Of a DNA stretch of 64,000 bases, positions 1-64,000 are shown in pieces. Source of the DNA: an uncultured Saprospiraceae bacterium (GTDB lineage: Bacteria; Bacteroidota; Bacteroidia; Chitinophagales; Saprospiraceae); NCBI GenBank assembly GCA_938001865.1, contig CALLAW010000005.1, forward strand, positions 1-64,000, written 5' to 3'. Below the pieces are notes generated by a model. The model was not told the DNA's origin and did no database searches. It saw nothing but the letters and a program-made list of their open reading frames with translations. A program made the translations under genes and the position numbers. Within the stretch, counting starts at the first letter, position 1. The number at the start of each line of letters is the position of its first letter.

Positions 1-2156
1 AGTTCATATGAGCCATTCTTAAGCACTTGGATGATCAGATCCCCTGAGTCAAATGCTCCTAGCTTTACACCTCTACTCTCCTTATTGAGTCGACCACTTA
101 CCTCGTCCATATAGATGTCGATAGCACCGAGACTACTCGTACCTGACTCGAGGACAGTTACCTTCCTGACCGGGTATTTTGTCACAGTGTTCCCTTGCGA
201 TTTACTGCCCTTTATTGCTAACTCTGCGAAGTCAAATTCTAAGATTTTTTTCTTTGCCTTACAGCCTTGCGAGAGTTGAATCTGGACTCTATCCGTCTCT
301 CCATTGGCATTGGCTGTGAAGTAGTGGACCTTAGTGCCTGGAGTGCCTAGTGTCAGATCATAATCCTTGTTGCGGGTAACAGCGCCAACATTGAACCGTT
401 TGGCCCGAGTCACTCCAGTCTTACCGTCGGTATAGATCATATCATAGGTAGTCCGCTTGTCACCTTTGTTCCACACATCTACATGTACGAGTGACTTACC
501 GATAAAGACCTTATCTTCTATCTTGACCACTTTGTAGATCCCCTTCTTGGTGAATGCGATGATATCATCGATATCGCTACATTCCTTGATAAATGTGTCC
601 TTCTTGAGACCTGTACCGATAAATCCATCTTGAAGATTAGCGTAGAGTTTGGCATTATTAGCGACTACGGCTACGGCTGTGACATCTTCCATCTGCATGA
701 TCTGTGTCTTCCGCTCTCTTCCCTTGCCATACTTATCCAAGAGCCTCTGATAATAGTCTATGGCAAATTCTGTGAGGTGAGCAATGTTATGATTCACCTC
801 ATCTAGATCAGCCTCTATCTGTTGGATGAGTTCTGTTGCTTTGAACTTGTTGTACTTTGAGATCCTCTTGATCTTGATCTCTGTCAATCTTGTAAGGTCA
901 TCCTCAGTGATATCTCTATTGAGCTTGATCCTTGAGTCACTCTTGCTCCCTCTATCCGATGGTGTACTCACATATTTTTTGAGCCCTGCATCGATAGTCG
1001 TGAGTACTTCTTCCCATGACTCACACTCTTCGATATCACGATAGATACGGTTTTCGATGAAGATCTTCTCGAGACTAGCCATGTGCCATTTCTCCTCGAG
1101 TGCCTTCTTCTTGATCTCTAACTCTAGTCCGAGGAGTGCTTTCGTATTATCTGTAACTGTTCTGAGGATCTCCTCTACTGTAAGGAAGTGTGGTTTGTTG
1201 TCGATGATCACACATGCATTAGGAGAGATACTCACTTGACAGTTGGTAAATGCATAGAGGGCATCAAGTGTGAGATCAGGAGAGACTCCATTCTGCAACT
1301 CGAGTAATATCTCTACATCCTTTGCTGTATTATCGATGACTTTTTTGATCTTGATCTTCCCCTTGTCATTTGCCTTGAGTATCGAGTCGATGATATTATT
1401 GGTGGTCACTCCAAATGGCAATTCTTTGATCGCCAATGTATTCTTGTCTACGATTTCTATTTTGGCTCTGACCTTAATCTTACCGCCTCGCTTACCTCCA
1501 TTGTAATCAGTGACATCGACGCTACCACCTTGCATAAAGTCTGGATAGATCTTCATTTTTTTACCCTTGAGGTGAGCTATTGATGCCTTGATGAGCTCGC
1601 AGAAGTTATGCGGCATTATCTTAGTCGATAGTCCGACTGCGATCCCCTCTACCCCTTGAGCTAGTACAAGAGGAAATTTCATCGGGAGATCGATAGGCTC
1701 CTTATTCCGTCCATCATAAGACATCTGCCACTCAGTAGTCTGTGGGTTGAATGCCACATCTAGGGCAAACTTTGTGAGTCTTGCTTCGATATATCTCGCT
1801 GCTGCCGCTGAGTCACCTGTCCGATAGTCTCCCCAGTTACCTTGACAGTCTATGAGGAGGTCTTTCTGTCCAAGATTGACAAGAGCATCACCGATGGCAG
1901 CATCACCATGTGGATGGTACTGCATCGTATGACCGATCAGATTAGCTACCTTGTGATATCTGCCATCGTCTTTCTCCTTCATACTATAGAGTATCCGACG
2001 CTGTACTGGCTTGAGACCATCTCTGATCCCAGGTACTGCCCTAGTGAGTATCACATAAGATGCATAGTCCAAAAAGTAATCCTGATACATGCCCTCAAGT
2101 GGGACAATTTTACCTCCTGACAATTGACTTTTTCCTTCTTCGATCTCTTTACTCAT
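1..2156 (-). CDS. parC: DNA topoisomerase IV subunit A (ParC), 3' end cut by window edge
   Basis: Cuts and religates the DNA gate in the ParC2ParE2 enzyme that decatenates and relaxes DNA. Reading the minus strand from the ATG at 2156 gives an uninterrupted frame of about 718 codons to the left edge. The GyrA/ParC core is clear: GLKPVQRRIL near residues 47-56, HPHGD at 81-85, and the catalytic Tyr at 122 in the context AARYIEARL. The position matching the GyrA quinolone Ser is Ala86, which I recall as usual for Bacteroidota ParC. The visible C-terminal region shows no GyrA box, and the N-terminal sequence is closer to Bacteroidota ParC than to GyrA. parE is not in the window. The stop codon and last part lie beyond base 1. 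Confidence 0.93.
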   Translation of the reverse strand, partial: MSKEIEEGKSQLSGGKIVPLEGMYQDYFLDYASYVILTRAVPGIRDGLKPVQRRILYSMKEKDDGRYHKVANLIGHTMQYHPHGDAAIGDALVNLGQKDLLIDCQGNWGDYRTGDSAAAARYIEARLTKFALDVAFNPQTTEWQMSYDGRNKEPIDLPMKFPLVLAQGVEGIAVGLSTKIMPHNFCELIKASIAHLKGKKMKIYPDFMQGGSVDVTDYNGGKRGGKIKVRAKIEIVDKNTLAIKELPFGVTTNNIIDSILKANDKGKIKIKKVIDNTAKDVEILLELQNGVSPDLTLDALYAFTNCQVSISPNACVIIDNKPHFLTVEEILRTVTDNTKALLGLELEIKKKALEEKWHMASLEKIFIENRIYRDIEECESWEEVLTTIDAGLKKYVSTPSDRGSKSDSRIKLNRDITEDDLTRLTEIKIKRISKYNKFKATELIQQIEADLDEVNHNIAHLTEFAIDYYQRLLDKYGKGRERKTQIMQMEDVTAVAVVANNAKLYANLQDGFIGTGLKKDTFIKECSDIDDIIAFTKKGIYKVVKIEDKVFIGKSLVHVDVWNKGDKRTTYDMIYTDGKTGVTRAKRFNVGAVTRNKDYDLTLGTPGTKVHYFTANANGETDRVQIQLSQGCKAKKKILEFDFAELAIKGSKSQGNTVTKYPVRKVTVLESGTSSLGAIDIYMDEVSGRLNKESRGVKLGAFDSGDLIIQVLKNGSYE

Positions 2157-2510
2157 CTGATTCTACTTTGGACCTCAATAGTTTAATATTAGAACAATAA
2201 CAAATATATAACTTTACGAGTGAATGGTTTTCTTTTTTCGTTGCAAACTGATCTCACATGGATTGATCATCTCTGCATTTTCCATGAAATCTAGCTCATC
2301 CTCCCTTTTCTCTATCCTCAGAATTATTAGAAAGTCAGTATTCAATTTATAATTCATCTGGACTTCTTGTAAAGAATGGGTATGTTGGAAGATACGTCTC
2401 ACGAAATAGAAGATTTAATAAAAATTCAGTATTCTTCTATCTTGTGTAATCTCGCAAAACCAGATTGATCTCATAACTGTTACGCTTACACCAACAATAT
2501 TAATCTCACA
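2157..2510. other. intergenic region between divergent parC and Smr gene
   Basis: About 350 bp of AT-rich divergent promoter region. It holds the putative parC -7 box. A 62-codon minus-strand reading frame (2214-2402) resembles nothing I recognise and lacks a convincing start context. No RNA gene or repeat is visible. Confidence 0.5.
2201..2208 (-). promoter_or_regulatory. putative Bacteroidota -7 box for parC
   Basis: The minus strand reads TATATTTG here, matching the Bacteroidota -7 consensus TAnnTTTG, 45 bp before the parC ATG. A TTTGCAAC motif further upstream (2240-2247) is too far away to be a normally spaced -33 box, so only the -7 element is supported. Confidence 0.4.
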
Positions 2511-3002
2511 ATGGATATCAACGAACTCTGGATAGGCGACCCAATCATGAGTCGCAAGTCAGGCAAGAGCGGCACCTTTGAAGGTGTGCATGCTGGTGGC
2601 AAAGTCCGACTCCTCTCCAATGGGAAGATCTACTTGATCGACCCTAAGCAGATTGTCAAATACGAAGAGAAGGCAATCAAGTCAATCGTCCAAAACAAAC
2701 GTACCAAGTACAAAGAAGTGGAGAACTTTGGCGATACGATCGACCTCCACATCGAACGACTCAATCCCACTCTAGCAAACTCTAATCCAGTCCACATCGT
2801 CGATTACCAAGTGAGGAAGTGTAAGTCATTCCTCGACTTTACAATCGACCAACGCAAACTCAGCGCTATCATTATACACGGCAAAGGTACAGGGCAGCTC
2901 AAGCTCGAAGTCATCAACCTCATCAAGTCGTATGATGAAGTAGTCAGTTACCATGAGATCAATAATGGTGGAGCTCAGGAACTGAGATTGGTATATTACT
3001 AA
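2511..3002 (+). CDS. Smr/MutS2-type domain protein
   Basis: 163 residues with a C-terminal Smr domain, the small nuclease-like module found in MutS2 and stand-alone Smr proteins. The domain signatures are DLHIE at residues 78-82 and HGKGTG at 123-128, separated by a helix with a conserved QVRKC start. The first 60 residues look like a small beta-rich domain seen before Smr in Bacteroidota proteins. It lacks the MutS ATPase, so it is not MutS2 itself. Stand-alone Smr domains have been linked to nicking of branched DNA and to RNA cleavage at stalled ribosomes; which applies here is unknown. The ATG at 2511 is the only good start. It is monocistronic and ends before a strong hairpin at 3129-3162. 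Confidence 0.85.
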   Translation: MDINELWIGDPIMSRKSGKSGTFEGVHAGGKVRLLSNGKIYLIDPKQIVKYEEKAIKSIVQNKRTKYKEVENFGDTIDLHIERLNPTLANSNPVHIVDYQVRKCKSFLDFTIDQRKLSAIIIHGKGTGQLKLEVINLIKSYDEVVSYHEINNGGAQELRLVYY

Positions 3003-3128
3003 TAAGCTCTCCCATGCAGATAATTCCTGCAATGATCACTGTTGAGAGATTACCAACATACCATCATGGATGGCAATATTGATAATTAGAATTATATACT
3101 CCGCCAACTCTTCCCGGCTAAAAATAAT

Positions 3129-3162
3129 AAAAGAGCAAAATCAAAGATGATTTTGCTCTTTT
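3129..3162. terminator. bidirectional rho-independent terminator
   Basis: A perfect 15-bp stem (AAAAGAGCAAAATCA at 3129-3143 with its complement at 3148-3162) closes an AAGA loop. A and T runs at the stem ends let it act for both the Smr gene (plus) and the convergent outer-membrane gene (minus, stop at 3200). Confidence 0.8.
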
Positions 3163-3199
3163 ACTTCAGATCTGTTGTGGAATAGGAATACCTCTCCGA

Positions 3200-4687
3200 T
3201 CAAAACTTAAACCCTACCGTCAAGTCTATATTACTTATCTTCTGATCTAAGCTCACCACTTGATTGTCGTCATTCTCCAAGACGACATATGGGAGGTAAC
3301 CTTCTGACTGACGACGCTGCGACCATCCAAGGTCAAAGTATACCGAATCAAATCTAAATCCAAGTCCTAATGAGAGAGCAATATCTCTCTCAGACTGGAT
3401 AGCATAAGGACTCTTAATCATCGCCACTCCTGCTCTTCCTCTCACCTTACGATATGCAACCTCACCACCAAGTCTGATATTAACTCCATTGTCCAGTTCG
3501 TTGAAGATTGCATTGTTGACTTCTTGTTGTCGCTGGATATCATTGAGTGATCCCCCAAATTTTTCAAAATCAAAGAGAGTGGTTGTATAATCTACATACT
3601 CTACATCAAGATTGACAAATCCATTGAGTGTCTCTGACTTGATGATCACACCTGCACTTCCAGTAGCCGTCCATGGTGTAGTCAATCCATATCTAAATAC
3701 TCCATTGGGTGAATCAGCTGTAAATGTCTGTACCTCTTGCGTACTCGGATCAGTAAAGCTATATGTAAGCGAAGTATTGAAGTCATCATTGAGTGTCATC
3801 CATGTAGGGGACTTGATAGCGACTCCTACTCTTACGATCTCTGCTACGAGTGCTTGTACACCACCACTGACATTGAACCCTATCCCGCTAGTAATCAGAT
3901 TCTCTGTATAACTCAGTGAGTTGAAGTCTGGGATGAAGTCTTCCTCCTCGTCTACTTCTCTGTAGACCTTGAGCTCTTCATAATTGACTACAGGGATACC
4001 GATCCCCAGACCTACATTGATATTATCTTTGAGTTTGGCTCCCCATGCAAGGTTGATATCATTCATCCTGCCATACTTGATGACCTCTTGTCCCTTCCTG
4101 ACTACAGTCGTTGGCTTGAAGTCTGTGTCATAGAATCGATCATTGTCAAAGTCAAAGATAGCACCCGTATCAAAAGCGAGTCCCCCTTCGAACTCATCAA
4201 GGGTCTCTGGACTATTATTGTTAGCTACCTCTGCAAATCTCGTGGTGATACTCCCCTTGGTCGTCCCCTCGTAAGTGTATCGCTGTCTATATGTGGATTG
4301 CTTGTTGATCGTGATGGCGATATTACTTGTCTGGAATGCATCACCCCTTGGACTACTATTGAATACTACACCAATTGATGCCAGTCCGAGATTGGAGTTA
4401 AGTGCTGTAGTTTGTGGTGTATCAGTACCATTGATGACAGCATCAGTCTCTATGGAGAACACTGTCGGTGTAAATGTCAGCTCGGATTTACGAAAGTCGC
4501 CGAGTCCCGCTGGATTGATAGGAATCACTCCGATATCTCCACCCATCGCTCCGAATGCTCCAGCCACACCGGATACTCTAGCTGTACTATTCTGATTGAG
4601 AAATGAGTATCTCACTGCCTCCGAGAGGTTCTGTGCAGTGAGTAGACTCGCTGAGATGAGTAATATTGCTGTTATTATTTGTTTCAT
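3200..4687 (-). CDS. OmpP1/FadL/TodX-family outer membrane transport protein
   Basis: 495 residues. A Sec signal peptide at residues 1-18 ends in LLTAQ and is followed by the hatch-like N-terminus typical of the FadL family, with an Asn-Pro-Ala-Gly motif near residue 59. The rest is alternating beta-strand sequence ending in an aromatic residue (VGFKF), as expected for BAM-assembled barrels. FadL-type channels take up long-chain fatty acids or other hydrophobic compounds; the substrate here cannot be read from sequence. In Bacteroidota this family is often mislabelled hemin receptor. It is a single gene convergent with the Smr gene. Family assignment is firm, substrate unknown. Confidence 0.8.
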   Translation of the reverse strand: MKQIITAILLISASLLTAQNLSEAVRYSFLNQNSTARVSGVAGAFGAMGGDIGVIPINPAGLGDFRKSELTFTPTVFSIETDAVINGTDTPQTTALNSNLGLASIGVVFNSSPRGDAFQTSNIAITINKQSTYRQRYTYEGTTKGSITTRFAEVANNNSPETLDEFEGGLAFDTGAIFDFDNDRFYDTDFKPTTVVRKGQEVIKYGRMNDINLAWGAKLKDNINVGLGIGIPVVNYEELKVYREVDEEEDFIPDFNSLSYTENLITSGIGFNVSGGVQALVAEIVRVGVAIKSPTWMTLNDDFNTSLTYSFTDPSTQEVQTFTADSPNGVFRYGLTTPWTATGSAGVIIKSETLNGFVNLDVEYVDYTTTLFDFEKFGGSLNDIQRQQEVNNAIFNELDNGVNIRLGGEVAYRKVRGRAGVAMIKSPYAIQSERDIALSLGLGFRFDSVYFDLGWSQRRQSEGYLPYVVLENDDNQVVSLDQKISNIDLTVGFKF

Positions 4688-4863
4688 ATTGTGATCTATT
4701 TTTTAGTGTAACTCTCTAATCAAAATTAAAAAATCTTGAGACCAAGGTATTAAATCTTCATGTAATCCTGAAACTTGTGTCTAGAGGAGACTCACATCTC
4801 TGCTTCATCTGAGGGATTGGACATTTCTATTCAACACTATGGCTGGATTTTTGGGCATAAAAA

Positions 4864-4895
4864 AAGGAGGGTAATCGTTGAACATTACCCTCCTC
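4864..4895 (-). terminator. rho-independent terminator
   Basis: A 10-bp perfect stem (GGAGGGTAAT at 4866-4875, ATTACCCTCC at 4884-4893) with an 8-nt loop. On the minus strand it is followed by seven T, so it ends transcription of the 4984-6282 gene. A-rich sequence on the other side could serve the opposite direction. Confidence 0.75.
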
Positions 4896-4983
4896 TCAAA
4901 AAAAAATTCTATCCTATTTGACTATAAGTCTTGTGCTGCTCCCTGTTTAGTGTCTGGGAGCTTAGACAGTTACCAGAGTGATC

Positions 4984-6282
4984 TTACTCACCTCCTCTCC
5001 TAGACGAAGATCTAGATGATGAAGAACTCGATCTCGTAGATGTACGTGGACTTGATGATCTTGTAGACGAGCTCCTCGTAGAGCTGCTTCTACTAGATGA
5101 TCCACTACTTCTGAATGATCTCGATGAGCTGCTCGGACTACTTGATCTTGTAGAGCTTGATCTCGATGAGCTCCTTGTACTAGATGACTTCCTACTCGGT
5201 GATGTAGATCTGTATGATCTAGAGCCACTGCTCGGGCTCGTCGACCTTGTGCTACTTGATCTAGATGTACCTCTAGATGTAGGTGCTGTCGATCTATTGG
5301 TAGGTCTCGTGCTTTGCTGAGTTGTAGTAGAGCCAGAGCTATTGTTACCCTCATATGATCTACTTGGTTTGGTAGTTCTATTGTATACTCTTGGCGATGA
5401 CTGTTGAGTCTGAGTATCTTTGTTGTACGTACCTTTATCAGTTCTCGTCGGAGCTGCAGTCTGTGACGTCCCTCTTACTGGGCCATTCTCATTCTGTAGG
5501 ACTCTGCCTGATGCATCACTCCTTACACCACTCTGACTCGTCAGATTAGTCTCAGCTGTCTTAGGGCTTCTAGGGCTTGCAGATCTTGGTGTGTTACGCA
5601 ATCCAGCCGTAGAGCTACTCGTAGACCCTCCACCTCTCGATCCATAGACTGATCCATCATCGTAGGTATTGTTTCTATTATTATTGCTCCAACCATTGTT
5701 GTTACCATTCCAACCATTGTTGAATCCTGACGGACATCCATAATTGTTACCCCAGCCATTGTTCCAGTTATTATAACCGTAATAGTTGTTCCATCCATTG
5801 TACCCGTAGAAGTTATTCCAGCCGTTGTACGCATAGAAGTTGTTATAGCGATTCCATCGGTATGGATTATTCCAGCCATTCCCTACGATGATAGTCACTC
5901 GTCTATTGAACCCGTACGGATTGAAGTTATGGAAGTAAGGATCATTGAATGCTGCATAGTAAGCATTGGGAGTTCCATAGACATTGTATCCATAGAATGG
6001 GTGAAAATAGTCGAACCCACATCTATTGACTCTATTGAATCGTCTGATACGAGATGCATAATAGTTGTCATAGTCGCTGTAGTACTCATAATCGTCGTAG
6101 TCACCTGATCGATCGGAGTCATTGTCTCTGTATGTGTATTCATTGCCATTGACTGATGCTTCGGTAACATCTACAATGACCTCTCTATCGTACTCAGGAG
6201 TATAGTAGAGATCGTCAAACTGTGCTGACAAAGTCATCGACCCTGTCAGTAGGATTAGTGTTAAAAAGGAATAGAATTTCAT
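4984..6282 (-). CDS. secreted low-complexity protein (Tyr/Asn/Gly/Trp-rich then Ser/Arg-rich)
   Basis: 432 residues, no recognised domain. A signal peptide (residues 1-21, ending LSAQ) is followed by an acidic Tyr/Asp stretch. Next comes a block of aromatic-Asn-Gly repeats built on YNGWNN-like units at about residues 130-205, then a Ser/Arg/Thr-rich tail from about residue 210 in which Arg-Ser pairs recur to the C-terminus. The tail is strongly basic and likely disordered. The frame is uninterrupted and has its own terminator, so it is a real gene despite the biased composition, which also opens long shadow frames on the same strand. Similar Tyr/Asn-rich exported proteins occur in Bacteroidota, with unknown function. 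A surface or matrix role is a guess. Confidence 0.7.
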   Translation of the reverse strand: MKFYSFLTLILLTGSMTLSAQFDDLYYTPEYDREVIVDVTEASVNGNEYTYRDNDSDRSGDYDDYEYYSDYDNYYASRIRRFNRVNRCGFDYFHPFYGYNVYGTPNAYYAAFNDPYFHNFNPYGFNRRVTIIVGNGWNNPYRWNRYNNFYAYNGWNNFYGYNGWNNYYGYNNWNNGWGNNYGCPSGFNNGWNGNNNGWSNNNRNNTYDDGSVYGSRGGGSTSSSTAGLRNTPRSASPRSPKTAETNLTSQSGVRSDASGRVLQNENGPVRGTSQTAAPTRTDKGTYNKDTQTQQSSPRVYNRTTKPSRSYEGNNSSGSTTTQQSTRPTNRSTAPTSRGTSRSSSTRSTSPSSGSRSYRSTSPSRKSSSTRSSSRSSSTRSSSPSSSSRSFRSSGSSSRSSSTRSSSTRSSSPRTSTRSSSSSSRSSSRRGGE

Positions 6283-6310
6283 AATTGAAAATTTTTTTGA
6301 TGTTAGAGTT

Positions 6311-6332
6311 GATAGAGTTAATCCACTCTATC
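6311..6332. repeat. 8-bp inverted repeat upstream of the low-complexity gene
   Basis: GATAGAGT at 6311-6318 and ACTCTATC at 6325-6332 with a 6-nt spacer lie in the divergent region between the 4984-6282 gene and proS. It could be an operator or a 5'-UTR hairpin of the minus-strand gene. Confidence 0.35.
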
Positions 6333-6355
6333 TATTACTTACAACACCAAATTAT

Positions 6356-6363
6356 TACTTTTG
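6356..6363 (+). promoter_or_regulatory. putative -7 box for proS
   Basis: TACTTTTG fits the Bacteroidota TAnnTTTG consensus about 115 bp upstream of the proS ATG. No clear -33 partner. Confidence 0.3.
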
Positions 6364-6479
6364 TGCCAATATTGTAGTTAAAATGGACTTAATACTGTGT
6401 TCTGGATACGTTAATTTTCTATTAACAGCCGTATTCACTCTAGGTAAATGTCAAATAGGGCAAAAAACAACATAAAAAG

Positions 6480-7946
6480 ATGGCTAAAGAAATAACACCA
6501 AGGGAAGAGAACTACTCTCAATGGTATAATGATATCGTAAAGAAGGCTGGATTAGCAGAAAACAGTCCAGTAAGAGGCTGCATGGTCATCAAACCACACG
6601 GCTTCGCGATCTGGGAAAATATGAAAGCTGTCCTTGACAAGATGTTTAAGGACACTGGTCATGTCAATGCCTACTTCCCTCTGTTCATCCCTAAGTCATT
6701 CCTCTCTAAGGAAGCCGAGCATGTAGAGGGATTTGCCAAGGAGTGTGCCGTAGTCACACACCACAGACTGATGAATAATCCCGATGGCCCTGGAGTCGTC
6801 GTCGATCCGAGTGCCAAGCTCGAGGAGGAACTCATCGTGAGACCTACCTCAGAGACGATCATCTGGGATACTTATCGCAACTGGATCCACTCATATCGAG
6901 ACCTTCCTCTCCTCATCAATCAATGGGCCAATGTCGTCCGATGGGAGATGCGTACCAGACCATTCCTGCGGACTGCAGAGTTCCTCTGGCAAGAGGGTCA
7001 TACTGCCCATGCTCTCAAGAGAGAGGCTATCGACGAAGCGAAGAAGATGCATGAGGTCTATGCGAGATTTGCGGAAGACTACATGGCAATGCCTGTCATC
7101 AAGGGTGCCAAATCAGCTAACGAACGATTCGCTGGTGCAGAGGATACCTATACCATAGAGGCGATGATGCAAGACGGTAAGGCTCTTCAGGCAGGGACCT
7201 CTCACTTCCTTGGACAGAACTTTGCTAAGGCATTTGATGTCAAATACCTAGATAATAACAATAAAGAAGCATACGTATGGGCTACCTCATGGGGAGTCTC
7301 TACTCGTCTCGTAGGTGCCCTGATTATGTGTCACTCTGATGATGATGGACTCATCATCCCTCCTAAGTTAGCAGCTACTCAGGTCGTCATCGTACCGATC
7401 CCTAAGCCCAATGGTGAGATAACTGCCGCAGCAGAGCAGATCATGGTCAAGCTCAAGGCAAAAGGCATCTCAGTCATGTACGACTCAGATAAGAAGACTC
7501 GACCTGGATACAAGTTTGCAGAGCATGAGATGAAGGGGATACCAGTCAGACTCGGCATCGGCAAGAGAGACTTAGAAAACAACGTGGTCGAGGTAGCACG
7601 GAGAGATACCAAAGAGAAGATGTCTATCGCTATAGATGGTATCGAAGAGTATGTCGCTAACCTCTTAGATGAGATACAAGACAACCTCTTTGCACGTGCT
7701 AAAGCATTCAGAGCTGAGAATTCTCATGAGGTCAATACCTATGATGAGTTCAAAGAAGTCTTGGAGAAGAAAGGTGGATTTATCTATGCTAATTGGGATG
7801 GGACTCCAGAGACTGAGCAAGCGATCAAGGATGAGACTGGTGCTACGATCAGATGTATCCCAGATGATAATCATCAGCCGACGGGACCATGTATGTATAG
7901 CGGAGCAGAAGGGAAGTACAGAGTATTGTACGCCAAGGCATACTAA
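6480..7946 (+). CDS. proS: prolyl-tRNA synthetase, archaeal/eukaryal-like short type
   Basis: Charges tRNA-Pro with proline in the cytoplasm. 488 residues, the length of the short ProRS class that lacks the bacterial editing insertion. Class II signatures are present: motif 2 around [21 protein letters not shown] (with an Arg for ATP binding) and motif 3 around [17 protein letters not shown]. These are followed by an anticodon-binding domain beginning near VVIVPIPK and a C-terminal extension ending in the KAY-type tail of this class. The ATG at 6480 begins the family's usual N-terminus ([16 protein letters not shown]). Transcribed alone, divergent from the low-complexity gene. Confidence 0.97.
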
Positions 7947-8279
7947 GACTGATAATCAACTCCTGATACCGACCATCATCTACCTCAGAAGTACTCGATG
8001 GATGGTACTCTGATGAGAGATGAGGGTACCAACAAGCGAGAAATAAATATAGCCATCACGCAAATAAGGCACATTTGGTTTTATCCTCCCACAAATGCCA
8101 GGCTTAAAAACCAAAAGAGCATGCTCTTAAGACAACGAGAAAAATAAAATGCGTAGAATAAAAATGATTAAAAAAAGAAACGCATCCTAAAAAGGATGCG
8201 TCGACCTCAGGATACTATCCTAAGGGATGTTCTTTGTGCTTTAAAGATAGTCACATTTATTTTAAAATAAAAGTTCCTT
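7947..8279. other. intergenic region with hairpins after proS
   Basis: No gene seen. It holds an imperfect 9-bp hairpin (TCAGAaGTAC at 7985-7994 pairing with GTACTCTGA at 8005-8013), a perfect 14-bp palindrome AAGAGCATGCTCTT at 8115-8128, and the hairpin at 8180-8201. The palindrome and last hairpin lie just before a decayed NYN gene and may be its old leader. Confidence 0.45.
8180..8201 (-). terminator. hairpin, terminator-like on the minus strand
   Basis: A perfect 9-bp stem (ACGCATCCT at 8180-8188, AGGATGCGT at 8193-8201) with an AAAA loop. On the minus strand it is followed by TTCTTTTTTT, so it may terminate the minus-strand unit that ends at 8538. It is 340 bp from that stop, so it could instead belong to the leader of the NYN remnant. 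Confidence 0.5.
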
Positions 8280-8465
8280 ATGGCTTTAGACGAAAGAGTC
8301 TGTGTATATATCGATGGTTTTAATCTTTATTTTGGCATGACAAGCAGTTGTCCTAAACTCAAGTGGTTAGATATTGAGTGTCAAATAATATTAGCATCAC
8401 AGCTACCTTAGTCAGTTGAAACTAAAACGGGATATATAATTAGCAAACCAAATGAATGGATATAG
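8280..8465 (+). pseudogene. remnant of a NYN-domain (LabA/PIN-like) protein gene
   Basis: An ATG at 8280 opens 43 codons whose start (VCVYIDGFNLYFGM followed by KWLDIE) matches the first strand and first catalytic Asp of NYN-domain nucleases. The frame stops at TAG 8409-8411, continues for 17 codons to a second TAG at 8463-8465, and then degrades. NYN proteins are normally about 180-250 residues with further catalytic Asp residues that are absent here. I infer a gene inactivated by deletion and stop codons. The alternative, a functional 43-residue peptide, is unlikely because the fold would be incomplete. Confidence 0.7.
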
Positions 8466-8537
8466 CAAGTAGATGCTGTGACTCTAACTCTGTGACTCTG
8501 ATAACTTGACCCTGATGATAGGCTCTGATGACGAGAC

Positions 8538-9269
8538 TTACTCTCGCTTACCAAAATTGTACTTAATCTTAATCGATGTGGTCATAATTGGATAGATCTC
8601 TGTCCTGCTACGATATGAGTTATCCCAGAAGAACCCTCTCCGATCTATGAGAGAAAATTGTGGTGGTAGTCCATTAGAGACTTGATACTCGCCGATACCC
8701 ACAGTAGTAGCGATCTCTAAGTAGAATCGTCTGTCTCTATCCAGCGGCAGTACAAATCCCAACTTTGGCCCACCATAGATAAATCTCCGCTTGCCCCGAT
8801 AGGTTAAGAGTTGTTGGTGAGTGCCTACATCTACCCAATCTCTCACCTGACTGACCGTACGCTTATATACGATCTCCAATGCCAAGAAGAACTTAGGTCT
8901 GATGTAATAGCGTAGATCACCTTTGAGCCTGACTCCATAGCGTGGTTGGATCCCTTGCTGTTGGAAGTAGAGTAACCCCAACTCACCAGCAACAGAGAGT
9001 CGATCGATCAGTAGGTACTCATATCCGCCCTGCAATCCAGGTGTCGTATTGATAAAGGCACTCAGAGAAAACGTACCAAACTGTGAATATTCAAAATAAC
9101 GGATTGGCTTATCTGCAAATCGTTGCTCTGTGTAATGTTGTGTGCTATTTACGACAGTATCTCGGTGTATCCTCTCATTTACAAGAGTGTCAGTCTGGAG
9201 AGATTGGCCGTATCCCAATGTCATCAGACTCATGAGAGCTATGATGAGAGTACTAGTCAGCGGTTGCAA
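8538..9269 (-). CDS. probable outer membrane beta-barrel protein
   Basis: Unrecognised family. A hydrophobic signal segment ends near GYGQS, and the remainder is alternating strand-like sequence (for example LKGDLRYYIRPKFFLALEIVY) ending in IKIKYNFGKRE. This suggests a small outer-membrane barrel of about 10 strands. No ATG fits. TTG at 9269 gives a compact signal peptide and only a 17-nt overlap with the upstream stop, so I chose it; TTG at 9311 is the longer alternative. It is last in a three-gene unit with two lipoproteins, and the overlap implies translational coupling. Role unknown, perhaps an envelope partner of those lipoproteins. Confidence 0.65.
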   Translation of the reverse strand: MQPLTSTLIIALMSLMTLGYGQSLQTDTLVNERIHRDTVVNSTQHYTEQRFADKPIRYFEYSQFGTFSLSAFINTTPGLQGGYEYLLIDRLSVAGELGLLYFQQQGIQPRYGVRLKGDLRYYIRPKFFLALEIVYKRTVSQVRDWVDVGTHQQLLTYRGKRRFIYGGPKLGFVLPLDRDRRFYLEIATTVGIGEYQVSNGLPPQFSLIDRRGFFWDNSYRSRTEIYPIMTTSIKIKYNFGKRE

Positions 9270-10053
9270 TAGTAGAGATTTTGACGATGTTATCGATGTC
9301 TGTATAGTCAAATTGATGGATCGTATCCACTCCTACTACTAACAGTGTCCCATTAGCTGGGATCAGATCTACTGCCTGGAAAGGGGCAGAACTATAGACG
9401 AGTTGTGGATCAGTAGGTGAGCTGATATCGAATGCCTTTATCCCGTTATTCCGTTCGCAGACGAAGAGATGATCATCAGCCAATCCGAGCCCTTTAGGTT
9501 CTTCCATAGGTACTCTTGCGAGATTATTGGGAGCAGAGACGTCTTTGATATCATAGACATGCAGTTCATTGAGATCTAGAGCTCTCCAACAATTATCCTC
9601 TTGATCAAATGAGGTACTCAGTGTGCTAAATGCCAAGGTGTCATTTGCCACGATAGGATCACAGGGAAGGATATCTGCGAATTGTTCGTATGGAGTGACA
9701 CTTGCGAGCTGTGGGATGCCACTACCATCAAGCGTATAGATATACATCCCTTGCGGAGATCCTACGAATAAGTTGCCATTGTTGAAGAATAATGACTCCA
9801 CATCTGCTTGGATATCAATCGATGTGACATGGATAGGTACCGATGGGTTAGCGACATCTAAGATCCTCAGATTGGTCGATCCGAGTACATAGAGCTTGTT
9901 GCCGATCGTAAGCATACGGGCATATGAGCCCGACAGGACAGCATTATTACTATCTGCTATCCCGATATCACTACTACAGCTACTTATCCCCAACAGGATG
10001 ATGCAGATGAGACTATAGAGTGTGAGTTTATTGCTGATATTATTCTGTTTCAT
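9253..10053 (-). CDS. lipoprotein with LVIVD-type repeats
   Basis: 266 residues. An N-terminal lipobox (LLGISSC, Cys near residue 26) marks an SPII-processed lipoprotein. The mature part carries short repeats of the type LYVLG..NLRILDVANPSVPIHV and IKAFDISSPTDPQLVY. These match the LVIVD beta-propeller repeat common in Bacteroidota surface lipoproteins. Such propellers are thought to be binding scaffolds; no catalytic residues are seen. It is the middle gene of the unit, 69 bp after the 10123-10662 stop and overlapping the next gene. Family call is good; ligand unknown. Confidence 0.75.
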   Translation of the reverse strand: MKQNNISNKLTLYSLICIILLGISSCSSDIGIADSNNAVLSGSYARMLTIGNKLYVLGSTNLRILDVANPSVPIHVTSIDIQADVESLFFNNGNLFVGSPQGMYIYTLDGSGIPQLASVTPYEQFADILPCDPIVANDTLAFSTLSTSFDQEDNCWRALDLNELHVYDIKDVSAPNNLARVPMEEPKGLGLADDHLFVCERNNGIKAFDISSPTDPQLVYSSAPFQAVDLIPANGTLLVVGVDTIHQFDYTDIDNIVKISTIATAD

Positions 10054-10122
10054 AGTTGTGATATTAGGAGTGGAGATGACTTGAGTGTTAGCTGATAAGG
10101 GTTGAGAGAGAGGAGAGCAATC

Positions 10123-10662
10123 CTAGTCAGTCCTGCACTCTGGATTATCGATGATATCTTCTCTCCATCCGATGACTGTGCCTTGAGTAGGGTCGACACA
10201 CTCGAAGTAGCCACTATAGTTGATAGGTGAGATTTGATCTATCGCATCATTTCCATTGAAGTAATTGGCTATCCTACTCTGCTCACTCAGCAGCTCCCCG
10301 TCATAGGTAACTGTCACCAAGTCTTTACCAGATGTAGCATAGATCACTCCATTGCCGACTGTGAATGTACTAGCACCTGGGATATTGATGAAGCTCAACT
10401 TGGTAGGGAAGTTGGGATCTCTATTGTCGACCACATGGATACCTCTGTAGACCTCTCCGATCAGGATGTACGGCTCGACATAGACGATCTGACCGAGCTG
10501 CTCATATGACCTAGGCTCTTGGAGTGAGATATTGAGGTCATCTCCACTCGCATAGATCGGTCTGAGGCCCTCAGCACTAGTGACTGAGATCTGCTGAGTA
10601 CACCCTATCGCCATGATGATGACACCGATCAGGATAGTGAGATGTAAGATATTGAGTTTCAT
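10123..10662 (-). CDS. small lipoprotein, LVIVD-propeller-like
   Basis: 179 residues from the ATG at 10662; nine more codons are open upstream but would spoil the signal peptide. The signal MKLNILHLTILIGVIIMAIGC ends in a lipobox Cys. The mature part resembles the neighbouring LVIVD lipoprotein in its repeat style (YEQLGQIVYVEPYILIGEVYRGIHVVDN, then DPNFPTKLSFINI), but is shorter and ends in a Cys-containing segment (GYFECVDPTQG). It is first in the three-gene minus-strand unit. The two lipoproteins may be ancient duplicates. Confidence 0.7.
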   Translation of the reverse strand: MKLNILHLTILIGVIIMAIGCTQQISVTSAEGLRPIYASGDDLNISLQEPRSYEQLGQIVYVEPYILIGEVYRGIHVVDNRDPNFPTKLSFINIPGASTFTVGNGVIYATSGKDLVTVTYDGELLSEQSRIANYFNGNDAIDQISPINYSGYFECVDPTQGTVIGWREDIIDNPECRTD

Positions 10663-10809
10663 AGTTAGATTATTTGGTCGTAAGGTCATCTGATTATTGT
10701 GACTTCACTCACTGTTACGTGGGTTCTGTAAGATTTCTTTGGTCGCTTCCGCTAAAATAAAATTATTACATCTCATCATGGGTATCAATGGACTCCCTAC
10801 CTTTACCGG

Positions 10810-11337
10810 ATGTTGTATTTACTCGCTAAGTCACTTCACATCATAGGATTCACTGCTTGGTTTTCGGGACTCTTCTACTTAGGACGAATCTTTGTCTATC
10901 ACAGAGAGGCCATCGATCGAGGTCAAGTGGATACGGATCACACACTGATGGAGAAGCGAGCCTATGGCATTATCTGTCATCCTGCTATGGTCATCACATG
11001 GATCTGCGGACTTATCATGCTCTACACTAATGGTCTAGACTGGCTCATGGAGAATGGTTGGATGCAAGCTAAGTTGGCACTACTCGGACTACTTACACTC
11101 CACCACCTCTCTCTCGCTAGGACGATTAACAGTCTAGCTAAAGGTGACATCAGGACTTCCTCATTCAGATTCAGATTACTCAATGAGGTCCCTACTCTTT
11201 TTCTCTTTGCGATCATCCCTCTAGCAGTCTTTAAGAATGGAATCAATGCCATCTATGCGATAGGAAGTCTATTACTCTTGATGGTCTTTCTCTATGGAGC
11301 TACAAAGTTTTACAAGCGATATAGAGAGAGTGCCTAA
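10810..11337 (+). CDS. hemJ: protoporphyrinogen IX oxidase HemJ
   Basis: 175 residues. HemJ oxidises protoporphyrinogen IX to protoporphyrin IX in heme synthesis and sits in the inner membrane. The family pattern is clear: an N-terminal helix with the conserved His (SLHIIGFTAWFSGLFYLGRI), MEKRAYGIICHPAMVITWICGL, a helix carrying LTLHHLSLA, and the FRLLNEVPTLFLFAI block. Four membrane helices are visible and the length matches HemJ. No other heme gene is adjacent. The start ATG at 10810 begins directly with the first helix. Confidence 0.9.
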   Translation: MLYLLAKSLHIIGFTAWFSGLFYLGRIFVYHREAIDRGQVDTDHTLMEKRAYGIICHPAMVITWICGLIMLYTNGLDWLMENGWMQAKLALLGLLTLHHLSLARTINSLAKGDIRTSSFRFRLLNEVPTLFLFAIIPLAVFKNGINAIYAIGSLLLLMVFLYGATKFYKRYRESA

Positions 11338-11389
11338 GCAAGGCTTTACAATACCACGACTGTCAGATGATTGCAGCTTCACCGCTGTT

Positions 11390-11450
11390 CAGAAGTTTAC
11401 AACTTCTGACTCATATCAACCCGAATAGCTTGCTCGACTATTGAGCAAGC
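11390..11450. repeat. two consecutive hairpins downstream of hemJ
   Basis: First: CAGAAGTT (11390-11397) and AACTTCTG (11401-11408) with a TAC loop. Second: GCTTGCTC (11428-11435) and GAGCAAGC (11443-11450) with a 7-nt loop. Neither is followed by a T run, so they are not typical terminators, though they may protect or end the hemJ transcript. Confidence 0.5.
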
Positions 11451-11597
11451 ATCATCTCTCTAGTAACAAATAGTATTCTCTGCTATCTCATCTCTATCAT
11501 AAAGTCCACAATGCAACCACTCCAAAGAATAATTGGCAAATACATAGTGCCTTTTTAACTCATATCAAAAAACCATTACTGACAACATAACTCATTG

Positions 11598-11624
11598 GCT
11601 TTTAGGGCTTTTAGGGCTTTTAGG
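11598..11624. repeat. 9-bp tandem repeat, three copies
   Basis: GCTTTTAGG occurs three times head to tail without mismatch, followed by a partial unit (GCAA). It is non-coding and close to the start of the accessory region. Confidence 0.8.
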
Positions 11625-11696
11625 GCAATTTCAAAAAGAATGAACCCCTCAAATTTTAGTATAAAAGTGTCCCTTTCTTGGCAGAAGAATATAGAT

Positions 11697-11704
11697 TAAC
11701 TTTG
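11697..11704 (+). promoter_or_regulatory. putative promoter of the secreted metalloprotease gene
   Basis: TAACTTTG fits the TAnnTTTG -7 consensus. A TTG at 11678-11680 lies 16 bp upstream, slightly closer than the usual -33 spacing. Transcription from here would give a 5' UTR of about 200 nt. Confidence 0.4.
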
Positions 11705-11911
11705 ACAAAAGAGATGTTGCATATCCCCAAAGTGTAAGATCTCAACCGATTTATTTATTTTTTTTAACCCAGAAACCGACCTTACCTAAAAAGAAAGAGC
11801 CCACGAACACATCGAAATGTATCACGCAGACTCAACTCGATCCGCATCGAGACTGCAAATGTATGGCTTTTGTTCTAGGGAGTAGAGACGGTGGATGACA
11901 AATTTTTTTTT

Positions 11912-14900
11912 ATGAAAAAATTTTTATTATTCCTATTTATTTTTCAATCATTAAGTGGCAATACTCAGGACACATATTGTGGTTTTGAAATTAATCCAAC
12001 TGGGAACCCAGGTCTAGATTCATTGTATGAGTCCATGCAGGAGCTTTACAGCCAAGATCTTCAAAGGGTTCCACCTGATGTCCTAATAACCATTCCTGTA
12101 GTATTCCATGTTATGGAATGGGGTAGTACTCCATTACTTACTGATTCAGAAATTGTAGATGCACTTAAGTTACTCAACGACAATTTCTCTGGATTTAATG
12201 ATAATGATGATGATTCTGTGAACACAAATATTGAATTTTGTCTAGCAACACGTGATCCAGAAGGGAATTCTTCTAATGGAATCATAAGATTTGACTGTAA
12301 TAGTGGTTGCGGCTCTTATTCTGAAAATGGGCTTTATTTCAATGTTGGAGGTATTTCATCCTATGTGAATGGACTTTCTGTTTGGCCAATTGATTACTTA
12401 AATATTTGGGTTGTAAATGAAGGAATAGCTTTTGGCTCTGCTACTCCACCAAACATGGCTGATGACACCTGGGATGGAGTTGTAATAACAGCAGATCATA
12501 TAGAGTCTGGTGTGTTAACTCATGAAGTAGGACATTTTTTGGATCTATTGCATACTTTTGAAAGCTATGAAATTCAATGTGATTTATATTCTCAAGGGTT
12601 GAACGTAGCTTGTTGTCAATTAGGTGATAGAGTATGCGATACTGCGCCTCACGAAAGGTCAGTGTTAGATGAAAGCACAGGTTCATTTCCATGTTATCAA
12701 AGTACTATGATAAACTCTTGTTGCACTGGTGAATTTGGAGAGCCTCTTTGTGACTATAGTGGGGATTTCTGTGGTGGAGATTTTTCTGTAGGCACAGATG
12801 CAGATACATACAATAATAATTTCATGAACTACAGCTCATGCATTAGCGAATTCACTCATGGACAGGTTGACAGAATGCGTGATGCAATTATTATGTTTAG
12901 ACCAGAACTTCATAATTCTTTAGGTTGCGAGCTTCCGTGTACTGAAATTGATGATGATATTGTAGGTAATTTCGTACTTAATGCTGGTGATGTCTCTAAT
13001 TATTCAGTATCAGGAGAGTATCAAAGTTATGAATGGTTTTTAGATGGGAATTTTGTAGCAAGTGATGCATCAACTATTATTACGTTCAATGAATCCGGAT
13101 TGTATGATGTTTGTGTGATTTTGAACAACGGAAATTGTTTAAGGTCCTACTGTATTGAAATATATGTTTTGAATAGTCCTGCTGATTGTATTGATCTGTC
13201 TTTTCCGAATTGTAATTTTGTTTTAAATTCAAGTTTTAATCTTAATTCAGGTGTTGAGAACTATACGTCGGTTCCAGACCCAAGTTTATTGTGTAATTGG
13301 ATTAATAGAATAGGTAGTCCAACTATTTGTACACAATCTGGAAGGGTAGGATTATATTGTTTAAATTCTTTCTTTTTAGGACAAGATGTGCAAGGTATTT
13401 CAACAACTCACATGTTAAACTTAGAGGATGGTAAATCATACAGTTTGTCTTTAGATTTTACCACAGCAATATCTGAAATTGCTGGTCAAAATATGAATAT
13501 GGGTGGTTTCGTCATTGGGCTATCTGATTCATTTGTTTCCAATGGTGTGCAAAATGATTTTATCATTCATGATGAAGCGATAGTTCAATCCAACGGAGTG
13601 GAATCAATAAGTATTCCAAATGCTTATGTATGTGATGTTGTCCTTGATCAAAAATTGGAAAATATTGAGTTTGAATACGACTCTGATATGATGGGAAATT
13701 ACTTATTTATCGAAGTTTACTTTGATGATGCTACTCAATCAACTTTAATCATTGATAATGTTACTGTGTCCCCTATAGATCAGCCTACAATAAATCTGCT
13801 AAATATTGATAATCAATGCTACCTTGAAGATGAGGAACATGATATTACTGTTTCAGTAACAGATGGATCAGTGCCATACACGTATGAGTGGATAAATGAT
13901 GCCGAACCAAACATGGTATTAAGTACACAAGAATCATTTGATCTCAATGAGTCTATGCTTACTTCACAACAAGTCATCGACATACAGACAGAATTTATTA
14001 GTCCAAGTTACACTGTGATTGTTAGTGATAAAAACGGATGTACTATCAGTGCAACTACTAACCCTTTTACTCTTAGGTCAATTCCAATTGTTACTATTTC
14101 CACAGTAGATAGTGACTGTAACAATTTAGGGAAGATCTGCTTAGATATTACGGATAATGAAGATCGAACTGCAATAGAGTTTAGTTTTGATGGTGGTATG
14201 ACATATGAACAAAAAATACCTGATAATTCAGGTCAAGTATGTTATGATCTTCCAGATGGAAGTTATGATGTTTGGTCACGGTGGGGAAATGATCAATGTC
14301 CCGTAGATTTGGATGAAATCAATGATGCAACAATTAATAATGATTGTATATTACCTTTAGAGTGCACTGATAATGGGGATGTGATTTCTATTGGCAATGC
14401 CGAAAACGAAGACATTAAAACTTTATCAGATCTAATATTAGAAAATGAGCTAAGTATGCCAATAGTTGGCCAAGAGTTTCACGTAAATGGAAGCATAATC
14501 TTTAATGTAGATGCTCAATTTGAAGATTGTAAGTTCTATTTTAAGGATGGTTCAAGAATAGAAATGCTTCAGAATACTATATCACTTGATTATTGCTTAC
14601 TCACCGCATGCAATGATACTTGGGAGGGTGTTGAGCTTAATGGTACCTCTCTTAATCTTGAAAACTCGACCGTTTCATTTGCATTCATTGGGATTCAAGC
14701 GAATGATGATGTGTATTCTAACATGACAATAGACGAGTGTAATTTTATTCAAAATTACACAGGTATTTCTCTTAATGGCAATCATGAAATTTATTTAGAT
14801 AATTCAGATTTTACTGGTCCTGAATTAGGTACACCAGCAAACGATTGGTTAACCGGTCAATATTACCTTCCTTCAGGTTTAAGATTTAATAATACTAATG

Positions 14901-16972
14901 TTTACCAAAGTACGATTGGAGTCAATGGACCTAATACTTTTGAAAGCAATCTTTTTTATGGTGTTTTTGCAAATAACTCTAGTTTTTGGATAGAAAATAC
15001 AACTTTCAGAAATATTGGAAATAACGATGAATTTGAGGGTGTTCAGATCAATAATAATGTTTTTGCTCCGAGGTCGGCAATTAGAAGTATTGGAAACTCA
15101 TCTTACAATTATATTAGATACTGTAGAATTGAAAACTGTACAAGAGGGTTTTGGATGCAAAATAGAAGCTCCAGCATTTATGGATCACCTAATATAGATG
15201 TTTTTGAGACTGGGATACTAGCATCTAACATTACAGCAAGGAATAATACAATAACTTCAAAGTACAAAGGAATTTCTGCCAATGGTGTCCATTGTACAAT
15301 CTCTGATAACAGTATAGAATTAGAAAACAGTACAGATTTTGAAAATGGAGCAGGAATTCATATATATGCTTCTGAGGGAGGAATAATTAATGATGGAGCT
15401 GAGCATGGCCATTCTACTGTAAGAATAGAAAATAATTCTATTAAAGCATCAAATACTACATGGGCTGGAATTCTATCTCAAAATTCAGAAACAGTTCAGA
15501 TTCTAGAAAACTCTGTTGATATTCAAAATCCAATCAATACAACAGGAATACTTGTGTCTGGTAAAGTTGATTACGAAATTGAATGTAATAACATATTTAG
15601 CGACAATTCTAATGGTTCTTCGGGTGTAAGTAATGGAATTGTAATACAAATGTCTGGAGATCACAGACTATCTAACAATATACTAGATAACCTTACGACT
15701 GGCATAAGGACTAGATTTAATGCTAACGACATCGACATTAACTGCACCCAATTTCAAGGAGGCCACACAGGCCTCAAAGTAGAATCCTTCATCGGCCCAC
15801 AACCAAATGGTGTCAACGCATGGGCGGATGGCGCCTATCAAGTGGATGCCGAGAGTATTTTTGAATTCTTTGAAAACCAACAAATGCAATTTACCGTTGC
15901 AGACCCTGACCCGATGGATGACTGCCCTGATCAAGCTACTCACCTATTCCCATGTGAGATCATAGGGGATGAATGGTTTGAGTATGATCCTGATGGTGAT
16001 GTCGTTTGTCAAGCAAATGGTTGTGAAGGCAATATCGGCTATGATGGTCTCACATCACCAGAAGATGAGCTAGAGTTGCTCTGTGAGTGGAATGAAGGGA
16101 GATCAGATACACTCTCTTGCGAAGAACAATGGGTACAAGACTACCAGCTGTATAGTATGATCAAAGGTCAGGGCCTCGATACATTGGATGATCTAAGAGA
16201 ATATGATTGTCTATCCCAATTTTTAGTAGACATATCAGATAGTCCTATTACTACTTTCTACACCATTGATTCTCTTCTGACTGTACAAGATAGTTTATTA
16301 GTTGATTCACTCATTACAACGAGTACAGCATTGGACAATGTGATGACGAATGACGATAACCGTGATCTTTCACTGGATAGCCTACAATCTCAGATCAGTG
16401 ACTTACTAGCACAGATGGATAGTCTACAGCAGTATAATCTGGTCCATGTAGACAGTCTCCTCACACAAGTTGGTAGAGATAGCTGTGACATTATCACTGA
16501 TTGGGAAGTGGTCTATGATGTACTGATCGATGAGAGGAGTGGAGAGGAGATCACTCAGAGGCAAATTGCTGACTTAGAAACGATAGCACTCAAGTGTCCG
16601 ACTCATGTAGGCCATGTCATTTATTCCGCAAGGAGGATTGTCTCTGATCGGACGCATCTGAGATATGACCTCATTGATGATTGTGGTAGAGTGGAGACTC
16701 GAAGTAGAAAACAAGGTACAATTGTTACTTCTGTAGGACTCTCTATAGTACCGAATCCTTCAACAGATCTAGTCACAATAGGTCTACCAGAAGCAAGTAA
16801 TGGGACATTGACTATCCAATCGTTGAATGGTCAAGTCATGTATGAACATGACACTCATGGGACAGAATCACACAAAGTCATGACTACAACTTATAGAAGT
16901 GGAATCTATATTGTATCTTTTGATTCGATCAATGGAGAACACTATGTTTCGAAGCTGGTCATTGTCAAGTAG
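11912..16972 (+). CDS. large secreted M43-like metalloprotease with beta-helix and T9SS sorting domain
   Basis: 1686 residues from the ATG at 11912, chosen over GTG 11891 because it starts a clean signal peptide ending near SGNTQ. Domains in order: a pappalysin/cytophagalysin-like zinc protease with HEVGHFLDLLH at residues 204-214, a later CDTAPHE segment and an MNYSSC Met-turn near residue 307; immunoglobulin/PKD-like modules; a right-handed parallel beta-helix at about 850-1290; a short coiled coil near 1490-1515; and a C-terminal type A sorting domain starting at PNPSTDLV near 1613. The protein should be exported by Sec, then moved to the surface by T9SS. DNA from 11912 to about 15710 is AT-rich, while the rest matches the genome average. 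The last 380 bp of the conserved tail recur at 21389. Confidence 0.85.
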   Translation: MKKFLLFLFIFQSLSGNTQDTYCGFEINPTGNPGLDSLYESMQELYSQDLQRVPPDVLITIPVVFHVMEWGSTPLLTDSEIVDALKLLNDNFSGFNDNDDDSVNTNIEFCLATRDPEGNSSNGIIRFDCNSGCGSYSENGLYFNVGGISSYVNGLSVWPIDYLNIWVVNEGIAFGSATPPNMADDTWDGVVITADHIESGVLTHEVGHFLDLLHTFESYEIQCDLYSQGLNVACCQLGDRVCDTAPHERSVLDESTGSFPCYQSTMINSCCTGEFGEPLCDYSGDFCGGDFSVGTDADTYNNNFMNYSSCISEFTHGQVDRMRDAIIMFRPELHNSLGCELPCTEIDDDIVGNFVLNAGDVSNYSVSGEYQSYEWFLDGNFVASDASTIITFNESGLYDVCVILNNGNCLRSYCIEIYVLNSPADCIDLSFPNCNFVLNSSFNLNSGVENYTSVPDPSLLCNWINRIGSPTICTQSGRVGLYCLNSFFLGQDVQGISTTHMLNLEDGKSYSLSLDFTTAISEIAGQNMNMGGFVIGLSDSFVSNGVQNDFIIHDEAIVQSNGVESISIPNAYVCDVVLDQKLENIEFEYDSDMMGNYLFIEVYFDDATQSTLIIDNVTVSPIDQPTINLLNIDNQCYLEDEEHDITVSVTDGSVPYTYEWINDAEPNMVLSTQESFDLNESMLTSQQVIDIQTEFISPSYTVIVSDKNGCTISATTNPFTLRSIPIVTISTVDSDCNNLGKICLDITDNEDRTAIEFSFDGGMTYEQKIPDNSGQVCYDLPDGSYDVWSRWGNDQCPVDLDEINDATINNDCILPLECTDNGDVISIGNAENEDIKTLSDLILENELSMPIVGQEFHVNGSIIFNVDAQFEDCKFYFKDGSRIEMLQNTISLDYCLLTACNDTWEGVELNGTSLNLENSTVSFAFIGIQANDDVYSNMTIDECNFIQNYTGISLNGNHEIYLDNSDFTGPELGTPANDWLTGQYYLPSGLRFNNTNVYQSTIGVNGPNTFESNLFYGVFANNSSFWIENTTFRNIGNNDEFEGVQINNNVFAPRSAIRSIGNSSYNYIRYCRIENCTRGFWMQNRSSSIYGSPNIDVFETGILASNITARNNTITSKYKGISANGVHCTISDNSIELENSTDFENGAGIHIYASEGGIINDGAEHGHSTVRIENNSIKASNTTWAGILSQNSETVQILENSVDIQNPINTTGILVSGKVDYEIECNNIFSDNSNGSSGVSNGIVIQMSGDHRLSNNILDNLTTGIRTRFNANDIDINCTQFQGGHTGLKVESFIGPQPNGVNAWADGAYQVDAESIFEFFENQQMQFTVADPDPMDDCPDQATHLFPCEIIGDEWFEYDPDGDVVCQANGCEGNIGYDGLTSPEDELELLCEWNEGRSDTLSCEEQWVQDYQLYSMIKGQGLDTLDDLREYDCLSQFLVDISDSPITTFYTIDSLLTVQDSLLVDSLITTSTALDNVMTNDDNRDLSLDSLQSQISDLLAQMDSLQQYNLVHVDSLLTQVGRDSCDIITDWEVVYDVLIDERSGEEITQRQIADLETIALKCPTHVGHVIYSARRIVSDRTHLRYDLIDDCGRVETRSRKQGTIVTSVGLSIVPNPSTDLVTIGLPEASNGTLTIQSLNGQVMYEHDTHGTESHKVMTTTYRSGIYIVSFDSINGEHYVSKLVIVK
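16399..16777 (+). repeat. tail repeat, copy 1 (inside the metalloprotease gene)
   Basis: This stretch aligns without gaps to 21389-21767 at a constant offset of 4990 bp. I counted 23 mismatches by eye over 377 bp, about 94% identity. It codes for the coiled-coil end, an ERSGEEITQRQIADLETIALKCP segment and the start of the sorting domain. Confidence 0.9.
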
Positions 16973-17016
16973 TAGTCAAGCCAAGATTAGAGTATTGAAT
17001 ACAACAGAATGTAAAT

Positions 17017-17048
17017 GGAGGTTACCATTAGGTAGCCTCCAAATTTTT
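17017..17048 (+). terminator. rho-independent terminator after the metalloprotease gene
   Basis: GGAGGTTACC (17017-17026) pairs with GGTAGCCTCC (17031-17040), one wobble, ATTA loop, followed by AAATTTTT. It ends 20 bp before the next start codon, so the downstream gene is either read through or has a promoter inside this short gap. Confidence 0.75.
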
Positions 17049-17068
17049 AAAATCACAAGATCAAGAAT

Positions 17069-18598
17069 ATGCAGCAATACTATCAGATAAGTTTTGTCGT
17101 GATGATGCTACTCTTAGGATTACAAAATGGATCTGCTCAGGCCAAATATGACTATACGTGGATTTTCGGAGCCAATACGTCAACAATGCCTGGAGTTGAA
17201 GGGAGTGTTATCCAATTTTCTGATGCTGGTGTTGATACATTGTATCAGCCTTTGCCTAGTAAAATTGGTACAGAAAACATCTCTATCAGCACTGTTGATG
17301 GTGACTTGATCGCCTACTCCAATGCTTGCGATGTGTACAATAGTGACTTTGAGCTGATGGAGAATGGAGAAGATATCAACCCAGGAGAAGTCCACAATCA
17401 ACAATGTGAGAATGGTAATTATGCAGGAGCTCAGAACTCATTGATGTTACCCGACCCTGCTGGGGGAGGGGTGTATTTTTTCCATAAATTAATTGAGAAC
17501 TTTTTTTTTGGTCCTGACTTTGTAGGAGGCGCCACAAATGTCCTTTATTCATATATAGATGTTACACTTAATCAGGTAACTGAAAAGAATGTCTCTATTC
17601 AAAGTAATTTGCTGAATACATCAGGTTTTACAGAGGCGATCAGACATGCTAATGGGCAAGATTGGTGGATCCTTGAGTTTTCACAATGGGATAGTCTCGA
17701 AGTGACACAAGATGATTCTCTGATGTATGTTTTCAAGATAAATATAGATTCTATTTATTTGAATCATAAACAGGTTATTGAGCATACTTCAGTATTAGAT
17801 TACAGATGTTCTGTTGGAGGTCAATCAGCATTCTCTACAGATGGTGGTACCTTTGCAATGTACTGCCCTTTAAGCGGTTTAGATCTCTATGACTTTGATA
17901 GAGAGACAGCGATGCTGAGTAACTATCGTCACTTAGAGATACCATCGACTTATCGTACCAGCGGACTCTGCTTCTCACCGAATAATCGCTTCGTCTATGT
18001 GAGTAATGGAGACAAGCTCTGGCAGGTAGACCTTGAGGCCGAGACTCTTGCGAGTGGCTTACTATTGATAGAGGATGAGATACTCAGTACAGGAGGCTTC
18101 TCAGCTAACTTTGCTAAGATGCAACTCGGTCCCGACTGCCGTATCTACATGAATAGCACCAACCAGCGACCGACACTCCACCTCATCACCCACCCAGATG
18201 AGAAGGGAGAAGCTTGTGGCTTTATCCAACAAGGATTCAAACTTCCACACCACCATCAACCCGCATCTCTCCCAAACTTCCCCCACTTCCGCATCGATGA
18301 GGACGAGGTTTGTAATCCTGACTTGGTGACATCTGTCTTTGAGTTTCCTGTAGAAGTAGTCAAAGGCCTCGACGTTCATCCCAATCCCACATCAGGAGAT
18401 TTGACAATTGATCTTCCAGAGGTGATCACAGGTCTACTATCTATGAGGGATGTGACTGGTCAGGTGGTGATGACATTAGACTTGGACTATGCTGAGGAGG
18501 TTGAGCTTGACTTGTATGGGTATCATGCAGGGATGTATGTGGTGGAGGTGGTGGGTGAGAGTGGAGAGCGGTATGTAGAGAGGGTAGTTGTGTTTTAA
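17069..18598 (+). CDS. T9SS-sorted secreted protein, paralog A
   Basis: 509 residues: signal peptide ending NGSAQA, then a mature N-terminus with DYTWIFG. The N-terminal half contains YSNACDVYNSDFELMENGEDINPG, LMLPDP, a DWWIL segment, and propeller-like strands such as YDFDRETAMLSNY. The type A sorting domain begins at HPNPTSGD near residue 432 and ends in ERVVVF. The architecture matches a family expanded in Saprospiraceae; function unknown. It is closely related along its length to the protein at 19519-21054. The first ~800 bp are AT-rich and from about 17880 the codon use switches to the genome's normal style, a switch that in paralog B comes only near 20700. It lies between two copies of the metalloprotease tail. 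Confidence 0.85.
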   Translation: MQQYYQISFVVMMLLLGLQNGSAQAKYDYTWIFGANTSTMPGVEGSVIQFSDAGVDTLYQPLPSKIGTENISISTVDGDLIAYSNACDVYNSDFELMENGEDINPGEVHNQQCENGNYAGAQNSLMLPDPAGGGVYFFHKLIENFFFGPDFVGGATNVLYSYIDVTLNQVTEKNVSIQSNLLNTSGFTEAIRHANGQDWWILEFSQWDSLEVTQDDSLMYVFKINIDSIYLNHKQVIEHTSVLDYRCSVGGQSAFSTDGGTFAMYCPLSGLDLYDFDRETAMLSNYRHLEIPSTYRTSGLCFSPNNRFVYVSNGDKLWQVDLEAETLASGLLLIEDEILSTGGFSANFAKMQLGPDCRIYMNSTNQRPTLHLITHPDEKGEACGFIQQGFKLPHHHQPASLPNFPHFRIDEDEVCNPDLVTSVFEFPVEVVKGLDVHPNPTSGDLTIDLPEVITGLLSMRDVTGQVVMTLDLDYAEEVELDLYGYHAGMYVVEVVGESGERYVERVVVF

Positions 18599-19034
18599 TG
18601 TATAATGGTTAAGGCTAAATGGATAATGTGGCCGATTAAGACTAATCTAAGTTTAAGACTAAGATTAATTTCTTACTGATAATGTGTATTGGTTAATGTA
18701 CAATGCTTAATGAGGTTTTTGAAGATTAAAATTAAGACCAAGTTTAATGTGATAGTGTAATTGGTAATCTCTTCATAAAAACCTGCATTTGTTCAATTAA
18801 AGTCAGTGATGACCTACAGAAATATGTAGTGCCTCGAGTGGAATTACGTACCGATTTTCAATCGGAAAAAAGCATGGAACGGTAAGAGGCAGCTACGGTT
18901 TTGACTTCTGAGAAGAAGGCGAAAATTTCCTTTGGTCATCTTGATTTTTTGTTTTCTTTCGACAGGCTCAAGACCGGCAGTTTTTTATCAAGAAAAAATG
19001 AAAAAGTCATCATGGTAAGTAAAATGAGCAGTAG
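18599..19034. other. non-coding relic region between paralog A and the second tail
   Basis: The first 180 bp are simple AT-rich sequence with recurring TTAA/TAATG words. From about 18780 the composition becomes mixed: a small hairpin CCGATT-TTC-AATCGG at 18851-18865 and the motif TTTCGACAGGCTCAAG near 18957-18972. That motif resembles a short repeat I have seen between genes in many bacterial genomes. No reading frame is convincing. Confidence 0.45.
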
Positions 19035-19466
19035 TGTTATTGTCTGATTCATAAGGCAGCTGACCAACCCCATGATTTTGCTCTCAAGTGTCCAATGGAA
19101 GTAGGACCTGTTATCTATAGAGCCCGAAGAATAGTCTCAGAGAGAGATGGTCTAAGATATGACTTGATAGGCGACTGTCATCGAGTTGATAATAGAAGCA
19201 TAGATAACACTATAAGTGCAAGTAATACACCTTTGATATTATCACCTAATCCAACCTCTAGAGAAGTATACGTTACTTCAAGTGAAGAGATGACAGGGTT
19301 AATCTCTATATCTACAATGGATGGTATTGATGTTATGAATGTTGACATAAATAAGTCTACACAAATAAAATTGATTACAAATAATCTAAAAAGTGGAATT
19401 TATATGGTATCTTATAGAGGTAAAACGGGTAATATCCAAACAGCAAAACTAATGATAGTAAAATAA
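19035..19466 (+). pseudogene. 5'-truncated copy of the metalloprotease tail with T9SS sorting domain
   Basis: The frame is open from 19035 with no plausible start or signal peptide. From about 19056 it matches the metalloprotease tail at protein level (ADxxxxxALKCPMEVGPVIYRARRIVS against the tail's ADLETIALKCPTHVGHVIYSARRIVS). It then carries a complete type A sorting domain (LSPNPTSREVYV to KLMIVK) and a stop at 19464-19466, followed by its own terminator. An ATG at 19095 would give a 123-residue protein without signal peptide, which could not be exported. I read it as the 3' end of a lost gene, or a silent tail cassette. Confidence 0.75.
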
Positions 19467-19473
19467 ATTAAAC

Positions 19474-19506
19474 GCAGCAGTCTAATATCGGGCTGCTGCA
19501 GTTTTT
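19474..19506 (+). terminator. rho-independent terminator after the truncated tail
   Basis: GCAGCAG (19474-19480) pairs with CTGCTGC (19493-19499), 12-nt loop, followed by GTTTTT. It sits 13 bp before the start of paralog B, mirroring the terminator placement before paralog A. Confidence 0.7.
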
Positions 19507-19518
19507 AAATTTTGATAA

Positions 19519-21054
19519 ATGAGCCATATCTATATTGCAAGATTTACAATTGTCTTTTTGTTGTGTTACACTTCGTATCTGCTATCCTCTCAACCTAAGC
19601 ACGACTATATATGGGTCTTTGCGGGAGATGTTGATACGATGCAAAATGCTGAGGGCAGTATTATAGATTTCAATGGAGGTGAAAGATCAACTCGTTACCA
19701 AGATATGCCAGAAAAAATTGGAATCAATAATATTTCATATTCCAGCGAAGATGGTGAATTGATTGCATATTCCAATGCATGCGATGTGTTTAACTCTGAC
19801 TTTCAGATAATGGAGAATGGGGAAGATATTAATCCGGGCACAGGGCATGATGCGAATTGTCCAATTGGATTTTACGGAGGTCAACAAAACTCTCTGATGC
19901 TGCCTGATCCAGGTGGGCAAGGAATTTACTACTATCACAAGCGACTAGAAATATATTTTGATGTTGAGTGGATAGGAACCGTCTTTGATATATTGTACTC
20001 GTACATTGATATAGCATCCAATTCTGTAAAAGAAAAAAATGTTTCGCTTCATAAATCAATACGCCATATTAGCGGATTTACTGAAGCCATTCAGCACTCG
20101 AATGGTAAGGATTGGTGGATTTTAGATTTTTCAGAATGGGACAGTCTAGCACATACTGTAGATGATACGATGATGTATGTGTTCAAGTTAGATAGTGACT
20201 CACTATACTTTCATCACGAGCAGAAGGTTAGCAATGCTGCAATCCTTGATACTTGGTGCAGTTCAGCAGGTCAGTCTGCTTTTTCAACTGATGGCAGCAC
20301 CTTGGCGATGTATTGCCCTCTTAGTGGTCTTGATTTGTATGATTTTGATCGAGAAACAGCTATGATTAGTAATTACAGACATTTAGATATACCTTCTACT
20401 ATTCGTAGTAGCGGAGTTTGCTTTTCGCCAAGTAATAGGTTCATTTATGTCTCAAATGGGGACAAATTCTGGCAAATAGACCTTGAAGAACCCACCTTAG
20501 AATCTGGTCTCTTATTGATTGATGAGTATGATCCTAATCTTGGAGAAGGTTTTACAGCCAATTTTAATCAGATGCAACTAGGTCCAGACTGCCGTATCTA
20601 TATGAATAGTACTAATCAAACGCGTACCCTACACATCATTAACAGTCCTGATGAAAAGGGTGAGGCTTGTGACTTTGTGCAACGAGGATTTGAGTTGCCA
20701 TACGTCTGTCAACCTGGCTCTCTGCCCAACTTCCCCCACTTTCGTATCGATGAAGAGGAGGTCTGTGATCCTGACTTGGTGACATCTGTCTTCGGGTTTC
20801 CAGTAGAAGTAGTCAAGAGACTCGATGTCCACCCCAATCCTACATCAGGCGAATTGACCATAGACTTGCCAGAGGTGATGAGTGGGAGACTGTCGGTCCG
20901 AGATGTCACAGGTCAGGTGGTGATGACACTGGACTTAAACTATGCTGAGGAGGTATCTCTAGACTTGTATGGGTATTATGCAGGGATGTACGTCATAGAA
21001 GTTGTGAGTGAGAGTGGTGAGCGGTATGTGGAGAGGGTGGTGTTGATAGATTAG
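19519..21054 (+). CDS. T9SS-sorted secreted protein, paralog B
   Basis: 511 residues, the same architecture as the protein at 17069-18598: signal peptide ending LLSSQ, DYIWVF at the mature start, the NACDVFNSDFQIMENGEDINPG block, DWWILDFSEWDSL, the propeller-like middle, and a type A sorting domain from HPNPTSGE near residue 436 ending ERVVLID. Long blocks are identical in protein to paralog A, yet codons between about 20300 and 20700 are AT-rich where paralog A uses GC-richer synonyms. From about 20700 the two genes become highly similar in DNA as well. This pattern points to recombination or gene conversion of the 3' end. Function unknown. Confidence 0.85.
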   Translation: MSHIYIARFTIVFLLCYTSYLLSSQPKHDYIWVFAGDVDTMQNAEGSIIDFNGGERSTRYQDMPEKIGINNISYSSEDGELIAYSNACDVFNSDFQIMENGEDINPGTGHDANCPIGFYGGQQNSLMLPDPGGQGIYYYHKRLEIYFDVEWIGTVFDILYSYIDIASNSVKEKNVSLHKSIRHISGFTEAIQHSNGKDWWILDFSEWDSLAHTVDDTMMYVFKLDSDSLYFHHEQKVSNAAILDTWCSSAGQSAFSTDGSTLAMYCPLSGLDLYDFDRETAMISNYRHLDIPSTIRSSGVCFSPSNRFIYVSNGDKFWQIDLEEPTLESGLLLIDEYDPNLGEGFTANFNQMQLGPDCRIYMNSTNQTRTLHIINSPDEKGEACDFVQRGFELPYVCQPGSLPNFPHFRIDEEEVCDPDLVTSVFGFPVEVVKRLDVHPNPTSGELTIDLPEVMSGRLSVRDVTGQVVMTLDLNYAEEVSLDLYGYYAGMYVIEVVSESGERYVERVVLID

Positions 21055-21100
21055 CATACCCATCCCTTTCTGCCGATTAATAAATCGACATTCATACCCT

Positions 21101-21136
21101 TCCCTAGATTTAGGGAAGGGCTAGGGTTGGGTAGAA
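21101..21136. repeat. 36-bp direct repeat, copy 1, with palindromic core
   Basis: Identical to 21311-21346. With the four preceding bases it forms a perfect 10-bp hairpin (CCCTTCCCTA at 21097-21106, TAGGGAAGGG at 21111-21120, GATT loop), followed by CTAGGGTTGGGTAGAA. It resembles a family of short intergenic repeats seen in many genomes. Confidence 0.75.
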
Positions 21137-21260
21137 TATGGAAGCATAAGTTAAACCTCAGATTATCAGTTCTGTAGAAGGTAAATGCGAGGATTAATCT
21201 TTATGCCGATGTTGTCAGAACTGCTAGCCCGTCCAAAGTGTTCACCTTGGTTCCTTCCTT

Positions 21261-21284
21261 ATCAAAGCATTGGGATGCTTTGAT
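21261..21284. repeat. perfect 10-bp hairpin
   Basis: ATCAAAGCAT (21261-21270) and ATGCTTTGAT (21275-21284) with a TGGG loop, between the two 36-bp repeats. No T run follows on either strand, so it is not a standard terminator. Confidence 0.7.
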
Positions 21285-21310
21285 TCTGATATTGTCAGAT
21301 CAGTCAGTCA

Positions 21311-21346
21311 TCCCTAGATTTAGGGAAGGGCTAGGGTTGGGTAGAA
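21311..21346. repeat. 36-bp direct repeat, copy 2
   Basis: Exact copy of 21101-21136, 210 bp downstream. The left arm of the hairpin is shortened here because the four bases before it differ. Confidence 0.75.
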
Positions 21347-21377
21347 GGTGAAGGTTTAAGTCTAATATTAAGTATTA

Positions 21378-21797
21378 ACTGATAATGTTGACCTACTAGC
21401 TCAGATGGATAGTATACAGCAGTACAATCTGATCCATGCAGACAGTCTCCTCACACAAGTTGGTAGAGATAGCTGTGACATTATCACTGATTGGGAGGTG
21501 GTCTATGATGTACTGATCGATGAGAGGAGTGGAGAGGAGATCACTCAGAGGCAAATTGCTGACCTAGAGACGATAGCACTCAAGTGTCCAACGCATGTAG
21601 GTCATGTCATCTATTCCGCAAGGAGGATTGTCTCTGATCGGACGCATCTGAGATATGACCTCATTGATGATTGTGGTAGAGTGGAGTCTCGGAGTAGAAA
21701 ACAAACTACAACTGTTACTTCTACAGAACTCTTTATAGTACCGAATCCTGCAACAGATCTAGTCACAGCTTACACTTACACTCCTACCTTTCACTAA
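21378..21797 (+). pseudogene. truncated copy of the metalloprotease tail, sorting domain lost
   Basis: Homology to the metalloprotease tail begins abruptly at about 21388. It runs gap-free at about 94% DNA identity to 21767, then ends just inside the sorting domain (PNPATDLV) with an unrelated short end and a stop at 21795-21797. In-frame stops lie upstream, no start fits and the sorting domain is incomplete. The remaining ATG at 21405 would give 130 residues without signal peptide. High identity indicates a recent duplication or gene conversion with the copy at 16399. Confidence 0.85.
21389..21767 (+). repeat. tail repeat, copy 2
   Basis: Direct-repeat partner of 16399-16777. Differences are mainly single transitions, many in third codon positions, which suggests the sequence was under coding constraint for part of the time since duplication. 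Confidence 0.9.
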
Positions 21798-21845
21798 GGG
21801 AACAAACGAATTTCGATTCCAATCGAAAGGAAGGATGGATGCAAT

Positions 21846-21886
21846 AAAAAAAAGAGAAGAGAGACAACTCATTGCCTCTCTCCTCT
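21846..21886 (-). terminator. rho-independent terminator of dnaA
   Basis: On the minus strand a 15-bp stem with a few wobbles (right arm 21853-21867, left arm 21872-21886, CTCA-region loop) is followed by eight T. It lies 78 bp downstream of the dnaA stop. Confidence 0.75.
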
Positions 21887-21963
21887 ACCCATATATCTAT
21901 TCTCAAATATCTAAATAAATATCTCTTATTTGCCAATACAATATTGGCTACATCTCTCTCTAG

Positions 21964-23361
21964 TTAGAATCCCGAGCCAATACTCATCTGGACCTTTCTT
22001 TCTATTTCTGTGACTTGATTTTTGAATACTTCATCTGTATCCATCATATCCTGCACCGCCTTGAGTGAGTAGATGACAGTACTATGATCCTTCCCTCCGA
22101 AGTCATCTCCAATACTCTTGAGAGACTTATTGGTAAAGTTCTTAGCGAAGTACATTGAGAGTTGTCTCGCGATGACTACTTCTCTCTTACGTGTACTTGA
22201 TTGGATTTTCTCGACAGAGACTTTGTAGTGCTCTGCTACGAGTTTTTTGATCTTTTCTAGAGCCACTTCCTTATCAGCAGAGACGACATATCTTCTGATG
22301 ATATCTTTAGCGAGATCTACATCTATCTTTTTGAGGTTGAGTGTAGACTGAGCTATCAGAGAGATCATGACACCCTCTAGCTCTCTGATATTATTGACTA
22401 CATTATGACAGACATACTCGAGTACATTCAGTGGTATCTTCTCGATATCATCCTCTAGCTTATCTTGCACGATTGCCATCCTAGTCTCGAATGTTGGCGG
22501 TTGGATATCAGCTGATAGTCCCCACTTGAATCGACTGATGAGTCTATCTTCCATATTGGCAAGATCCTTAGGGGCTCTATCTGAGGTCAAGATGATCTGC
22601 TTACCACTTTGGTGCAATCGATTAAAGAGGTTGAAGAGGATCTCCTGAGTCTTAGCCCTCCCTGCAAGGAACTGGACATCATCCAAGATCAAAGTGTCGA
22701 TATGTTGGTAGTATGCGAGGAGGTCATCTATAGTCCCCTTCTTGATTGCATTGATGATCTGATTAGTAAATCGATCCGTCGTGATATACATCACATTATT
22801 CTTGGGATGTTGCTTCTTGATCTGATTGCCGATCGAGTGTGCTAAGTGAGTCTTACCGATACCCACACCACCATAGACGAAGAGTGGGTTAAATGCTGTC
22901 TTCCCAGGATTGTCAGAGATCGCCTTACCTGCAGACCTTGCAAGTCTATTGCAGTCCCCTTCTATGAGCTTGTCAAATGTATACTTTGGATTCAGACCAG
23001 AGTCAATTTTTACTTTTCTGATCCCAGGGATGATGAACGGATTCTTGATCTGCTCCGAGTCGATTGCTGTTTGCTTCTTCTCGGTAGAGTTAGAGAATTG
23101 ATTTTTCTTATCTAAGAGGATGATATACTCTAATCTTGCCTTACTTCCGAGCTCTGTGACGATACACTTCCTGAGGAGTGAAAGATAGTGCTCTTCGAGC
23201 CATTCGTAGAAGTATTTGTTGGGTACTTGGATGGTGAGTATCTCGTCTTCTAACTTGACGGGGATGATCGGCTCAAACCATGTTTTGTACTTTCGTTCGT
23301 TGATATTGTCTTTTATGATAGCGAGACATCGGTCCCAGACTGCTACGTGTTTGTTGGTCAT
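21964..23361 (-). CDS. dnaA: chromosomal replication initiator DnaA
   Basis: 465 residues, normal length. Domain I is at residues 1-85, with a short linker to about 125. The AAA+ domain has Walker A GGVGIGKT at 164-171 and Walker B LILDDVQFL. The C-terminal DNA-binding domain carries the signature GGKDHSTVIYSLKAV. It binds DnaA boxes at oriC and loads the helicase. The ATG at 23361 starts the usual N-terminus. The 277 bp upstream are very AT-rich, but I found no TTATNCACA-type boxes on either strand, so oriC is not shown here. Monocistronic with its own terminator; the accessory cassette region lies just downstream. Confidence 0.98.
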   Translation of the reverse strand: MTNKHVAVWDRCLAIIKDNINERKYKTWFEPIIPVKLEDEILTIQVPNKYFYEWLEEHYLSLLRKCIVTELGSKARLEYIILLDKKNQFSNSTEKKQTAIDSEQIKNPFIIPGIRKVKIDSGLNPKYTFDKLIEGDCNRLARSAGKAISDNPGKTAFNPLFVYGGVGIGKTHLAHSIGNQIKKQHPKNNVMYITTDRFTNQIINAIKKGTIDDLLAYYQHIDTLILDDVQFLAGRAKTQEILFNLFNRLHQSGKQIILTSDRAPKDLANMEDRLISRFKWGLSADIQPPTFETRMAIVQDKLEDDIEKIPLNVLEYVCHNVVNNIRELEGVMISLIAQSTLNLKKIDVDLAKDIIRRYVVSADKEVALEKIKKLVAEHYKVSVEKIQSSTRKREVVIARQLSMYFAKNFTNKSLKSIGDDFGGKDHSTVIYSLKAVQDMMDTDEVFKNQVTEIERKVQMSIGSGF

Positions 23362-23638
23362 ATAACTTCTCTACTAAAAAAAATAAAAAAACTCTCTCTT
23401 ACATGAAGAGCTTACCAAAAAATTAAACTTTCGAATACGTGTTCGTGGGATAAAATCAACTTGGGATTTGATGTTCGAACTCTACAAAAATTCACTAAAT
23501 AATCGGAACAAAAAAGGAAATTGAAATCTAATTTTAAAGATAAAATTTTAACTAAAACTGGATTAAAAGATAACAAATATCTCTATATGTAACTTACCTC
23601 AATCTAGTAGAATTAACATTAATGAATATAATATATGA

Positions 23639-24556
23639 CTATTTGACCAAAAGATTTTTACAAGATTGACATTTCGCTTTTTTATTATTTTCAAAATACA
23701 GATCTACCCTTCCAAGTAATATACCACCAAATCCTGCTTGATTTACAAAGACAGCTTCACCCTTCTTATTCTTTTTAGTCTGCATAGCTTTGAGAAAAGT
23801 GTGAGTATGCCCACCCAGGATAAGATCGATATTCTCTGTCTCTCGAGCTAAGACCACATCACTTACCCAATCCTCATCATAGCGATAACCAAGATGAGAG
23901 AGACAGATGACTACATCACACTTCTCATCATGCTTGAGAGTATTAGCTACTCTCTGAGCTTGGACGATGGGATCTTGATAGATGACTCCCTTACAGAGTG
24001 ACTCAGGGACCAAACCGTCTAGCTTGATACCTAGCCCGAAGAATCCTACCCTGATGCCTCCGACTTCTTTGATCAGATAGTCTTGGAGATGCTCACTCAG
24101 AGCTGTATCGTCTACTCGATAGTTACTCATCACAAATGGGAAGTTGGCATGTTTCATTTGCTTGACAAAGCCATCAATCCCTGCATCAAAGTCATGATTG
24201 CCCATCGTAGCTACATCATATGACATCTCACTCATACACTTCATCTCTATCTCCCCTCCGAAAAAATTAAAGTATGGAGTACCTTGGAAGATATCACCGC
24301 TATCCATCAAGAGCACATGCTCCTCTTCGCTTCGGATCTGCTCGATCAGCTTAGCTCTGCTCACTACCCCTCCGAGACCTTGATTACGACCTCCGTCCAT
24401 GGGGAATGGATCGACTCTGCTGTGGACATCATTAGTATGCAGGAGTGTAATCTTAGTCACTTCACCTCTATCGAAGAGATGGAATGGAAACTGATTGACC
24501 CCGAGCAACAATCCACCCTTGCCCATCGCTTTCATAAAGTTACGTCTTGATTGCAT
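23639..24556 (-). CDS. 5'-nucleotidase-family metallophosphatase (catalytic half), Tat signal
   Basis: 305 residues holding the calcineurin-like catalytic domain of UshA/5'-nucleotidases. Metal motifs: LLHTNDVHSR near residue 38, LLMDSGDIFQG, MGNHDFDAG, a later LSHLGY and GGHTHT. The N-terminus SRRNFMKA followed by a hydrophobic stretch is a twin-arginine signal, so the enzyme is exported folded. The substrate-binding C-terminal domain of normal 5'-nucleotidases is absent from this protein but is encoded by the gene just upstream (24560-25312), 3 bp away in the same unit. The two proteins probably act together on nucleotides or related phosphoesters outside the inner membrane. Confidence 0.88.
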   Translation of the reverse strand: MQSRRNFMKAMGKGGLLLGVNQFPFHLFDRGEVTKITLLHTNDVHSRVDPFPMDGGRNQGLGGVVSRAKLIEQIRSEEEHVLLMDSGDIFQGTPYFNFFGGEIEMKCMSEMSYDVATMGNHDFDAGIDGFVKQMKHANFPFVMSNYRVDDTALSEHLQDYLIKEVGGIRVGFFGLGIKLDGLVPESLCKGVIYQDPIVQAQRVANTLKHDEKCDVVICLSHLGYRYDEDWVSDVVLARETENIDLILGGHTHTFLKAMQTKKNKKGEAVFVNQAGFGGILLGRVDLYFENNKKAKCQSCKNLLVK

Positions 24557-24559
24557 CTC

Positions 24560-25312
24560 CTACTTTTTTGTTATTCTAATACTTGGATTATGCTCGATCT
24601 GATTGCCTTGTGCTGTAATCTCTTCGACCCCAGCGATCAGGACATGTCTGATATATTGACCAGTATCAGTCTGTGGCAATCCTATCATAAACGGACAAGC
24701 ATCACCTCCATTGGCGACGTAGTCAGGCATCGCTACTTGATAGATGCGTGACTCATCTAGTGGCTCTCCTCCGACCATGATATCACCTGCCATAGCATCT
24801 GATATATTGAATGTGACACCCTCACTGATCGGCCATCCGCCGTAATCGGCTATCCTGTTACAGAGATTTCTGACGTCTTGAGCCTTCATCTCGACGATGA
24901 CGAGCAGATTGTCAAATGGCATCAGCTCGAAGAGTTTGCCCTTAGTAACATCTCCCTTTGGCAACTTCACGATCCGCAGTCCTCCATAGTTCTGGATGGC
25001 AAAGTCCACTGCGATCCCTGACAGCTTAGTGGCTTCCGATAAGAGGAGGTCTGACACGAAGTTGCCCATACTAGAGTTGACCTTCCCCTTAGAGAGATCG
25101 GCAGCATTGTATCCGATGACGACATTCATCTCGGCTTGGAGTTCGTCTCGATATGGCCTGACCATTGCCTCCATCGGAGAGTCTCCGTAGGATTGATGAT
25201 CTTCTACCTTCAGATTGACATTGTCCGCTGTCGCTAAATGTTGGACACTCTTACAACTCTGACCGACTGCCAATACACTGAGTATGGCAATGATGCTGAT
25301 TACTCTTATCAT
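24560..25312 (-). CDS. 5'-nucleotidase C-terminal domain lipoprotein
   Basis: 250 residues. A lipobox signal (VLAVGQSC) is followed by the 5'-nucleotidase C-terminal domain, with GNFVSDLLLSEA near residue 83, IQNYGGLR, the LMPFDNLLVIVEMKA segment, and YQVAMPDYVANGGDACPF near the end. In one-chain enzymes this domain supplies the base-binding aromatic site. Here it stands alone as a lipoprotein directly before the catalytic half, so substrate binding and catalysis are on separate polypeptides with different export routes (Sec/SPII and Tat). It overlaps the upstream gene by 4 bp, indicating an operon of three. Confidence 0.88.
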   Translation of the reverse strand: MIRVISIIAILSVLAVGQSCKSVQHLATADNVNLKVEDHQSYGDSPMEAMVRPYRDELQAEMNVVIGYNAADLSKGKVNSSMGNFVSDLLLSEATKLSGIAVDFAIQNYGGLRIVKLPKGDVTKGKLFELMPFDNLLVIVEMKAQDVRNLCNRIADYGGWPISEGVTFNISDAMAGDIMVGGEPLDESRIYQVAMPDYVANGGDACPFMIGLPQTDTGQYIRHVLIAGVEEITAQGNQIEHNPSIRITKK

Positions 25313-25830
25313 CCTAGGTAGCTTTTTATCTCCTCTCGGATTGCACTCTTCGCTATCTCTAATGATTGCGTCGATTTGGCACTTTTCTGTTGGAGGATCT
25401 CTAGTAAGTCCTCAGATGTACCACTCTCAGGCAGGTCCGAGATCGACTGAGTGATGAGAGCTTGGATATTGGTCTTAGCCTGAGAGATAATCTTCCAGAG
25501 TGCATCACTGACATAGACCTGCTGTGCTAGATTGTGCTCATATTCCTTCTGGATAGAGACGAGCATCCCATTGGAGAGATTCTGTGGAGTGATCTCCTTG
25601 GTCAAGAGTCTAAAGATCAGATTCTTCATCTCTATCCGTTCGCAGAAGAGCATAAGTCTCTCGTAAGCTTGGAGCTTGAGAGGCAACTTATCCTTGGCCA
25701 TAGACTGTTGGTAGTCGAGCATCGCAATCTTCTCCTTAGATGTCAAAAACTGCTTAAGAAGCAAGTACGATGAGGCAAGTACTACCAATGCCGGGAGAGT
25801 ATATTTCAGTATTTCAATAAATGCTGCCAT
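25309..25830 (-). CDS. conserved hypothetical single-pass membrane protein
   Basis: 173 residues from the ATG at 25830, chosen over the TTG at 25842. One N-terminal membrane helix (residues about 7-24) is followed by a charged, helical cytoplasmic part with LKLQAYERLMLFCERI and QKEYEHNLAQQVYVSDALW motifs. I recall similar uncharacterised Bacteroidota proteins but know no function. It is first in a unit with the two 5'-nucleotidase halves (ATGA-type 4-bp overlap), which suggests co-expression but not necessarily shared function. Confidence 0.75.
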   Translation of the reverse strand: MAAFIEILKYTLPALVVLASSYLLLKQFLTSKEKIAMLDYQQSMAKDKLPLKLQAYERLMLFCERIEMKNLIFRLLTKEITPQNLSNGMLVSIQKEYEHNLAQQVYVSDALWKIISQAKTNIQALITQSISDLPESGTSEDLLEILQQKSAKSTQSLEIAKSAIREEIKSYLG

Positions 25831-26151
25831 TCCTATATTCAATTTGTCGCAAGTTACTAAAGTCTCGTAATTATCAGACTCATGCTCGACCTAATTAAGT
25901 CCGACAAGCACCATCCATGCCATCTCATCACGATAGATTATCAGATACTTGATCCGAGGCCTGAGATGCCACTAGAGGGAGCAATAGTGACGCTTACGCT
26001 AAAATCCGTGGTGTGGTTAAACAATAGTTAAATAGAATTTAAACTAAATGCTATCTTTGTCGCCGTTGTTATACTTGATATACGATTAGGTGTAATGACA
26101 CTAATATCAAATTTCGGAAACTAAAATATCTACAATTACAAATTGTCCAAT
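25831..26151. other. divergent promoter region of the 5'-nucleotidase unit and skp
   Basis: About 320 bp without a gene. The only recognisable element is the -7-like box at 26052-26059 for the plus-strand gene. Confidence 0.45.
26052..26059 (+). promoter_or_regulatory. putative -7 box for the Skp/OmpH gene
   Basis: TATCTTTG, an exact match to TAnnTTTG, 93 bp upstream of the ATG at 26152. No clear -33 element at the expected distance. Confidence 0.5.
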
Positions 26152-26667
26152 ATGAGAAAAACTCTAACAAACATCGGAAGCATCCTCTGTCTCATCTGCT
26201 TGATGACATTCAATGCTAATGCTCAGAAATTCGGGTATGTCAATAGCACAGAGATACTTGCACAATTACCAGCAATCAAATCTGCAGACTCTGAACTCGA
26301 GGCATACCAGAAACAACTCATCGCTAAAGGCGAACAAATGGTGAAAAGCTTTGAAGCAAAATACAAAACCGTAGCAGAACAAGCACAAGCAGGTACTCTC
26401 TCTAATGTACAGATGCAACAAAAAGAACAAGAACTCGGTCAGGAGCAACAAAATATCCAAGCATACGAAGTAGAGATCCAAAATAAGATCCTCAAGAAAA
26501 GAGAAGAACTCTACCAACCAATCCTAGAGAATGTCAACAACGTACTCAAGGCGATGGGTGATGATGGTGGATACACTATGATCTTCGACTCGAGTACTGG
26601 TGGCATCCTACATGCTGCAGAGGCTAATGACCTCACCGCTGCTCTCAAGAGCAAACTCGGGATCTAA
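26152..26667 (+). CDS. Skp/OmpH-family periplasmic chaperone
   Basis: 171 residues from the ATG at 26152; a TTG at 26143 is also open but would only lengthen the signal peptide. The signal ends FNANA, followed by QKFGYVNSTEIL, the typical start of mature Skp. Next come long Gln/Glu/Lys-rich helices forming the tentacle-like coiled coil, and a C-terminal strand region. Skp trimers hold unfolded outer-membrane proteins in the periplasm on their way to BAM. Bacteroidota usually carry several OmpH genes next to bamA; here it stands alone. Confidence 0.9.
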   Translation: MRKTLTNIGSILCLICLMTFNANAQKFGYVNSTEILAQLPAIKSADSELEAYQKQLIAKGEQMVKSFEAKYKTVAEQAQAGTLSNVQMQQKEQELGQEQQNIQAYEVEIQNKILKKREELYQPILENVNNVLKAMGDDGGYTMIFDSSTGGILHAAEANDLTAALKSKLGI

Positions 26668-26705
26668 GGACAAGTCTTACCTATAGACAAGAGATATAAC
26701 ACAAA

Positions 26706-26750
26706 AAAGAGAATAGAGGGTGTCAAGCGATTGGCTCCCTCTTTCTCTTT
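26706..26750 (+). terminator. rho-independent terminator after skp
   Basis: An imperfect stem: AAAGAGA and AGAGGG on the left (26706-26720), CCCTCT and TCTCTTT on the right (26737-26750), with a small internal loop and a 16-nt loop. The T-rich right arm provides the U tract. Confidence 0.6.
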
Positions 26751-26869
26751 ACTAGGAGTATCAGAGACCGATTATCGGAGATATGGAGTGCATCCACACA
26801 CTACATAGACAGTGATCTCTAGCACTTGTATCAGTACCGATTGGAAGACTTTGATATCTTTACACTGTA

Positions 26870-26893
26870 GTCATCGACTGATCAGTCATCGAC
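26870..26893. repeat. direct repeat GTCATCGAC x2
   Basis: GTCATCGAC at 26870-26878 and 26885-26893, 6 bp apart (15-bp period), upstream of hflX. The arrangement could be a regulator-binding site. It is the only structure seen in the 26751-26971 spacer. Confidence 0.35.
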
Positions 26894-26971
26894 ACATCAC
26901 AGGGAAGTGGTAGCAATCTCTACTTCTTATAATTATTAAATACTCTCTCACTCTCAACTCTATTACATAAT

Positions 26972-28186
26972 ATGTCTGATAACTGGCAGGTAGGTAAGCA
27001 AAAAACTAAGGGAATACGAAAAGATACTGAGTACACTATATTAGTAGCCGTATCTGATAAGAGTCAAAAGACAGAGCAAGTCCAAGAGCATATCGACGAA
27101 CTAGAGTTCCTCGCGGAGACAGCCGGCGCTAAGACCAAAAAAATCTTTATCCAAAATCTCCAACACCCTGACAAGAGAACATATGTCGGTAAAGGAAAAT
27201 TAGAAGAAATAGCCCTCTACATCGAAGAGAATGAAGAGATCAATATGGTCATCTTTGACGATGATCTTACCGGGAAGCAGACAAGTATCTTAGAAGAAGA
27301 GCTCAAAGTCAAAATCATCGATAGGAGTAGTCTGATCCTAGACATCTTTGCCAAGAGAGCACAGACATCACAAGCCAAGACTCAAGTAGAACTAGCTCAG
27401 ATGCAGTATATGCTCCCAAGACTCCGAGGACTCTGGACTCACCTCGAGAGACAGCGTGGTGGTATCGGTATGAGAGGACCAGGTGAGATGGAGATAGAGA
27501 CAGATAGGAGGATAGTCAGAGATAAGATCTCTCATCTCAAAAAGAAACTAGAAAAGATAGACCGCCAATCACAGAACCAAAGAAAAAATCGCGGCGACCT
27601 CATCAGAGTATCACTCGTAGGATATACCAATGTAGGCAAGTCTACTCTGATGAATACACTGAGTAAGTCCGAAGTATTTGCAGAGAACAAACTCTTCGCC
27701 ACTCTCGACACCACTGTACGCAAAGTAGTGATAGATCGGATGCCATTCCTCTTGTCAGACACCGTAGGATTCATCAGGAAACTCCCACATCACCTCATTG
27801 AGAGCTTCAAGTCTACTCTCGACGAAGCTAAAGAAAGTGACCTCGTACTCCACGTCGTAGACATCTCTCATCCAACATATGAAGACCAGATCGTCACTGT
27901 CAACAATACTCTCAAAGACCTCCAAGCAGATGACAAGCCTACTCTCATGATACTCAACAAGATAGATGCCTACAGAGAGAAGTACTTCGATGAGATGCTA
28001 GATAAGGAGACCAAGGTTGAGATCATTGACACTCTCAAGCAAAGACTTTCCAATGAATATGGAGTACAGACCATCATGATCTCAGCGAAGACTAAAGAGA
28101 ACCTCCCCGAACTGAAATCTCTCCTCCAAACTCTGATCGAAGACCTCTACAAAGAACGTTATCCATACATCACAAAGACTTGGTAA
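26972..28186 (+). CDS. hflX: GTPase HflX
   Basis: 404 residues. An N-terminal HflX domain (residues 1-165) includes the glycine-rich GGIGMRGPGE motif, a helical linker reaches to about 205, and a TRAFAC GTPase domain follows with G1 GYTNVGKST at 217-225, G3 DTVGFI, G4 NKID and G5 SAKT. HflX binds the 50S subunit and splits stalled or stressed 70S ribosomes. The ATG at 26972 starts a short Bacteroidota-type N-terminus. Transcribed with or just before the M29 aminopeptidase gene (95-bp gap). Confidence 0.96.
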   Translation: MSDNWQVGKQKTKGIRKDTEYTILVAVSDKSQKTEQVQEHIDELEFLAETAGAKTKKIFIQNLQHPDKRTYVGKGKLEEIALYIEENEEINMVIFDDDLTGKQTSILEEELKVKIIDRSSLILDIFAKRAQTSQAKTQVELAQMQYMLPRLRGLWTHLERQRGGIGMRGPGEMEIETDRRIVRDKISHLKKKLEKIDRQSQNQRKNRGDLIRVSLVGYTNVGKSTLMNTLSKSEVFAENKLFATLDTTVRKVVIDRMPFLLSDTVGFIRKLPHHLIESFKSTLDEAKESDLVLHVVDISHPTYEDQIVTVNNTLKDLQADDKPTLMILNKIDAYREKYFDEMLDKETKVEIIDTLKQRLSNEYGVQTIMISAKTKENLPELKSLLQTLIEDLYKERYPYITKTW

Positions 28187-28281
28187 GAGATCTCTGAAAA
28201 AAGCCAAATCACACATTTGCACGTAAGTGGCTGTAACCACTCATCCATCCTGATTGAATAAAAAAAAATACGATATCACTC

Positions 28282-29370
28282 ATGCTAAAGAAATATGCCA
28301 AACTCCTCACCAGATACTGTCTCTACCTCCAGCCTGGCGAAAAACTCTTCATCAGGAGTACTACGCTTGGCGAACCTCTAGTCAGAGAGGTCTATAGAGA
28401 GGCTCTCAAGCTAGGAGCTATCGTAGAGTATGAGCTGAGTATGCAGGATGCTTCCAAGATCTTCTTCCAAGAGGCAAGCGATGCTGCTCTCCGACATACT
28501 CCGACACTGTATAATCATGCGATGAGAGACTTCGATGCTTACCTCTATATCAGAGCACCTTACAATCTGATGGAAACTAAAGAGACTGACCCCTCTAGGC
28601 AAAAAATGAGACAACAAGCTCTCTCAGAACCAAGCAAAATCTACTTCCGTCGTACAGGTGATGGTGAGATGAAGCGTAGCCTCTGCCAATATCCCACTAA
28701 TGCCAATGCACAGATGGCAGGCATGTCACTAGACGACTATACTGACTTCATCATGCAAGCATGCTACCTCACCGAAGACGATCCAGCAGCACACTGGAAA
28801 GCACTCAGCAAGACTCAACAACGGATCGTAGACTACCTCAATGATGTCTCATGGATGCGGTACAAAGCAAGTCACACAGACATCCAATTCAGTGTCGAAG
28901 GCCGTACTTGGATTAACTCTGATGGCAAGACGAATATGCCAAGTGGAGAGGTATTCTCCGCTCCGATAGAAGACAGCGTCCAAGGGAAGATACACTTCAC
29001 ACATCCTAGTGTCTATCGAGGTGTAGAAGTCGAGGGGATTACACTGACCGTAGAGCAAGGAAGAGTCATCTCCTACTCTGCGACCAAGGGACAAGAGCTG
29101 CTAGATACCATCTTCAATATCGAAGGGGCTGATCACTTTGGCGAAGTAGCCATCGGGACTAACTATCAGATCCAAAGAGCCACTAAAAACATCCTCTTCG
29201 ATGAGAAAATCGGTGGAACCATCCATATGGCCGTAGGTCAGAGCTACTATCAATGTGGTGGAAAAAATACCTCAAGTATCCACTGGGATATGATTACAGA
29301 TATGAGTAAAGATGGTCAAATCTATGCTGATGGCAAACTCATCTATGAGAAAGGTAAATTCCTAATCTGA
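28282..29370 (+). CDS. M29-family aminopeptidase
   Basis: 362 residues, somewhat shorter than the ~410 of characterised thermophilic M29 aminopeptidases. The family pattern is visible: N-terminal KYAKLLTRYCLYLQPGEKLFIRS, a segment with NSDGKTNMPSGEVFSAP carrying metal-ligand Glu, then GVEVEGITLT, and a C-terminal GTNYQI, HMAVGQSYY and IHWDMITDM that supply the remaining Glu, His and Asp metal ligands. It removes N-terminal residues from peptides in the cytoplasm using a two-metal site. No signal peptide. Confidence 0.92.
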   Translation: MLKKYAKLLTRYCLYLQPGEKLFIRSTTLGEPLVREVYREALKLGAIVEYELSMQDASKIFFQEASDAALRHTPTLYNHAMRDFDAYLYIRAPYNLMETKETDPSRQKMRQQALSEPSKIYFRRTGDGEMKRSLCQYPTNANAQMAGMSLDDYTDFIMQACYLTEDDPAAHWKALSKTQQRIVDYLNDVSWMRYKASHTDIQFSVEGRTWINSDGKTNMPSGEVFSAPIEDSVQGKIHFTHPSVYRGVEVEGITLTVEQGRVISYSATKGQELLDTIFNIEGADHFGEVAIGTNYQIQRATKNILFDEKIGGTIHMAVGQSYYQCGGKNTSSIHWDMITDMSKDGQIYADGKLIYEKGKFLI

Positions 29371-29404
29371 TCTCCGCTATATTCAGAATTGTTAGGCACA
29401 TTTC

Positions 29405-29412
29405 TATCTTTG
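29405..29412 (+). promoter_or_regulatory. putative -7 box directly before the acyltransferase start
   Basis: TATCTTTG matches the consensus exactly and ends only 4 bp before the ATG at 29417. If used, transcription would start at or next to the start codon, giving a leaderless mRNA. A TTG lies 13 bp upstream, closer than a standard -33. Confidence 0.45.
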
Positions 29413-29416
29413 CACC

Positions 29417-30547
29417 ATGGTATATTTCTTCTTAAGATCTCTTGTCAAGTTGACCCTCAGGATGTATTTCAAAAACATTGAGATCACTGGTCATCATCAT
29501 ATCCCCAAGGACAAACCAGTCATCTTCGTAGGGAATCATCCAAGTGCCTTCATGGAGCCTATCCTATTAGCTTGCTGGACATGGCGACCCCTCTACTTCA
29601 TGATAAGAGGTGACATGTGGAAGAAGAAAGCACTCGCGTGGCTACTCGATGCCATCCATGGCGTACCCGTCTACCGCAAGAGTGAAGGCTATAGCTCAGT
29701 CGATGCCAATAAGAAGACATTTGATCGGTGTGTAGAGCTCATTATGGATCACAAACTGCTCATCATATTCGCCGAAGGATCGCATCAGCTCGTCAGACGA
29801 CTCCGAAGCCTCAAGAAGGGTACAGCGAGGATCGTCCATCAAGCCCTCACAGAGAACCCAGACGAAGATGTCTACTTAGTACCTGTCGGAGCTATCTTCA
29901 ATGCTCCACTCCTCCTCAGAAGAGATGTCCATATCTCCATCGGCAAAGCAGTACCACTCAGACAGCACCTCAGCACTACATCCAATGCCGAGTCATACAA
30001 TCAGATCACTGCTGTCATCGAACAAAGCCTAAGTGCAGAACTGCCATCTCTCACAAGTGAAGAAGAATTGATCTATGAGCAACTTATCTACGAGGAGGCA
30101 CAATTTGGCAAGCCATTTTCACAGCAGTGGAGAGATGCTGAGGCGAGATTACACTCCCTCACTCCTGATGACAAAGCACGCCTCATTACCGATACTAAGT
30201 CAGTCGATACTGATCTAGAAAATCAAGTATTGAGCAAGCAACTTCACCTTGGTCATTGGCTCATCTTGATCTTACTTGCGATCCCAGCATGGGTTGGCAA
30301 GCTTCTCCATATGATTCCTATCGCCCTGAGCCAACGCGTTACTAACTCCATCGTCAGGAAGAAGGAATTTTACAGCTCACTCAGGGTTGCGACATTATTG
30401 GTCTTTGTAATCTCTTGGTACTTGATCACAATTGGGATTTCTGCGTTAGTATTTGGGAGTCTTTGGCCGGTCTATGGCATGCTATTGACTGGGTTGATCT
30501 CGCTTCCCTACTTTGATCTCTGGAGAGTTGCTCGAGCTAGGAAGTAA
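29417..30547 (+). CDS. PlsC-type 1-acyl-glycerophosphate acyltransferase family protein
   Basis: 376 residues. The acyltransferase domain occupies residues 20-210 with motif I NHPSAFMEP, motif II GVPVYRKSEG, and motif III FAEGSH followed by LRSLKKGTARI. The family normally has His-x5-Asp (NHPSAFLDP); here the acidic residue is Glu, a conservative change worth noting. Three hydrophobic segments at about 270-370 anchor the protein in the inner membrane, and the C-terminus is basic. It probably acylates a glycerolipid or related acceptor. Start chosen at ATG 29417. Confidence 0.88.
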   Translation: MVYFFLRSLVKLTLRMYFKNIEITGHHHIPKDKPVIFVGNHPSAFMEPILLACWTWRPLYFMIRGDMWKKKALAWLLDAIHGVPVYRKSEGYSSVDANKKTFDRCVELIMDHKLLIIFAEGSHQLVRRLRSLKKGTARIVHQALTENPDEDVYLVPVGAIFNAPLLLRRDVHISIGKAVPLRQHLSTTSNAESYNQITAVIEQSLSAELPSLTSEEELIYEQLIYEEAQFGKPFSQQWRDAEARLHSLTPDDKARLITDTKSVDTDLENQVLSKQLHLGHWLILILLAIPAWVGKLLHMIPIALSQRVTNSIVRKKEFYSSLRVATLLVFVISWYLITIGISALVFGSLWPVYGMLLTGLISLPYFDLWRVARARK

Positions 30548-30633
30548 GAGAGGTGGCAAGAGCATCCAAGTAGCCTCTCCCCTGCATCTCTACTCCGCAT
30601 ATCTCCGCAGATGATCATCCGAGGCATCCATGA

Positions 30634-31836
30634 TTACCTCAGCCATGACTGAGGATCGACCTTACGCTTTCCTTCCCAGATCTCTAAGTGCAGCACTTCA
30701 TTGACAGTACCAATTGATTGTCCTTGGGAGACTACTTGACCTTCGACGACTTGCGTATTGATCACTGGCGAGTAGAGGTGGTAGACTCCATCACTCTGGA
30801 TGAGCACTAGATTGCCATTTTTGATTTGCTCTACTTTGACAATCTTCCCAGATCCGATAGACTTCACTGTCTGAGGCTGAGATGTCCCGATATCGATTCC
30901 ATTGTTGACGACGTAGACGTCTTGCAGTGATGGGTGTCGCTGCCTCCCAAACTTTGAGACCACGGTACCACTTATTGGTCTCGGCAGGTTACCTTTTAGC
31001 TCTATCAATGACTTGGTAGGTGGAGTCACTGAGGCTGGTGGCAGTGAGTGAGAGGATTGTACTGTATGAGTCTGATCGATTGTCTTCTGGATGAAGAGCT
31101 CGATTCTTTGATTGACATTGCCTCGATATCGTCTTGATTCGGCGAGATCTGCTCTGATCGTCTCCTCTTTAGCATTGAGCTCAGCTAAGAGTTGTTCTTG
31201 GAGTACGAGTTGAGCATCGATTGATTCTTTCTCTTGATTGACGGTGATTTGTTGCTTAGCATTTTGGCTGATAGCCGCTTGATAACTTTTATAGAGGGCA
31301 TTAGAGACTTTTTCTACTTGATCGTATTCAGCTTTTTTGGCTTCGATATGTGTATGATACTGCTCAGCCAAGACATTCTGACTAAGGAGCCGATTGATAG
31401 AGTGTGCAGAGAGCATCATATGCAGTGGGCTGATGAGTCTTTGTCGTTTGTAGTTAGCGGCTACGATTGCATAGTACTCAGAGTTGAGCTGGTCTTTGAT
31501 TGCATTGATAGAGTCTAGCTCTGCAGAGATGTGATCAGCATCAGCCTTTAAGATTGTCATCTCCTCTTCGAGCAGTGCTACGAGTCTTTGGCGATCTTCT
31601 ATAGTCTGTCGGATGACTTGCAACTCTTTGAGAGAGGCATCTTGGGTTTTCTGAAGAGATTGGAGGTATTGATTAGATTGATCGATCTTCCGATTGAGTT
31701 CTTGCTGTTGCACTTGGAGGTCTCGTTCGTATTGAGATTGTGCCGTGAGGAGATCAGGTGATAGACTCCACACCAAGAGCAAGAGTATGCCTGTAATGTT
31801 ACTGTGAGACATAGCCAAGAGCTTGAGCCATCTCAT
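30634..31836 (-). CDS. EnvC-like murein hydrolase activator (coiled coil plus degenerate LytM)
   Basis: About 400 residues. A signal peptide ending LLTAQ is followed by a long coiled coil (about residues 40-250, e.g. the Glu/Gln-rich region around QVIRQTIEDRQRLVALLEEE). A C-terminal LytM/M23 fold begins at PISGTVVSKFGRQRHP. Active M23 enzymes have His-x3-Asp and His-x-His; here the first reads NNGID and the second LHLE, so two metal ligands are missing. This is the EnvC pattern: a periplasmic activator of amidases for septal peptidoglycan splitting. Starts at 31860, 31836 and 31812 are all possible; 31836 gives a signal with a charged n-region. It overlaps the TPR gene, so the two are co-translated. 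Confidence 0.88.
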   Translation of the reverse strand: MRWLKLLAMSHSNITGILLLLVWSLSPDLLTAQSQYERDLQVQQQELNRKIDQSNQYLQSLQKTQDASLKELQVIRQTIEDRQRLVALLEEEMTILKADADHISAELDSINAIKDQLNSEYYAIVAANYKRQRLISPLHMMLSAHSINRLLSQNVLAEQYHTHIEAKKAEYDQVEKVSNALYKSYQAAISQNAKQQITVNQEKESIDAQLVLQEQLLAELNAKEETIRADLAESRRYRGNVNQRIELFIQKTIDQTHTVQSSHSLPPASVTPPTKSLIELKGNLPRPISGTVVSKFGRQRHPSLQDVYVVNNGIDIGTSQPQTVKSIGSGKIVKVEQIKNGNLVLIQSDGVYHLYSPVINTQVVEGQVVSQGQSIGTVNEVLHLEIWEGKRKVDPQSWLR

Positions 31837-33247
31837 GATATCTGCTTGCTTGACTTGCATCACCTGCCTTTGCGTAAGCTCTGCCTATGAGGTGATAGAG
31901 CAGAGGATCGTTAGAGTCATCTGCGTTGGATTTTTTCACGAGAGAGTTGACTTGATCTGGATTGCATTTACCTATGAGTAGTCCGATCAGATCACTCATC
32001 ACTGTAGCTCGAGGGTTACCTCCACTGACTAACTTCATCTCATCAGCGTATGCCTGTGCTTCGTCATGATCACCAGACTCATACTGTCCTATACTCTGCC
32101 AGAAATATCCGTCGTATTGATTGGGGTAATAGTCGATTGACTTTTCAGAAAACTGGATAAGGTCTTTGTATTGCTTGAGGTCATAGAGAAGGTTCATCTT
32201 CTGTGACCAGACTGTATAGACTGCATCATTGAGTGCTAGAGTCTTATCATAACTCTTCAGTGCGGGGAGGAGCTCACCGGTAAGATACATAATGTCACCT
32301 CGGATGGCATAGGCCTTTGCTTCGTCAGGATAGCGTGTGATGATCTTATCAGAGAGAGACTGCAGTGCTGAGATCAATTGTGGATCTCGATCAGTCTGGA
32401 GCTGCTCCACGTATGGGATGAGCTCCATGATCTTAGCGTCAAATGGCAGGTTAGGGTTATCTATCAATGGTGTGATAGCGTAGAGATATTCGCTATCGGT
32501 AGCTGCTTGCCTGTCTTTGCTTACGATCTGGCGATTAGCAATCACATTGCCTTCATCGATATCTAGCACTTGTCGATAGATTTTTTCTGCTGCCTTTTCT
32601 TTTCCGAGTAAGAGATTCTGGTTAGCGAGTGCATTGAGGATCTCTACATTATATGGTGCTGCTGCTACTGCGGTATTGAGGATCTCTAGCCCTTTGCTGT
32701 AATCTTCTCTCGTATTTACGATCTCTAACATTTTGAATGTAGCCTTATCGGTCACGCCAAATTTTGATTGGATAGTCTCGAGAGTTTGGAGACTTTCTTT
32801 CCAGTTCCCATTTTGCAATGCATTATTAGCGATACGATAGAGGAAGACAGAGTTATCTGGTTCCATTTGACTGACAGTCAACAGTGCTTGATTAGCAGCA
32901 GTGAAGTCCATCATGAGTTCGTTGATATCTACTGTAAGTAGGTGATACCACTTATTCTGCGGGCTGAATGATACGGCCTTATTAGCGTAGTCAATGGCCT
33001 TGCGATAGTCCTTATGAGTGACGTGGAGTCTAGCGAGTTGATAGTTGATCTCTGGATTACGGCGATCCTTTTCAAGGCACTTGAGGAGTTTCTCTTCTTG
33101 CTTATCTGAGTTATTGAGGTATTTATCGATTTCGGCTTCGATAAATGTCGTCTCAAGGTCTACAGTAGCTTGTGTAATCGCTTGTGCAAATGCCACAGAT
33201 ATCTGTAAGACGAGGCAAGTTACAAGTGAGATAAGTCTATACTTCAT
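31799..33247 (-). CDS. secreted TPR-repeat protein
   Basis: 482 residues from the ATG at 33247; the frame extends 18 codons upstream but MKYRLISLVTCLV begins a proper signal peptide ending AFAQA. The mature protein is made of tetratricopeptide repeats, e.g. around KDYRKAIDYANKAVSFSP, GKEKAAEKIYRQVLDID and GELLPALKSYDKTLALN. These form a periplasmic superhelical scaffold for protein contacts. It overlaps the EnvC-like gene, and this TPR-EnvC order is one I associate with Bacteroidota, suggesting a shared role in cell-wall separation. Confidence 0.85.
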   Translation of the reverse strand: MKYRLISLVTCLVLQISVAFAQAITQATVDLETTFIEAEIDKYLNNSDKQEEKLLKCLEKDRRNPEINYQLARLHVTHKDYRKAIDYANKAVSFSPQNKWYHLLTVDINELMMDFTAANQALLTVSQMEPDNSVFLYRIANNALQNGNWKESLQTLETIQSKFGVTDKATFKMLEIVNTREDYSKGLEILNTAVAAAPYNVEILNALANQNLLLGKEKAAEKIYRQVLDIDEGNVIANRQIVSKDRQAATDSEYLYAITPLIDNPNLPFDAKIMELIPYVEQLQTDRDPQLISALQSLSDKIITRYPDEAKAYAIRGDIMYLTGELLPALKSYDKTLALNDAVYTVWSQKMNLLYDLKQYKDLIQFSEKSIDYYPNQYDGYFWQSIGQYESGDHDEAQAYADEMKLVSGGNPRATVMSDLIGLLIGKCNPDQVNSLVKKSNADDSNDPLLYHLIGRAYAKAGDASQASRYHEMAQALGYVSQ

Positions 33248-33315
33248 AGTTAATTTGGTCAACGCCGATCGTAATTTTAGGGTCTTCAAAATTAACAACA
33301 CTCTGCCATCTTTTT

Positions 33316-34746
33316 TTATTCTATTATTGTGATTTTTAACATATTGGATCTAAATCTCTTGTAGAGAGGCATTGATCCAGTATTGACCATCGTATCTCCT
33401 ACTTTGAGGTGACCTCGTTCTTTGAGGATCACTTCGATATCAGCTATGGTCCCATCTGTAGACTCAAACTTATCGTAAAAGAATGGCTTAACACCCCAGA
33501 TGAGATTCAGAGTGGGGAGCAACTCTCTCACTGAGGAGAAGATAAATATCCTTGCACTTGGTCTATAACTTGCTAACTTGAATGCAGTATATCCCGTCAC
33601 TGTCAATCCACAGAGTGCATCAGCTTTGACATCCTCGGCTATCTTAGAGGCGCTGATACAGATCGTATCACTGTAGTAGGTCTCTGATCCTCTATTGGGT
33701 TTTGGTCGTTTATCCTGGAGCTCGTAGTGCTTCTCTGCATCGGCGATGATCTTACTCATCGTCTCTACTACGAGTGCTGGGTGATCACCGACTGAGGTCT
33801 CTCCGCTGAGCATCACAGCATCAGTCCCATCTAGTACAGCATTAGCGACATCAGCGACCTCTGCTCGAGTTGGAGATGGATTAGTGATCATTGATTCCAT
33901 CATCTGCGTAGCCACGATTACGGGCTTAGCCTTCTGGATACACTTCCTGATGATCTGCTTCTGGATGTATGGGAGTTTTTCGAGAGGAACCTCCACACCT
34001 AGGTCTCCCCTTGCAACCATGATCGCATCTGTGACTTTGATGATCTCTTTGATATTGGCAACTGCCTCTGGCTTCTCGATCTTGGCGATTACTTTAGCAC
34101 CATGATTACCCTCAGCGATCAATTCTTTGAGTTCGATGATATCTTGAGCTTCTCTGACGAATGATAAGGCAATCCAGTGTACCGGAAGTGTCAATATAAA
34201 GTCGAGATCTTCTCTATCTTTCTTCGTAAGACTTGGGAGAGAGATATTAGTATCTGGGAGGTTGACACCCTTATTAGACTTCAGTACGCCACCAAAGAGA
34301 GCTTTGAGCTTGACATTCTTATCGCCATCTGACTCTACTACCTCGAAGACTAGCTTGCCATCATCGCAGAGCACCTTCTCTCCGACATTGACATCTTGAG
34401 CAAAGCTCGTATAGCTCATATATGCCTTATCAGATGTACCGATACACTTCTCTGATGTGAATGTGATGATATCACCAGACTTGACAGGCTGTCCACCATC
34501 CTTCATCTCACCGACTCTGAGCTTAGGACCTTGTAAGTCTGCAAGGATACCTACATTCAGATTGTGTTCTTTATTGATCTTTATTATCCTATCGACTACT
34601 ACCTTCTTATCTGCATGGTTACCATGCGAAAAGTTGAGTCTAAGGACATCTGCGCCAGCCCTGATGAGATCTTTGAGTTGTTCCTCTCCAGAGCAAGCTG
34701 GTCCAAGGGTAGCTACAATCTTAGTATTTTGGTGTTTGATTTTCAT
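33316..34746 (-). CDS. pyk: pyruvate kinase
   Basis: 476 residues. Converts phosphoenolpyruvate and ADP to pyruvate and ATP, the last step of glycolysis. Landmarks: KIVATLGPACSG at the N-terminus, LRLNFSHG, the active-site signature IAKIEKPEAVANI, MVARGDLGVEVP, and ATQMMESMITNPSPTRAEVADVANAV. The C-terminal regulatory domain ends at LKITIIE. Monocistronic; in Bacteroidota pyk often lies near acpP-fabF-rnc, as here, where it is divergent from acpP. Confidence 0.97.
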   Translation of the reverse strand: MKIKHQNTKIVATLGPACSGEEQLKDLIRAGADVLRLNFSHGNHADKKVVVDRIIKINKEHNLNVGILADLQGPKLRVGEMKDGGQPVKSGDIITFTSEKCIGTSDKAYMSYTSFAQDVNVGEKVLCDDGKLVFEVVESDGDKNVKLKALFGGVLKSNKGVNLPDTNISLPSLTKKDREDLDFILTLPVHWIALSFVREAQDIIELKELIAEGNHGAKVIAKIEKPEAVANIKEIIKVTDAIMVARGDLGVEVPLEKLPYIQKQIIRKCIQKAKPVIVATQMMESMITNPSPTRAEVADVANAVLDGTDAVMLSGETSVGDHPALVVETMSKIIADAEKHYELQDKRPKPNRGSETYYSDTICISASKIAEDVKADALCGLTVTGYTAFKLASYRPSARIFIFSSVRELLPTLNLIWGVKPFFYDKFESTDGTIADIEVILKERGHLKVGDTMVNTGSMPLYKRFRSNMLKITIIE

Positions 34747-35056
34747 AAGTGATAGGTGTTAGTACTATCACAATACTACATAAATAATACCAAGGTTTCT
34801 GCTAATCACATTTAAACTTAGTGGATTAATTTGCCGAATATCCTCAATTCAAGCTTTAATAATTTTGAATTAATCTTCAATTGCGGGAACAAATATTGTA
34901 TTGAGTCACTTATTTGAATTGATAAGCGGTGAATATTGAATATTTGCAACTATTGTACTCATGGAATGTAAGAGCATTTAAAATTGATAAAAATGTCCAA
35001 GTGCTTGTAAATACAAGTGTTTATGTTTTTATTTGCATTCCAAAATTTTAAAAATT
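34747..35056. other. divergent promoter region of pyk and acpP
   Basis: 310 bp of very AT-rich sequence without a gene. A short palindrome CTTGTA-AA-TACAAG at 35004-35017 about 40 bp before acpP may be an operator. Several TATTTG-like words are present but none matches the full -7 consensus. Confidence 0.45.
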
Positions 35057-35293
35057 ATGTCTGAAATCGCAGAAAAAGTAAAGAAAATTATTGTTGACAA
35101 GCTAGGAGTTGATGAAGCTGAAGTTTCGAATGAAGCAAGTTTCACTAACGACTTAGGAGCTGACTCACTGGATACTGTAGAGCTCATTATGGAGTTTGAG
35201 AAGGAATTCGATGTGTCTATTCCTGATGATCAAGCAGAAAACATCGCAACGGTAGGCCAAGCAATTGACTACCTCACAAGCCAAGCTGGATAG
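35057..35293 (+). CDS. acpP: acyl carrier protein
   Basis: 78 residues from the ATG at 35057 (an earlier start would add eight unneeded residues). The phosphopantetheine attachment Ser37 lies in GADSLDTVE, and the protein is acidic and four-helical as usual. It carries growing acyl chains for FAS II. It has its own terminator, so it is made in excess over the downstream fabF. Confidence 0.97.
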
Positions 35294-35337
35294 TTTTACA
35301 GTAGATAAAACTCATCTGACTTAGGTCAAAAAATGAA

Positions 35338-35374
35338 CAAAGGGTCACCTCTAAGAGTGTGGCCCTTTGCTTTT
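35338..35374 (+). terminator. rho-independent terminator after acpP
   Basis: CAAAGGG (35338-35344) pairs with CCCTTTG (35363-35369), with an inner CAC/GTG helix, followed by CTTTT. It separates acpP from fabF transcription at least partly. Confidence 0.65.
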
Positions 35375-35574
35375 AATCCCTATCAACTCTCGAGCATCTT
35401 GACTCAATAGATGTTCTAATTCCAGATCAAAAGTGGTAATTCGCCAAATCTTCTTACATTTACAGCTTGTAAATTAGTCACTACTAAGGACTATTCCAGC
35501 TCGATGGAAGAGTCTTTTGCATTCTGAGTAGTAGGTGATATTTATTCTAAAAATATGAATTATCTGATCGACAA

Positions 35575-36813
35575 ATGAGAAGAGTAGTAATTACAGGTTT
35601 GGGTGCATTGACCCCTATAGGCAATACACTAGATGGCTACAAGGAAGGCCTCTTCAATGGTAAGAGTGGTGCAGGTAGGATTACCAAGTTCGACCCGACT
35701 CACTTCAAGACACAATTTGCCTGCGAGCTAAAAGAAGTCAATGTCGAAGAACATATCGGACGGAAGGAAGCAAGAAGGATTGATCCATTCTCTCAATATG
35801 CACTCATCGTGGCCGAAGAAGCCATGAAAGACTCTGGCATAGACCTCGACTCAGTAGATCGAGATCGGTTTGGGGTGATCTGGGGCAGTGGTATCGGAGG
35901 CTTCAAGACGATAGAAGAAGACATAGAAGACTCTACGACAAGAGAAATTCCTAAATATAGCCCATTCCTCATCCCAAAATTAATCACTGACATCGCTCCG
36001 GGACATATCTCTATCAAGTATGGCTTGCGAGGTCTTAACTATGCAACCGTCTCAGCGTGTGCCTCAGCATCTCATGCAATCATCAATGCAACTGATTATA
36101 TCCGTATGGGGAGAGCAGATCTCATCATGAGTGGTGGTAGCGAAGCAGCCATTACTAAGGCAGGTGTCGGAGGATTCTCATCTATGAAGGCACTTAGCTC
36201 TCGCAATGATGATCCACAGGCAGCCTCTAGACCATTTGATGCAGAGAGAGATGGATTTGTGCTCGGAGAGGGAGGCGGAGCCATTCTCCTCGAAGAACTC
36301 GAACATGCCAAGGCAAGAGGTGCCAAAATCTACGCCGAAGTCGTCGGTGTCGGGATGTCTGCCGATGCTCATCACATCACTGCGCCACACCCAGAAGGAC
36401 TCGGCGCTAGCAATGTCATGAAGTATGCACTCAAAGATGCTGGTCTCAGTACTGCCGATGTAGATTATATCAATGTCCATGGGACATCTACTCCCCTTGG
36501 AGATATCGCAGAGACCAAAGCAATCGGCAAAGTATTCGGAGCAGATGCCTATGATCTCAATATCAGTAGTACTAAGTCTATGACTGGCCACTTACTGGGT
36601 GCAGCTGGGGCTGTGGAGGCGATCGCTGGTATCTTAGCTATCCAACACAACATCATACCTCCGACAATCAATCATCACACTCCTGATCCAGATATTGATC
36701 CTAAGCTCAATCTGACATTCAATCAAGCACAAGAGAAGAAGGTAGACATTGCTCTATCCAATACATTTGGGTTTGGAGGACACAATACAACTGTGATCTT
36801 TAAAAGATACTAA
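35575..36813 (+). CDS. fabF: 3-oxoacyl-ACP synthase II (FabF)
   Basis: 412 residues. Elongates acyl-ACP with malonyl-ACP in fatty acid synthesis. The thiolase-fold catalytic triad is visible: Cys162 in VSACASASHA, His in NVHGTSTPLGD, and His in STKSMTGHLLGAAG. The C-terminal NTFGFGGHN loop is also typical. It follows acpP and is 1 bp from rnc, the conserved acpP-fabF-rnc arrangement of bacteria. Confidence 0.98.
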   Translation: MRRVVITGLGALTPIGNTLDGYKEGLFNGKSGAGRITKFDPTHFKTQFACELKEVNVEEHIGRKEARRIDPFSQYALIVAEEAMKDSGIDLDSVDRDRFGVIWGSGIGGFKTIEEDIEDSTTREIPKYSPFLIPKLITDIAPGHISIKYGLRGLNYATVSACASASHAIINATDYIRMGRADLIMSGGSEAAITKAGVGGFSSMKALSSRNDDPQAASRPFDAERDGFVLGEGGGAILLEELEHAKARGAKIYAEVVGVGMSADAHHITAPHPEGLGASNVMKYALKDAGLSTADVDYINVHGTSTPLGDIAETKAIGKVFGADAYDLNISSTKSMTGHLLGAAGAVEAIAGILAIQHNIIPPTINHHTPDPDIDPKLNLTFNQAQEKKVDIALSNTFGFGGHNTTVIFKRY

Positions 36814-36814
36814 G

Positions 36815-37540
36815 ATGGTAGTAAAATTGTATAATTACTTTCTCTGTGAAGAAAAGGAGCTTGTGAAAAAAATTCACAACGTCCTTGGTTTTACTCCAAG
36901 TAATGTACAACTCTACAAGACTGCATTCTCTCATAAATCCATGAATCAAGGAGCCAATAAAAATGGCATCAACAACGAACGCTTAGAGTATCTTGGTGAC
37001 GCAATACTCTCAACCGTAGTCGCTGAGTACCTCTTCCGTAAGTATCCAACTAAGAAGGAAGGATTCCTCACCAAGATGCGATCCAAAATAGTAAAGAGAA
37101 ATACTCTCAATAAGGTCGCCTCAGAGATGGGCTTAGACCTATTGCTCAGTCACTTTGTCGATACTCGGATCAGTAGCTCCATGAAGGGCAATGCACTCGA
37201 AGCACTCATCGGCGCTATCTATGTCGAACAAGGATACCGTAAAACTCGAAATTATATCATCAAAAATATCCTTATAAAATACCTCGATATCAACACTCTA
37301 GAGACTGTCGAGGATAATCACAAATCCCAACTCCTAGAACACTGCCAAAAGATGGGCAGCAACGTTGAATTTAAACTGGTCTCTCGATATAAAGTAGATA
37401 AAAGAGACAAATTTAAAATCGCAGTCAATGTCGATGGTAAGCAAAAAAGCGTCGCAGAAGACTATAATAAGAAAGCCGCTGAACAAAAAGCTGCAAAAAT
37501 TGCTATATCCCATATACTGAACCAATCAGTATCAGTATAA
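36815..37540 (+). CDS. rnc: ribonuclease III
   Basis: 241 residues. Cleaves double-stranded RNA in rRNA processing and mRNA decay. The catalytic motif ERLEYLGDAIL is at residues 55-65. The second acidic site is near GNALEALIGAIY, and the C-terminal double-stranded RNA-binding domain (about 170-240) ends in KKAAEQKAAKIAI. The ATG at 36815 follows the fabF stop by 1 bp, so the two are translationally linked. Confidence 0.96.
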   Translation: MVVKLYNYFLCEEKELVKKIHNVLGFTPSNVQLYKTAFSHKSMNQGANKNGINNERLEYLGDAILSTVVAEYLFRKYPTKKEGFLTKMRSKIVKRNTLNKVASEMGLDLLLSHFVDTRISSSMKGNALEALIGAIYVEQGYRKTRNYIIKNILIKYLDINTLETVEDNHKSQLLEHCQKMGSNVEFKLVSRYKVDKRDKFKIAVNVDGKQKSVAEDYNKKAAEQKAAKIAISHILNQSVSV

Positions 37541-37549
37541 ACGAAATTT

Positions 37550-38755
37550 ATGGATTCTCTATCGCAAATTGTCCTCGGTGCTGCCGTAGGAGAAGTGGTA
37601 CTTGGTAAAAAAATCGGAAATCGAGCAATGCTTTGGGGAGCAATCGCTGGGACTATCCCTGACTTAGATATCATCTCCAATCTCTGGTTGAGTGAGGTAG
37701 ATGGACTCGCAGCCCATCGAGGGATAAGTCATAGCCTACTCTTCTCTGTACTAGGGGCGGGAGCATTTGGCTGGATTGTAGATAAGATCTATTCCTCTCC
37801 ATATCATAAGCACATCGCCCTCTTACTGCGGTCACTCCTATTCTTGTCTGTGATTGGTGGATTGCTCACCTTAGCAATCACTACTCCTCCCAAGTTGATC
37901 CCTGCATTGGGTGCCATAGGGATTGGTGTAAGTGGGTATCTCTGGATGAAACGAAGATACGTCACCCATCCCATCGACAAACCCAACGCTACATTACAGG
38001 AGTGGATGTTACTCTTCTTCTGGGGATTAGTTACGCATCCGATACTTGACTGCTTCACCGTCTATGGGACACAGCTCTTTGCTCCATTCTCTAAGACACG
38101 GGTGGCATGGAGTACCATCTCAGTGGCAGACCCACTCTATACGGTTCCATTTTTGCTCTGCTTGATCATCGCTTCATTCTTAGCAAAGGAGTCACGGTTG
38201 AGGAGGACGGTCAATTGGCTAGGGATTGGGCTCTCTTGCACTTATCTCCTCTTTACAGTATTCAATAAGCAAGCCATTGACAGAATCTTCGTCGAGAGTC
38301 TCGATGCACAAGGCTATGAATATACTGACCATATGACCTCTCCGACGATCCTCAACAATATCCTCTGGCATGGAGCTGCTAAGACAGACTCATCCATCAT
38401 ATTTGGTAAGTATTCATACTTCGACTCGGATAGAGAGATCACATTCTACGAAGAACCACTTGGAGATGCAAATCTCGCAGGAATCGAAAATCATCGAACG
38501 ATCCAGATACTGAAGTGGTTCAGCGATGGATATTACAATGTCATCGATCGCCAAGACTATATCCAGTTCAATGATATGCGCTATGGAAGATTTACTGATG
38601 ACAACACTTCTCCTGACAACTATATCTTTAAGTTCAATCTGAGGAGACTTGGACCCACTGACGTGGAAATGCTAGAGTCTCAAGGCGGACCACCTCCTGG
38701 CAATGAAGCAGAGATCTTCGAGGCCCTCTTCAAGCGGATACGGGGAATTGAATAA
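37550..38755 (+). CDS. membrane-bound metal-dependent hydrolase (YdjM/DUF457 family)
   Basis: 401 residues. The N-terminus MDSLSQIVLGAAVGE and the motif PDLDI, followed by HRGISHSLL, are the conserved metal-binding features of the LexA-binding/YdjM-type inner-membrane hydrolases. Five or so membrane helices span residues 15-250, and the last ~150 residues are soluble and specific to the longer Bacteroidota form. Substrate unknown. It lies 9 bp after rnc and is likely in the same unit. Confidence 0.85.
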   Translation: MDSLSQIVLGAAVGEVVLGKKIGNRAMLWGAIAGTIPDLDIISNLWLSEVDGLAAHRGISHSLLFSVLGAGAFGWIVDKIYSSPYHKHIALLLRSLLFLSVIGGLLTLAITTPPKLIPALGAIGIGVSGYLWMKRRYVTHPIDKPNATLQEWMLLFFWGLVTHPILDCFTVYGTQLFAPFSKTRVAWSTISVADPLYTVPFLLCLIIASFLAKESRLRRTVNWLGIGLSCTYLLFTVFNKQAIDRIFVESLDAQGYEYTDHMTSPTILNNILWHGAAKTDSSIIFGKYSYFDSDREITFYEEPLGDANLAGIENHRTIQILKWFSDGYYNVIDRQDYIQFNDMRYGRFTDDNTSPDNYIFKFNLRRLGPTDVEMLESQGGPPPGNEAEIFEALFKRIRGIE

Positions 38756-38783
38756 GTTGGATATGGGAGTGAAGACGAGAGAC

Positions 38784-39791
38784 TTATCCCTCATCCAAAA
38801 ACTCAAGTACCTTATTGACAAGGTCAGGCGATCCGACGATAAATGGTGACCTCTGATGGAGTTCTGTTGGCTCGATATCCAAGATACGTCTCTTCCCATC
38901 TGTAGCGATACCTCCCGCTTGCTCTGCTAAGAATGCCATCGGCTTACACTCATACAAGAGTCTCAACTTACCATTCGGTGCAGTAGTCGTAGATGGATAG
39001 AGATAGATACCTCCTTTGATCATATTTCGATGAAAATCGGACACCATAGACCCTATATACCTGCTCGTCATAGGACGTCCTGATGCTGGGTCTGATGCTT
39101 TGCAATACTGCAGATATGACTTGATCCCATCAGAGAAGAATGGGTAGTTACCTTCATTGGTAGAGTAGATCTTCCCTGTCTGTGGAAATTGGATAGATTC
39201 ATTGGATAAGAAAAATACTCCAATCGATGGATCAAATGTAAATCCATGTACTCCGTCACCCACTGACAAGACTAGCATCGTAGATGATCCATAGATGACA
39301 TAGCCTGCTGCGACGATTTCTGTACCCTTCTGGAGGAAGTCTTTCAACTCTGCCTTCTGACCTACAGGTGTCACTCGTCGGTAAATAGAAAAGATGGTTC
39401 CAATCGAGACATTGACATCGATATTGCTCGAGCCATCGAGTGGATCTATCAGGACTACATACTTACCACCGCGACAAGACTCAGACTCGAATGCGATAAA
39501 AGAGTCTTCTTCCTCGCTAGCAACGCCACAGATCTGAGCCCTTGCCTTGAATGCCGCGATAAACTTAGCATTAGCGTAGACATCCAATTTTTGTTGGTCT
39601 TCGCCTTGGATGTTCGTATTGCCCATCTGTCCCATGATCTCATCTACAAGACCTGCCTTATTGATCTCACTATTGACAACCTTAGTTGCAAGTTTGATAC
39701 AACTCAAGATACTGGTCAACTCCCCAGTAGAGTTAGATGATGCAGCTTGGCTCTGTATAATGTGCTCGCCAAGTGTCCTGAAGTTTGCCAT
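38784..39791 (-). CDS. fbp: fructose-1,6-bisphosphatase class I
   Basis: 335 residues from the ATG at 39791; the open frame starts further upstream but FRTLGEHI is the usual beginning. It hydrolyses fructose-1,6-bisphosphate in gluconeogenesis. Class I signatures: the metal-binding [23 protein letters not shown] region near residues 110-130, [10 protein letters not shown], and the C-terminal [19 protein letters not shown]. Length equals the E. coli type. Confidence 0.96.
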
Positions 39792-39817
39792 ACTATTGAA
39801 GATTTGATAGATTAGCA

Positions 39818-39825
39818 CAAAGGTA
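39818..39825 (-). promoter_or_regulatory. putative -7 box for fbp
   Basis: The minus strand reads TACCTTTG, an exact consensus match, 26 bp before the ATG. No matching -33 element. Confidence 0.5.
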
Positions 39826-39958
39826 GAGATACTTCTACATCACATCTCTTAAGAGAGTATCTTTTTATTCAGTATTTTTGAGTGATTAACTGATCTGATT
39901 ACATTACATGATAATGGGAATCGAGATTCAAATAGATTATTCGTAATAAGTCGACTGC

Positions 39959-40849
39959 ATGAAGGCATTAGTAATATCTGGAGGAGGAAGCAAAGGAGCA
40001 TTTGCAGGAGGAGTAGCTGAGTACTTAATCAATGTCGCTAAGCGTGATTATGACATCTTCGTAGCATGCTCCACGGGTAGCTTGCTGATCCCACACCTAT
40101 CGATAGGAGAGGTCGGTAGGATCAAGGAGATCTTCACCAATGTCTGTCAGGATGATATATTCAATATCTCACCATTTCACATCAAGCGATTGCCTACGGG
40201 TGAGTTTAAGACTAAGATCAACCATTGGAACTCTATCAGGATGTTTCTCAAGCGAAAAAAAACGTTTGGCGAACACAAAAATTTACGTAAAGTAATCAGT
40301 AAAATCTTCACTGAAGCAGACTATGATAAGATCCGTGCTACTGAGAAGAAAGTCGTCGTTACTGTCAGCAATCTGACGACTAATCGAGTAGTCTATAAGC
40401 ATCTCAAGGACTTTGAGTATGAAGATTTCTGTGATTGGATGTGGGCTTCGACGAGTTTCGTACCATTCATGTCACTCGTAGAGAAGAATGGATACGAATA
40501 TGCAGATGGTGGATTTGGCAATTATGTCCCGATCGAAGAAGCAGTAAATCTCGGTGCTACCGAAGTGGATGTGGTCATCCTCAAGCCTAGGCAGAGCAAT
40601 CATGATATTACTACTACGACCAATGCATTTGACTTGTTTTTCAAGACGATGGAGTTTTCGCTAGATCAACTCTCTTATCAAGATATCCTGATCGGTCATC
40701 TGGAGAGCATCTACAATAATAGTGTCAAGGCCAAATTTTTCTTTACCCCTAGACTACTCACTAAGCATAGCTTCATCTTTGAACCAGAGCTGATGAAGCA
40801 GTGGTGGCAAGAAGGATACGACTACGCTAAGATGAGAGAAACTCAGTAG
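39959..40849 (+). CDS. patatin-like phospholipase
   Basis: 296 residues. The oxyanion-hole motif GGGSKGAFAGG lies at residues 8-18. The nucleophile elbow is ACSTGS with Ser38, where Cys replaces the first Gly of GxSxG. The catalytic Asp is in YADGGFGNYVP. Patatins are Ser-Asp dyad lipid acyl hydrolases. No signal peptide, so cytoplasmic or membrane-associated. The Cys variation may be a subfamily trait. Divergent from fbp. Confidence 0.85.
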   Translation: MKALVISGGGSKGAFAGGVAEYLINVAKRDYDIFVACSTGSLLIPHLSIGEVGRIKEIFTNVCQDDIFNISPFHIKRLPTGEFKTKINHWNSIRMFLKRKKTFGEHKNLRKVISKIFTEADYDKIRATEKKVVVTVSNLTTNRVVYKHLKDFEYEDFCDWMWASTSFVPFMSLVEKNGYEYADGGFGNYVPIEEAVNLGATEVDVVILKPRQSNHDITTTTNAFDLFFKTMEFSLDQLSYQDILIGHLESIYNNSVKAKFFFTPRLLTKHSFIFEPELMKQWWQEGYDYAKMRETQ

Positions 40850-40888
40850 AGGAAGTCTCAATTATCTACTCTTATTGATTACTTGGGC

Positions 40889-41563
40889 TTACATCGCCAT
40901 CACCTTATTCCCTGTACACACATACACTGAGTCTGACTTGCGAGGTTTGATGGTCTTACTCCCAGTAAAGCTCCCAAAAGCAGGTAATAGGGTCTGCTCA
41001 TCGGTACAGTAATAACATGGAAGCCGCATTCTATCTCTTCCTTTACCTCTGAGTTGGACGGCAGGATGGATATGACCTGCGATATTGTGCCACCCAGCGT
41101 ACTCCGCAGTAAGTGGCAGAGGGAGTGGGATGTGTGTCAGAGCAAATGGTGCCAACCGATACTCATCTAAGATTGTCAGTGCTGAGATCTTATCTAAGTG
41201 ATGCCTGCTATGGATGTCATGATTACCCTCTGTCAAGATGAAGTGTATCTCTGGAAACTGTGACATAATCTCCTCTAGTATCTTACACTCTGCATTGTAG
41301 TCTGAGTGGATAAGGTCACCAAGAAAGACGCATGTCTGGATGTTATAGTTGAGTAGGATATGTGTGAGATTTTGCCAATTCTGATACTCACCAGCTTGAG
41401 GGATACCGATCCCTGCCTTCCTAAATGTGGACAACTTGCCGATATGAAGGTCAGCGATGATGCACAGATGATGCTTCGGCCAGTAGATCGCCTTCTCTGG
41501 GAGGAGCCAGAGGGTCTCATCCATCAGAGTGATCTCGAGTGAGTTAGTCGGTGACTGTGTCAT
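40889..41563 (-). CDS. PdeM-like metallophosphoesterase (DNA-ligase-associated family)
   Basis: 224 residues. Metal-binding motifs of the calcineurin fold appear in order: IIADLHIGKLSTFRKAG near residue 35, FLGDLIHSD, LTEGNHD and AGHIHP. The sequence pattern matches the family usually found beside an ATP-dependent DNA ligase and a ligase-associated helicase/exonuclease in a DNA-repair cluster. Those partners are not adjacent here; instead it follows rlmN by 6 bp. Substrate in the family is not well defined. Good family match. Confidence 0.83.
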   Translation of the reverse strand: MTQSPTNSLEITLMDETLWLLPEKAIYWPKHHLCIIADLHIGKLSTFRKAGIGIPQAGEYQNWQNLTHILLNYNIQTCVFLGDLIHSDYNAECKILEEIMSQFPEIHFILTEGNHDIHSRHHLDKISALTILDEYRLAPFALTHIPLPLPLTAEYAGWHNIAGHIHPAVQLRGKGRDRMRLPCYYCTDEQTLLPAFGSFTGSKTIKPRKSDSVYVCTGNKVMAM

Positions 41564-41569
41564 GAGGTA

Positions 41570-42616
41570 TTACTCCTTATTAGCGAGCTGACCGCAGGCT
41601 GCATCGATATCCTTACCTCTGCTCCGCCTGACTGTAACCATGATTCCAGCATCTCTTATCATTTTAGCGAAAGCGTCTACATCTTGCTCTGGAGCTCGAG
41701 TGAAGTCTATGCCATCTATCGGATTGTACTCTATGATATTGACCTTGACGGGAAATATCCTACAGAGTTTGATGAGATTATTCGCATCTTCTCGGGTAAG
41801 GTTGAAGTTGTCAAATGCGATGTACTCATAGAATATCATGTTCTTCGTCTTACTGAAGAAGTACTCGATCGCCTCCATCAATACCTCCAGATTATTCTGT
41901 TCGTTGATTGGCATGATTTCATTCCGTTTGAGATCATCGGCAGCATGGAGTGAGAGAGCTAGATTACACTTGATATCTTCGTCAGCAAGCTTAGTGATCA
42001 TCTTAGCGATCCCAGCTGTACTTATGGTAATCCTCCTTGGTGACATGGCTAGCCCCTTGTCAGATGTGATATAATCTATGGACTGCAGGACTGGTCGATA
42101 CGCCAGTAAGGGCTCACCCATCCCCATATAGACGATATTAGTCAGGGGCAATCCATAGGTGTCGAGGCACAGTTGGTTAGTGAGACTGATCTGATCATAG
42201 ATCTCACTGGCATCGAGATTTCTGACTCGCTTCATCTGTCCTGTTGCACAGAACTTGCATGACAGACTACACCCTACCTGTGATGATACACATACGGTGA
42301 ATCTCTTATCATCAGGTACCGGGATAAGTACAGTCTCTATCAGTGCATCATCATGGAGGCGATACCTAGACTTGATCGTCCCATCAGTAGAGACTTGCTG
42401 TCTGTCTAGTGTCAGTGCATTGAAGATAAAGTTAGCATTGAGTTTTTCACGCAGTGCCTTGGAGAGGTTAGTCATATCATCGAACTGTGTTGCCCCTTTC
42501 TTCCAGAGCCACTCGTAGACCTGCTTAGCTCTGAATGATGGTTCGCCTAGGTCTTTCATGATGTCTTTCAACTCATCCTGACTGCACTTCCTGATATTGA
42601 TTTTGCTCGTGTCCAT
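41570..42616 (-). CDS. rlmN: 23S rRNA (adenine-2503 C2)/tRNA methyltransferase RlmN
   Basis: 348 residues. A radical-SAM methyltransferase acting on A2503 of 23S rRNA and A37 of some tRNAs. The iron-sulfur motif CSLSCKFC is near residue 115, and the YMGMGEPLLAY, SLHAADD and GIDFTRAPEQDVDAF segments follow. The C-terminal Cys of the methylation mechanism lies in DAACGQL. Start at ATG 42616. First in a two-gene unit with the phosphoesterase. Confidence 0.97.
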   Translation of the reverse strand: MDTSKINIRKCSQDELKDIMKDLGEPSFRAKQVYEWLWKKGATQFDDMTNLSKALREKLNANFIFNALTLDRQQVSTDGTIKSRYRLHDDALIETVLIPVPDDKRFTVCVSSQVGCSLSCKFCATGQMKRVRNLDASEIYDQISLTNQLCLDTYGLPLTNIVYMGMGEPLLAYRPVLQSIDYITSDKGLAMSPRRITISTAGIAKMITKLADEDIKCNLALSLHAADDLKRNEIMPINEQNNLEVLMEAIEYFFSKTKNMIFYEYIAFDNFNLTREDANNLIKLCRIFPVKVNIIEYNPIDGIDFTRAPEQDVDAFAKMIRDAGIMVTVRRSRGKDIDAACGQLANKE

Positions 42617-42657
42617 AGATGATTAGTCGTGTTGCATAATTTTTACTTGAGTTACTA

Positions 42658-42665
42658 CAAAGGTA
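42658..42665 (-). promoter_or_regulatory. putative -7 box for rlmN
   Basis: TACCTTTG on the minus strand, 41 bp before the rlmN ATG; same octamer as upstream of fbp. Confidence 0.45.
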
Positions 42666-42797
42666 ACCGATGTGTCCTTAGAGAGAGATAGATTAGATAA
42701 TTAAGTCCAAGTTTGACATCATTAGATCACATTCACTATCTTGCGATGTGAAATAATAGGAGCTCACTCAGTCATCGTCTCTTAATAATACATTACT

Positions 42798-43169
42798 ATG
42801 AAACTCGGAGCATTTTCTGTCAGTCTATCAGTCAAAGACCTCAATACTTCAAGAGCCTTCTATGCCAAGTTGGGCTTCACCCAGTTAGCTGGCAGTATGG
42901 AGAAGAACTATCTCATCATGAAGAATGAAGACTCTCTTATAGGCCTCTTCCAAGGAATGTTTGAAGGGAACATCTTGACATTCAATCCTGGATGGGATAC
43001 ATCCGGCCTTGACATCGAAGACTTTGACGATATCAGGAAGATCCAAGCCTCACTCAAGGCGAGTGGCGTCACGCTTATCAGCGAAGCAGATCCAGAGACG
43101 AGTGGCCCAGCGAGTATGATGCTCACTGATCCTGATGGCAATATGATATTGATCGATCAGCACATCTAA
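42798..43169 (+). CDS. VOC (glyoxalase/bleomycin-resistance fold) family protein
   Basis: 123 residues, a single-module vicinal oxygen chelate protein. The N-terminal half has SLSVKDLNTSRAFYAKLGF, and the C-terminal half ends in the typical MLTDPDGNMILIDQH. The fold supports metal-dependent enzymes or ligand binding; the reaction cannot be inferred. It stands alone. Confidence 0.88.
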   Translation: MKLGAFSVSLSVKDLNTSRAFYAKLGFTQLAGSMEKNYLIMKNEDSLIGLFQGMFEGNILTFNPGWDTSGLDIEDFDDIRKIQASLKASGVTLISEADPETSGPASMMLTDPDGNMILIDQHI

Positions 43170-43314
43170 GCTCGCTGATTGGAATCATCCTCATGTACTC
43201 TCAATCTATCCCACTCTGTCAACAGGAGTACTCTGAGCACATCAACACAGCGATACTTCGACATCTCACTCTCTATGCCAGGGATACTCACTGATCTGAT
43301 ACCACAATAGCCCG

Positions 43315-44232
43315 ATGACCAAATCCCAACTCCTTGATAACCTTGCATCTGTAGAACGAAGAGCCTCAGTGTCCAAGCTGAGAAGAATGCTGCATCATCC
43401 AGCTAGATATCTCACAGCAATCCTTCATCGTCAACTCTTCTACAGGTGGACAAAGAGTGATATCCAAGTGAAATCTTCAACATTCTTTGGCGAGCAGATG
43501 CACCTCCGACTGCCGTCTAGCACCGATATCTACTTGACTGGAGGTAAGCCCCATGATTCCGAAATCAGATTAGCAGCCTATCTGATCCATCAGCTTGATC
43601 TTGGTGATACATTCGTCGATGTAGGTGCCCACTACGGATACTTTACACTCTTAGCCTCTTCACTCGTAGGTAAAGGTGGGACGGTCATCTCCTATGAACC
43701 ATCTCCAAATACATATTCCATACTCCACCAGAATGTCAAAGACATTGCTCACATCAAGAGCTACAACTCGGCTGTGTCAGACAGTGATCACTCTCTGACA
43801 TTCTATGAGTTTCCCAACTACTACTCCGAGTATAATACCTTCGATGTCACCCAATTTGTCGATAAAGATTGGTATCAGATATACCCTCCTGAGCAGATCA
43901 AAGTCAATTGTGTACAGCTCCAATCAGAAATAGAGTCCTTGCATATAGATCCAAAAATAATCAAAATCGATGTCGAAGGAGCTGAGTATCAAGTCATCAA
44001 AGGTATGCAGGACTACTTGTCAGCTCACTCTACTACTCTCGTAATGGAGTATCTCAACACTCATCGAGGCAATAGTGGACACCAGCAAGCAGAGCACCTC
44101 CTCAAGACACTTGGATACTCAGCATCCATTATCAATAGAGACGGGAGCTTACAGCGGATTGGCTCAGCCTCTGCATACCTAGATGCTAATGCAATAGAAT
44201 CAGAAAATATCGTTTTTGCAAAACGTCTGTAA
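43315..44232 (+). CDS. FkbM-family methyltransferase
   Basis: 305 residues. The SAM-binding motif DTFVDVGAHYGYFTLLA begins near residue 101, then VISYEPSPNTYSILHQNV, and the family end motif IIKIDVEGAEYQVIKGM near 220-235. FkbM enzymes O-methylate sugars, polyketides or other small acceptors. No glycan gene cluster surrounds it, so the acceptor is unknown. It ends 2 bp before the convergent T9SS gene stop. Confidence 0.9.
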   Translation: MTKSQLLDNLASVERRASVSKLRRMLHHPARYLTAILHRQLFYRWTKSDIQVKSSTFFGEQMHLRLPSSTDIYLTGGKPHDSEIRLAAYLIHQLDLGDTFVDVGAHYGYFTLLASSLVGKGGTVISYEPSPNTYSILHQNVKDIAHIKSYNSAVSDSDHSLTFYEFPNYYSEYNTFDVTQFVDKDWYQIYPPEQIKVNCVQLQSEIESLHIDPKIIKIDVEGAEYQVIKGMQDYLSAHSTTLVMEYLNTHRGNSGHQQAEHLLKTLGYSASIINRDGSLQRIGSASAYLDANAIESENIVFAKRL

Positions 44233-44234
44233 AC

Positions 44235-45773
44235 TCATTCTTTGATGATTTTGTAGACTGAGAGGTGGGCATCGACTGTACTCTGTATCGAGAGGAAATA
44301 TAATCCAACTCCGAGTGCCTCTAGATCTATGATGAGAGGACCATCTACTCCCGTATAGTCCACGACTATGTTACCTACAAGATCTACGACCTTGATCTCA
44401 TAATTAGCCAATTCACCTCCTATCACTACCTGATCTGTGAATGGATTGGGGTAGATATTGATTGCATTTACCTCAGTGATGACATGACTTGTAGCAGTAG
44501 CGAAGGCTGGTAACTCTACGACATAGCTATCCACTGAGTGACCATCATCTGCTCCACTCCAATCTGAACCAAACAATACTCTCGTGCCAGTAGGACTGAT
44601 CACAGCATGTGGCTCTCCCCAGTAATCATACTCATCCTCATCACTCCTGTGATGTCCGATCCGACAGACTTGGATATTATCTGCATCTGCCAAGGCGATT
44701 ACCAACTCCTGATCGAGGAGTTGCTGTCCATCTTGATCATAGCCTATCAGAGAGGCACAGAGCCAGCCTGGAGTGACATTCTTGTATGCAAGAGCACTGA
44801 TATGGGTGCCCGACTGAGAGTAATCATATCCAAGATCTTCGCTGATCATAGAGTAGCAAGTGCCATCTGTCATGTCATGAGCTACGAGATTACCTCCGCA
44901 GCCTCCATCAGGCCCATCAGCAAATGCTACAGCAAAGTGAGCATCATTTCCATTGCTCAGACGGCCCTCACAAGCATGCTCAGTGCTCGACTCATTGAGC
45001 ATGACACTGAGGTTGCCATCAGTATCATATCCTTGAGTTTGGTGATAATATCTGATACCAGATGGACTCGGCATCGGAGCTGTGTAAGCGACATCACTCA
45101 TATCAAAGACTGTCACCTCCCCAGTCGAGATACGGTATGCATAAGCACTACTGTTTCCACATCTCCAGGTAAATACATCACTATCCCATGACATCATCTG
45201 GATATCATTACCCATTGCAATGTCTTCACTACAGTCGGATATGTCGTCCATATTGACAACGATAGTCTTGGTCTGTAGTGCTACATTATACTTGATGAAA
45301 TCATCAGTCGTAGCCTCAGGATAATAGAAAATATCTGGATCTTCAAAGTCCCAAAAGATCTGCTCCAAATCGGCTGGATTGATATCTGTAAGATTGCGGA
45401 TATGTGTATACTCCATACCATCCAGTAAGAGGTGGACAGCATTATCTACATCATAGAGTATCATCTTAGACTCGTCCGTATTCCAAGCTTGGATAGTACT
45501 GTACATCGGCACTATTTTGTGTCCAGCACCGGCATCAGTGATCCTTCTAATCGTAGTACCGAAACTTGGATCAGTGATCGTACCTAGATAGCTAGGCTTA
45601 GCGACTGGCTGCATGGGATGGAGTTGAAGGTCATTGACTAGGAGCCCCTCTGTCAGATCTTGAGCCATAAGTGAGACACACGAGATCACAAGCATACAGA
45701 GCAGAGATGTCACAGCTCTATGCTTATTGGAGTATGCATATTGTGAAGTGTGATTACCAAGAGATAAGGGCAT
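44235..45773 (-). CDS. secreted beta-propeller-like protein with T9SS sorting domain
   Basis: 512 residues. A long N-terminus leads to a signal peptide ending SLMAQ, so the true start may be slightly inside the frame. The mature part has repeated strand blocks with Trp/Asp (AWNTDESKMILYDV, YYHQTQGYDTDGNLSVM, HAVISPTGTRVLFGSDW) that resemble a WD40/PD40-type propeller. The type A sorting domain starts at IYPNPFTDQVVIGG near residue 430. Exported and probably surface-bound or released. Function not recognised. Confidence 0.78.
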   Translation of the reverse strand: MPLSLGNHTSQYAYSNKHRAVTSLLCMLVISCVSLMAQDLTEGLLVNDLQLHPMQPVAKPSYLGTITDPSFGTTIRRITDAGAGHKIVPMYSTIQAWNTDESKMILYDVDNAVHLLLDGMEYTHIRNLTDINPADLEQIFWDFEDPDIFYYPEATTDDFIKYNVALQTKTIVVNMDDISDCSEDIAMGNDIQMMSWDSDVFTWRCGNSSAYAYRISTGEVTVFDMSDVAYTAPMPSPSGIRYYHQTQGYDTDGNLSVMLNESSTEHACEGRLSNGNDAHFAVAFADGPDGGCGGNLVAHDMTDGTCYSMISEDLGYDYSQSGTHISALAYKNVTPGWLCASLIGYDQDGQQLLDQELVIALADADNIQVCRIGHHRSDEDEYDYWGEPHAVISPTGTRVLFGSDWSGADDGHSVDSYVVELPAFATATSHVITEVNAINIYPNPFTDQVVIGGELANYEIKVVDLVGNIVVDYTGVDGPLIIDLEALGVGLYFLSIQSTVDAHLSVYKIIKE

Positions 45774-45819
45774 ATGTGAGAGTTTTCACGATGAGTGTAT
45801 GGATTTAAAATCTGACATT

Positions 45820-45976
45820 GATATCGATCCGAACCTCAGAATGACGGCACAGAGCTACTCCAATGATTATGAACATAAAGACTCAAGCAATCTTCAATGA
45901 TCCGAATGACTCAATCACAGAGATAACAACGAATGTAATCGCATTTTCAGTCAATATCTGTAGAGACAGCAGCTAA
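45820..45976 (+). pseudogene. decayed 3' end of a paralog of the 46105-47130 gene
   Basis: Read in the frame that gives ATPMIMNIKTQA and later FSVNIC before the TAA at 45974-45976, this 157-bp stretch matches the gene downstream (ASATIMNIKTQA, LPINIC) in DNA and protein. A 2-bp deletion breaks the frame near its start, with an in-frame TGA just before. Only the last ~50 codons remain. It shows the locus once held two copies side by side. Confidence 0.8.
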
Positions 45977-46104
45977 GATGCTAAAAATAAAAAACCCATT
46001 GACTAAAGAGAGTTGTAGCCCAAACAGGAAAATTTACTTTTTGTGTAGAATTATTTCTCTTGGGATGGAGTTAAATCTTCTGATCACTCTTCTACTCAAA
46101 TATA

Positions 46105-47130
46105 ATGAAGAAAATACTCAAATATCTAGGCATAGCATTAGTCTTCTATCTCATGCTATGCCTCAGTACCCCCTTCAATAGCACACTCAGGAAGAGATCA
46201 ATTCAAAATCAAATCAACTATCTATCCAACCTAATTGATCGTGGGTATGATGATCAACTTCAACGGAGATTTCCAGAGGGCAAACTCTTCAGTAATGCCC
46301 TCCTTGCTCTATCGACAATAGAGTATTGTAATAAGACCAACAAGATCGATCCTCAATACTCAAAGATCGTGGACAACTGCATAGCAAGAATCCAATCCAA
46401 AAAAAGTGTAGAGATCTTTGATCAAAACCTGAATCCAGAGTATGGGATGTTCTATCTGGGGTGGTCTAACCTAGTGTACTCCACATACTTGCAAAGCGAC
46501 CTAATTGCATACTCTGAAATCCCTGATGAAGTCTTCACAACATCTCAGGAGATTACACACTTACTCAGCCAAATACAGTCGGATAGCCTACAGATCCTCA
46601 ATACGTATGCGGAATCAAATTGGCCAGCAGATAATCTAGTAGGAATATTGTCTATCAAGGACAATCGACTGCAGAGACAATGGACTGATCTCATACTCCA
46701 GACCTCAGAACATAATAGTGGACTCATCCATCATGTCGGAGGGCAACCCCAGCATATCAGAGGCTCTTCTACTGCTTTGATTACATATTGTCTAAGCAAA
46801 ATGGGATACAAGGAGATAAGGTCTTATAATGAGAGTTTCCACGATCAGTTAATCGATAAGTATCTCGGGATCGAACTCGTCAAAGAGTACCATAATGGAC
46901 TAAATAATATGGATGTTGACTCTGGACCTATCATCGCAGGCTACGGAGCTTCTGCAACGATAATGAATATAAAGACTCAAGCAAGCCTTGATAATCCAAA
47001 TGCCAAAATCACTTGGGCAGCCATGAATGCAATCTCATTGCCGATCAATATCTGTGGAAGCAAGTATCTCATCCTCAAACAAGAACCAATGCTTGATCTA
47101 TTCATGCTGTGGGCAAGCACAGAATTGTGA
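46105..47130 (+). CDS. hypothetical protein, helical (alpha-toroid-like), N-terminal membrane helix
   Basis: 341 residues, no function recognised. An N-terminal hydrophobic helix (residues 5-22) could be a signal anchor. The rest is predominantly helical with conserved-looking blocks: WPADNLVGILSI near residue 172, IHHVGGQPQHIRGSSTAL near 210, and MDVDSGPIIAGYGASATI near 270. The last resembles glycine-rich ends of alpha/alpha-barrel proteins, but I cannot name an enzyme class. A decayed 3' copy lies upstream at 45820-45976, evidence that this is a real, duplicated gene. Confidence 0.7.
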   Translation: MKKILKYLGIALVFYLMLCLSTPFNSTLRKRSIQNQINYLSNLIDRGYDDQLQRRFPEGKLFSNALLALSTIEYCNKTNKIDPQYSKIVDNCIARIQSKKSVEIFDQNLNPEYGMFYLGWSNLVYSTYLQSDLIAYSEIPDEVFTTSQEITHLLSQIQSDSLQILNTYAESNWPADNLVGILSIKDNRLQRQWTDLILQTSEHNSGLIHHVGGQPQHIRGSSTALITYCLSKMGYKEIRSYNESFHDQLIDKYLGIELVKEYHNGLNNMDVDSGPIIAGYGASATIMNIKTQASLDNPNAKITWAAMNAISLPINICGSKYLILKQEPMLDLFMLWASTEL

Positions 47131-47318
47131 ATGGACTTGGATGTACCCAATACGATATCCTGCTTCAATTGTGACATCTCTCTTGGGAGGCGATACTGAC
47201 CATACAATGCTTGTCGTCTCAGATGTGGTAATAAAATTTCGACTAAAAAAAACAACTCATTAACCTTTTGACACTAGTATTAATTCTTGGATTACATTAC
47301 ATTTACCTAGAGTATTAA

Positions 47319-48602
47319 ATGTACCTCACCATGATCCGATCAAGTCACGCTTGCCTCCAAAGTCTCATCATTACACTCATAGGCATCATCGCTCTATCGA
47401 GTTGTAAGCCAAAGACTGAATCTACAGTTCATATCACTGATCTGACACAGGTGACTGCTGTCATAGAGGCACTTCCAGATCTTCCATACGAAGATCGTAT
47501 CTCATGTGACGCTTGGGAAAACTATGCACCATATCCAGAAAATCAGCTCTGGTTTGAAGAAGAGACAATAAGGCTCAACTTCCACTGCATGTACGACTCC
47601 AAAGGAGATAAACTCTTACCAATCAAAAAGATGCGGAGTTTCTGGATTCCTGAATTGATCATAAATGCTGATCTCCGTCTCTGGAACAATCCTCAAATGA
47701 ATCTCCCTATCGGCAATACCACACCAGCTCTACCACCAATGCTCAGGTATAGACGGACTCTTAGCGAGGGCAGATATGATGACCACGGTACGTACGAGCA
47801 TATCGATGATGACCTTTTCTACTTCCTCAACAAGGGAAAAGAAAAGAATAACTACAGTAAGGAGGTCATCAATAAGTATGCAATCGATGATGATCACATC
47901 CTCAATGTGTTCATCATGGAAGTACATCCAGATAGCGTAGCATCTAAGACCTACAATCAGCACAATGCAGGTATCGCCTTAGGCACAAGTATCAAGATCT
48001 CAGGATTCTACGAAGAAGATCCAAAGTGGTGGGAGTACGCTGCCATGTTTAACCATGAGGTAGGACACATCTTCGGCTTGCCGCATGCATGGACTAAGTA
48101 TGACGGATGTGATGACACACCTCCCAATCCCAATTGCTTCTCTCCTGGACCACCGCCATGTGAGGTAGTCTCTAATAATCTTATGGATTACAATTATGAT
48201 CAAAGGGCAATCACTCCATGCCAACTCGGCAGGTGGCACAGGACGATTCATGATCTCAAATCAAAGAAGAGAAAATTGATCGAAGAGAGATGGTGCCACT
48301 ACAAACCCAACGATCCTATAATCATCAATGAGGATATGCACTGGGTAGGTAACAAAGATCTGAATCGAGACATTAGAGTAAAGAGTGGTGCAACACTGAG
48401 ACTCTCTTGTCGTATCTCTATGGCTGCACACTCTAGTCTGATCGTAGAGGAAGGTGGTCATCTCATCTTAGATGGAGTCAGATTACACAATGATTGTGGA
48501 GATCTTTGGGGAGGCATCAAGGTCATAGATCAGTCCATTGGCAAGGCCATCTCACATCGAGGTATCAATAGCATAGAAGATACCGTAGACATCCAGTCAT
48601 AA
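47319..48602 (+). CDS. lipoprotein zinc metalloprotease (M43-like) with beta-helix start
   Basis: 427 residues. The signal ends in a lipobox (IALSSC), so it is anchored in the outer or inner membrane; an ATG at 47331 would serve equally well as start. The zinc motif HEVGHIFGLPH is at about residues 246-256, followed by DDTPPNPNC and a Met-turn NNLMDYNYD. The last 80 residues (VKSGATLRLSCRISMAAHSSLIVEEGG) look like the first turns of a right-handed beta-helix, but the protein stops there and has no T9SS sorting domain. Its layout is a shortened version of the large protein at 11912-16972. Confidence 0.78.
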   Translation: MYLTMIRSSHACLQSLIITLIGIIALSSCKPKTESTVHITDLTQVTAVIEALPDLPYEDRISCDAWENYAPYPENQLWFEEETIRLNFHCMYDSKGDKLLPIKKMRSFWIPELIINADLRLWNNPQMNLPIGNTTPALPPMLRYRRTLSEGRYDDHGTYEHIDDDLFYFLNKGKEKNNYSKEVINKYAIDDDHILNVFIMEVHPDSVASKTYNQHNAGIALGTSIKISGFYEEDPKWWEYAAMFNHEVGHIFGLPHAWTKYDGCDDTPPNPNCFSPGPPPCEVVSNNLMDYNYDQRAITPCQLGRWHRTIHDLKSKKRKLIEERWCHYKPNDPIIINEDMHWVGNKDLNRDIRVKSGATLRLSCRISMAAHSSLIVEEGGHLILDGVRLHNDCGDLWGGIKVIDQSIGKAISHRGINSIEDTVDIQS

Positions 48603-48626
48603 TGAGCTAATCAAGCTCCGCTTCCT

Positions 48627-49013
48627 TCAATACTGACCAGTCCTTAGCAAGACCAGAGTACAAGCTTCTAGTGTCTCTATGCCATGTTGCTCTAATGTCT
48701 GAGCTAATGGTCGATTCTCAGCACCTGGATTAAAGATGACTCTATTTGGCTTGAGAGACAGGATATACTCTTCGTATTGCTCTTGATTCTTTGCATTGAG
48801 ATAGACGGTAATCGTATCTACATTGCGATACTCTTCCATCACTGTCGAGATCTCTACATCAGAGACTGTACCAGCTCTGAGTCCGATACCAGCAGTCAGG
48901 ATATCATGCTCTCTGAGTGCTTTGATTGCCTTGTGAGAGTATCTCTGTGGCTTGTTAGATGCTCCGAGTACCAGAGTAAATTTGTTTGTTTTGGACTGCT
49001 TGGTAGTGGTCAT
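48627..49013 (-). CDS. CoA-binding domain protein (YccU-like)
   Basis: 128 residues forming a single Rossmann-type CoA-binding domain: FTLVLGASNKPQRYSHKA at the N-terminus and VIFNPGAENRPLA near residue 92. The fold matches small CoA-binding proteins related to succinyl-CoA synthetase alpha. Physiological role unknown. Stand-alone gene convergent with the metalloprotease lipoprotein. Confidence 0.88.
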   Translation of the reverse strand: MTTTKQSKTNKFTLVLGASNKPQRYSHKAIKALREHDILTAGIGLRAGTVSDVEISTVMEEYRNVDTITVYLNAKNQEQYEEYILSLKPNRVIFNPGAENRPLAQTLEQHGIETLEACTLVLLRTGQY

Positions 49014-49277
49014 ATCTCATTGTTGTGTCATCAATATAGTCTAACTTTTTCAAATCTAAGTATCTAATGCTATGGATTGCTCCTATTTGTTGATTTTCAG
49101 ACTTTAACAGAACATTATTGTTTGTGTCTGTGACTTGGCAAAATCACAAAGTCTTAAAATCGAGAAGTGCAAGCATCAGATTTCAATGCTCAGCCGTTCC
49201 CTTTTTAGTGCTCGGTCATAGTATCCTATTTTTTGTAGACAAAATTAGCTGCTCGTAACCAACCACAATACGCAGAT

Positions 49278-52200
49278 TTGACGAAAAACAACTTGTTCAT
49301 ATTAGTACTGCTATTCTTAGCTACTCATCTTGTGGGTCAGCGTTACTATGGTTATCCGGGATCATCACCTGATGAGACACATGTCCCGATCACTCTCCAG
49401 TCGTTAGATAATCAACAACTCTATCAAGCAGAGAGAGACAGACGAGTCCAGTCACCCGATACACCTCTGAGGTTTGCAGTAGGGCAATCTCTAGAGATAG
49501 GATATACTGAGTCGGCAGCATGGGAGATGACCGATGATGGTATGCTCGTAGGCAAATTGAAAATTCAGTCTAAGACAGCTCATTCACTCAATTTTCATTT
49601 TTCAGAGTTTGATCTTCCTGCACAGACACAGTTGAGCATCTACAATCCATTGACTGGTCAGTCTCTCAGACAATTTACGCAAGTAGATATGGAGGCTCAC
49701 CGCCAACTCTGGACACCACTCATCTTTGGAGATGTCATCATGCTAGAGGTCGTAACCACAGAGCAAGCGTTAGATGCAGTGCAGATTACTCTTCAATCCG
49801 TGTATCATGATTTTGTCGGATTCAACAATGCATTTGAGAGGATATCAGGAGAGTGCAACTTGGACGTCATCTGCGGTCAGGCAGATGGCTACAGCGATGT
49901 AGATCTCTATCGTCAGCAGATCTCATCAGTAGGTGCATATCACTTCAATGGCCAAGAGATCTGCTCAGGAGTAGCAGTGAATAATAGTCGGAGAGATTGC
50001 ACACCATACTTCTTGACTGCTAATCACTGTGGAGTCACAGAGGCTACAGCACTCTCTATGATTGTCTACTGGAATTACGAAAACTCTTACTGTCGTCAAC
50101 CTCATAGCCCAGAGAGTGGCCAAGCAGGAGACGGACAGCTCAATCAGTATAATGTAGGTGCTCACTTCAAGGCCAAAGATGTCTTGAGTGACTTTGCACT
50201 TGTAGAGCTAGACGATCCCATAGATCCTAGATATAATGTATACCTCTCTGGATGGGATAAGAGTGATGCACTCCCAAGTCGTACGATTGCTATCCATCAT
50301 CCTGGCGTAGAAGAGAAGCGTATCAGCATCGACTATGATGCTCCTCAGATTGACTATAGCTCATCAGGTCAAGGTAAGCGTATCAGGGTCAATGATTGGG
50401 ATATTGGCACCACAGAAGGAGGAAGTTCTGGATGTCCCCTTTACAATAGTGATGGGCTCATCATCGGACAGCTCGTCGGTGGGACTGCATCATGCAGTAA
50501 TAATGAGTGGGATGTCTTTGGGTGGTTCCATAAGTCATGGGATGCTGGTAACTCTCCTCAGACAAGTTTGAAGAGTTGGCTTGATCCCGACGGGATAAGT
50601 GCTGACCAGCTCACAGGACATAACTGTAGCTATATGCTCGACTATGATCCCGATGACTCTAAAGTCTGTAACTCCCAACAAGAGAATAGTCACGAAATCG
50701 TGATTACTGCCAATGCCGCATTCAGCGAAACAGCAATGTTGGATATCATAGATGATGGTGGGTTGGACGTATCATTACTTGTGACTCAGATAGATCATAA
50801 TAGTAGTGCCACTCTACGGATAAATGAGTTGCAATCGGTCTCTATCGGCGACTATACAGTCAAGCTAAAAGGTAATAACTCTCAAGTTGACCTCTATCTT
50901 GATGTCAATCTCAATGTAGTAGATCAAGCCCCTACCCAACCTATGCTCATACTGCCTGTAGATGAGCTGAGTGGTGTCAGTGACGACATCTTGCTCGAGT
51001 GGAGTGCTGTACCAGCAACACTCTATTATGAAGTCAAGGTCGGCAATGACACAGATCTTACCCTAGGTCAGATAGATTACACTCATGTCACAGATCCAGA
51101 TCTGTTAGTCTCAGACCTAAAGCCTAACTCGATATACTACTGGAAGGTACGAGCGGTCAACGCCTGTGGTACAAGTGAGTGGTCAGATACTTACTTATTT
51201 GAGACAGGATTTGAATTCTGCACCCGGATAGTCAATACGGTGAGCCAAGAGATTGATGACACTGCCAATACTTATTACTACCCTCTTGACTGTACACACG
51301 ATGTCAATATCAAGTCACTCCAGATTGATAATATCAGAGGGACGCATGAGTATATCAGCGATCTCTACTTCTGGGTCAAGAAGGGACTGCAACAAGTCTT
51401 TCTCTGGGGAGGCGGTTGCGGCAGTTCTCAGGACTACTCTATAGGATTCTCTATAGATAGACCTGCGACAGCATCATGTCCGATCACTGATGGTAAGATC
51501 TACAAACCTGCACAGACTTATCAAGGATTGCTCGATACAGAGGCTAAGGGACTCTGGCAGATCAGAGTAGAGGACAAAGAAGTACAGGATGGAGGTACCA
51601 TCGAGCAAGCTATGCTCACAATCTGCTTTGACGAAGTCTATGGAGATGCATTAGTACCATCGAGTAATGTCATCTTTGTCTGTGATGAGGAGATAGAGTT
51701 TGATCTCTACTCCAATGTCACACATAATGGAGAGCTCTCACTCACGATGCACAATAGTGATCAACAAGAGATCCCATATACGACATCAGCGAGCAATCAG
51801 AGTGCATCTCACGGTATCTATAAGATGAAAGTCAATAAGTCAGACATCATTGGTAGCGATAACATCTTACTCAAGGCATCATCGTCAACAGGTGAGATTA
51901 CTACTCATATCACTCTGGTCTCCGGAGAGGATGCAGAGGTGAATCCTATCGTATTTCCACAGTACAATCATGTGACATCTACAGATATCATCTTGCAGTT
52001 TGAGGTCATGACAACTCCGATATTGGGTACAGAGCTGCAGATATCACTAGATCCAAACTTCTCAGAGATCATCTACTCTGCTGACTTTGGTGCTGCATCA
52101 ATCATGGAAGTAGACTACCACTGGGAGCCTGAGACACAGTATTATGCAAGGACTCTCAACTCTGCGGCCTTCAAAGACTGTAGAGGGATATCAGAGACTA

Positions 52201-52499
52201 TTACATTCTTCGGAGGAGCTATCTCTAAGACCCACGAAGAAGCCCCGCTACCATCAGTAATGATAGCTCCCAATCCTGCCAGTCATGATGTGATGATAAG
52301 ACTACAGCAGAGTCGATCATCATTCGACTATCTCTCTCTCTATACTCCTGATGGTCATCTAGTCTATGATCAGTCTTATGATGATAGTCAGACCACTCAG
52401 ACAGTAGTAGACGTATCGCATTTGCCGAAAGGCCTCTACATCGTCAGCTTACAGCTGAAGGATCACACTTATGTGATAGATAAGCTCAGCGTGCATTAA
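49278..52499 (+). CDS. lysyl-endopeptidase-like serine protease with Fn3, P-like and T9SS domains
   Basis: 1073 residues starting at TTG 49278; no ATG fits, and the signal peptide (MTKNNLFILVLLFLATHLVGQ) begins right there. A prodomain runs to about 195, then a chymotrypsin-fold protease related to Achromobacter lysyl endopeptidase has His250 in LTANHCG, Asp in LSDFALVELD, and Ser384 in GGSSGC. A fibronectin type III domain spans about 550-650. A proprotein-convertase P-like domain (FCTRIVNTVSQEI to AMLTICFD) spans about 650-790, followed by beta-sandwich modules. The type A sorting domain begins at APNPASHD near residue 995. Likely secreted and surface-attached, degrading extracellular protein. 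Confidence 0.88.
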   Translation: MTKNNLFILVLLFLATHLVGQRYYGYPGSSPDETHVPITLQSLDNQQLYQAERDRRVQSPDTPLRFAVGQSLEIGYTESAAWEMTDDGMLVGKLKIQSKTAHSLNFHFSEFDLPAQTQLSIYNPLTGQSLRQFTQVDMEAHRQLWTPLIFGDVIMLEVVTTEQALDAVQITLQSVYHDFVGFNNAFERISGECNLDVICGQADGYSDVDLYRQQISSVGAYHFNGQEICSGVAVNNSRRDCTPYFLTANHCGVTEATALSMIVYWNYENSYCRQPHSPESGQAGDGQLNQYNVGAHFKAKDVLSDFALVELDDPIDPRYNVYLSGWDKSDALPSRTIAIHHPGVEEKRISIDYDAPQIDYSSSGQGKRIRVNDWDIGTTEGGSSGCPLYNSDGLIIGQLVGGTASCSNNEWDVFGWFHKSWDAGNSPQTSLKSWLDPDGISADQLTGHNCSYMLDYDPDDSKVCNSQQENSHEIVITANAAFSETAMLDIIDDGGLDVSLLVTQIDHNSSATLRINELQSVSIGDYTVKLKGNNSQVDLYLDVNLNVVDQAPTQPMLILPVDELSGVSDDILLEWSAVPATLYYEVKVGNDTDLTLGQIDYTHVTDPDLLVSDLKPNSIYYWKVRAVNACGTSEWSDTYLFETGFEFCTRIVNTVSQEIDDTANTYYYPLDCTHDVNIKSLQIDNIRGTHEYISDLYFWVKKGLQQVFLWGGGCGSSQDYSIGFSIDRPATASCPITDGKIYKPAQTYQGLLDTEAKGLWQIRVEDKEVQDGGTIEQAMLTICFDEVYGDALVPSSNVIFVCDEEIEFDLYSNVTHNGELSLTMHNSDQQEIPYTTSASNQSASHGIYKMKVNKSDIIGSDNILLKASSSTGEITTHITLVSGEDAEVNPIVFPQYNHVTSTDIILQFEVMTTPILGTELQISLDPNFSEIIYSADFGAASIMEVDYHWEPETQYYARTLNSAAFKDCRGISETITFFGGAISKTHEEAPLPSVMIAPNPASHDVMIRLQQSRSSFDYLSLYTPDGHLVYDQSYDDSQTTQTVVDVSHLPKGLYIVSLQLKDHTYVIDKLSVH

Positions 52500-52509
52500 A
52501 AAAAATCGA

Positions 52510-52517
52510 TACATTTG
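52510..52517 (+). promoter_or_regulatory. putative -7 box for the PfkB kinase gene
   Basis: TACATTTG matches the consensus; it starts 10 bp after the protease stop and ends 58 bp before the kinase ATG, so it would serve only the kinase. Confidence 0.45.
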
Positions 52518-52575
52518 CACTGAAATTGAGACCATCACTCAGAGGTCTCTCATCTTAACATAAAAGTATAATCAC

Positions 52576-53490
52576 ATGAGTCTATTGACAGTAGGTACTG
52601 TAGCATTTGATACAATCGAGACACCTTATGGTAAGGTGGATTACGTAGTAGGAGGAGCATCACTCTATGCCAGTTGGGCAGCGACATTCTTTGCTGACAA
52701 TGTCCATATGATTTCTATTATCGGAGAAGACTTTCCAGACTCTGAGCTTAAGGCACTTGAGTCTAGAGGAGCAACTACAGAAGGTATCGAGAGAGTACCT
52801 GGCGGGAAGTCATTCTACTGGGCTGGGAAGTACAATGATGATATGATCTCACGAGAGACCCTAGTCACAGATCTCAATGTGCTTGCTGATTTTGATCCAG
52901 TCATCCCTGAGAGTGGCAAGCAAGCTGACTATGTACTGCTCGGCAATCTTACCCCTGCTGTACAAAATGCAGTCCTCGATCAACTCGAAGGCACACCCAA
53001 GTTAATCGTACTGGATACGATGAACTTCTGGATAGATGTCGCAAGAGAAGAGCTCGACAAAGTCATTTCTAGAGTAGATCTCTTGACGATCAATGATGAA
53101 GAGGCACGGATGCTATCTGGAGAGAGATCACTCGTCAAGTCTGCTAAGATCATCATGGAATCTGGCCCTAAGTACTTGATTATCAAGAAGGGTGAGCATG
53201 GAGCCATGCTTTTCCATAAGGACGATATCTTCTATGTACCTGCGATGCCTATCCCTGAGGTTATCGATCCGACTGGAGCAGGTGATACATTCGCAGGTGG
53301 GATGCTAGGATATATCGCAAGCCAAGGCAAGGTTGACTTCGAGACGATAAAGACTGGAATAGTCTATGGGTCTGCCGCTGCATCATACTGCGTAGAAGAC
53401 TTCAGCAACGACAAACTCAAGAGCATCAGTAAGGAAGATATCCTCACTAGAGTCGCTAAGTTCAAAAAATTAGTTGAGTTTAAAAGCTAA
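52576..53490 (+). CDS. PfkB-family carbohydrate/nucleoside kinase
   Basis: 304 residues of the ribokinase fold. N-terminal GTVAFDTIETP and VGGASLYAS form the substrate-binding glycine-rich part. The C-terminal signature IDPTGAGDTFAGGMLG contains the catalytic Asp. It phosphorylates a sugar or nucleoside with ATP; the substrate (for example adenosine or ribose) is not decidable from sequence alone. Convergent with aroA. Confidence 0.9.
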   Translation: MSLLTVGTVAFDTIETPYGKVDYVVGGASLYASWAATFFADNVHMISIIGEDFPDSELKALESRGATTEGIERVPGGKSFYWAGKYNDDMISRETLVTDLNVLADFDPVIPESGKQADYVLLGNLTPAVQNAVLDQLEGTPKLIVLDTMNFWIDVAREELDKVISRVDLLTINDEEARMLSGERSLVKSAKIIMESGPKYLIIKKGEHGAMLFHKDDIFYVPAMPIPEVIDPTGAGDTFAGGMLGYIASQGKVDFETIKTGIVYGSAAASYCVEDFSNDKLKSISKEDILTRVAKFKKLVEFKS

Positions 53491-53504
53491 TCAGCACCAA
53501 TCCC

Positions 53505-54776
53505 TTATACTTCCTTGACAGTAAACCCTATCGATCCGAGTTCATCCCAATAAGTTGGAAATGACTTAGTGACTACATCGGGGTCTATGATCTTGACGGG
53601 ATGTATCATTGCCATCAGAGCAAGAGACATGGCCATTCTGTGATCTTGGTAAGTGTCATAGGTCGGTGTAGAGTCAAATGTAGCCTTCCCTTCTTGGAGG
53701 TAGTATTGTTCCTTGGACTTAGATGTAAACCTACTTGGCAGTTCACTGAGGAATGTCATCCCTTTTTGGAGTTCTGCTTGCATGGCGGTGATGCGATTGG
53801 TCTCTTTGCCAGGGAGTGTCGACAGGCCACTATACATACAGGAGATCCCGAGCATACTGTGTAATGTAGCAAGTGTCTGGAAGATATCTGGTGTATCCTC
53901 AAGGTTCATCTCTAGCATCGATGGGTAATCAGATTGGTCTGATTTGGTATTCCATACTTTGAGGCCATTCGCATCGAAGGCATACTCACACCCATAAGCC
54001 TTGAGATATGGAAGTATCTTAGAGTCTCCTTGGATGGAGTCTTTGTACAATCTTGGTAGTGTCAGCTCACTCCCTGGTCGCGAGCAGACTAAGGCGATGA
54101 AATAACTGGCAGCTGACCAGTCTGATTCGACACTCAGCGTGGTCTCCGAGATTGTGTGTGGTCGGATAGTAATACTTGTATCAGTCAGTGTATATTGGAT
54201 GCCTACTTGATCTAGGATGGCAAGAGTCATCTCGATATAAGGTCTAGAGATCCACTCTCCTTCGATATGGACTGTCAAGCCTTGTGGGAGACTCGCAGCA
54301 TTGAGCAAGAGAGCAGTGACGAACTGACTACTTACACTTCCTGATAGTGTTACCTCACTTGAGAGGCTCGATGGACTATCTACTCTGATGGGTAGGCATC
54401 CGTCTTCCTCTAAGTATGTCAGGCTAGCACCCATACTCGTCAGCGCATCAGCAAGCTCTTTGATTGGTCTTGTCTTGAGTCTCTCCGATCCTGTGATGAC
54501 TTGTGTCCCAGACTGAAGTGCAAAGTAAGCTAGGAGAAATCTTGATGTCGTACCTGCATGATGTGCATCAAAGATATTGTCCTCTGGAGGATGAGAGAGG
54601 AGTCTATGCAAGATCTGAGTATCATCGCTCTCAGACAAATGATTGATAGTCAATCTTCCTTGAGAGAGTGCTGAGAGGATTAAGTATCGATTAGAGATAC
54701 TCTTGGATGTAGGCAGGGATACGAGCCCTTTGAGAGGTCCTGAGGGAGCTGATAGTTCTATAGTCTTAGGATTCAT
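53505..54776 (-). CDS. aroA: 3-phosphoshikimate 1-carboxyvinyltransferase (EPSP synthase)
   Basis: 423 residues, near the E. coli length of 427. It joins PEP and shikimate-3-phosphate in the shikimate pathway. Visible landmarks: LPTSKSISNRYLILSAL at the N-terminus, HAGTTSRFLLAYFAL (the PEP/glyphosate site has Ala between His and Gly, as in some divergent class members), SERLKTRPIKELADAL and YQDHRMAMSLALMA. Divergent in places from the proteobacterial enzyme but complete. Confidence 0.95.
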   Translation of the reverse strand: MNPKTIELSAPSGPLKGLVSLPTSKSISNRYLILSALSQGRLTINHLSESDDTQILHRLLSHPPEDNIFDAHHAGTTSRFLLAYFALQSGTQVITGSERLKTRPIKELADALTSMGASLTYLEEDGCLPIRVDSPSSLSSEVTLSGSVSSQFVTALLLNAASLPQGLTVHIEGEWISRPYIEMTLAILDQVGIQYTLTDTSITIRPHTISETTLSVESDWSAASYFIALVCSRPGSELTLPRLYKDSIQGDSKILPYLKAYGCEYAFDANGLKVWNTKSDQSDYPSMLEMNLEDTPDIFQTLATLHSMLGISCMYSGLSTLPGKETNRITAMQAELQKGMTFLSELPSRFTSKSKEQYYLQEGKATFDSTPTYDTYQDHRMAMSLALMAMIHPVKIIDPDVVTKSFPTYWDELGSIGFTVKEV

Positions 54777-54865
54777 AGAGAGTATTTTGTATTATTATTG
54801 ATCTTGATAATTTGATGAGATGAGGCTGATTGAGAGTGTACTAGATGTGAGATTTGGTGCTCAAG

Positions 54866-55696
54866 TCAGACTCGCTGATCTAGCCAATTGATCATGTGAT
54901 TGAGGACGCTTGCTTTAGCGTAGGATCGAGTGATTTCATGGCCGAGATCATCCCAGATTTTGAGTTGCTTGTCATCGGAGCTGGCTTCTTCATAGAGATT
55001 GATCGTACCTTGCTTGTCTATCAGAGTATCATCACCACCATGCATCGCCAGGAATGGAAGAGTGACGTCGGAGAGTCTGGCAGCAACTTCCTTTGTCGTC
55101 TTGAGGATATGATATCCAGATGACGCATAGATGCCACCTCGATAGTTATACTGATCTGCTTCGTAGTCAGCTTGGACTGCTGGGACCTTAGAGATACCAT
55201 CGATAGGGAGCTTGATGGTCTTGAGTCTTGGAGTCAGCCTACCGAGCAAGGCAGAAAACTTCTGCAGCATGGGTGAGAGATCCTCGGATACTTTGAGAGC
55301 TGCGCCAGTGAAGAGTAATCCACTCACTTTGGGATCAGTAGAGATTGCAGTATCTAGGAGATACTTGAGAGTAACGAGTGCTCCGACACTATGCCCGTAG
55401 ATGAAAAACGGTGTATCAGCATTGAGGTAATTGATGACCTCCTGCAGGTCTAGACAGAGCTCATTGAAGTCTGCCATATATCCATCCTTCCCGTCAGATC
55501 TCCCATGTGCTCTGTGATCGTAACCTACGACTCGATATCCAGCTGCATTGAAGGCCTTAGCCTCAGTATGATATCTTTCGATGTGCTCTGCGTATCCGTG
55601 TACCATGAGTATGGTGCCCTTGGACTCTGGAACGTCCCAGATGACATTATACAGTCTATACTGGTCTCTGGTAGTAAGGAAGTAACTCTGCTTCAT
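54866..55696 (-). CDS. alpha/beta hydrolase, monoacylglycerol lipase type
   Basis: 276 residues. The N-terminal oxyanion segment HGYAEHIERYH near residue 33 and the nucleophile elbow GHSVGALV with Ser near 101 match the serine-aminopeptidase S33/monoglyceride lipase group. The catalytic Asp is in HGGDDTLID and the His in DLGHEITRS. Probably hydrolyses monoacylglycerols or related esters in the cytoplasm. It lies 26 bp after the yqeY stop in one minus-strand unit with yqeY and rsmA. Confidence 0.88.
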   Translation of the reverse strand: MKQSYFLTTRDQYRLYNVIWDVPESKGTILMVHGYAEHIERYHTEAKAFNAAGYRVVGYDHRAHGRSDGKDGYMADFNELCLDLQEVINYLNADTPFFIYGHSVGALVTLKYLLDTAISTDPKVSGLLFTGAALKVSEDLSPMLQKFSALLGRLTPRLKTIKLPIDGISKVPAVQADYEADQYNYRGGIYASSGYHILKTTKEVAARLSDVTLPFLAMHGGDDTLIDKQGTINLYEEASSDDKQLKIWDDLGHEITRSYAKASVLNHMINWLDQRV

Positions 55697-55722
55697 GAGA
55701 TCGGAAGATCTGAGATTAGTCG

Positions 55723-56172
55723 TTAACTCATGAGGAGTTCCTTGACGAGAGCAGATATCGTCTTACCATCTGCCTTACCAGCTAGCTTAGCACTTGCCAT
55801 ACCCATGACTTTGCCCATATCTTTCATTCCCGATGCACCAGTGTCGGCGATGATCTCAGCGATAATTGGTTTGAGCTTTTCGATAGGCATCTGTTCTGGG
55901 AGATACTTTTTGATGATGGCAAGTTCTTCTCGTTCGACAGCGGCGAGATCTTCTCTATTTTGTTCGATATAGATCGTCAGCGAGTCTTCTCTTTGCTTAG
56001 CAAGTTTTTGGAGCATTTTGATTTCTCCGGCCTCATCGAGTTCATTACCAGTACCATCCGTCTTAGCAAGTAAGATTGCTGATTTTATGGCTCTGATTCC
56101 TCTGAGAGCTACTTTATCTTTTGCCTTCATGGCAGTCTTCATGTCTGCCGTTATTTTTTGTTCTAAGCTCAT
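55723..56172 (-). CDS. GatB/YqeY domain protein
   Basis: 149 residues. This is the YqeY family, related to the tRNA-binding tail domain of the GatB amidotransferase subunit. Typical start: MSLEQKITADMKTAMKAKDKVALRGIRAI; C-terminal segment DMGKVMGMASAKLAGKADG. Stand-alone copies are common but poorly understood; a tRNA-related role is inferred from the domain. It overlaps the rsmA stop by 4 bp. Confidence 0.92.
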   Translation of the reverse strand: MSLEQKITADMKTAMKAKDKVALRGIRAIKSAILLAKTDGTGNELDEAGEIKMLQKLAKQREDSLTIYIEQNREDLAAVEREELAIIKKYLPEQMPIEKLKPIIAEIIADTGASGMKDMGKVMGMASAKLAGKADGKTISALVKELLMS

Positions 56173-56960
56173 GTATTATTTTTTTGATTTTGTATCAAGA
56201 GTGCTAGTTTAGCAAAGTCTTCAATTCTAAGTTGTTCTGGTCTCATAGTAAAGTATGGATTGTCCAATAGAGTTTCGTCTTGGATGAGACTTTTGAGTGT
56301 ATTACGGATCATTTTTCTCCGTTTGCCGAAGGCTAGAGCTACTACTGTCCTAAATATTTTCTCCTTATAGATGGGTTGGATCACGGACTTACGATCCAGT
56401 CTGATGACCATAGAGTCGACCTTGGGTGGAGGGTTGAATGATCCAGGAGAGATTTTTACGAGTTTTTTGCCAGTGTAGAGTCCCCCAGTCAGTACAGTCA
56501 ATCTGCTATAGGACTTACTTTTGTAATCAGAGAGTACTCTGTCAGCCATTTCTTTCTGAAACATCCCTACCAGAGCAGGTATCAGTTGATGATTGACCAG
56601 CATTTTGATGACAATCTGAGAAGAAATATTGTATGGAAAGTTACCCACGACTAAAAACTCCTCCCCTCCAAACAGATCGCGAATATCGGTCTTGAGGATA
56701 TCCGCTTGGATTACTTGGTCGTGAGTGACGATACCTTCACTTGTGATGACCTGTATCATGTCTTCATCGATCTCTACTACCTTGAGATTGATCTCGGGGA
56801 TTTGCATCAAATACCGAGTGAGTACACCTCTACCGGGTCCGACTTCTATGACATTGAGTGTGTAACTTTCTGTAGCACTCTGTACATAACTCGCGATCTG
56901 CTCTACAAGTGACAGATTCGTCAAAAAGTGTTGACCGTATTTCTTTTTTGCAAATTTCAC
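56169..56960 (-). CDS. rsmA: 16S rRNA (A1518/A1519-N6,N6)-dimethyltransferase KsgA/RsmA
   Basis: 263 residues from the GTG at 56960. The frame is open for another ~50 codons upstream, but those residues are unlike the family and cover the pdxA promoter region. From GTG the protein starts VKFAKKKYGQHFLTN as expected. SAM motif EVGPGRG is at 39-45 and the catalytic NFPYN motif follows near residue 103. It dimethylates two adenosines near the 3' end of 16S rRNA late in 30S assembly. First in the unit rsmA-yqeY-lipase, divergent from pdxA. Confidence 0.93.
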   Translation of the reverse strand: MKFAKKKYGQHFLTNLSLVEQIASYVQSATESYTLNVIEVGPGRGVLTRYLMQIPEINLKVVEIDEDMIQVITSEGIVTHDQVIQADILKTDIRDLFGGEEFLVVGNFPYNISSQIVIKMLVNHQLIPALVGMFQKEMADRVLSDYKSKSYSRLTVLTGGLYTGKKLVKISPGSFNPPPKVDSMVIRLDRKSVIQPIYKEKIFRTVVALAFGKRRKMIRNTLKSLIQDETLLDNPYFTMRPEQLRIEDFAKLALLIQNQKNNT

Positions 56961-57022
56961 AGTGTAAAAGTACGCTTTTTGCAACAGTGGTAAGCAGTAA
57001 AATCCTTCGATGGATTTATTCT

Positions 57023-57030
57023 TATCTTTG
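57023..57030 (+). promoter_or_regulatory. putative -7 box for pdxA
   Basis: TATCTTTG, exact consensus, 83 bp before the pdxA ATG. Its position inside the longest possible rsmA frame supports the shorter GTG start for rsmA. Confidence 0.5.
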
Positions 57031-57113
57031 TCACTATTCTGAGGGATTACGCGTACGTATCCCCCATCCATTCCTCTCAATGAGGATATCCATAAGACTA
57101 ACAATACTAACAA

Positions 57114-58139
57114 ATGAGAAAATATAAAATAGGTATCTCAATAGGAGACATCAATGGGATCGGTCCAGAAGTGATCCTCAAGGCATTTGACAATAGATCG
57201 ATCCTCAAGGACATCATACCCATCGTCTATGGGAGTACTAAGGTGCTTACCCACCACAAAAATATGACTCGAGTCGAGACTCAGTTTGTCAATACGAAGG
57301 ATGTTGCCAATGCAGTATCGGGTAAGATCAATGTCATCGCGAGTGGTGATGAGAATATTGAGGTTACTCTCGGCAAAGTCACTAAAGCAGCTGGACAGTT
57401 TGCAATAGACTCCCTCAATGCGATGGTCAAAGATGCCAAAGAAGGGGTGCTAGACGCGATAGTTACTGCTCCGATCAATAAGCATGCTATGCAATTAGCA
57501 GGCTGGGGATATCCGGGTCACACTGAGTATCTAGGTAGAGCACTAGGCGCAGAGGACCAGTTGATGTTTATGATCTCAGATAGTCTGAAGGTAGCTACAG
57601 TAACAGGCCATATCCCCCTCACACAGATTGGCAAAAAACTCACAAAAGAAAATATCGTCAACAAGATCAACCTTCTGAATACTTCCCTTGTCCAAGACTT
57701 CGGGATCGAAAAACCAAAAATCGGAGTACTTGGTCTCAATCCACATGCAGGCGATGGCGGCGCTATCGGAAACGAAGAAGAAGAGATGATCACACCACTC
57801 ATCATGGAACTGAAGAAAAAAAGCATGCTAGTCTCTGGACCATATCCAGCTGATGGATTCTTTGGGAGTAGCCAATTCGCCAAGGTCGATGCTACCCTTG
57901 CGATGTATCATGACCAAGGCCTCATACCATTCAAGGCACTCTCATTCAACAAGGGAGTTAACTATACTGCTGGTCTCAGCGTCGTGAGGACATCTCCCGA
58001 TCATGGTACAGCATATGCACTCGCAGGTAAAGATCAAGCAAGCCCCAACTCATTTAGACAGGCACTCTATGCTGCGATAGATATCTTCAGAACGAGAGAA
58101 AACCACAAAGAGATGAATGCGAATCCACTGAAAAAGTAA
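57114..58139 (+). CDS. pdxA: 4-hydroxythreonine-4-phosphate dehydrogenase
   Basis: 341 residues, slightly longer than E. coli PdxA (329). Oxidises 4-phosphohydroxy-L-threonine in the DXP-dependent route to pyridoxal phosphate. Family features: ISIGDINGIGPEVILKAF at the N-terminus, VTAPINKHAM, GHTEYLG, MYHDQGLIPFKALSF, and RTSPDHGTAYALAGK with the metal-binding His. The partner pdxJ is not in the window. Confidence 0.95.
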   Translation: MRKYKIGISIGDINGIGPEVILKAFDNRSILKDIIPIVYGSTKVLTHHKNMTRVETQFVNTKDVANAVSGKINVIASGDENIEVTLGKVTKAAGQFAIDSLNAMVKDAKEGVLDAIVTAPINKHAMQLAGWGYPGHTEYLGRALGAEDQLMFMISDSLKVATVTGHIPLTQIGKKLTKENIVNKINLLNTSLVQDFGIEKPKIGVLGLNPHAGDGGAIGNEEEEMITPLIMELKKKSMLVSGPYPADGFFGSSQFAKVDATLAMYHDQGLIPFKALSFNKGVNYTAGLSVVRTSPDHGTAYALAGKDQASPNSFRQALYAAIDIFRTRENHKEMNANPLKK

Positions 58140-58406
58140 TCATAAGACATTACTACGTCCTCTCATCGAGTGACAAGGAGAGAGAATAACAAACCAGAAG
58201 AAATACGTGAAGAGAGAGATGTGAGGGGGAAATAAATAAGCCAAAGCTTCCATTACATTCTCGAAAAGTAGGTTAGGTTGTTGTATAAGGTTCTATCATA
58301 CATCCTACTCAGATTGGTTGATGATCTACGATCTTGTAATCTTTGCCTTGGCTTGGCCATAAAAGTACTTGCTTTCTGATTATGATGCAAGTACATATTT
58401 AAATTT

Positions 58407-58982
58407 TTAGTAATTATTAAGACTTTCGACTGTTATTTGGTCAAATTTGTGGAGCTGATAAGTACTGATGATCTTTATGAGTTTTTCTGCATATTTTGGA
58501 TCAGTGGCATATCCAGAATTTTTCAATCCAAATGCCCACGCCTTATAATTAGTCTTATCCAACTTGAACATCCAAGTGTAGTTAGCAGAGAACTTGAGGA
58601 AGTTACTATGATCGATATATGACTCTACTGCATCGTTGTATGCCCTGAAGCATGATTCGAGGAGTTTGCCTTTCTTATCATAGTCATCATCCTTGTGATA
58701 GTATGTCTGCCCTCTCCAGTACGACTTACACTTGATACCGAAGTGATTATGTGCCTGGGTCGCAAGTGAGCTGCCACCGTAGTTAGACTCATGCATCCCT
58801 TGAGCTAGTGTGATACTCGCCGGTATCCCTGTCCGATGCATCTCAGCGATTGCTAATTCCTTATATTGATTGATATATTCATAGCCAGCTGGTCTTGGTG
58901 TCGACAGTGTCGAAGGTGTACTGATGAATGCTGATAATGTCATCAATGAGAGTAAGACTATGATTGGGAAGTATAGACGCAT
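58407..58982 (-). CDS. secreted glucosaminidase (GH73 type)
   Basis: 191 residues. A signal segment (residues 1-20) precedes a compact GH73/FlgJ-like domain: ASITLAQGMHESNYGGSSLA with the catalytic Glu, then HNHFGIKC, CFRAYNDAVESYIDHSNFL and GYATDPKYAEKLI. It cleaves N-acetylglucosaminyl bonds of peptidoglycan. No cell-wall-binding domain is attached. Stand-alone gene. Confidence 0.9.
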   Translation of the reverse strand: MRLYFPIIVLLSLMTLSAFISTPSTLSTPRPAGYEYINQYKELAIAEMHRTGIPASITLAQGMHESNYGGSSLATQAHNHFGIKCKSYWRGQTYYHKDDDYDKKGKLLESCFRAYNDAVESYIDHSNFLKFSANYTWMFKLDKTNYKAWAFGLKNSGYATDPKYAEKLIKIISTYQLHKFDQITVESLNNY

Positions 58983-59202
58983 TCTTGGTTATATTAGGTT
59001 CTGTTGTAATATATTCAAATGCTGTGCCAACTTTGATAAATCACCTCACCAGAAGAGTTAAAGTAGATCACTCACTGACTCAGTACTCATCCAATCAGCT
59101 GCAATCATGTCTAATGGCAATACAGATACTGAGAGTTGTATGAGGAGTCATGGTGTCTCTCATGGCTCTCTAAGAGCTCGATATCCGCAGCGTAGCTAAG
59201 TC

Positions 59203-60714
59203 TTAGAATCGGTACTCTAGACTCGCTAATAGGCTCCCCATTAGATATTTTTGGTCAAGTGGAAATGACGATTGGTTGACACTATTCAAGTCGTACCTTA
59301 CCGAAGGACTCAACCATACTGTAGAGTGACGTGTCAGATCATATCCGATACCACCAGCGAAGTGAAGATCTATCCCAGTCTTAGATTTGTAATAATTAGG
59401 GTCAGCCTCTTCGGGAAGCAGAGTTGTCGCATCTAGGAATGTCCCCTCAAATCGAGTACCAAGATTGTATAATATTCCAGCCTCTGCATGGTACTTCCAC
59501 TTGTTGATTGACACTTCGTAACCGAGGTATGCAGATAAGTCAATGGTCTCAAATTTATTGTAATTTTTCCATTCCTTCTTGGAGATAATCGTAACGATGC
59601 GATCACCATAGATCTCCTCTATCTCTCCGTCTGGGTAGGTGATCGTCTCGATCAGTCCATACTGTACTTCCTCTCGCCTAGTCTCCGTGTATTGGCTAAA
59701 CTTTTCATTGATTACACTTGACTCTAGCCCCACCTTGCCGTATAGACCACTCTTATGATTTACTTTGAGTTGGAGACCTGCTCTGTGATTTTCTAGCATG
59801 ACTTCGGTGTCTTCTCTTGCCGACTTATAGTTAGTCATATCTGTAGTATTCGCTTGTAGAGATCTGCTACTCATACCCGGACCGTAGTAAGCGACCAAGC
59901 TGATTTGAGGTTTATTGCTCGAGTAATCATAGCAGTTGATTTTGTCCTTAATGGGTGCTAGATCTGAGAGTGAGATTCCGATCATCTCTTGACGAGTGTC
60001 GTCGAGGTATCCCATCCTCTGATTGAGCCTTGGTGCTTGAGACAGTAGTTGGTGAGCTTGCTTACTTCCTGTAGTCGACTGTGAGAGAGGATGTAATATT
60101 GTTTGGAGTCCTTGTTGTGCATTTACGGAAGTAGCTTGCTGAGTTAGAGTGTTATCGGGAGAGGAGATGAGTGAGTTATCAGTGTATCGGTGTGGAGAGA
60201 GAGGCTCTTCACTCGAGGTAAATGCATTACTTGCATTGCTCTGTGTAGGAGAGAGATGTGTAGGGAGTGGATTGTCAGTTGGTAGAGTTACTGATGCTTG
60301 TGTCTCTAGGTTTTGAGTCGTTATCGCTGGCTCAGTGGACCTCTTAGCATTGGGAGTCTTAGCGTTATCTGATTGGTCATGATTACTTATGGGAGTACTT
60401 GCATCATTGGCATTCGTATTGTTGGAGTTGGTTGTTGTCTGATCTGAGTAGACGACCTGATCAGTGGTATGTTGACTAGGAGTATACAGAGAGTAGATTA
60501 CTCCTGCTGTTATGCTCAATGCGAGCAAGAGTGTGGTTGCCTTGATTACTTGAGTGGCAGAGCTCGCTACGCTTGTACTCGGAGACGTGACTGGGGACAT
60601 AGGCGTAGCAGGGATGCTCCCGCTGATTGTATTCCAGAGTGCCTCTGTATCAAGTTCTGACTTGAAATTTTGAAGCTTATTTTGGATGATCGGGTCTATA
60701 TTGCTCTTACCCAT
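59203..60714 (-). CDS. predicted anti-sigma/outer-membrane barrel protein
   Basis: 503 residues with an unusual order: a cytoplasmic N-terminal segment of about 55 residues (LQNFKSELDTEALWNTI) like those of Bacteroidota anti-sigma-type proteins; one membrane helix at about 58-77; a Ser/Thr/Asn/Gln-rich linker of about 170 residues; and a C-terminal beta-barrel-like region (from about 260) ending in the aromatic LEYRF expected for an outer-membrane barrel. The gene overlaps the ECF sigma gene by 19 bp. I infer it senses an outer-membrane state and controls that sigma factor; direct evidence is absent. The family seems widespread but little described. Confidence 0.68.
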   Translation of the reverse strand: MGKSNIDPIIQNKLQNFKSELDTEALWNTISGSIPATPMSPVTSPSTSVASSATQVIKATTLLLALSITAGVIYSLYTPSQHTTDQVVYSDQTTTNSNNTNANDASTPISNHDQSDNAKTPNAKRSTEPAITTQNLETQASVTLPTDNPLPTHLSPTQSNASNAFTSSEEPLSPHRYTDNSLISSPDNTLTQQATSVNAQQGLQTILHPLSQSTTGSKQAHQLLSQAPRLNQRMGYLDDTRQEMIGISLSDLAPIKDKINCYDYSSNKPQISLVAYYGPGMSSRSLQANTTDMTNYKSAREDTEVMLENHRAGLQLKVNHKSGLYGKVGLESSVINEKFSQYTETRREEVQYGLIETITYPDGEIEEIYGDRIVTIISKKEWKNYNKFETIDLSAYLGYEVSINKWKYHAEAGILYNLGTRFEGTFLDATTLLPEEADPNYYKSKTGIDLHFAGGIGYDLTRHSTVWLSPSVRYDLNSVNQSSFPLDQKYLMGSLLASLEYRF

Positions 60715-61256
60715 AATTCTTGTTTTTCAAGTTTTAATAATTGTTTTCTTAGGAGGCTCTTAGCTCTTGTGAGGTTAGATCTGGATGTTGACTCATTGAT
60801 ACCAAGCAGATCAGCGATATCTTTGTGACAGTATCCATCAATAACTGAGAGGTTAAATACCTTGCGATACATTGGAGGGAGAGATTTGACTACCTCTAGC
60901 AGATCCTTGGCTTGTAACTTACTTACCACTGTAGGATCAATAGATTCGTAATCATGATAGTCTTCGATCTCACTTGTATACGGTCGTTTTTTGATCTGCT
61001 TGAGAGCAGTGTTAATTACGATCTTACGCATCCAAGCCATTGGATTCCCACGTTCGGGATCATAGGTATGGATTGATTTGAAGACCTTGATTAGGGACTC
61101 TTGGAGGACATCTTGAGCATCGGCTGGATACTTCATATATCTCAGAGCAACAGTATAGAGCACCTCCGAACATTGCATCACTAGAGCTCTCTGAGCAGTG
61201 GTATCACCATGCTTACAGCGAGTCATAATTGATTGAATGTTGGACGATTTTTGCAC
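60696..61256 (-). CDS. ECF-type RNA polymerase sigma factor
   Basis: 186 residues from GTG 61256. The GTG start is preferred over ATG 61226 because the first helix of region 2 (SSNIQSIMTRCKHGD) needs it. Sigma region 2 includes ALRYMKYPADAQDVLQESLIKVFKSIHTYD and GNPMAWMRKIVINTAL. Region 4 includes LPPMYRKVFNLSVIDGYCHKDIADLLGINESTSRSNLTRAKSLL. It directs RNA polymerase to a specific promoter set. It overlaps the barrel/anti-sigma gene, so both come from one mRNA. Confidence 0.92.
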   Translation of the reverse strand: MQKSSNIQSIMTRCKHGDTTAQRALVMQCSEVLYTVALRYMKYPADAQDVLQESLIKVFKSIHTYDPERGNPMAWMRKIVINTALKQIKKRPYTSEIEDYHDYESIDPTVVSKLQAKDLLEVVKSLPPMYRKVFNLSVIDGYCHKDIADLLGINESTSRSNLTRAKSLLRKQLLKLEKQELWVRAI

Positions 61257-61306
61257 TAAGTGTTCAATTATTAAGTCTTCAAGATAAGTGTTAATATTTA
61301 CAAAAG

Positions 61307-61352
61307 TGAGAGTTACACTGATTATGACCTTTACTCATCAGTGTAACTCTCA
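61307..61352 (-). terminator. long perfect hairpin after the SdrD-like gene
   Basis: TGAGAGTTACACTGAT at 61307-61322 is perfectly complementary to 61337-61352, a 16-bp stem with a 14-nt loop. On the minus strand it comes 15 bp after the surface-protein stop and is followed by CTTTTG. Probably the terminator separating that gene from the sigma unit. Confidence 0.65.
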
Positions 61353-61366
61353 TAGGGTATTAGAGC

Positions 61367-64000
61367 CTACTCTGGTACGATAGCTGCCGCTAACAGATAA
61401 TAATCGTCACAAGAATAGATCGGAAATACTTCTGACTGACCACTATTCAGAGGGTCGTCATCTGGGAAGATATTGGATGACAATACATCTGGGTTAGGAT
61501 CATTGGGTAGATCTGCAACCTTGTATCCATCTGGTGGTGTGATTCGGATGTAGTAATCTCCTTGTGGTATCGCTGCGAGGTAGAGAGAGTTTGCTATCAT
61601 CTCAGATGCACCATCCAGATAGACATTGCCATTCTGGTCTATTAACTCATACTCGACGACGATATCAAGAGTCTCGGTCTCATCATACAGACCGTCATTA
61701 TTCTCATCTTCCCACAGATAGAGGTCTACGAGTGGATAATTGCCCGTATCAAAGATATCTACTGTAGATTGACAAGTTTGACCTGAACTATCAAATACTG
61801 TGACAGTATAGGTGCCTTCTTGTAAATTGGAGATTAGAATCCCAGTGGTGGTATTGTATACTACACCATTAAACTCTACGCTATAGGATCCTGCTCCTCC
61901 GTCGACCTCCACATATAACCAGCCTGATTGGTCGAGAGAGCAATACTCTACTTCGGCGAGACATGAGAGGCTCAAGTTGTTAATAATCAGTCCAGCATCA
62001 AAGTTCTCCAAGGCTTGTCCTTCTGATAGAGTTATGATTACATCCCAGACGAAGTCACTATCTATGGTAGGATCTGATCCTTGATTGAGTGGGCTGAATG
62101 TGTAGTTAGTCTCCACGAAGAGTGAGTGCTCACCGGGCTTGAGACCTGTGAGAGTATATTGTCCGTCAGCATCAGTAATCTGAAACTGGTTATCAGTACC
62201 AATGTAGACACCTTCGAGTGGTGGTTCTCCTGATTCTCTGATTCCATTGCCATTGATATCTTCCCAAGCCATCCCTGAGACAGATGCTCCTGCACCGATG
62301 AAGTCAATCTGAGCTCTGAAACTTCCTGAGATAGGCACAAGCGAACCACCTTGACCTGTTGAATCTATCATCACTTCTCCTTCAAATGTTCCTTCTACAT
62401 ATTGTCCAGTGCTAGTTCCAAGGATTTCAACATCCCAGACAACTGACTCACAATTACTATTACAACTGACGAAGTAAGTACTATTAAGAAGTGTATAAGT
62501 AGTCGCCGTATTGTCTCCAAGTATAATATTAGCTATGTTGATTGTAGAAGCTGTCGAACCTCCAGGATTTAATCCATTCAGCATAGCATTGCCATCGATG
62601 ATACAAAGCTCTGCGTCTACTTGTAGAGTAGGTACTCCATCTATCGTATAACTAACATACTCGTCTGAGCTTTCGCAAAGGTTGATGATGCCCATATTGA
62701 GTGGTTCGCCAGAGTTTACTGAGATTTCGATTACTTCACTATAAGTCGCTGTTGCATAGTCGAATGCTTGGACTGAAGCATCAAGGCTAGAGCAAAGACC
62801 ACCAAGATATTCGAAGCTTCCATTCTCATCTACTTGGACTACTGTAGTCAGGGTATAATCAGGCCATTCATCATATGGTGCAGTGGTAAATACCACATAT
62901 CCATCAGAGATAAGATTGCCCTCACAGTCTGCGACCATGCCTGTGATGATAGACTGTCCAGATGTCGGTACGATGATCGGGTCGAGAGTAGTATCTACAC
63001 CGAATGGTCCGATCTCTTGCTCATAGATGACATTGCCACACTCGTCTTTGACAGAGAGTAGTAGTGGTTTGTCTTTAGGCACCTTACCTCGATATTCGCC
63101 ATTGGCATCTGTCCATCCATAGCTCGTATTGAACCAGCTCGACTGACCTGCATCTAAGATCTCTATACAGAGTGATGTGTTGGGGAGGAGTCTTCCATCA
63201 GTATCCTTGATAATACCGTTGATCGTGACCAGTGGGAATGGTGCATCACAGTTCCAGAATGAGAAGTGACTTACCTCACCGACGTAAGTATCACCTGTCT
63301 TAGTGGCTGTGCCTTCTTCTCTCCAGATTCCTGTCTCTTCGTCTAGTGACCAGAGAGGGATCTCACTCGGTGCACCATCTGCCAAGTCTACGAGTGGAAA
63401 TGTAAGTGTAGCTGTGTTGCCTTCGCTGATATTTAGCTCTTGGCCGTTAGGGGATTGGAGTTCGACAGCGAGCATACCATAGGTAGCTAGCTGTACTTCG
63501 TTGCCTTCTGTATCTCTTGCTCTGAGGTCTCCAGGCATTGTACGCTGGAGGTCATTGGCTGTGGGGTTGTACCAGTATGTGTAGACATTGACACCACCTG
63601 TATATGCTGTACCGTCAGCATTCATGATGGTGTTAGCTTGGAAGTCTACCTTGGCTCCATCGCTTGTCTCTACGGCACCTCCATTACTGGAGTTGAATGT
63701 ACCAGAGAGAGACTTAGTAGGGAGTGTGATCTTGATGTGTGAGTAGTCACCCGCCGATGTCGGATGTACGAATTTGTAAGAGTCGAAGTATCCGTCTTTG
63801 GTAATAGTGATGAGACCACCATCATTGGGGATGATCTTATCTGTCATCCTGAAGTATCCGTACTTGTCTGTAGTCACTGTCTGCCCATTGAGCTCTATGC
63901 TTGCATTGGAGATCGGAGCACCGTTGAGGTCAGCTACGAGTCCGTCCACATTGGCGATCGTACTATTCTTGATTGGTGATGTGATGATTGTATCCTCTGG
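61367..64000 (-). CDS. large surface protein with carboxypeptidase-regulatory and SdrD-B-like repeats, 5' end cut
   Basis: The frame is open to the right edge (877 codons shown), so the true start lies outside the window. Repeated beta-sandwich modules are visible: CarboxypepD regulatory-like units (VDGLVADLNGAPISNASIEL; VTINGIIKDTDGRLLPNTSLCIE; IITGMVADCEGNLISDGYVVF) and one SdrD-B-type unit (GMAWEDINGNGIRESGEPPLEGVYIG to TGLKPGEHSLFVE). The C-terminus (EVFPIYSCDDYYLLAAAIVPE) shows no type A sorting domain. Such modules form stiff extracellular rods. Whether it is secreted cannot be seen without the N-terminus. Located directly before the ECF sigma unit. Confidence 0.8.
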   Translation of the reverse strand, partial: PEDTIITSPIKNSTIANVDGLVADLNGAPISNASIELNGQTVTTDKYGYFRMTDKIIPNDGGLITITKDGYFDSYKFVHPTSAGDYSHIKITLPTKSLSGTFNSSNGGAVETSDGAKVDFQANTIMNADGTAYTGGVNVYTYWYNPTANDLQRTMPGDLRARDTEGNEVQLATYGMLAVELQSPNGQELNISEGNTATLTFPLVDLADGAPSEIPLWSLDEETGIWREEGTATKTGDTYVGEVSHFSFWNCDAPFPLVTINGIIKDTDGRLLPNTSLCIEILDAGQSSWFNTSYGWTDANGEYRGKVPKDKPLLLSVKDECGNVIYEQEIGPFGVDTTLDPIIVPTSGQSIITGMVADCEGNLISDGYVVFTTAPYDEWPDYTLTTVVQVDENGSFEYLGGLCSSLDASVQAFDYATATYSEVIEISVNSGEPLNMGIINLCESSDEYVSYTIDGVPTLQVDAELCIIDGNAMLNGLNPGGSTASTINIANIILGDNTATTYTLLNSTYFVSCNSNCESVVWDVEILGTSTGQYVEGTFEGEVMIDSTGQGGSLVPISGSFRAQIDFIGAGASVSGMAWEDINGNGIRESGEPPLEGVYIGTDNQFQITDADGQYTLTGLKPGEHSLFVETNYTFSPLNQGSDPTIDSDFVWDVIITLSEGQALENFDAGLIINNLSLSCLAEVEYCSLDQSGWLYVEVDGGAGSYSVEFNGVVYNTTTGILISNLQEGTYTVTVFDSSGQTCQSTVDIFDTGNYPLVDLYLWEDENNDGLYDETETLDIVVEYELIDQNGNVYLDGASEMIANSLYLAAIPQGDYYIRITPPDGYKVADLPNDPNPDVLSSNIFPDDDPLNSGQSEVFPIYSCDDYYLLAAAIVPE

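What the first reader, a model, noticed from the sequence alone, without database searches (positions are those of the whole stretch)
16399..21797. Alternating array of repeated 3' tails and paralogous secreted proteins next to dnaA
The order is metalloprotease with tail - paralog A - truncated tail - paralog B - truncated tail. The first and last tails share about 94% DNA identity over 377 gap-free bp (counted by eye), while the middle one is an older relative seen mainly at protein level. Both paralogs start shortly after a tail terminator. This looks like an expanded unit (tail + T9SS protein) that could supply sequence for recombination and vary surface proteins. The layout is directly visible; the variation function is inference.
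Basis: partly seen in the sequence, partly recalled or inferred. Interest (0 to 1): 0.8.

Follow-up and report, generated by a model that had tools for sequence, protein, structure and literature searches.

The report
Reshuffling array of secreted propeller genes
Beside dnaA, this bacterium carries a patchwork of secreted surface-protein genes and broken gene ends, some of which appear to have been recombined and recently exchanged with a related species; whether one culture actively switches them is untested.

Summary
The layout is real: a 379-bp gap-free repeat (93.9%) ends the metalloprotease gene (16399-16777) and recurs truncated at 21389-21767, with paralog A, an older tail relic and paralog B between. 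A and B are type IX (T9SS) secreted proteins; B is modelled as a beta-propeller. Three of three congeners lack the array here; in this genome it sits at one breakpoint of an apparent inversion. A contig (C84) binned with congener G003 carries tail2-B at 97-98% DNA identity (synonymous divergence 0.05, against about 0.8 for seven core genes). Its ends overlap by exactly 141 bp, so the unit is tandem or circular, and its B switches within 11 bp to the sorting-domain end of a gene with an unrelated head (36/37 diagnostic sites before, 16/16 after). A second paralog, on better-placed contigs, is a between-species mosaic. These are 2 of 65 between-genome paralog pairs; the others look old. So recombination and occasional recent exchange are supported; orphan tails look like eroding relics rather than donors; switching in culture is untested. 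Closest known: Porphyromonas gingivalis T9SS domain rearrangement. Layout, not biochemistry, resembles orphan CDI modules. Caveat: fragmented assemblies, and C84 may be mis-binned.

The parts
11915..16972 (+). M43 metalloprotease with a long middle region, pre-CTD tail domain and T9SS sorting domain (reading frame from 11915; the ORF listing start 11891)
   Evidence: Pfam Peptidase_M43 1.1e-12, Por_Secre_tail 5.2e-9
16399..16777 (+). tail 1: part repeated as tail 3
   Evidence: 93.9% over 379 bp
17016..17041 (+). terminator-like hairpin between tail 1 and A
   Evidence: such sites not above shuffles
17069..18598 (+). paralog A, 509 aa, T9SS secreted
18500..18840 (+). end of A's sorting domain plus spacer, recurring at 89% on G003:C67 and G003:C84
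19074..19466 (+). tail 2: relic without 5' part, sorting domain intact; 96.8% DNA to G003:C84 from 19086 on
19474..19499 (+). terminator-like hairpin between tail 2 and B
   Evidence: such sites not above shuffles
19519..21054 (+). paralog B, 511 aa, T9SS secreted, predicted beta-propeller body
20957..20967 (+). 11-bp interval where G003:C84's B switches from B-like to C67-like sequence
21057..21136 (+). 80-bp palindrome-bearing element after B; partial second copy at 21311-21346
   Evidence: five near-full copies in G000 and G003, none found in G001 or G002; four of the five lie beside a paralog
21389..21767 (+). tail 3: fragment cut at both ends, most of the sorting domain missing
21964..23361 (-). 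dnaA (name from the finding and by inspection), right-hand neighbour; faces obgE in three congeners

Best explanation
A lineage-specific, recombining cluster of T9SS-secreted surface proteins. Shown: tail-bearing T9SS genes (or relics) alternate with propeller paralogs; the cluster is absent here in three congeners and lies at an inversion breakpoint; one unit and half of another paralog are shared between two species' assemblies at far lower synonymous divergence than core genes; one unit has overlapping contig ends (tandem or circular); breakpoints map to the late sorting domain, a start codon and mid-propeller. Inferred: homologous recombination in the conserved sorting domain and spacer, including unequal crossing-over, duplicates and deletes units and joins different secreted heads to shared 3' ends; DNA from related species supplies some heads; large upstream genes are lost by deletion and leave orphan tails while the propeller genes stay open. 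The likely use is turnover of surface binding proteins (ligands unknown) over evolutionary, perhaps population, time.
For: Family dispersed, and 17 of 38 places at contig ends against at most 3.9 expected. Array absent in 3 of 3 congeners, reciprocal junctions. B/C84: 98.2% DNA, pS 0.048, against pS 0.77-0.83 in 7 core genes. C84 ends overlap by exactly 141 bp. Crossover within 11 bp: 36/37 and 16/16 sites, too short for a graph artefact given overlaps of 77-141 bp. C83/C29 mosaic: pS about 0.04, then 0.67, then 0.19; 0 of 500 shuffles; flanking GC3 fits two species.
Against: Only 2 of 65 between-genome paralog pairs have pS below 0.6, so recent exchange is not general. C84, C67 and C88 are small contigs of a draft bin, and C116 in that bin has G000-like GC3, so C84 may be mis-binned. 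A and C67 sorting domains differ with pS 0.66, so that sharing is old or partial. No reads; inversion and array not shown to be causally linked. No near copy in other family genomes examined.
Confidence: 0.66

Rival explanations
1. Ordinary old birth-and-death of a T9SS paralog family, inherited vertically; tails are pseudogene debris and nothing was exchanged recently.
For: A and B are old duplicates (body pS about 0.8); 63 of 65 between-genome pairs have pS 0.65 or more; relics, an orphan signal peptide and an internally deleted copy show decay.
Against: B/C84 and C83/C29 synonymous divergence far below core genes; sharp mosaics.
Confidence: 0.13
2. Assembly or binning artefact: C84 belongs to a strain of the window's species, and contig chimeras mimic recombination.
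For: Small contigs; C116 in the same bin has G000-like GC3; no coverage data.
Against: C29 is 145 kb with G003-like GC3 and C83 has G000-like GC3, yet they share half a gene. The C84 switch has only 11 bp of shared sequence. C84 ties by 140 exact bp to C67, whose 700-aa head is absent from G000. Even if mis-binned, C84 would be a second arrangement of the same locus.
Confidence: 0.13
3. Programmed variation: the orphan tails are silent donors that recombine with the expressed gene and switch surface proteins within a culture.
For: 379-bp direct repeats at 94% flank A-tail2-B; rearranged relatives exist.
Against: Tail 3 lacks most of the sorting domain, so loading it on the protease would remove its export signal; no crossover was mapped between tails; no site-specific recombinase was looked for or noticed; no reads.
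Confidence: 0.06
4. Orphan toxin/immunity modules of CDI or Rhs kind.
For: Same syntax: large secreted gene, small gene, orphan 3' end, small gene, orphan 3' end; compare passages of PMC3150448.
Against: The following gene itself carries a T9SS sorting domain and a predicted N-terminal helix fitting a signal peptide; the tail ends in a sorting domain; variation is in heads.
Confidence: 0.02

Closest known systems
Domain rearrangement and allelic exchange of Porphyromonas gingivalis T9SS surface proteins (kgp, rgpA, hagA; PMC5266723: abstract and one results section read)
   Same: Bacteroidota T9SS cargo with a shared C-terminal domain; modular recombination incongruent with strain phylogeny; repeats that defeat assembly
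   Different: There: adhesin domains inside proteases, between strains of one species. Here: propeller genes, shared sorting-domain ends, orphan tails between genes, and exchange across species with saturated core genes
Orphan cdiA-CT/cdiI modules (PMC3150448: passages read)
   Same: Array of orphan 3' ends, each followed by a small gene, downstream of one full-length secreted gene
   Different: There the 3' end is the variable toxin and the next gene its immunity; here the 3' end is a sorting domain and the next gene is itself a secreted protein
Seven-bladed lactonase/YVTN-like beta-propellers (3fgb, 1l0q and others)
   Same: Body of B aligns at Z 21.9 over 301 residues, rmsd 3.5; predicted fold only
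   Different: About 10% identity; no Pfam family for the body; function and ligand unknown

Membership tests
T9SS type A cargo | C-terminal sorting domain (PF18962/TIGR04183) above cut-off | tested here: met
   Protease, A, tail 2, B met; tail 3 not
T9SS type A cargo | N-terminal signal peptide | tested here: inconclusive
   No signal-peptide program; B has a predicted N-terminal helix 2-21 and hydrophobic starts by inspection
T9SS type A cargo | T9SS machinery in the genome | not tested
   No search made
Beta-propeller proteins | Propeller fold of the body | tested here: met
   Predicted model, pLDDT 86.2, Z 21.9; no experimental structure
CDI/Rhs orphan modules | Variable 3' toxin region followed by a non-exported immunity gene | tested here: not met
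   Tail ends in a sorting domain; next gene carries a sorting domain
CDI/Rhs orphan modules | Orphan fragments recombine onto the full-length gene | not testable with these tools
   No reads or strains
P. gingivalis-like domain shuffling of T9SS proteins | Mosaic genes incongruent with core divergence | tested here: met
   2 of 65 between-genome pairs
Phase-variable (invertible or switching) loci | Alternative junctions within one culture | not testable with these tools
   No reads available

The most novel reading that the evidence does not exclude
The tail-propeller unit is a semi-autonomous exchange module: it is amplified or excised (tandem or circular 2.9-kb form) by recombination at a shared sorting-domain/spacer 'address', moves between species, and lands behind secreted genes with a matching 3' end, so that different secreted heads share common sorting ends: a cassette system for surface proteins of Saprospiraceae.
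Probability: 0.18. Interest if true: 0.75.

Novelty: new variant of a known kind. Interest (0 to 1): 0.5.

Why it matters
If right, environmental Bacteroidota rebuild secreted surface proteins by recombining at the T9SS sorting domain and sometimes by trading units between species whose core genes are saturated with synonymous change. That would give a testable route by which uncultured Saprospiraceae vary their surfaces, and would explain why these genes so often sit at contig ends of draft genomes.

Tried and rejected
Toxin/immunity array: rejected because the downstream genes carry sorting domains and the variable part is the head.

Single vertical history: rejected for B and the C83 paralog by synonymous divergence, but it fits most other pairs (63 of 65 between-genome pairs at pS 0.65 or more).

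Sharp swap of a whole sorting domain between A and the C67 gene: I considered it and dropped it. Identity rises gradually (34/60, 39/60, 45/60, 47/57 in blocks) and pS of the sorting domain is 0.66.

Assembler chimera for the B/C67 switch: rejected because only 11 bp are shared at the switch, whereas contig ends overlap by 77-141 bp.

Transfer judged by base composition alone: inconclusive. Array genes have low GC3 for G000 (0.23-0.42 against core 0.48), but the C55, C83 and C69 relatives of the same genome do too.

Tail domain structure: model too poor (mean pLDDT 55.2). Wider spread: array DNA against 398 family genomes hit 6, the 4 of the genus and 2 others with short matches. NCBIfam: sorting-domain matches, matches confined to the C-terminal part of longer models, and one weak metalloproteinase match below cut-off. 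Paper searches on T9SS CTD recombination/paralogs/Saprospiraceae, gene conversion (53), Saprospiraceae T9SS MAGs (60), unequal crossing (68), contig ends/hypervariable surface proteins (79) and domain shuffling (80): no listed title or abstract opening describes this arrangement; apart from PMC5266723 and PMC3150448 none was opened.

Own errors corrected: the C83/C29 row was out of frame (replaced); the crossover map inside one search was out of register (replaced); the 'mini' translation was out of frame and its query row is not used.

Full report
WHAT IS THERE. The window is G000:C5:1-64000 of a 3.58-Mb assembly in 108 contigs. Of 17 named loci encoding relatives of paralog A, 8 record titles say Saprospiraceae and 4 more name Aureispira, Saprospira or Phaeodactylibacter, so the host is probably in or near that family (inference). 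Gene names dnaA, obgE and hemJ-like are by inspection or from the finding, not from a family search. Tail 1 and tail 3 match over 379 gap-free bp at 93.9% and are the only two such DNA copies in the genome; their pS is 0.125 and pN 0.041 over 126 codons. Tail 2 keeps a complete sorting domain but lacks its 5' part; tail 3 is cut at both ends and does not score as a sorting domain.

WHAT THE PROTEINS ARE. The protease, A, tail 2 and B carry the T9SS type A sorting domain. The bodies of A and B match no Pfam family. A model of B from 28 aligned relatives (mean pLDDT 86.2) aligns to lactonase and YVTN propellers at Z up to 21.9 over 301 residues. The tail-domain model is too poor to use.

A DISPERSED FAMILY. 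Paralog A has 26 matches in its own genome at E up to 0.01, many of them sorting domain only. Among 15 paralog starts of the four genomes with readable upstream DNA, 7 directly follow a T9SS tail gene or relic (A, B, C55, C83, G003:C84, G003:C29 p2, G002:C9), 3 follow another paralog or its fragment (C69 p1 and p2, C29 p1), and 5 follow neither (G001:C22, G002:C43, G003:C87, C58, C59); read, with the two orphan sorting domains on C29 and C9 confirmed (the C9 one only just above cut-off). Left out of that count: G002:C41 (contig edge), copies that are fragments or lone heads, and divergent copies on C44, C36 and C4. Of 38 family places (the 40 less two that are only sorting domains of long ORFs), 17 lie within 25 bp of a contig end; a generous expectation is 3.9, Poisson P about 1e-6 (one contig length was unknown and counted as no). 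These genes break assemblies, through near-identical copies or strain variation.

NOT CONSERVED, AND AT A BREAKPOINT. In the three available congeners dnaA faces obgE directly, and the window's hemJ-like gene (10810-11334) directly faces another gene. In G000, hemJ faces dnaA across the array, and obgE faces that other gene across a 236-aa ORF on contig C59. The two junctions are reciprocal and fit one inversion. Whether the array caused it is not shown.

EXCHANGE BETWEEN SPECIES. Core DNA of G000 and G003 is 66-75% identical in the compared stretches, and seven core genes have pS 0.77-0.83. Against this, contig C84 of the G003 bin (CALISO010000084.1) matches B at 98.2% over 1,325 bp and tail 2 plus the start of B at 96.8% over 783 columns, with pS 0.048 and 0.049. 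Independently, the C83 paralog of G000 and a paralog near the start of G003's 145-kb contig C29 have pS about 0.04 in codons 1-250, about 0.67 in 251-400 and 0.19 in 401-450. Four flanking genes on C29 have GC3 0.31-0.33; of nine on C83 and C91, eight have 0.45-0.54 and one 0.36; core means are 0.34 for G003 and 0.48 for G000. These two are the only pairs with pS below 0.6 among 91 pairs, 65 of them between genomes: recent exchange is clear but not general.

REARRANGED HEADS AND 3' ENDS. (1) C84's two ends overlap by exactly 141 bp, so its 2,874-bp unit (spacer, a longer tail 2, B) is tandem or circular. (2) C84's B is B-like at 36 of 37 diagnostic sites up to position 20956 and C67-like at 16 of 16 from 20968 on; A matches only 6 of those 16. 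It then runs into an A-type spacer. (3) G003:C67 has a syntax like the window's: a beta-helix protein with weak metalloprotease matches below cut-off, then a 700-aa T9SS protein. The end of that protein's sorting domain and its spacer match A's at 89%; further upstream the similarity falls away gradually. Its head has no significant similarity to A's and no counterpart in G000 outside the sorting domain. C67's last 140 bp lie exactly inside C84, so it probably leads into tail 2-B there. (4) C83 and C29 share their head from the start codon on, but not the sequence before it. (5) C69 p1 has a body 72% like C69 p2 but a sorting domain closest (40%) to that of C83's small tail gene. Of 91 pairs, 6 showed a breakpoint at 2 or fewer of 500 shuffles, and A/B at 5 of 500; in several the sorting domains are more alike than the bodies.

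HOW IT MOST LIKELY WORKS (inference). Homologous recombination in the conserved 3' ends duplicates, deletes and reconnects genes, and DNA from related species sometimes enters the same way. Large upstream genes are lost by deletion and leave orphan tails; C84 still keeps a longer tail 2 than the window. Other decay: a lone signal-peptide start on C91 and an internally deleted paralog on C69. A and B remain open, so selection appears to act on the propeller genes. A prediction: recombination between tails 1 and 3 would delete A-tail2-B and give the protease a truncated sorting domain.

LIMITS. All genomes are fragmented; C84, C67 and C88 are small contigs and could be mis-binned (C116 of that bin has GC3 0.42-0.44, nearer G000). 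No reads were available, so switching in one culture is untested. T9SS machinery genes and recombinases were not searched. An 80-bp palindromic element follows B; of five near-full copies in G000 and G003 four lie beside a paralog, and none was found in G001 or G002; its role is unknown.

KNOWN OR NEW. The closest described case is domain rearrangement and allelic exchange of P. gingivalis T9SS proteins (PMC5266723, abstract and one results section). The layout resembles orphan CDI modules (PMC3150448, passages), but the defining toxin-immunity features are not met. I rate it a new variant of a known kind.

Noticed in passing
window 10810-21964 with G000:C59 (L129 5861-8981): Apparent chromosomal inversion next to dnaA relative to three congeners; the second junction holds a 236-aa ORF (L129 7035-7742) for which no match was seen in the four other loci compared with it.
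   Followed up: partly
window 21057-21136 and 21311-21346; L057 282-359; L171 1501-1577: 80-bp element with the palindrome TTCCCTAAATTTAGGGAA; most near-full copies lie beside paralogs, one (C22) does not.
   Followed up: partly
window 18940-19002: 63 bp of the A-tail2 spacer recur twice at 87% in G082, another genus of the family; possibly a widespread intergenic repeat.
   Followed up: no
L051 (G000:C55) 1311-2259 and 4460-4760: Tandem repeat of about 244 bp (about 95% alike) and a 120-bp direct repeat at 97.5%, upstream of the C55 T9SS pair.
   Followed up: no
L144 and L148 (G003 C67 and C88): Two contigs begin with the same 141 bp and carry 87.8% alike T9SS gene pairs: two copies or two strain variants.
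   Followed up: partly
L143 (G003 C116): Genes with GC3 0.42-0.44, nearer G000 than G003: possibly a mis-binned contig.
   Followed up: no
L058 and L059 (G000 C4 and C44): A 1,074-bp stretch at 94% identity shared by two contig ends, including a divergent propeller paralog; the C44 copy has an in-frame TGA.
   Followed up: no
window 45849-45964 and 46943-47058: 116-bp repeat at 74% identity, apart from the array.
   Followed up: no
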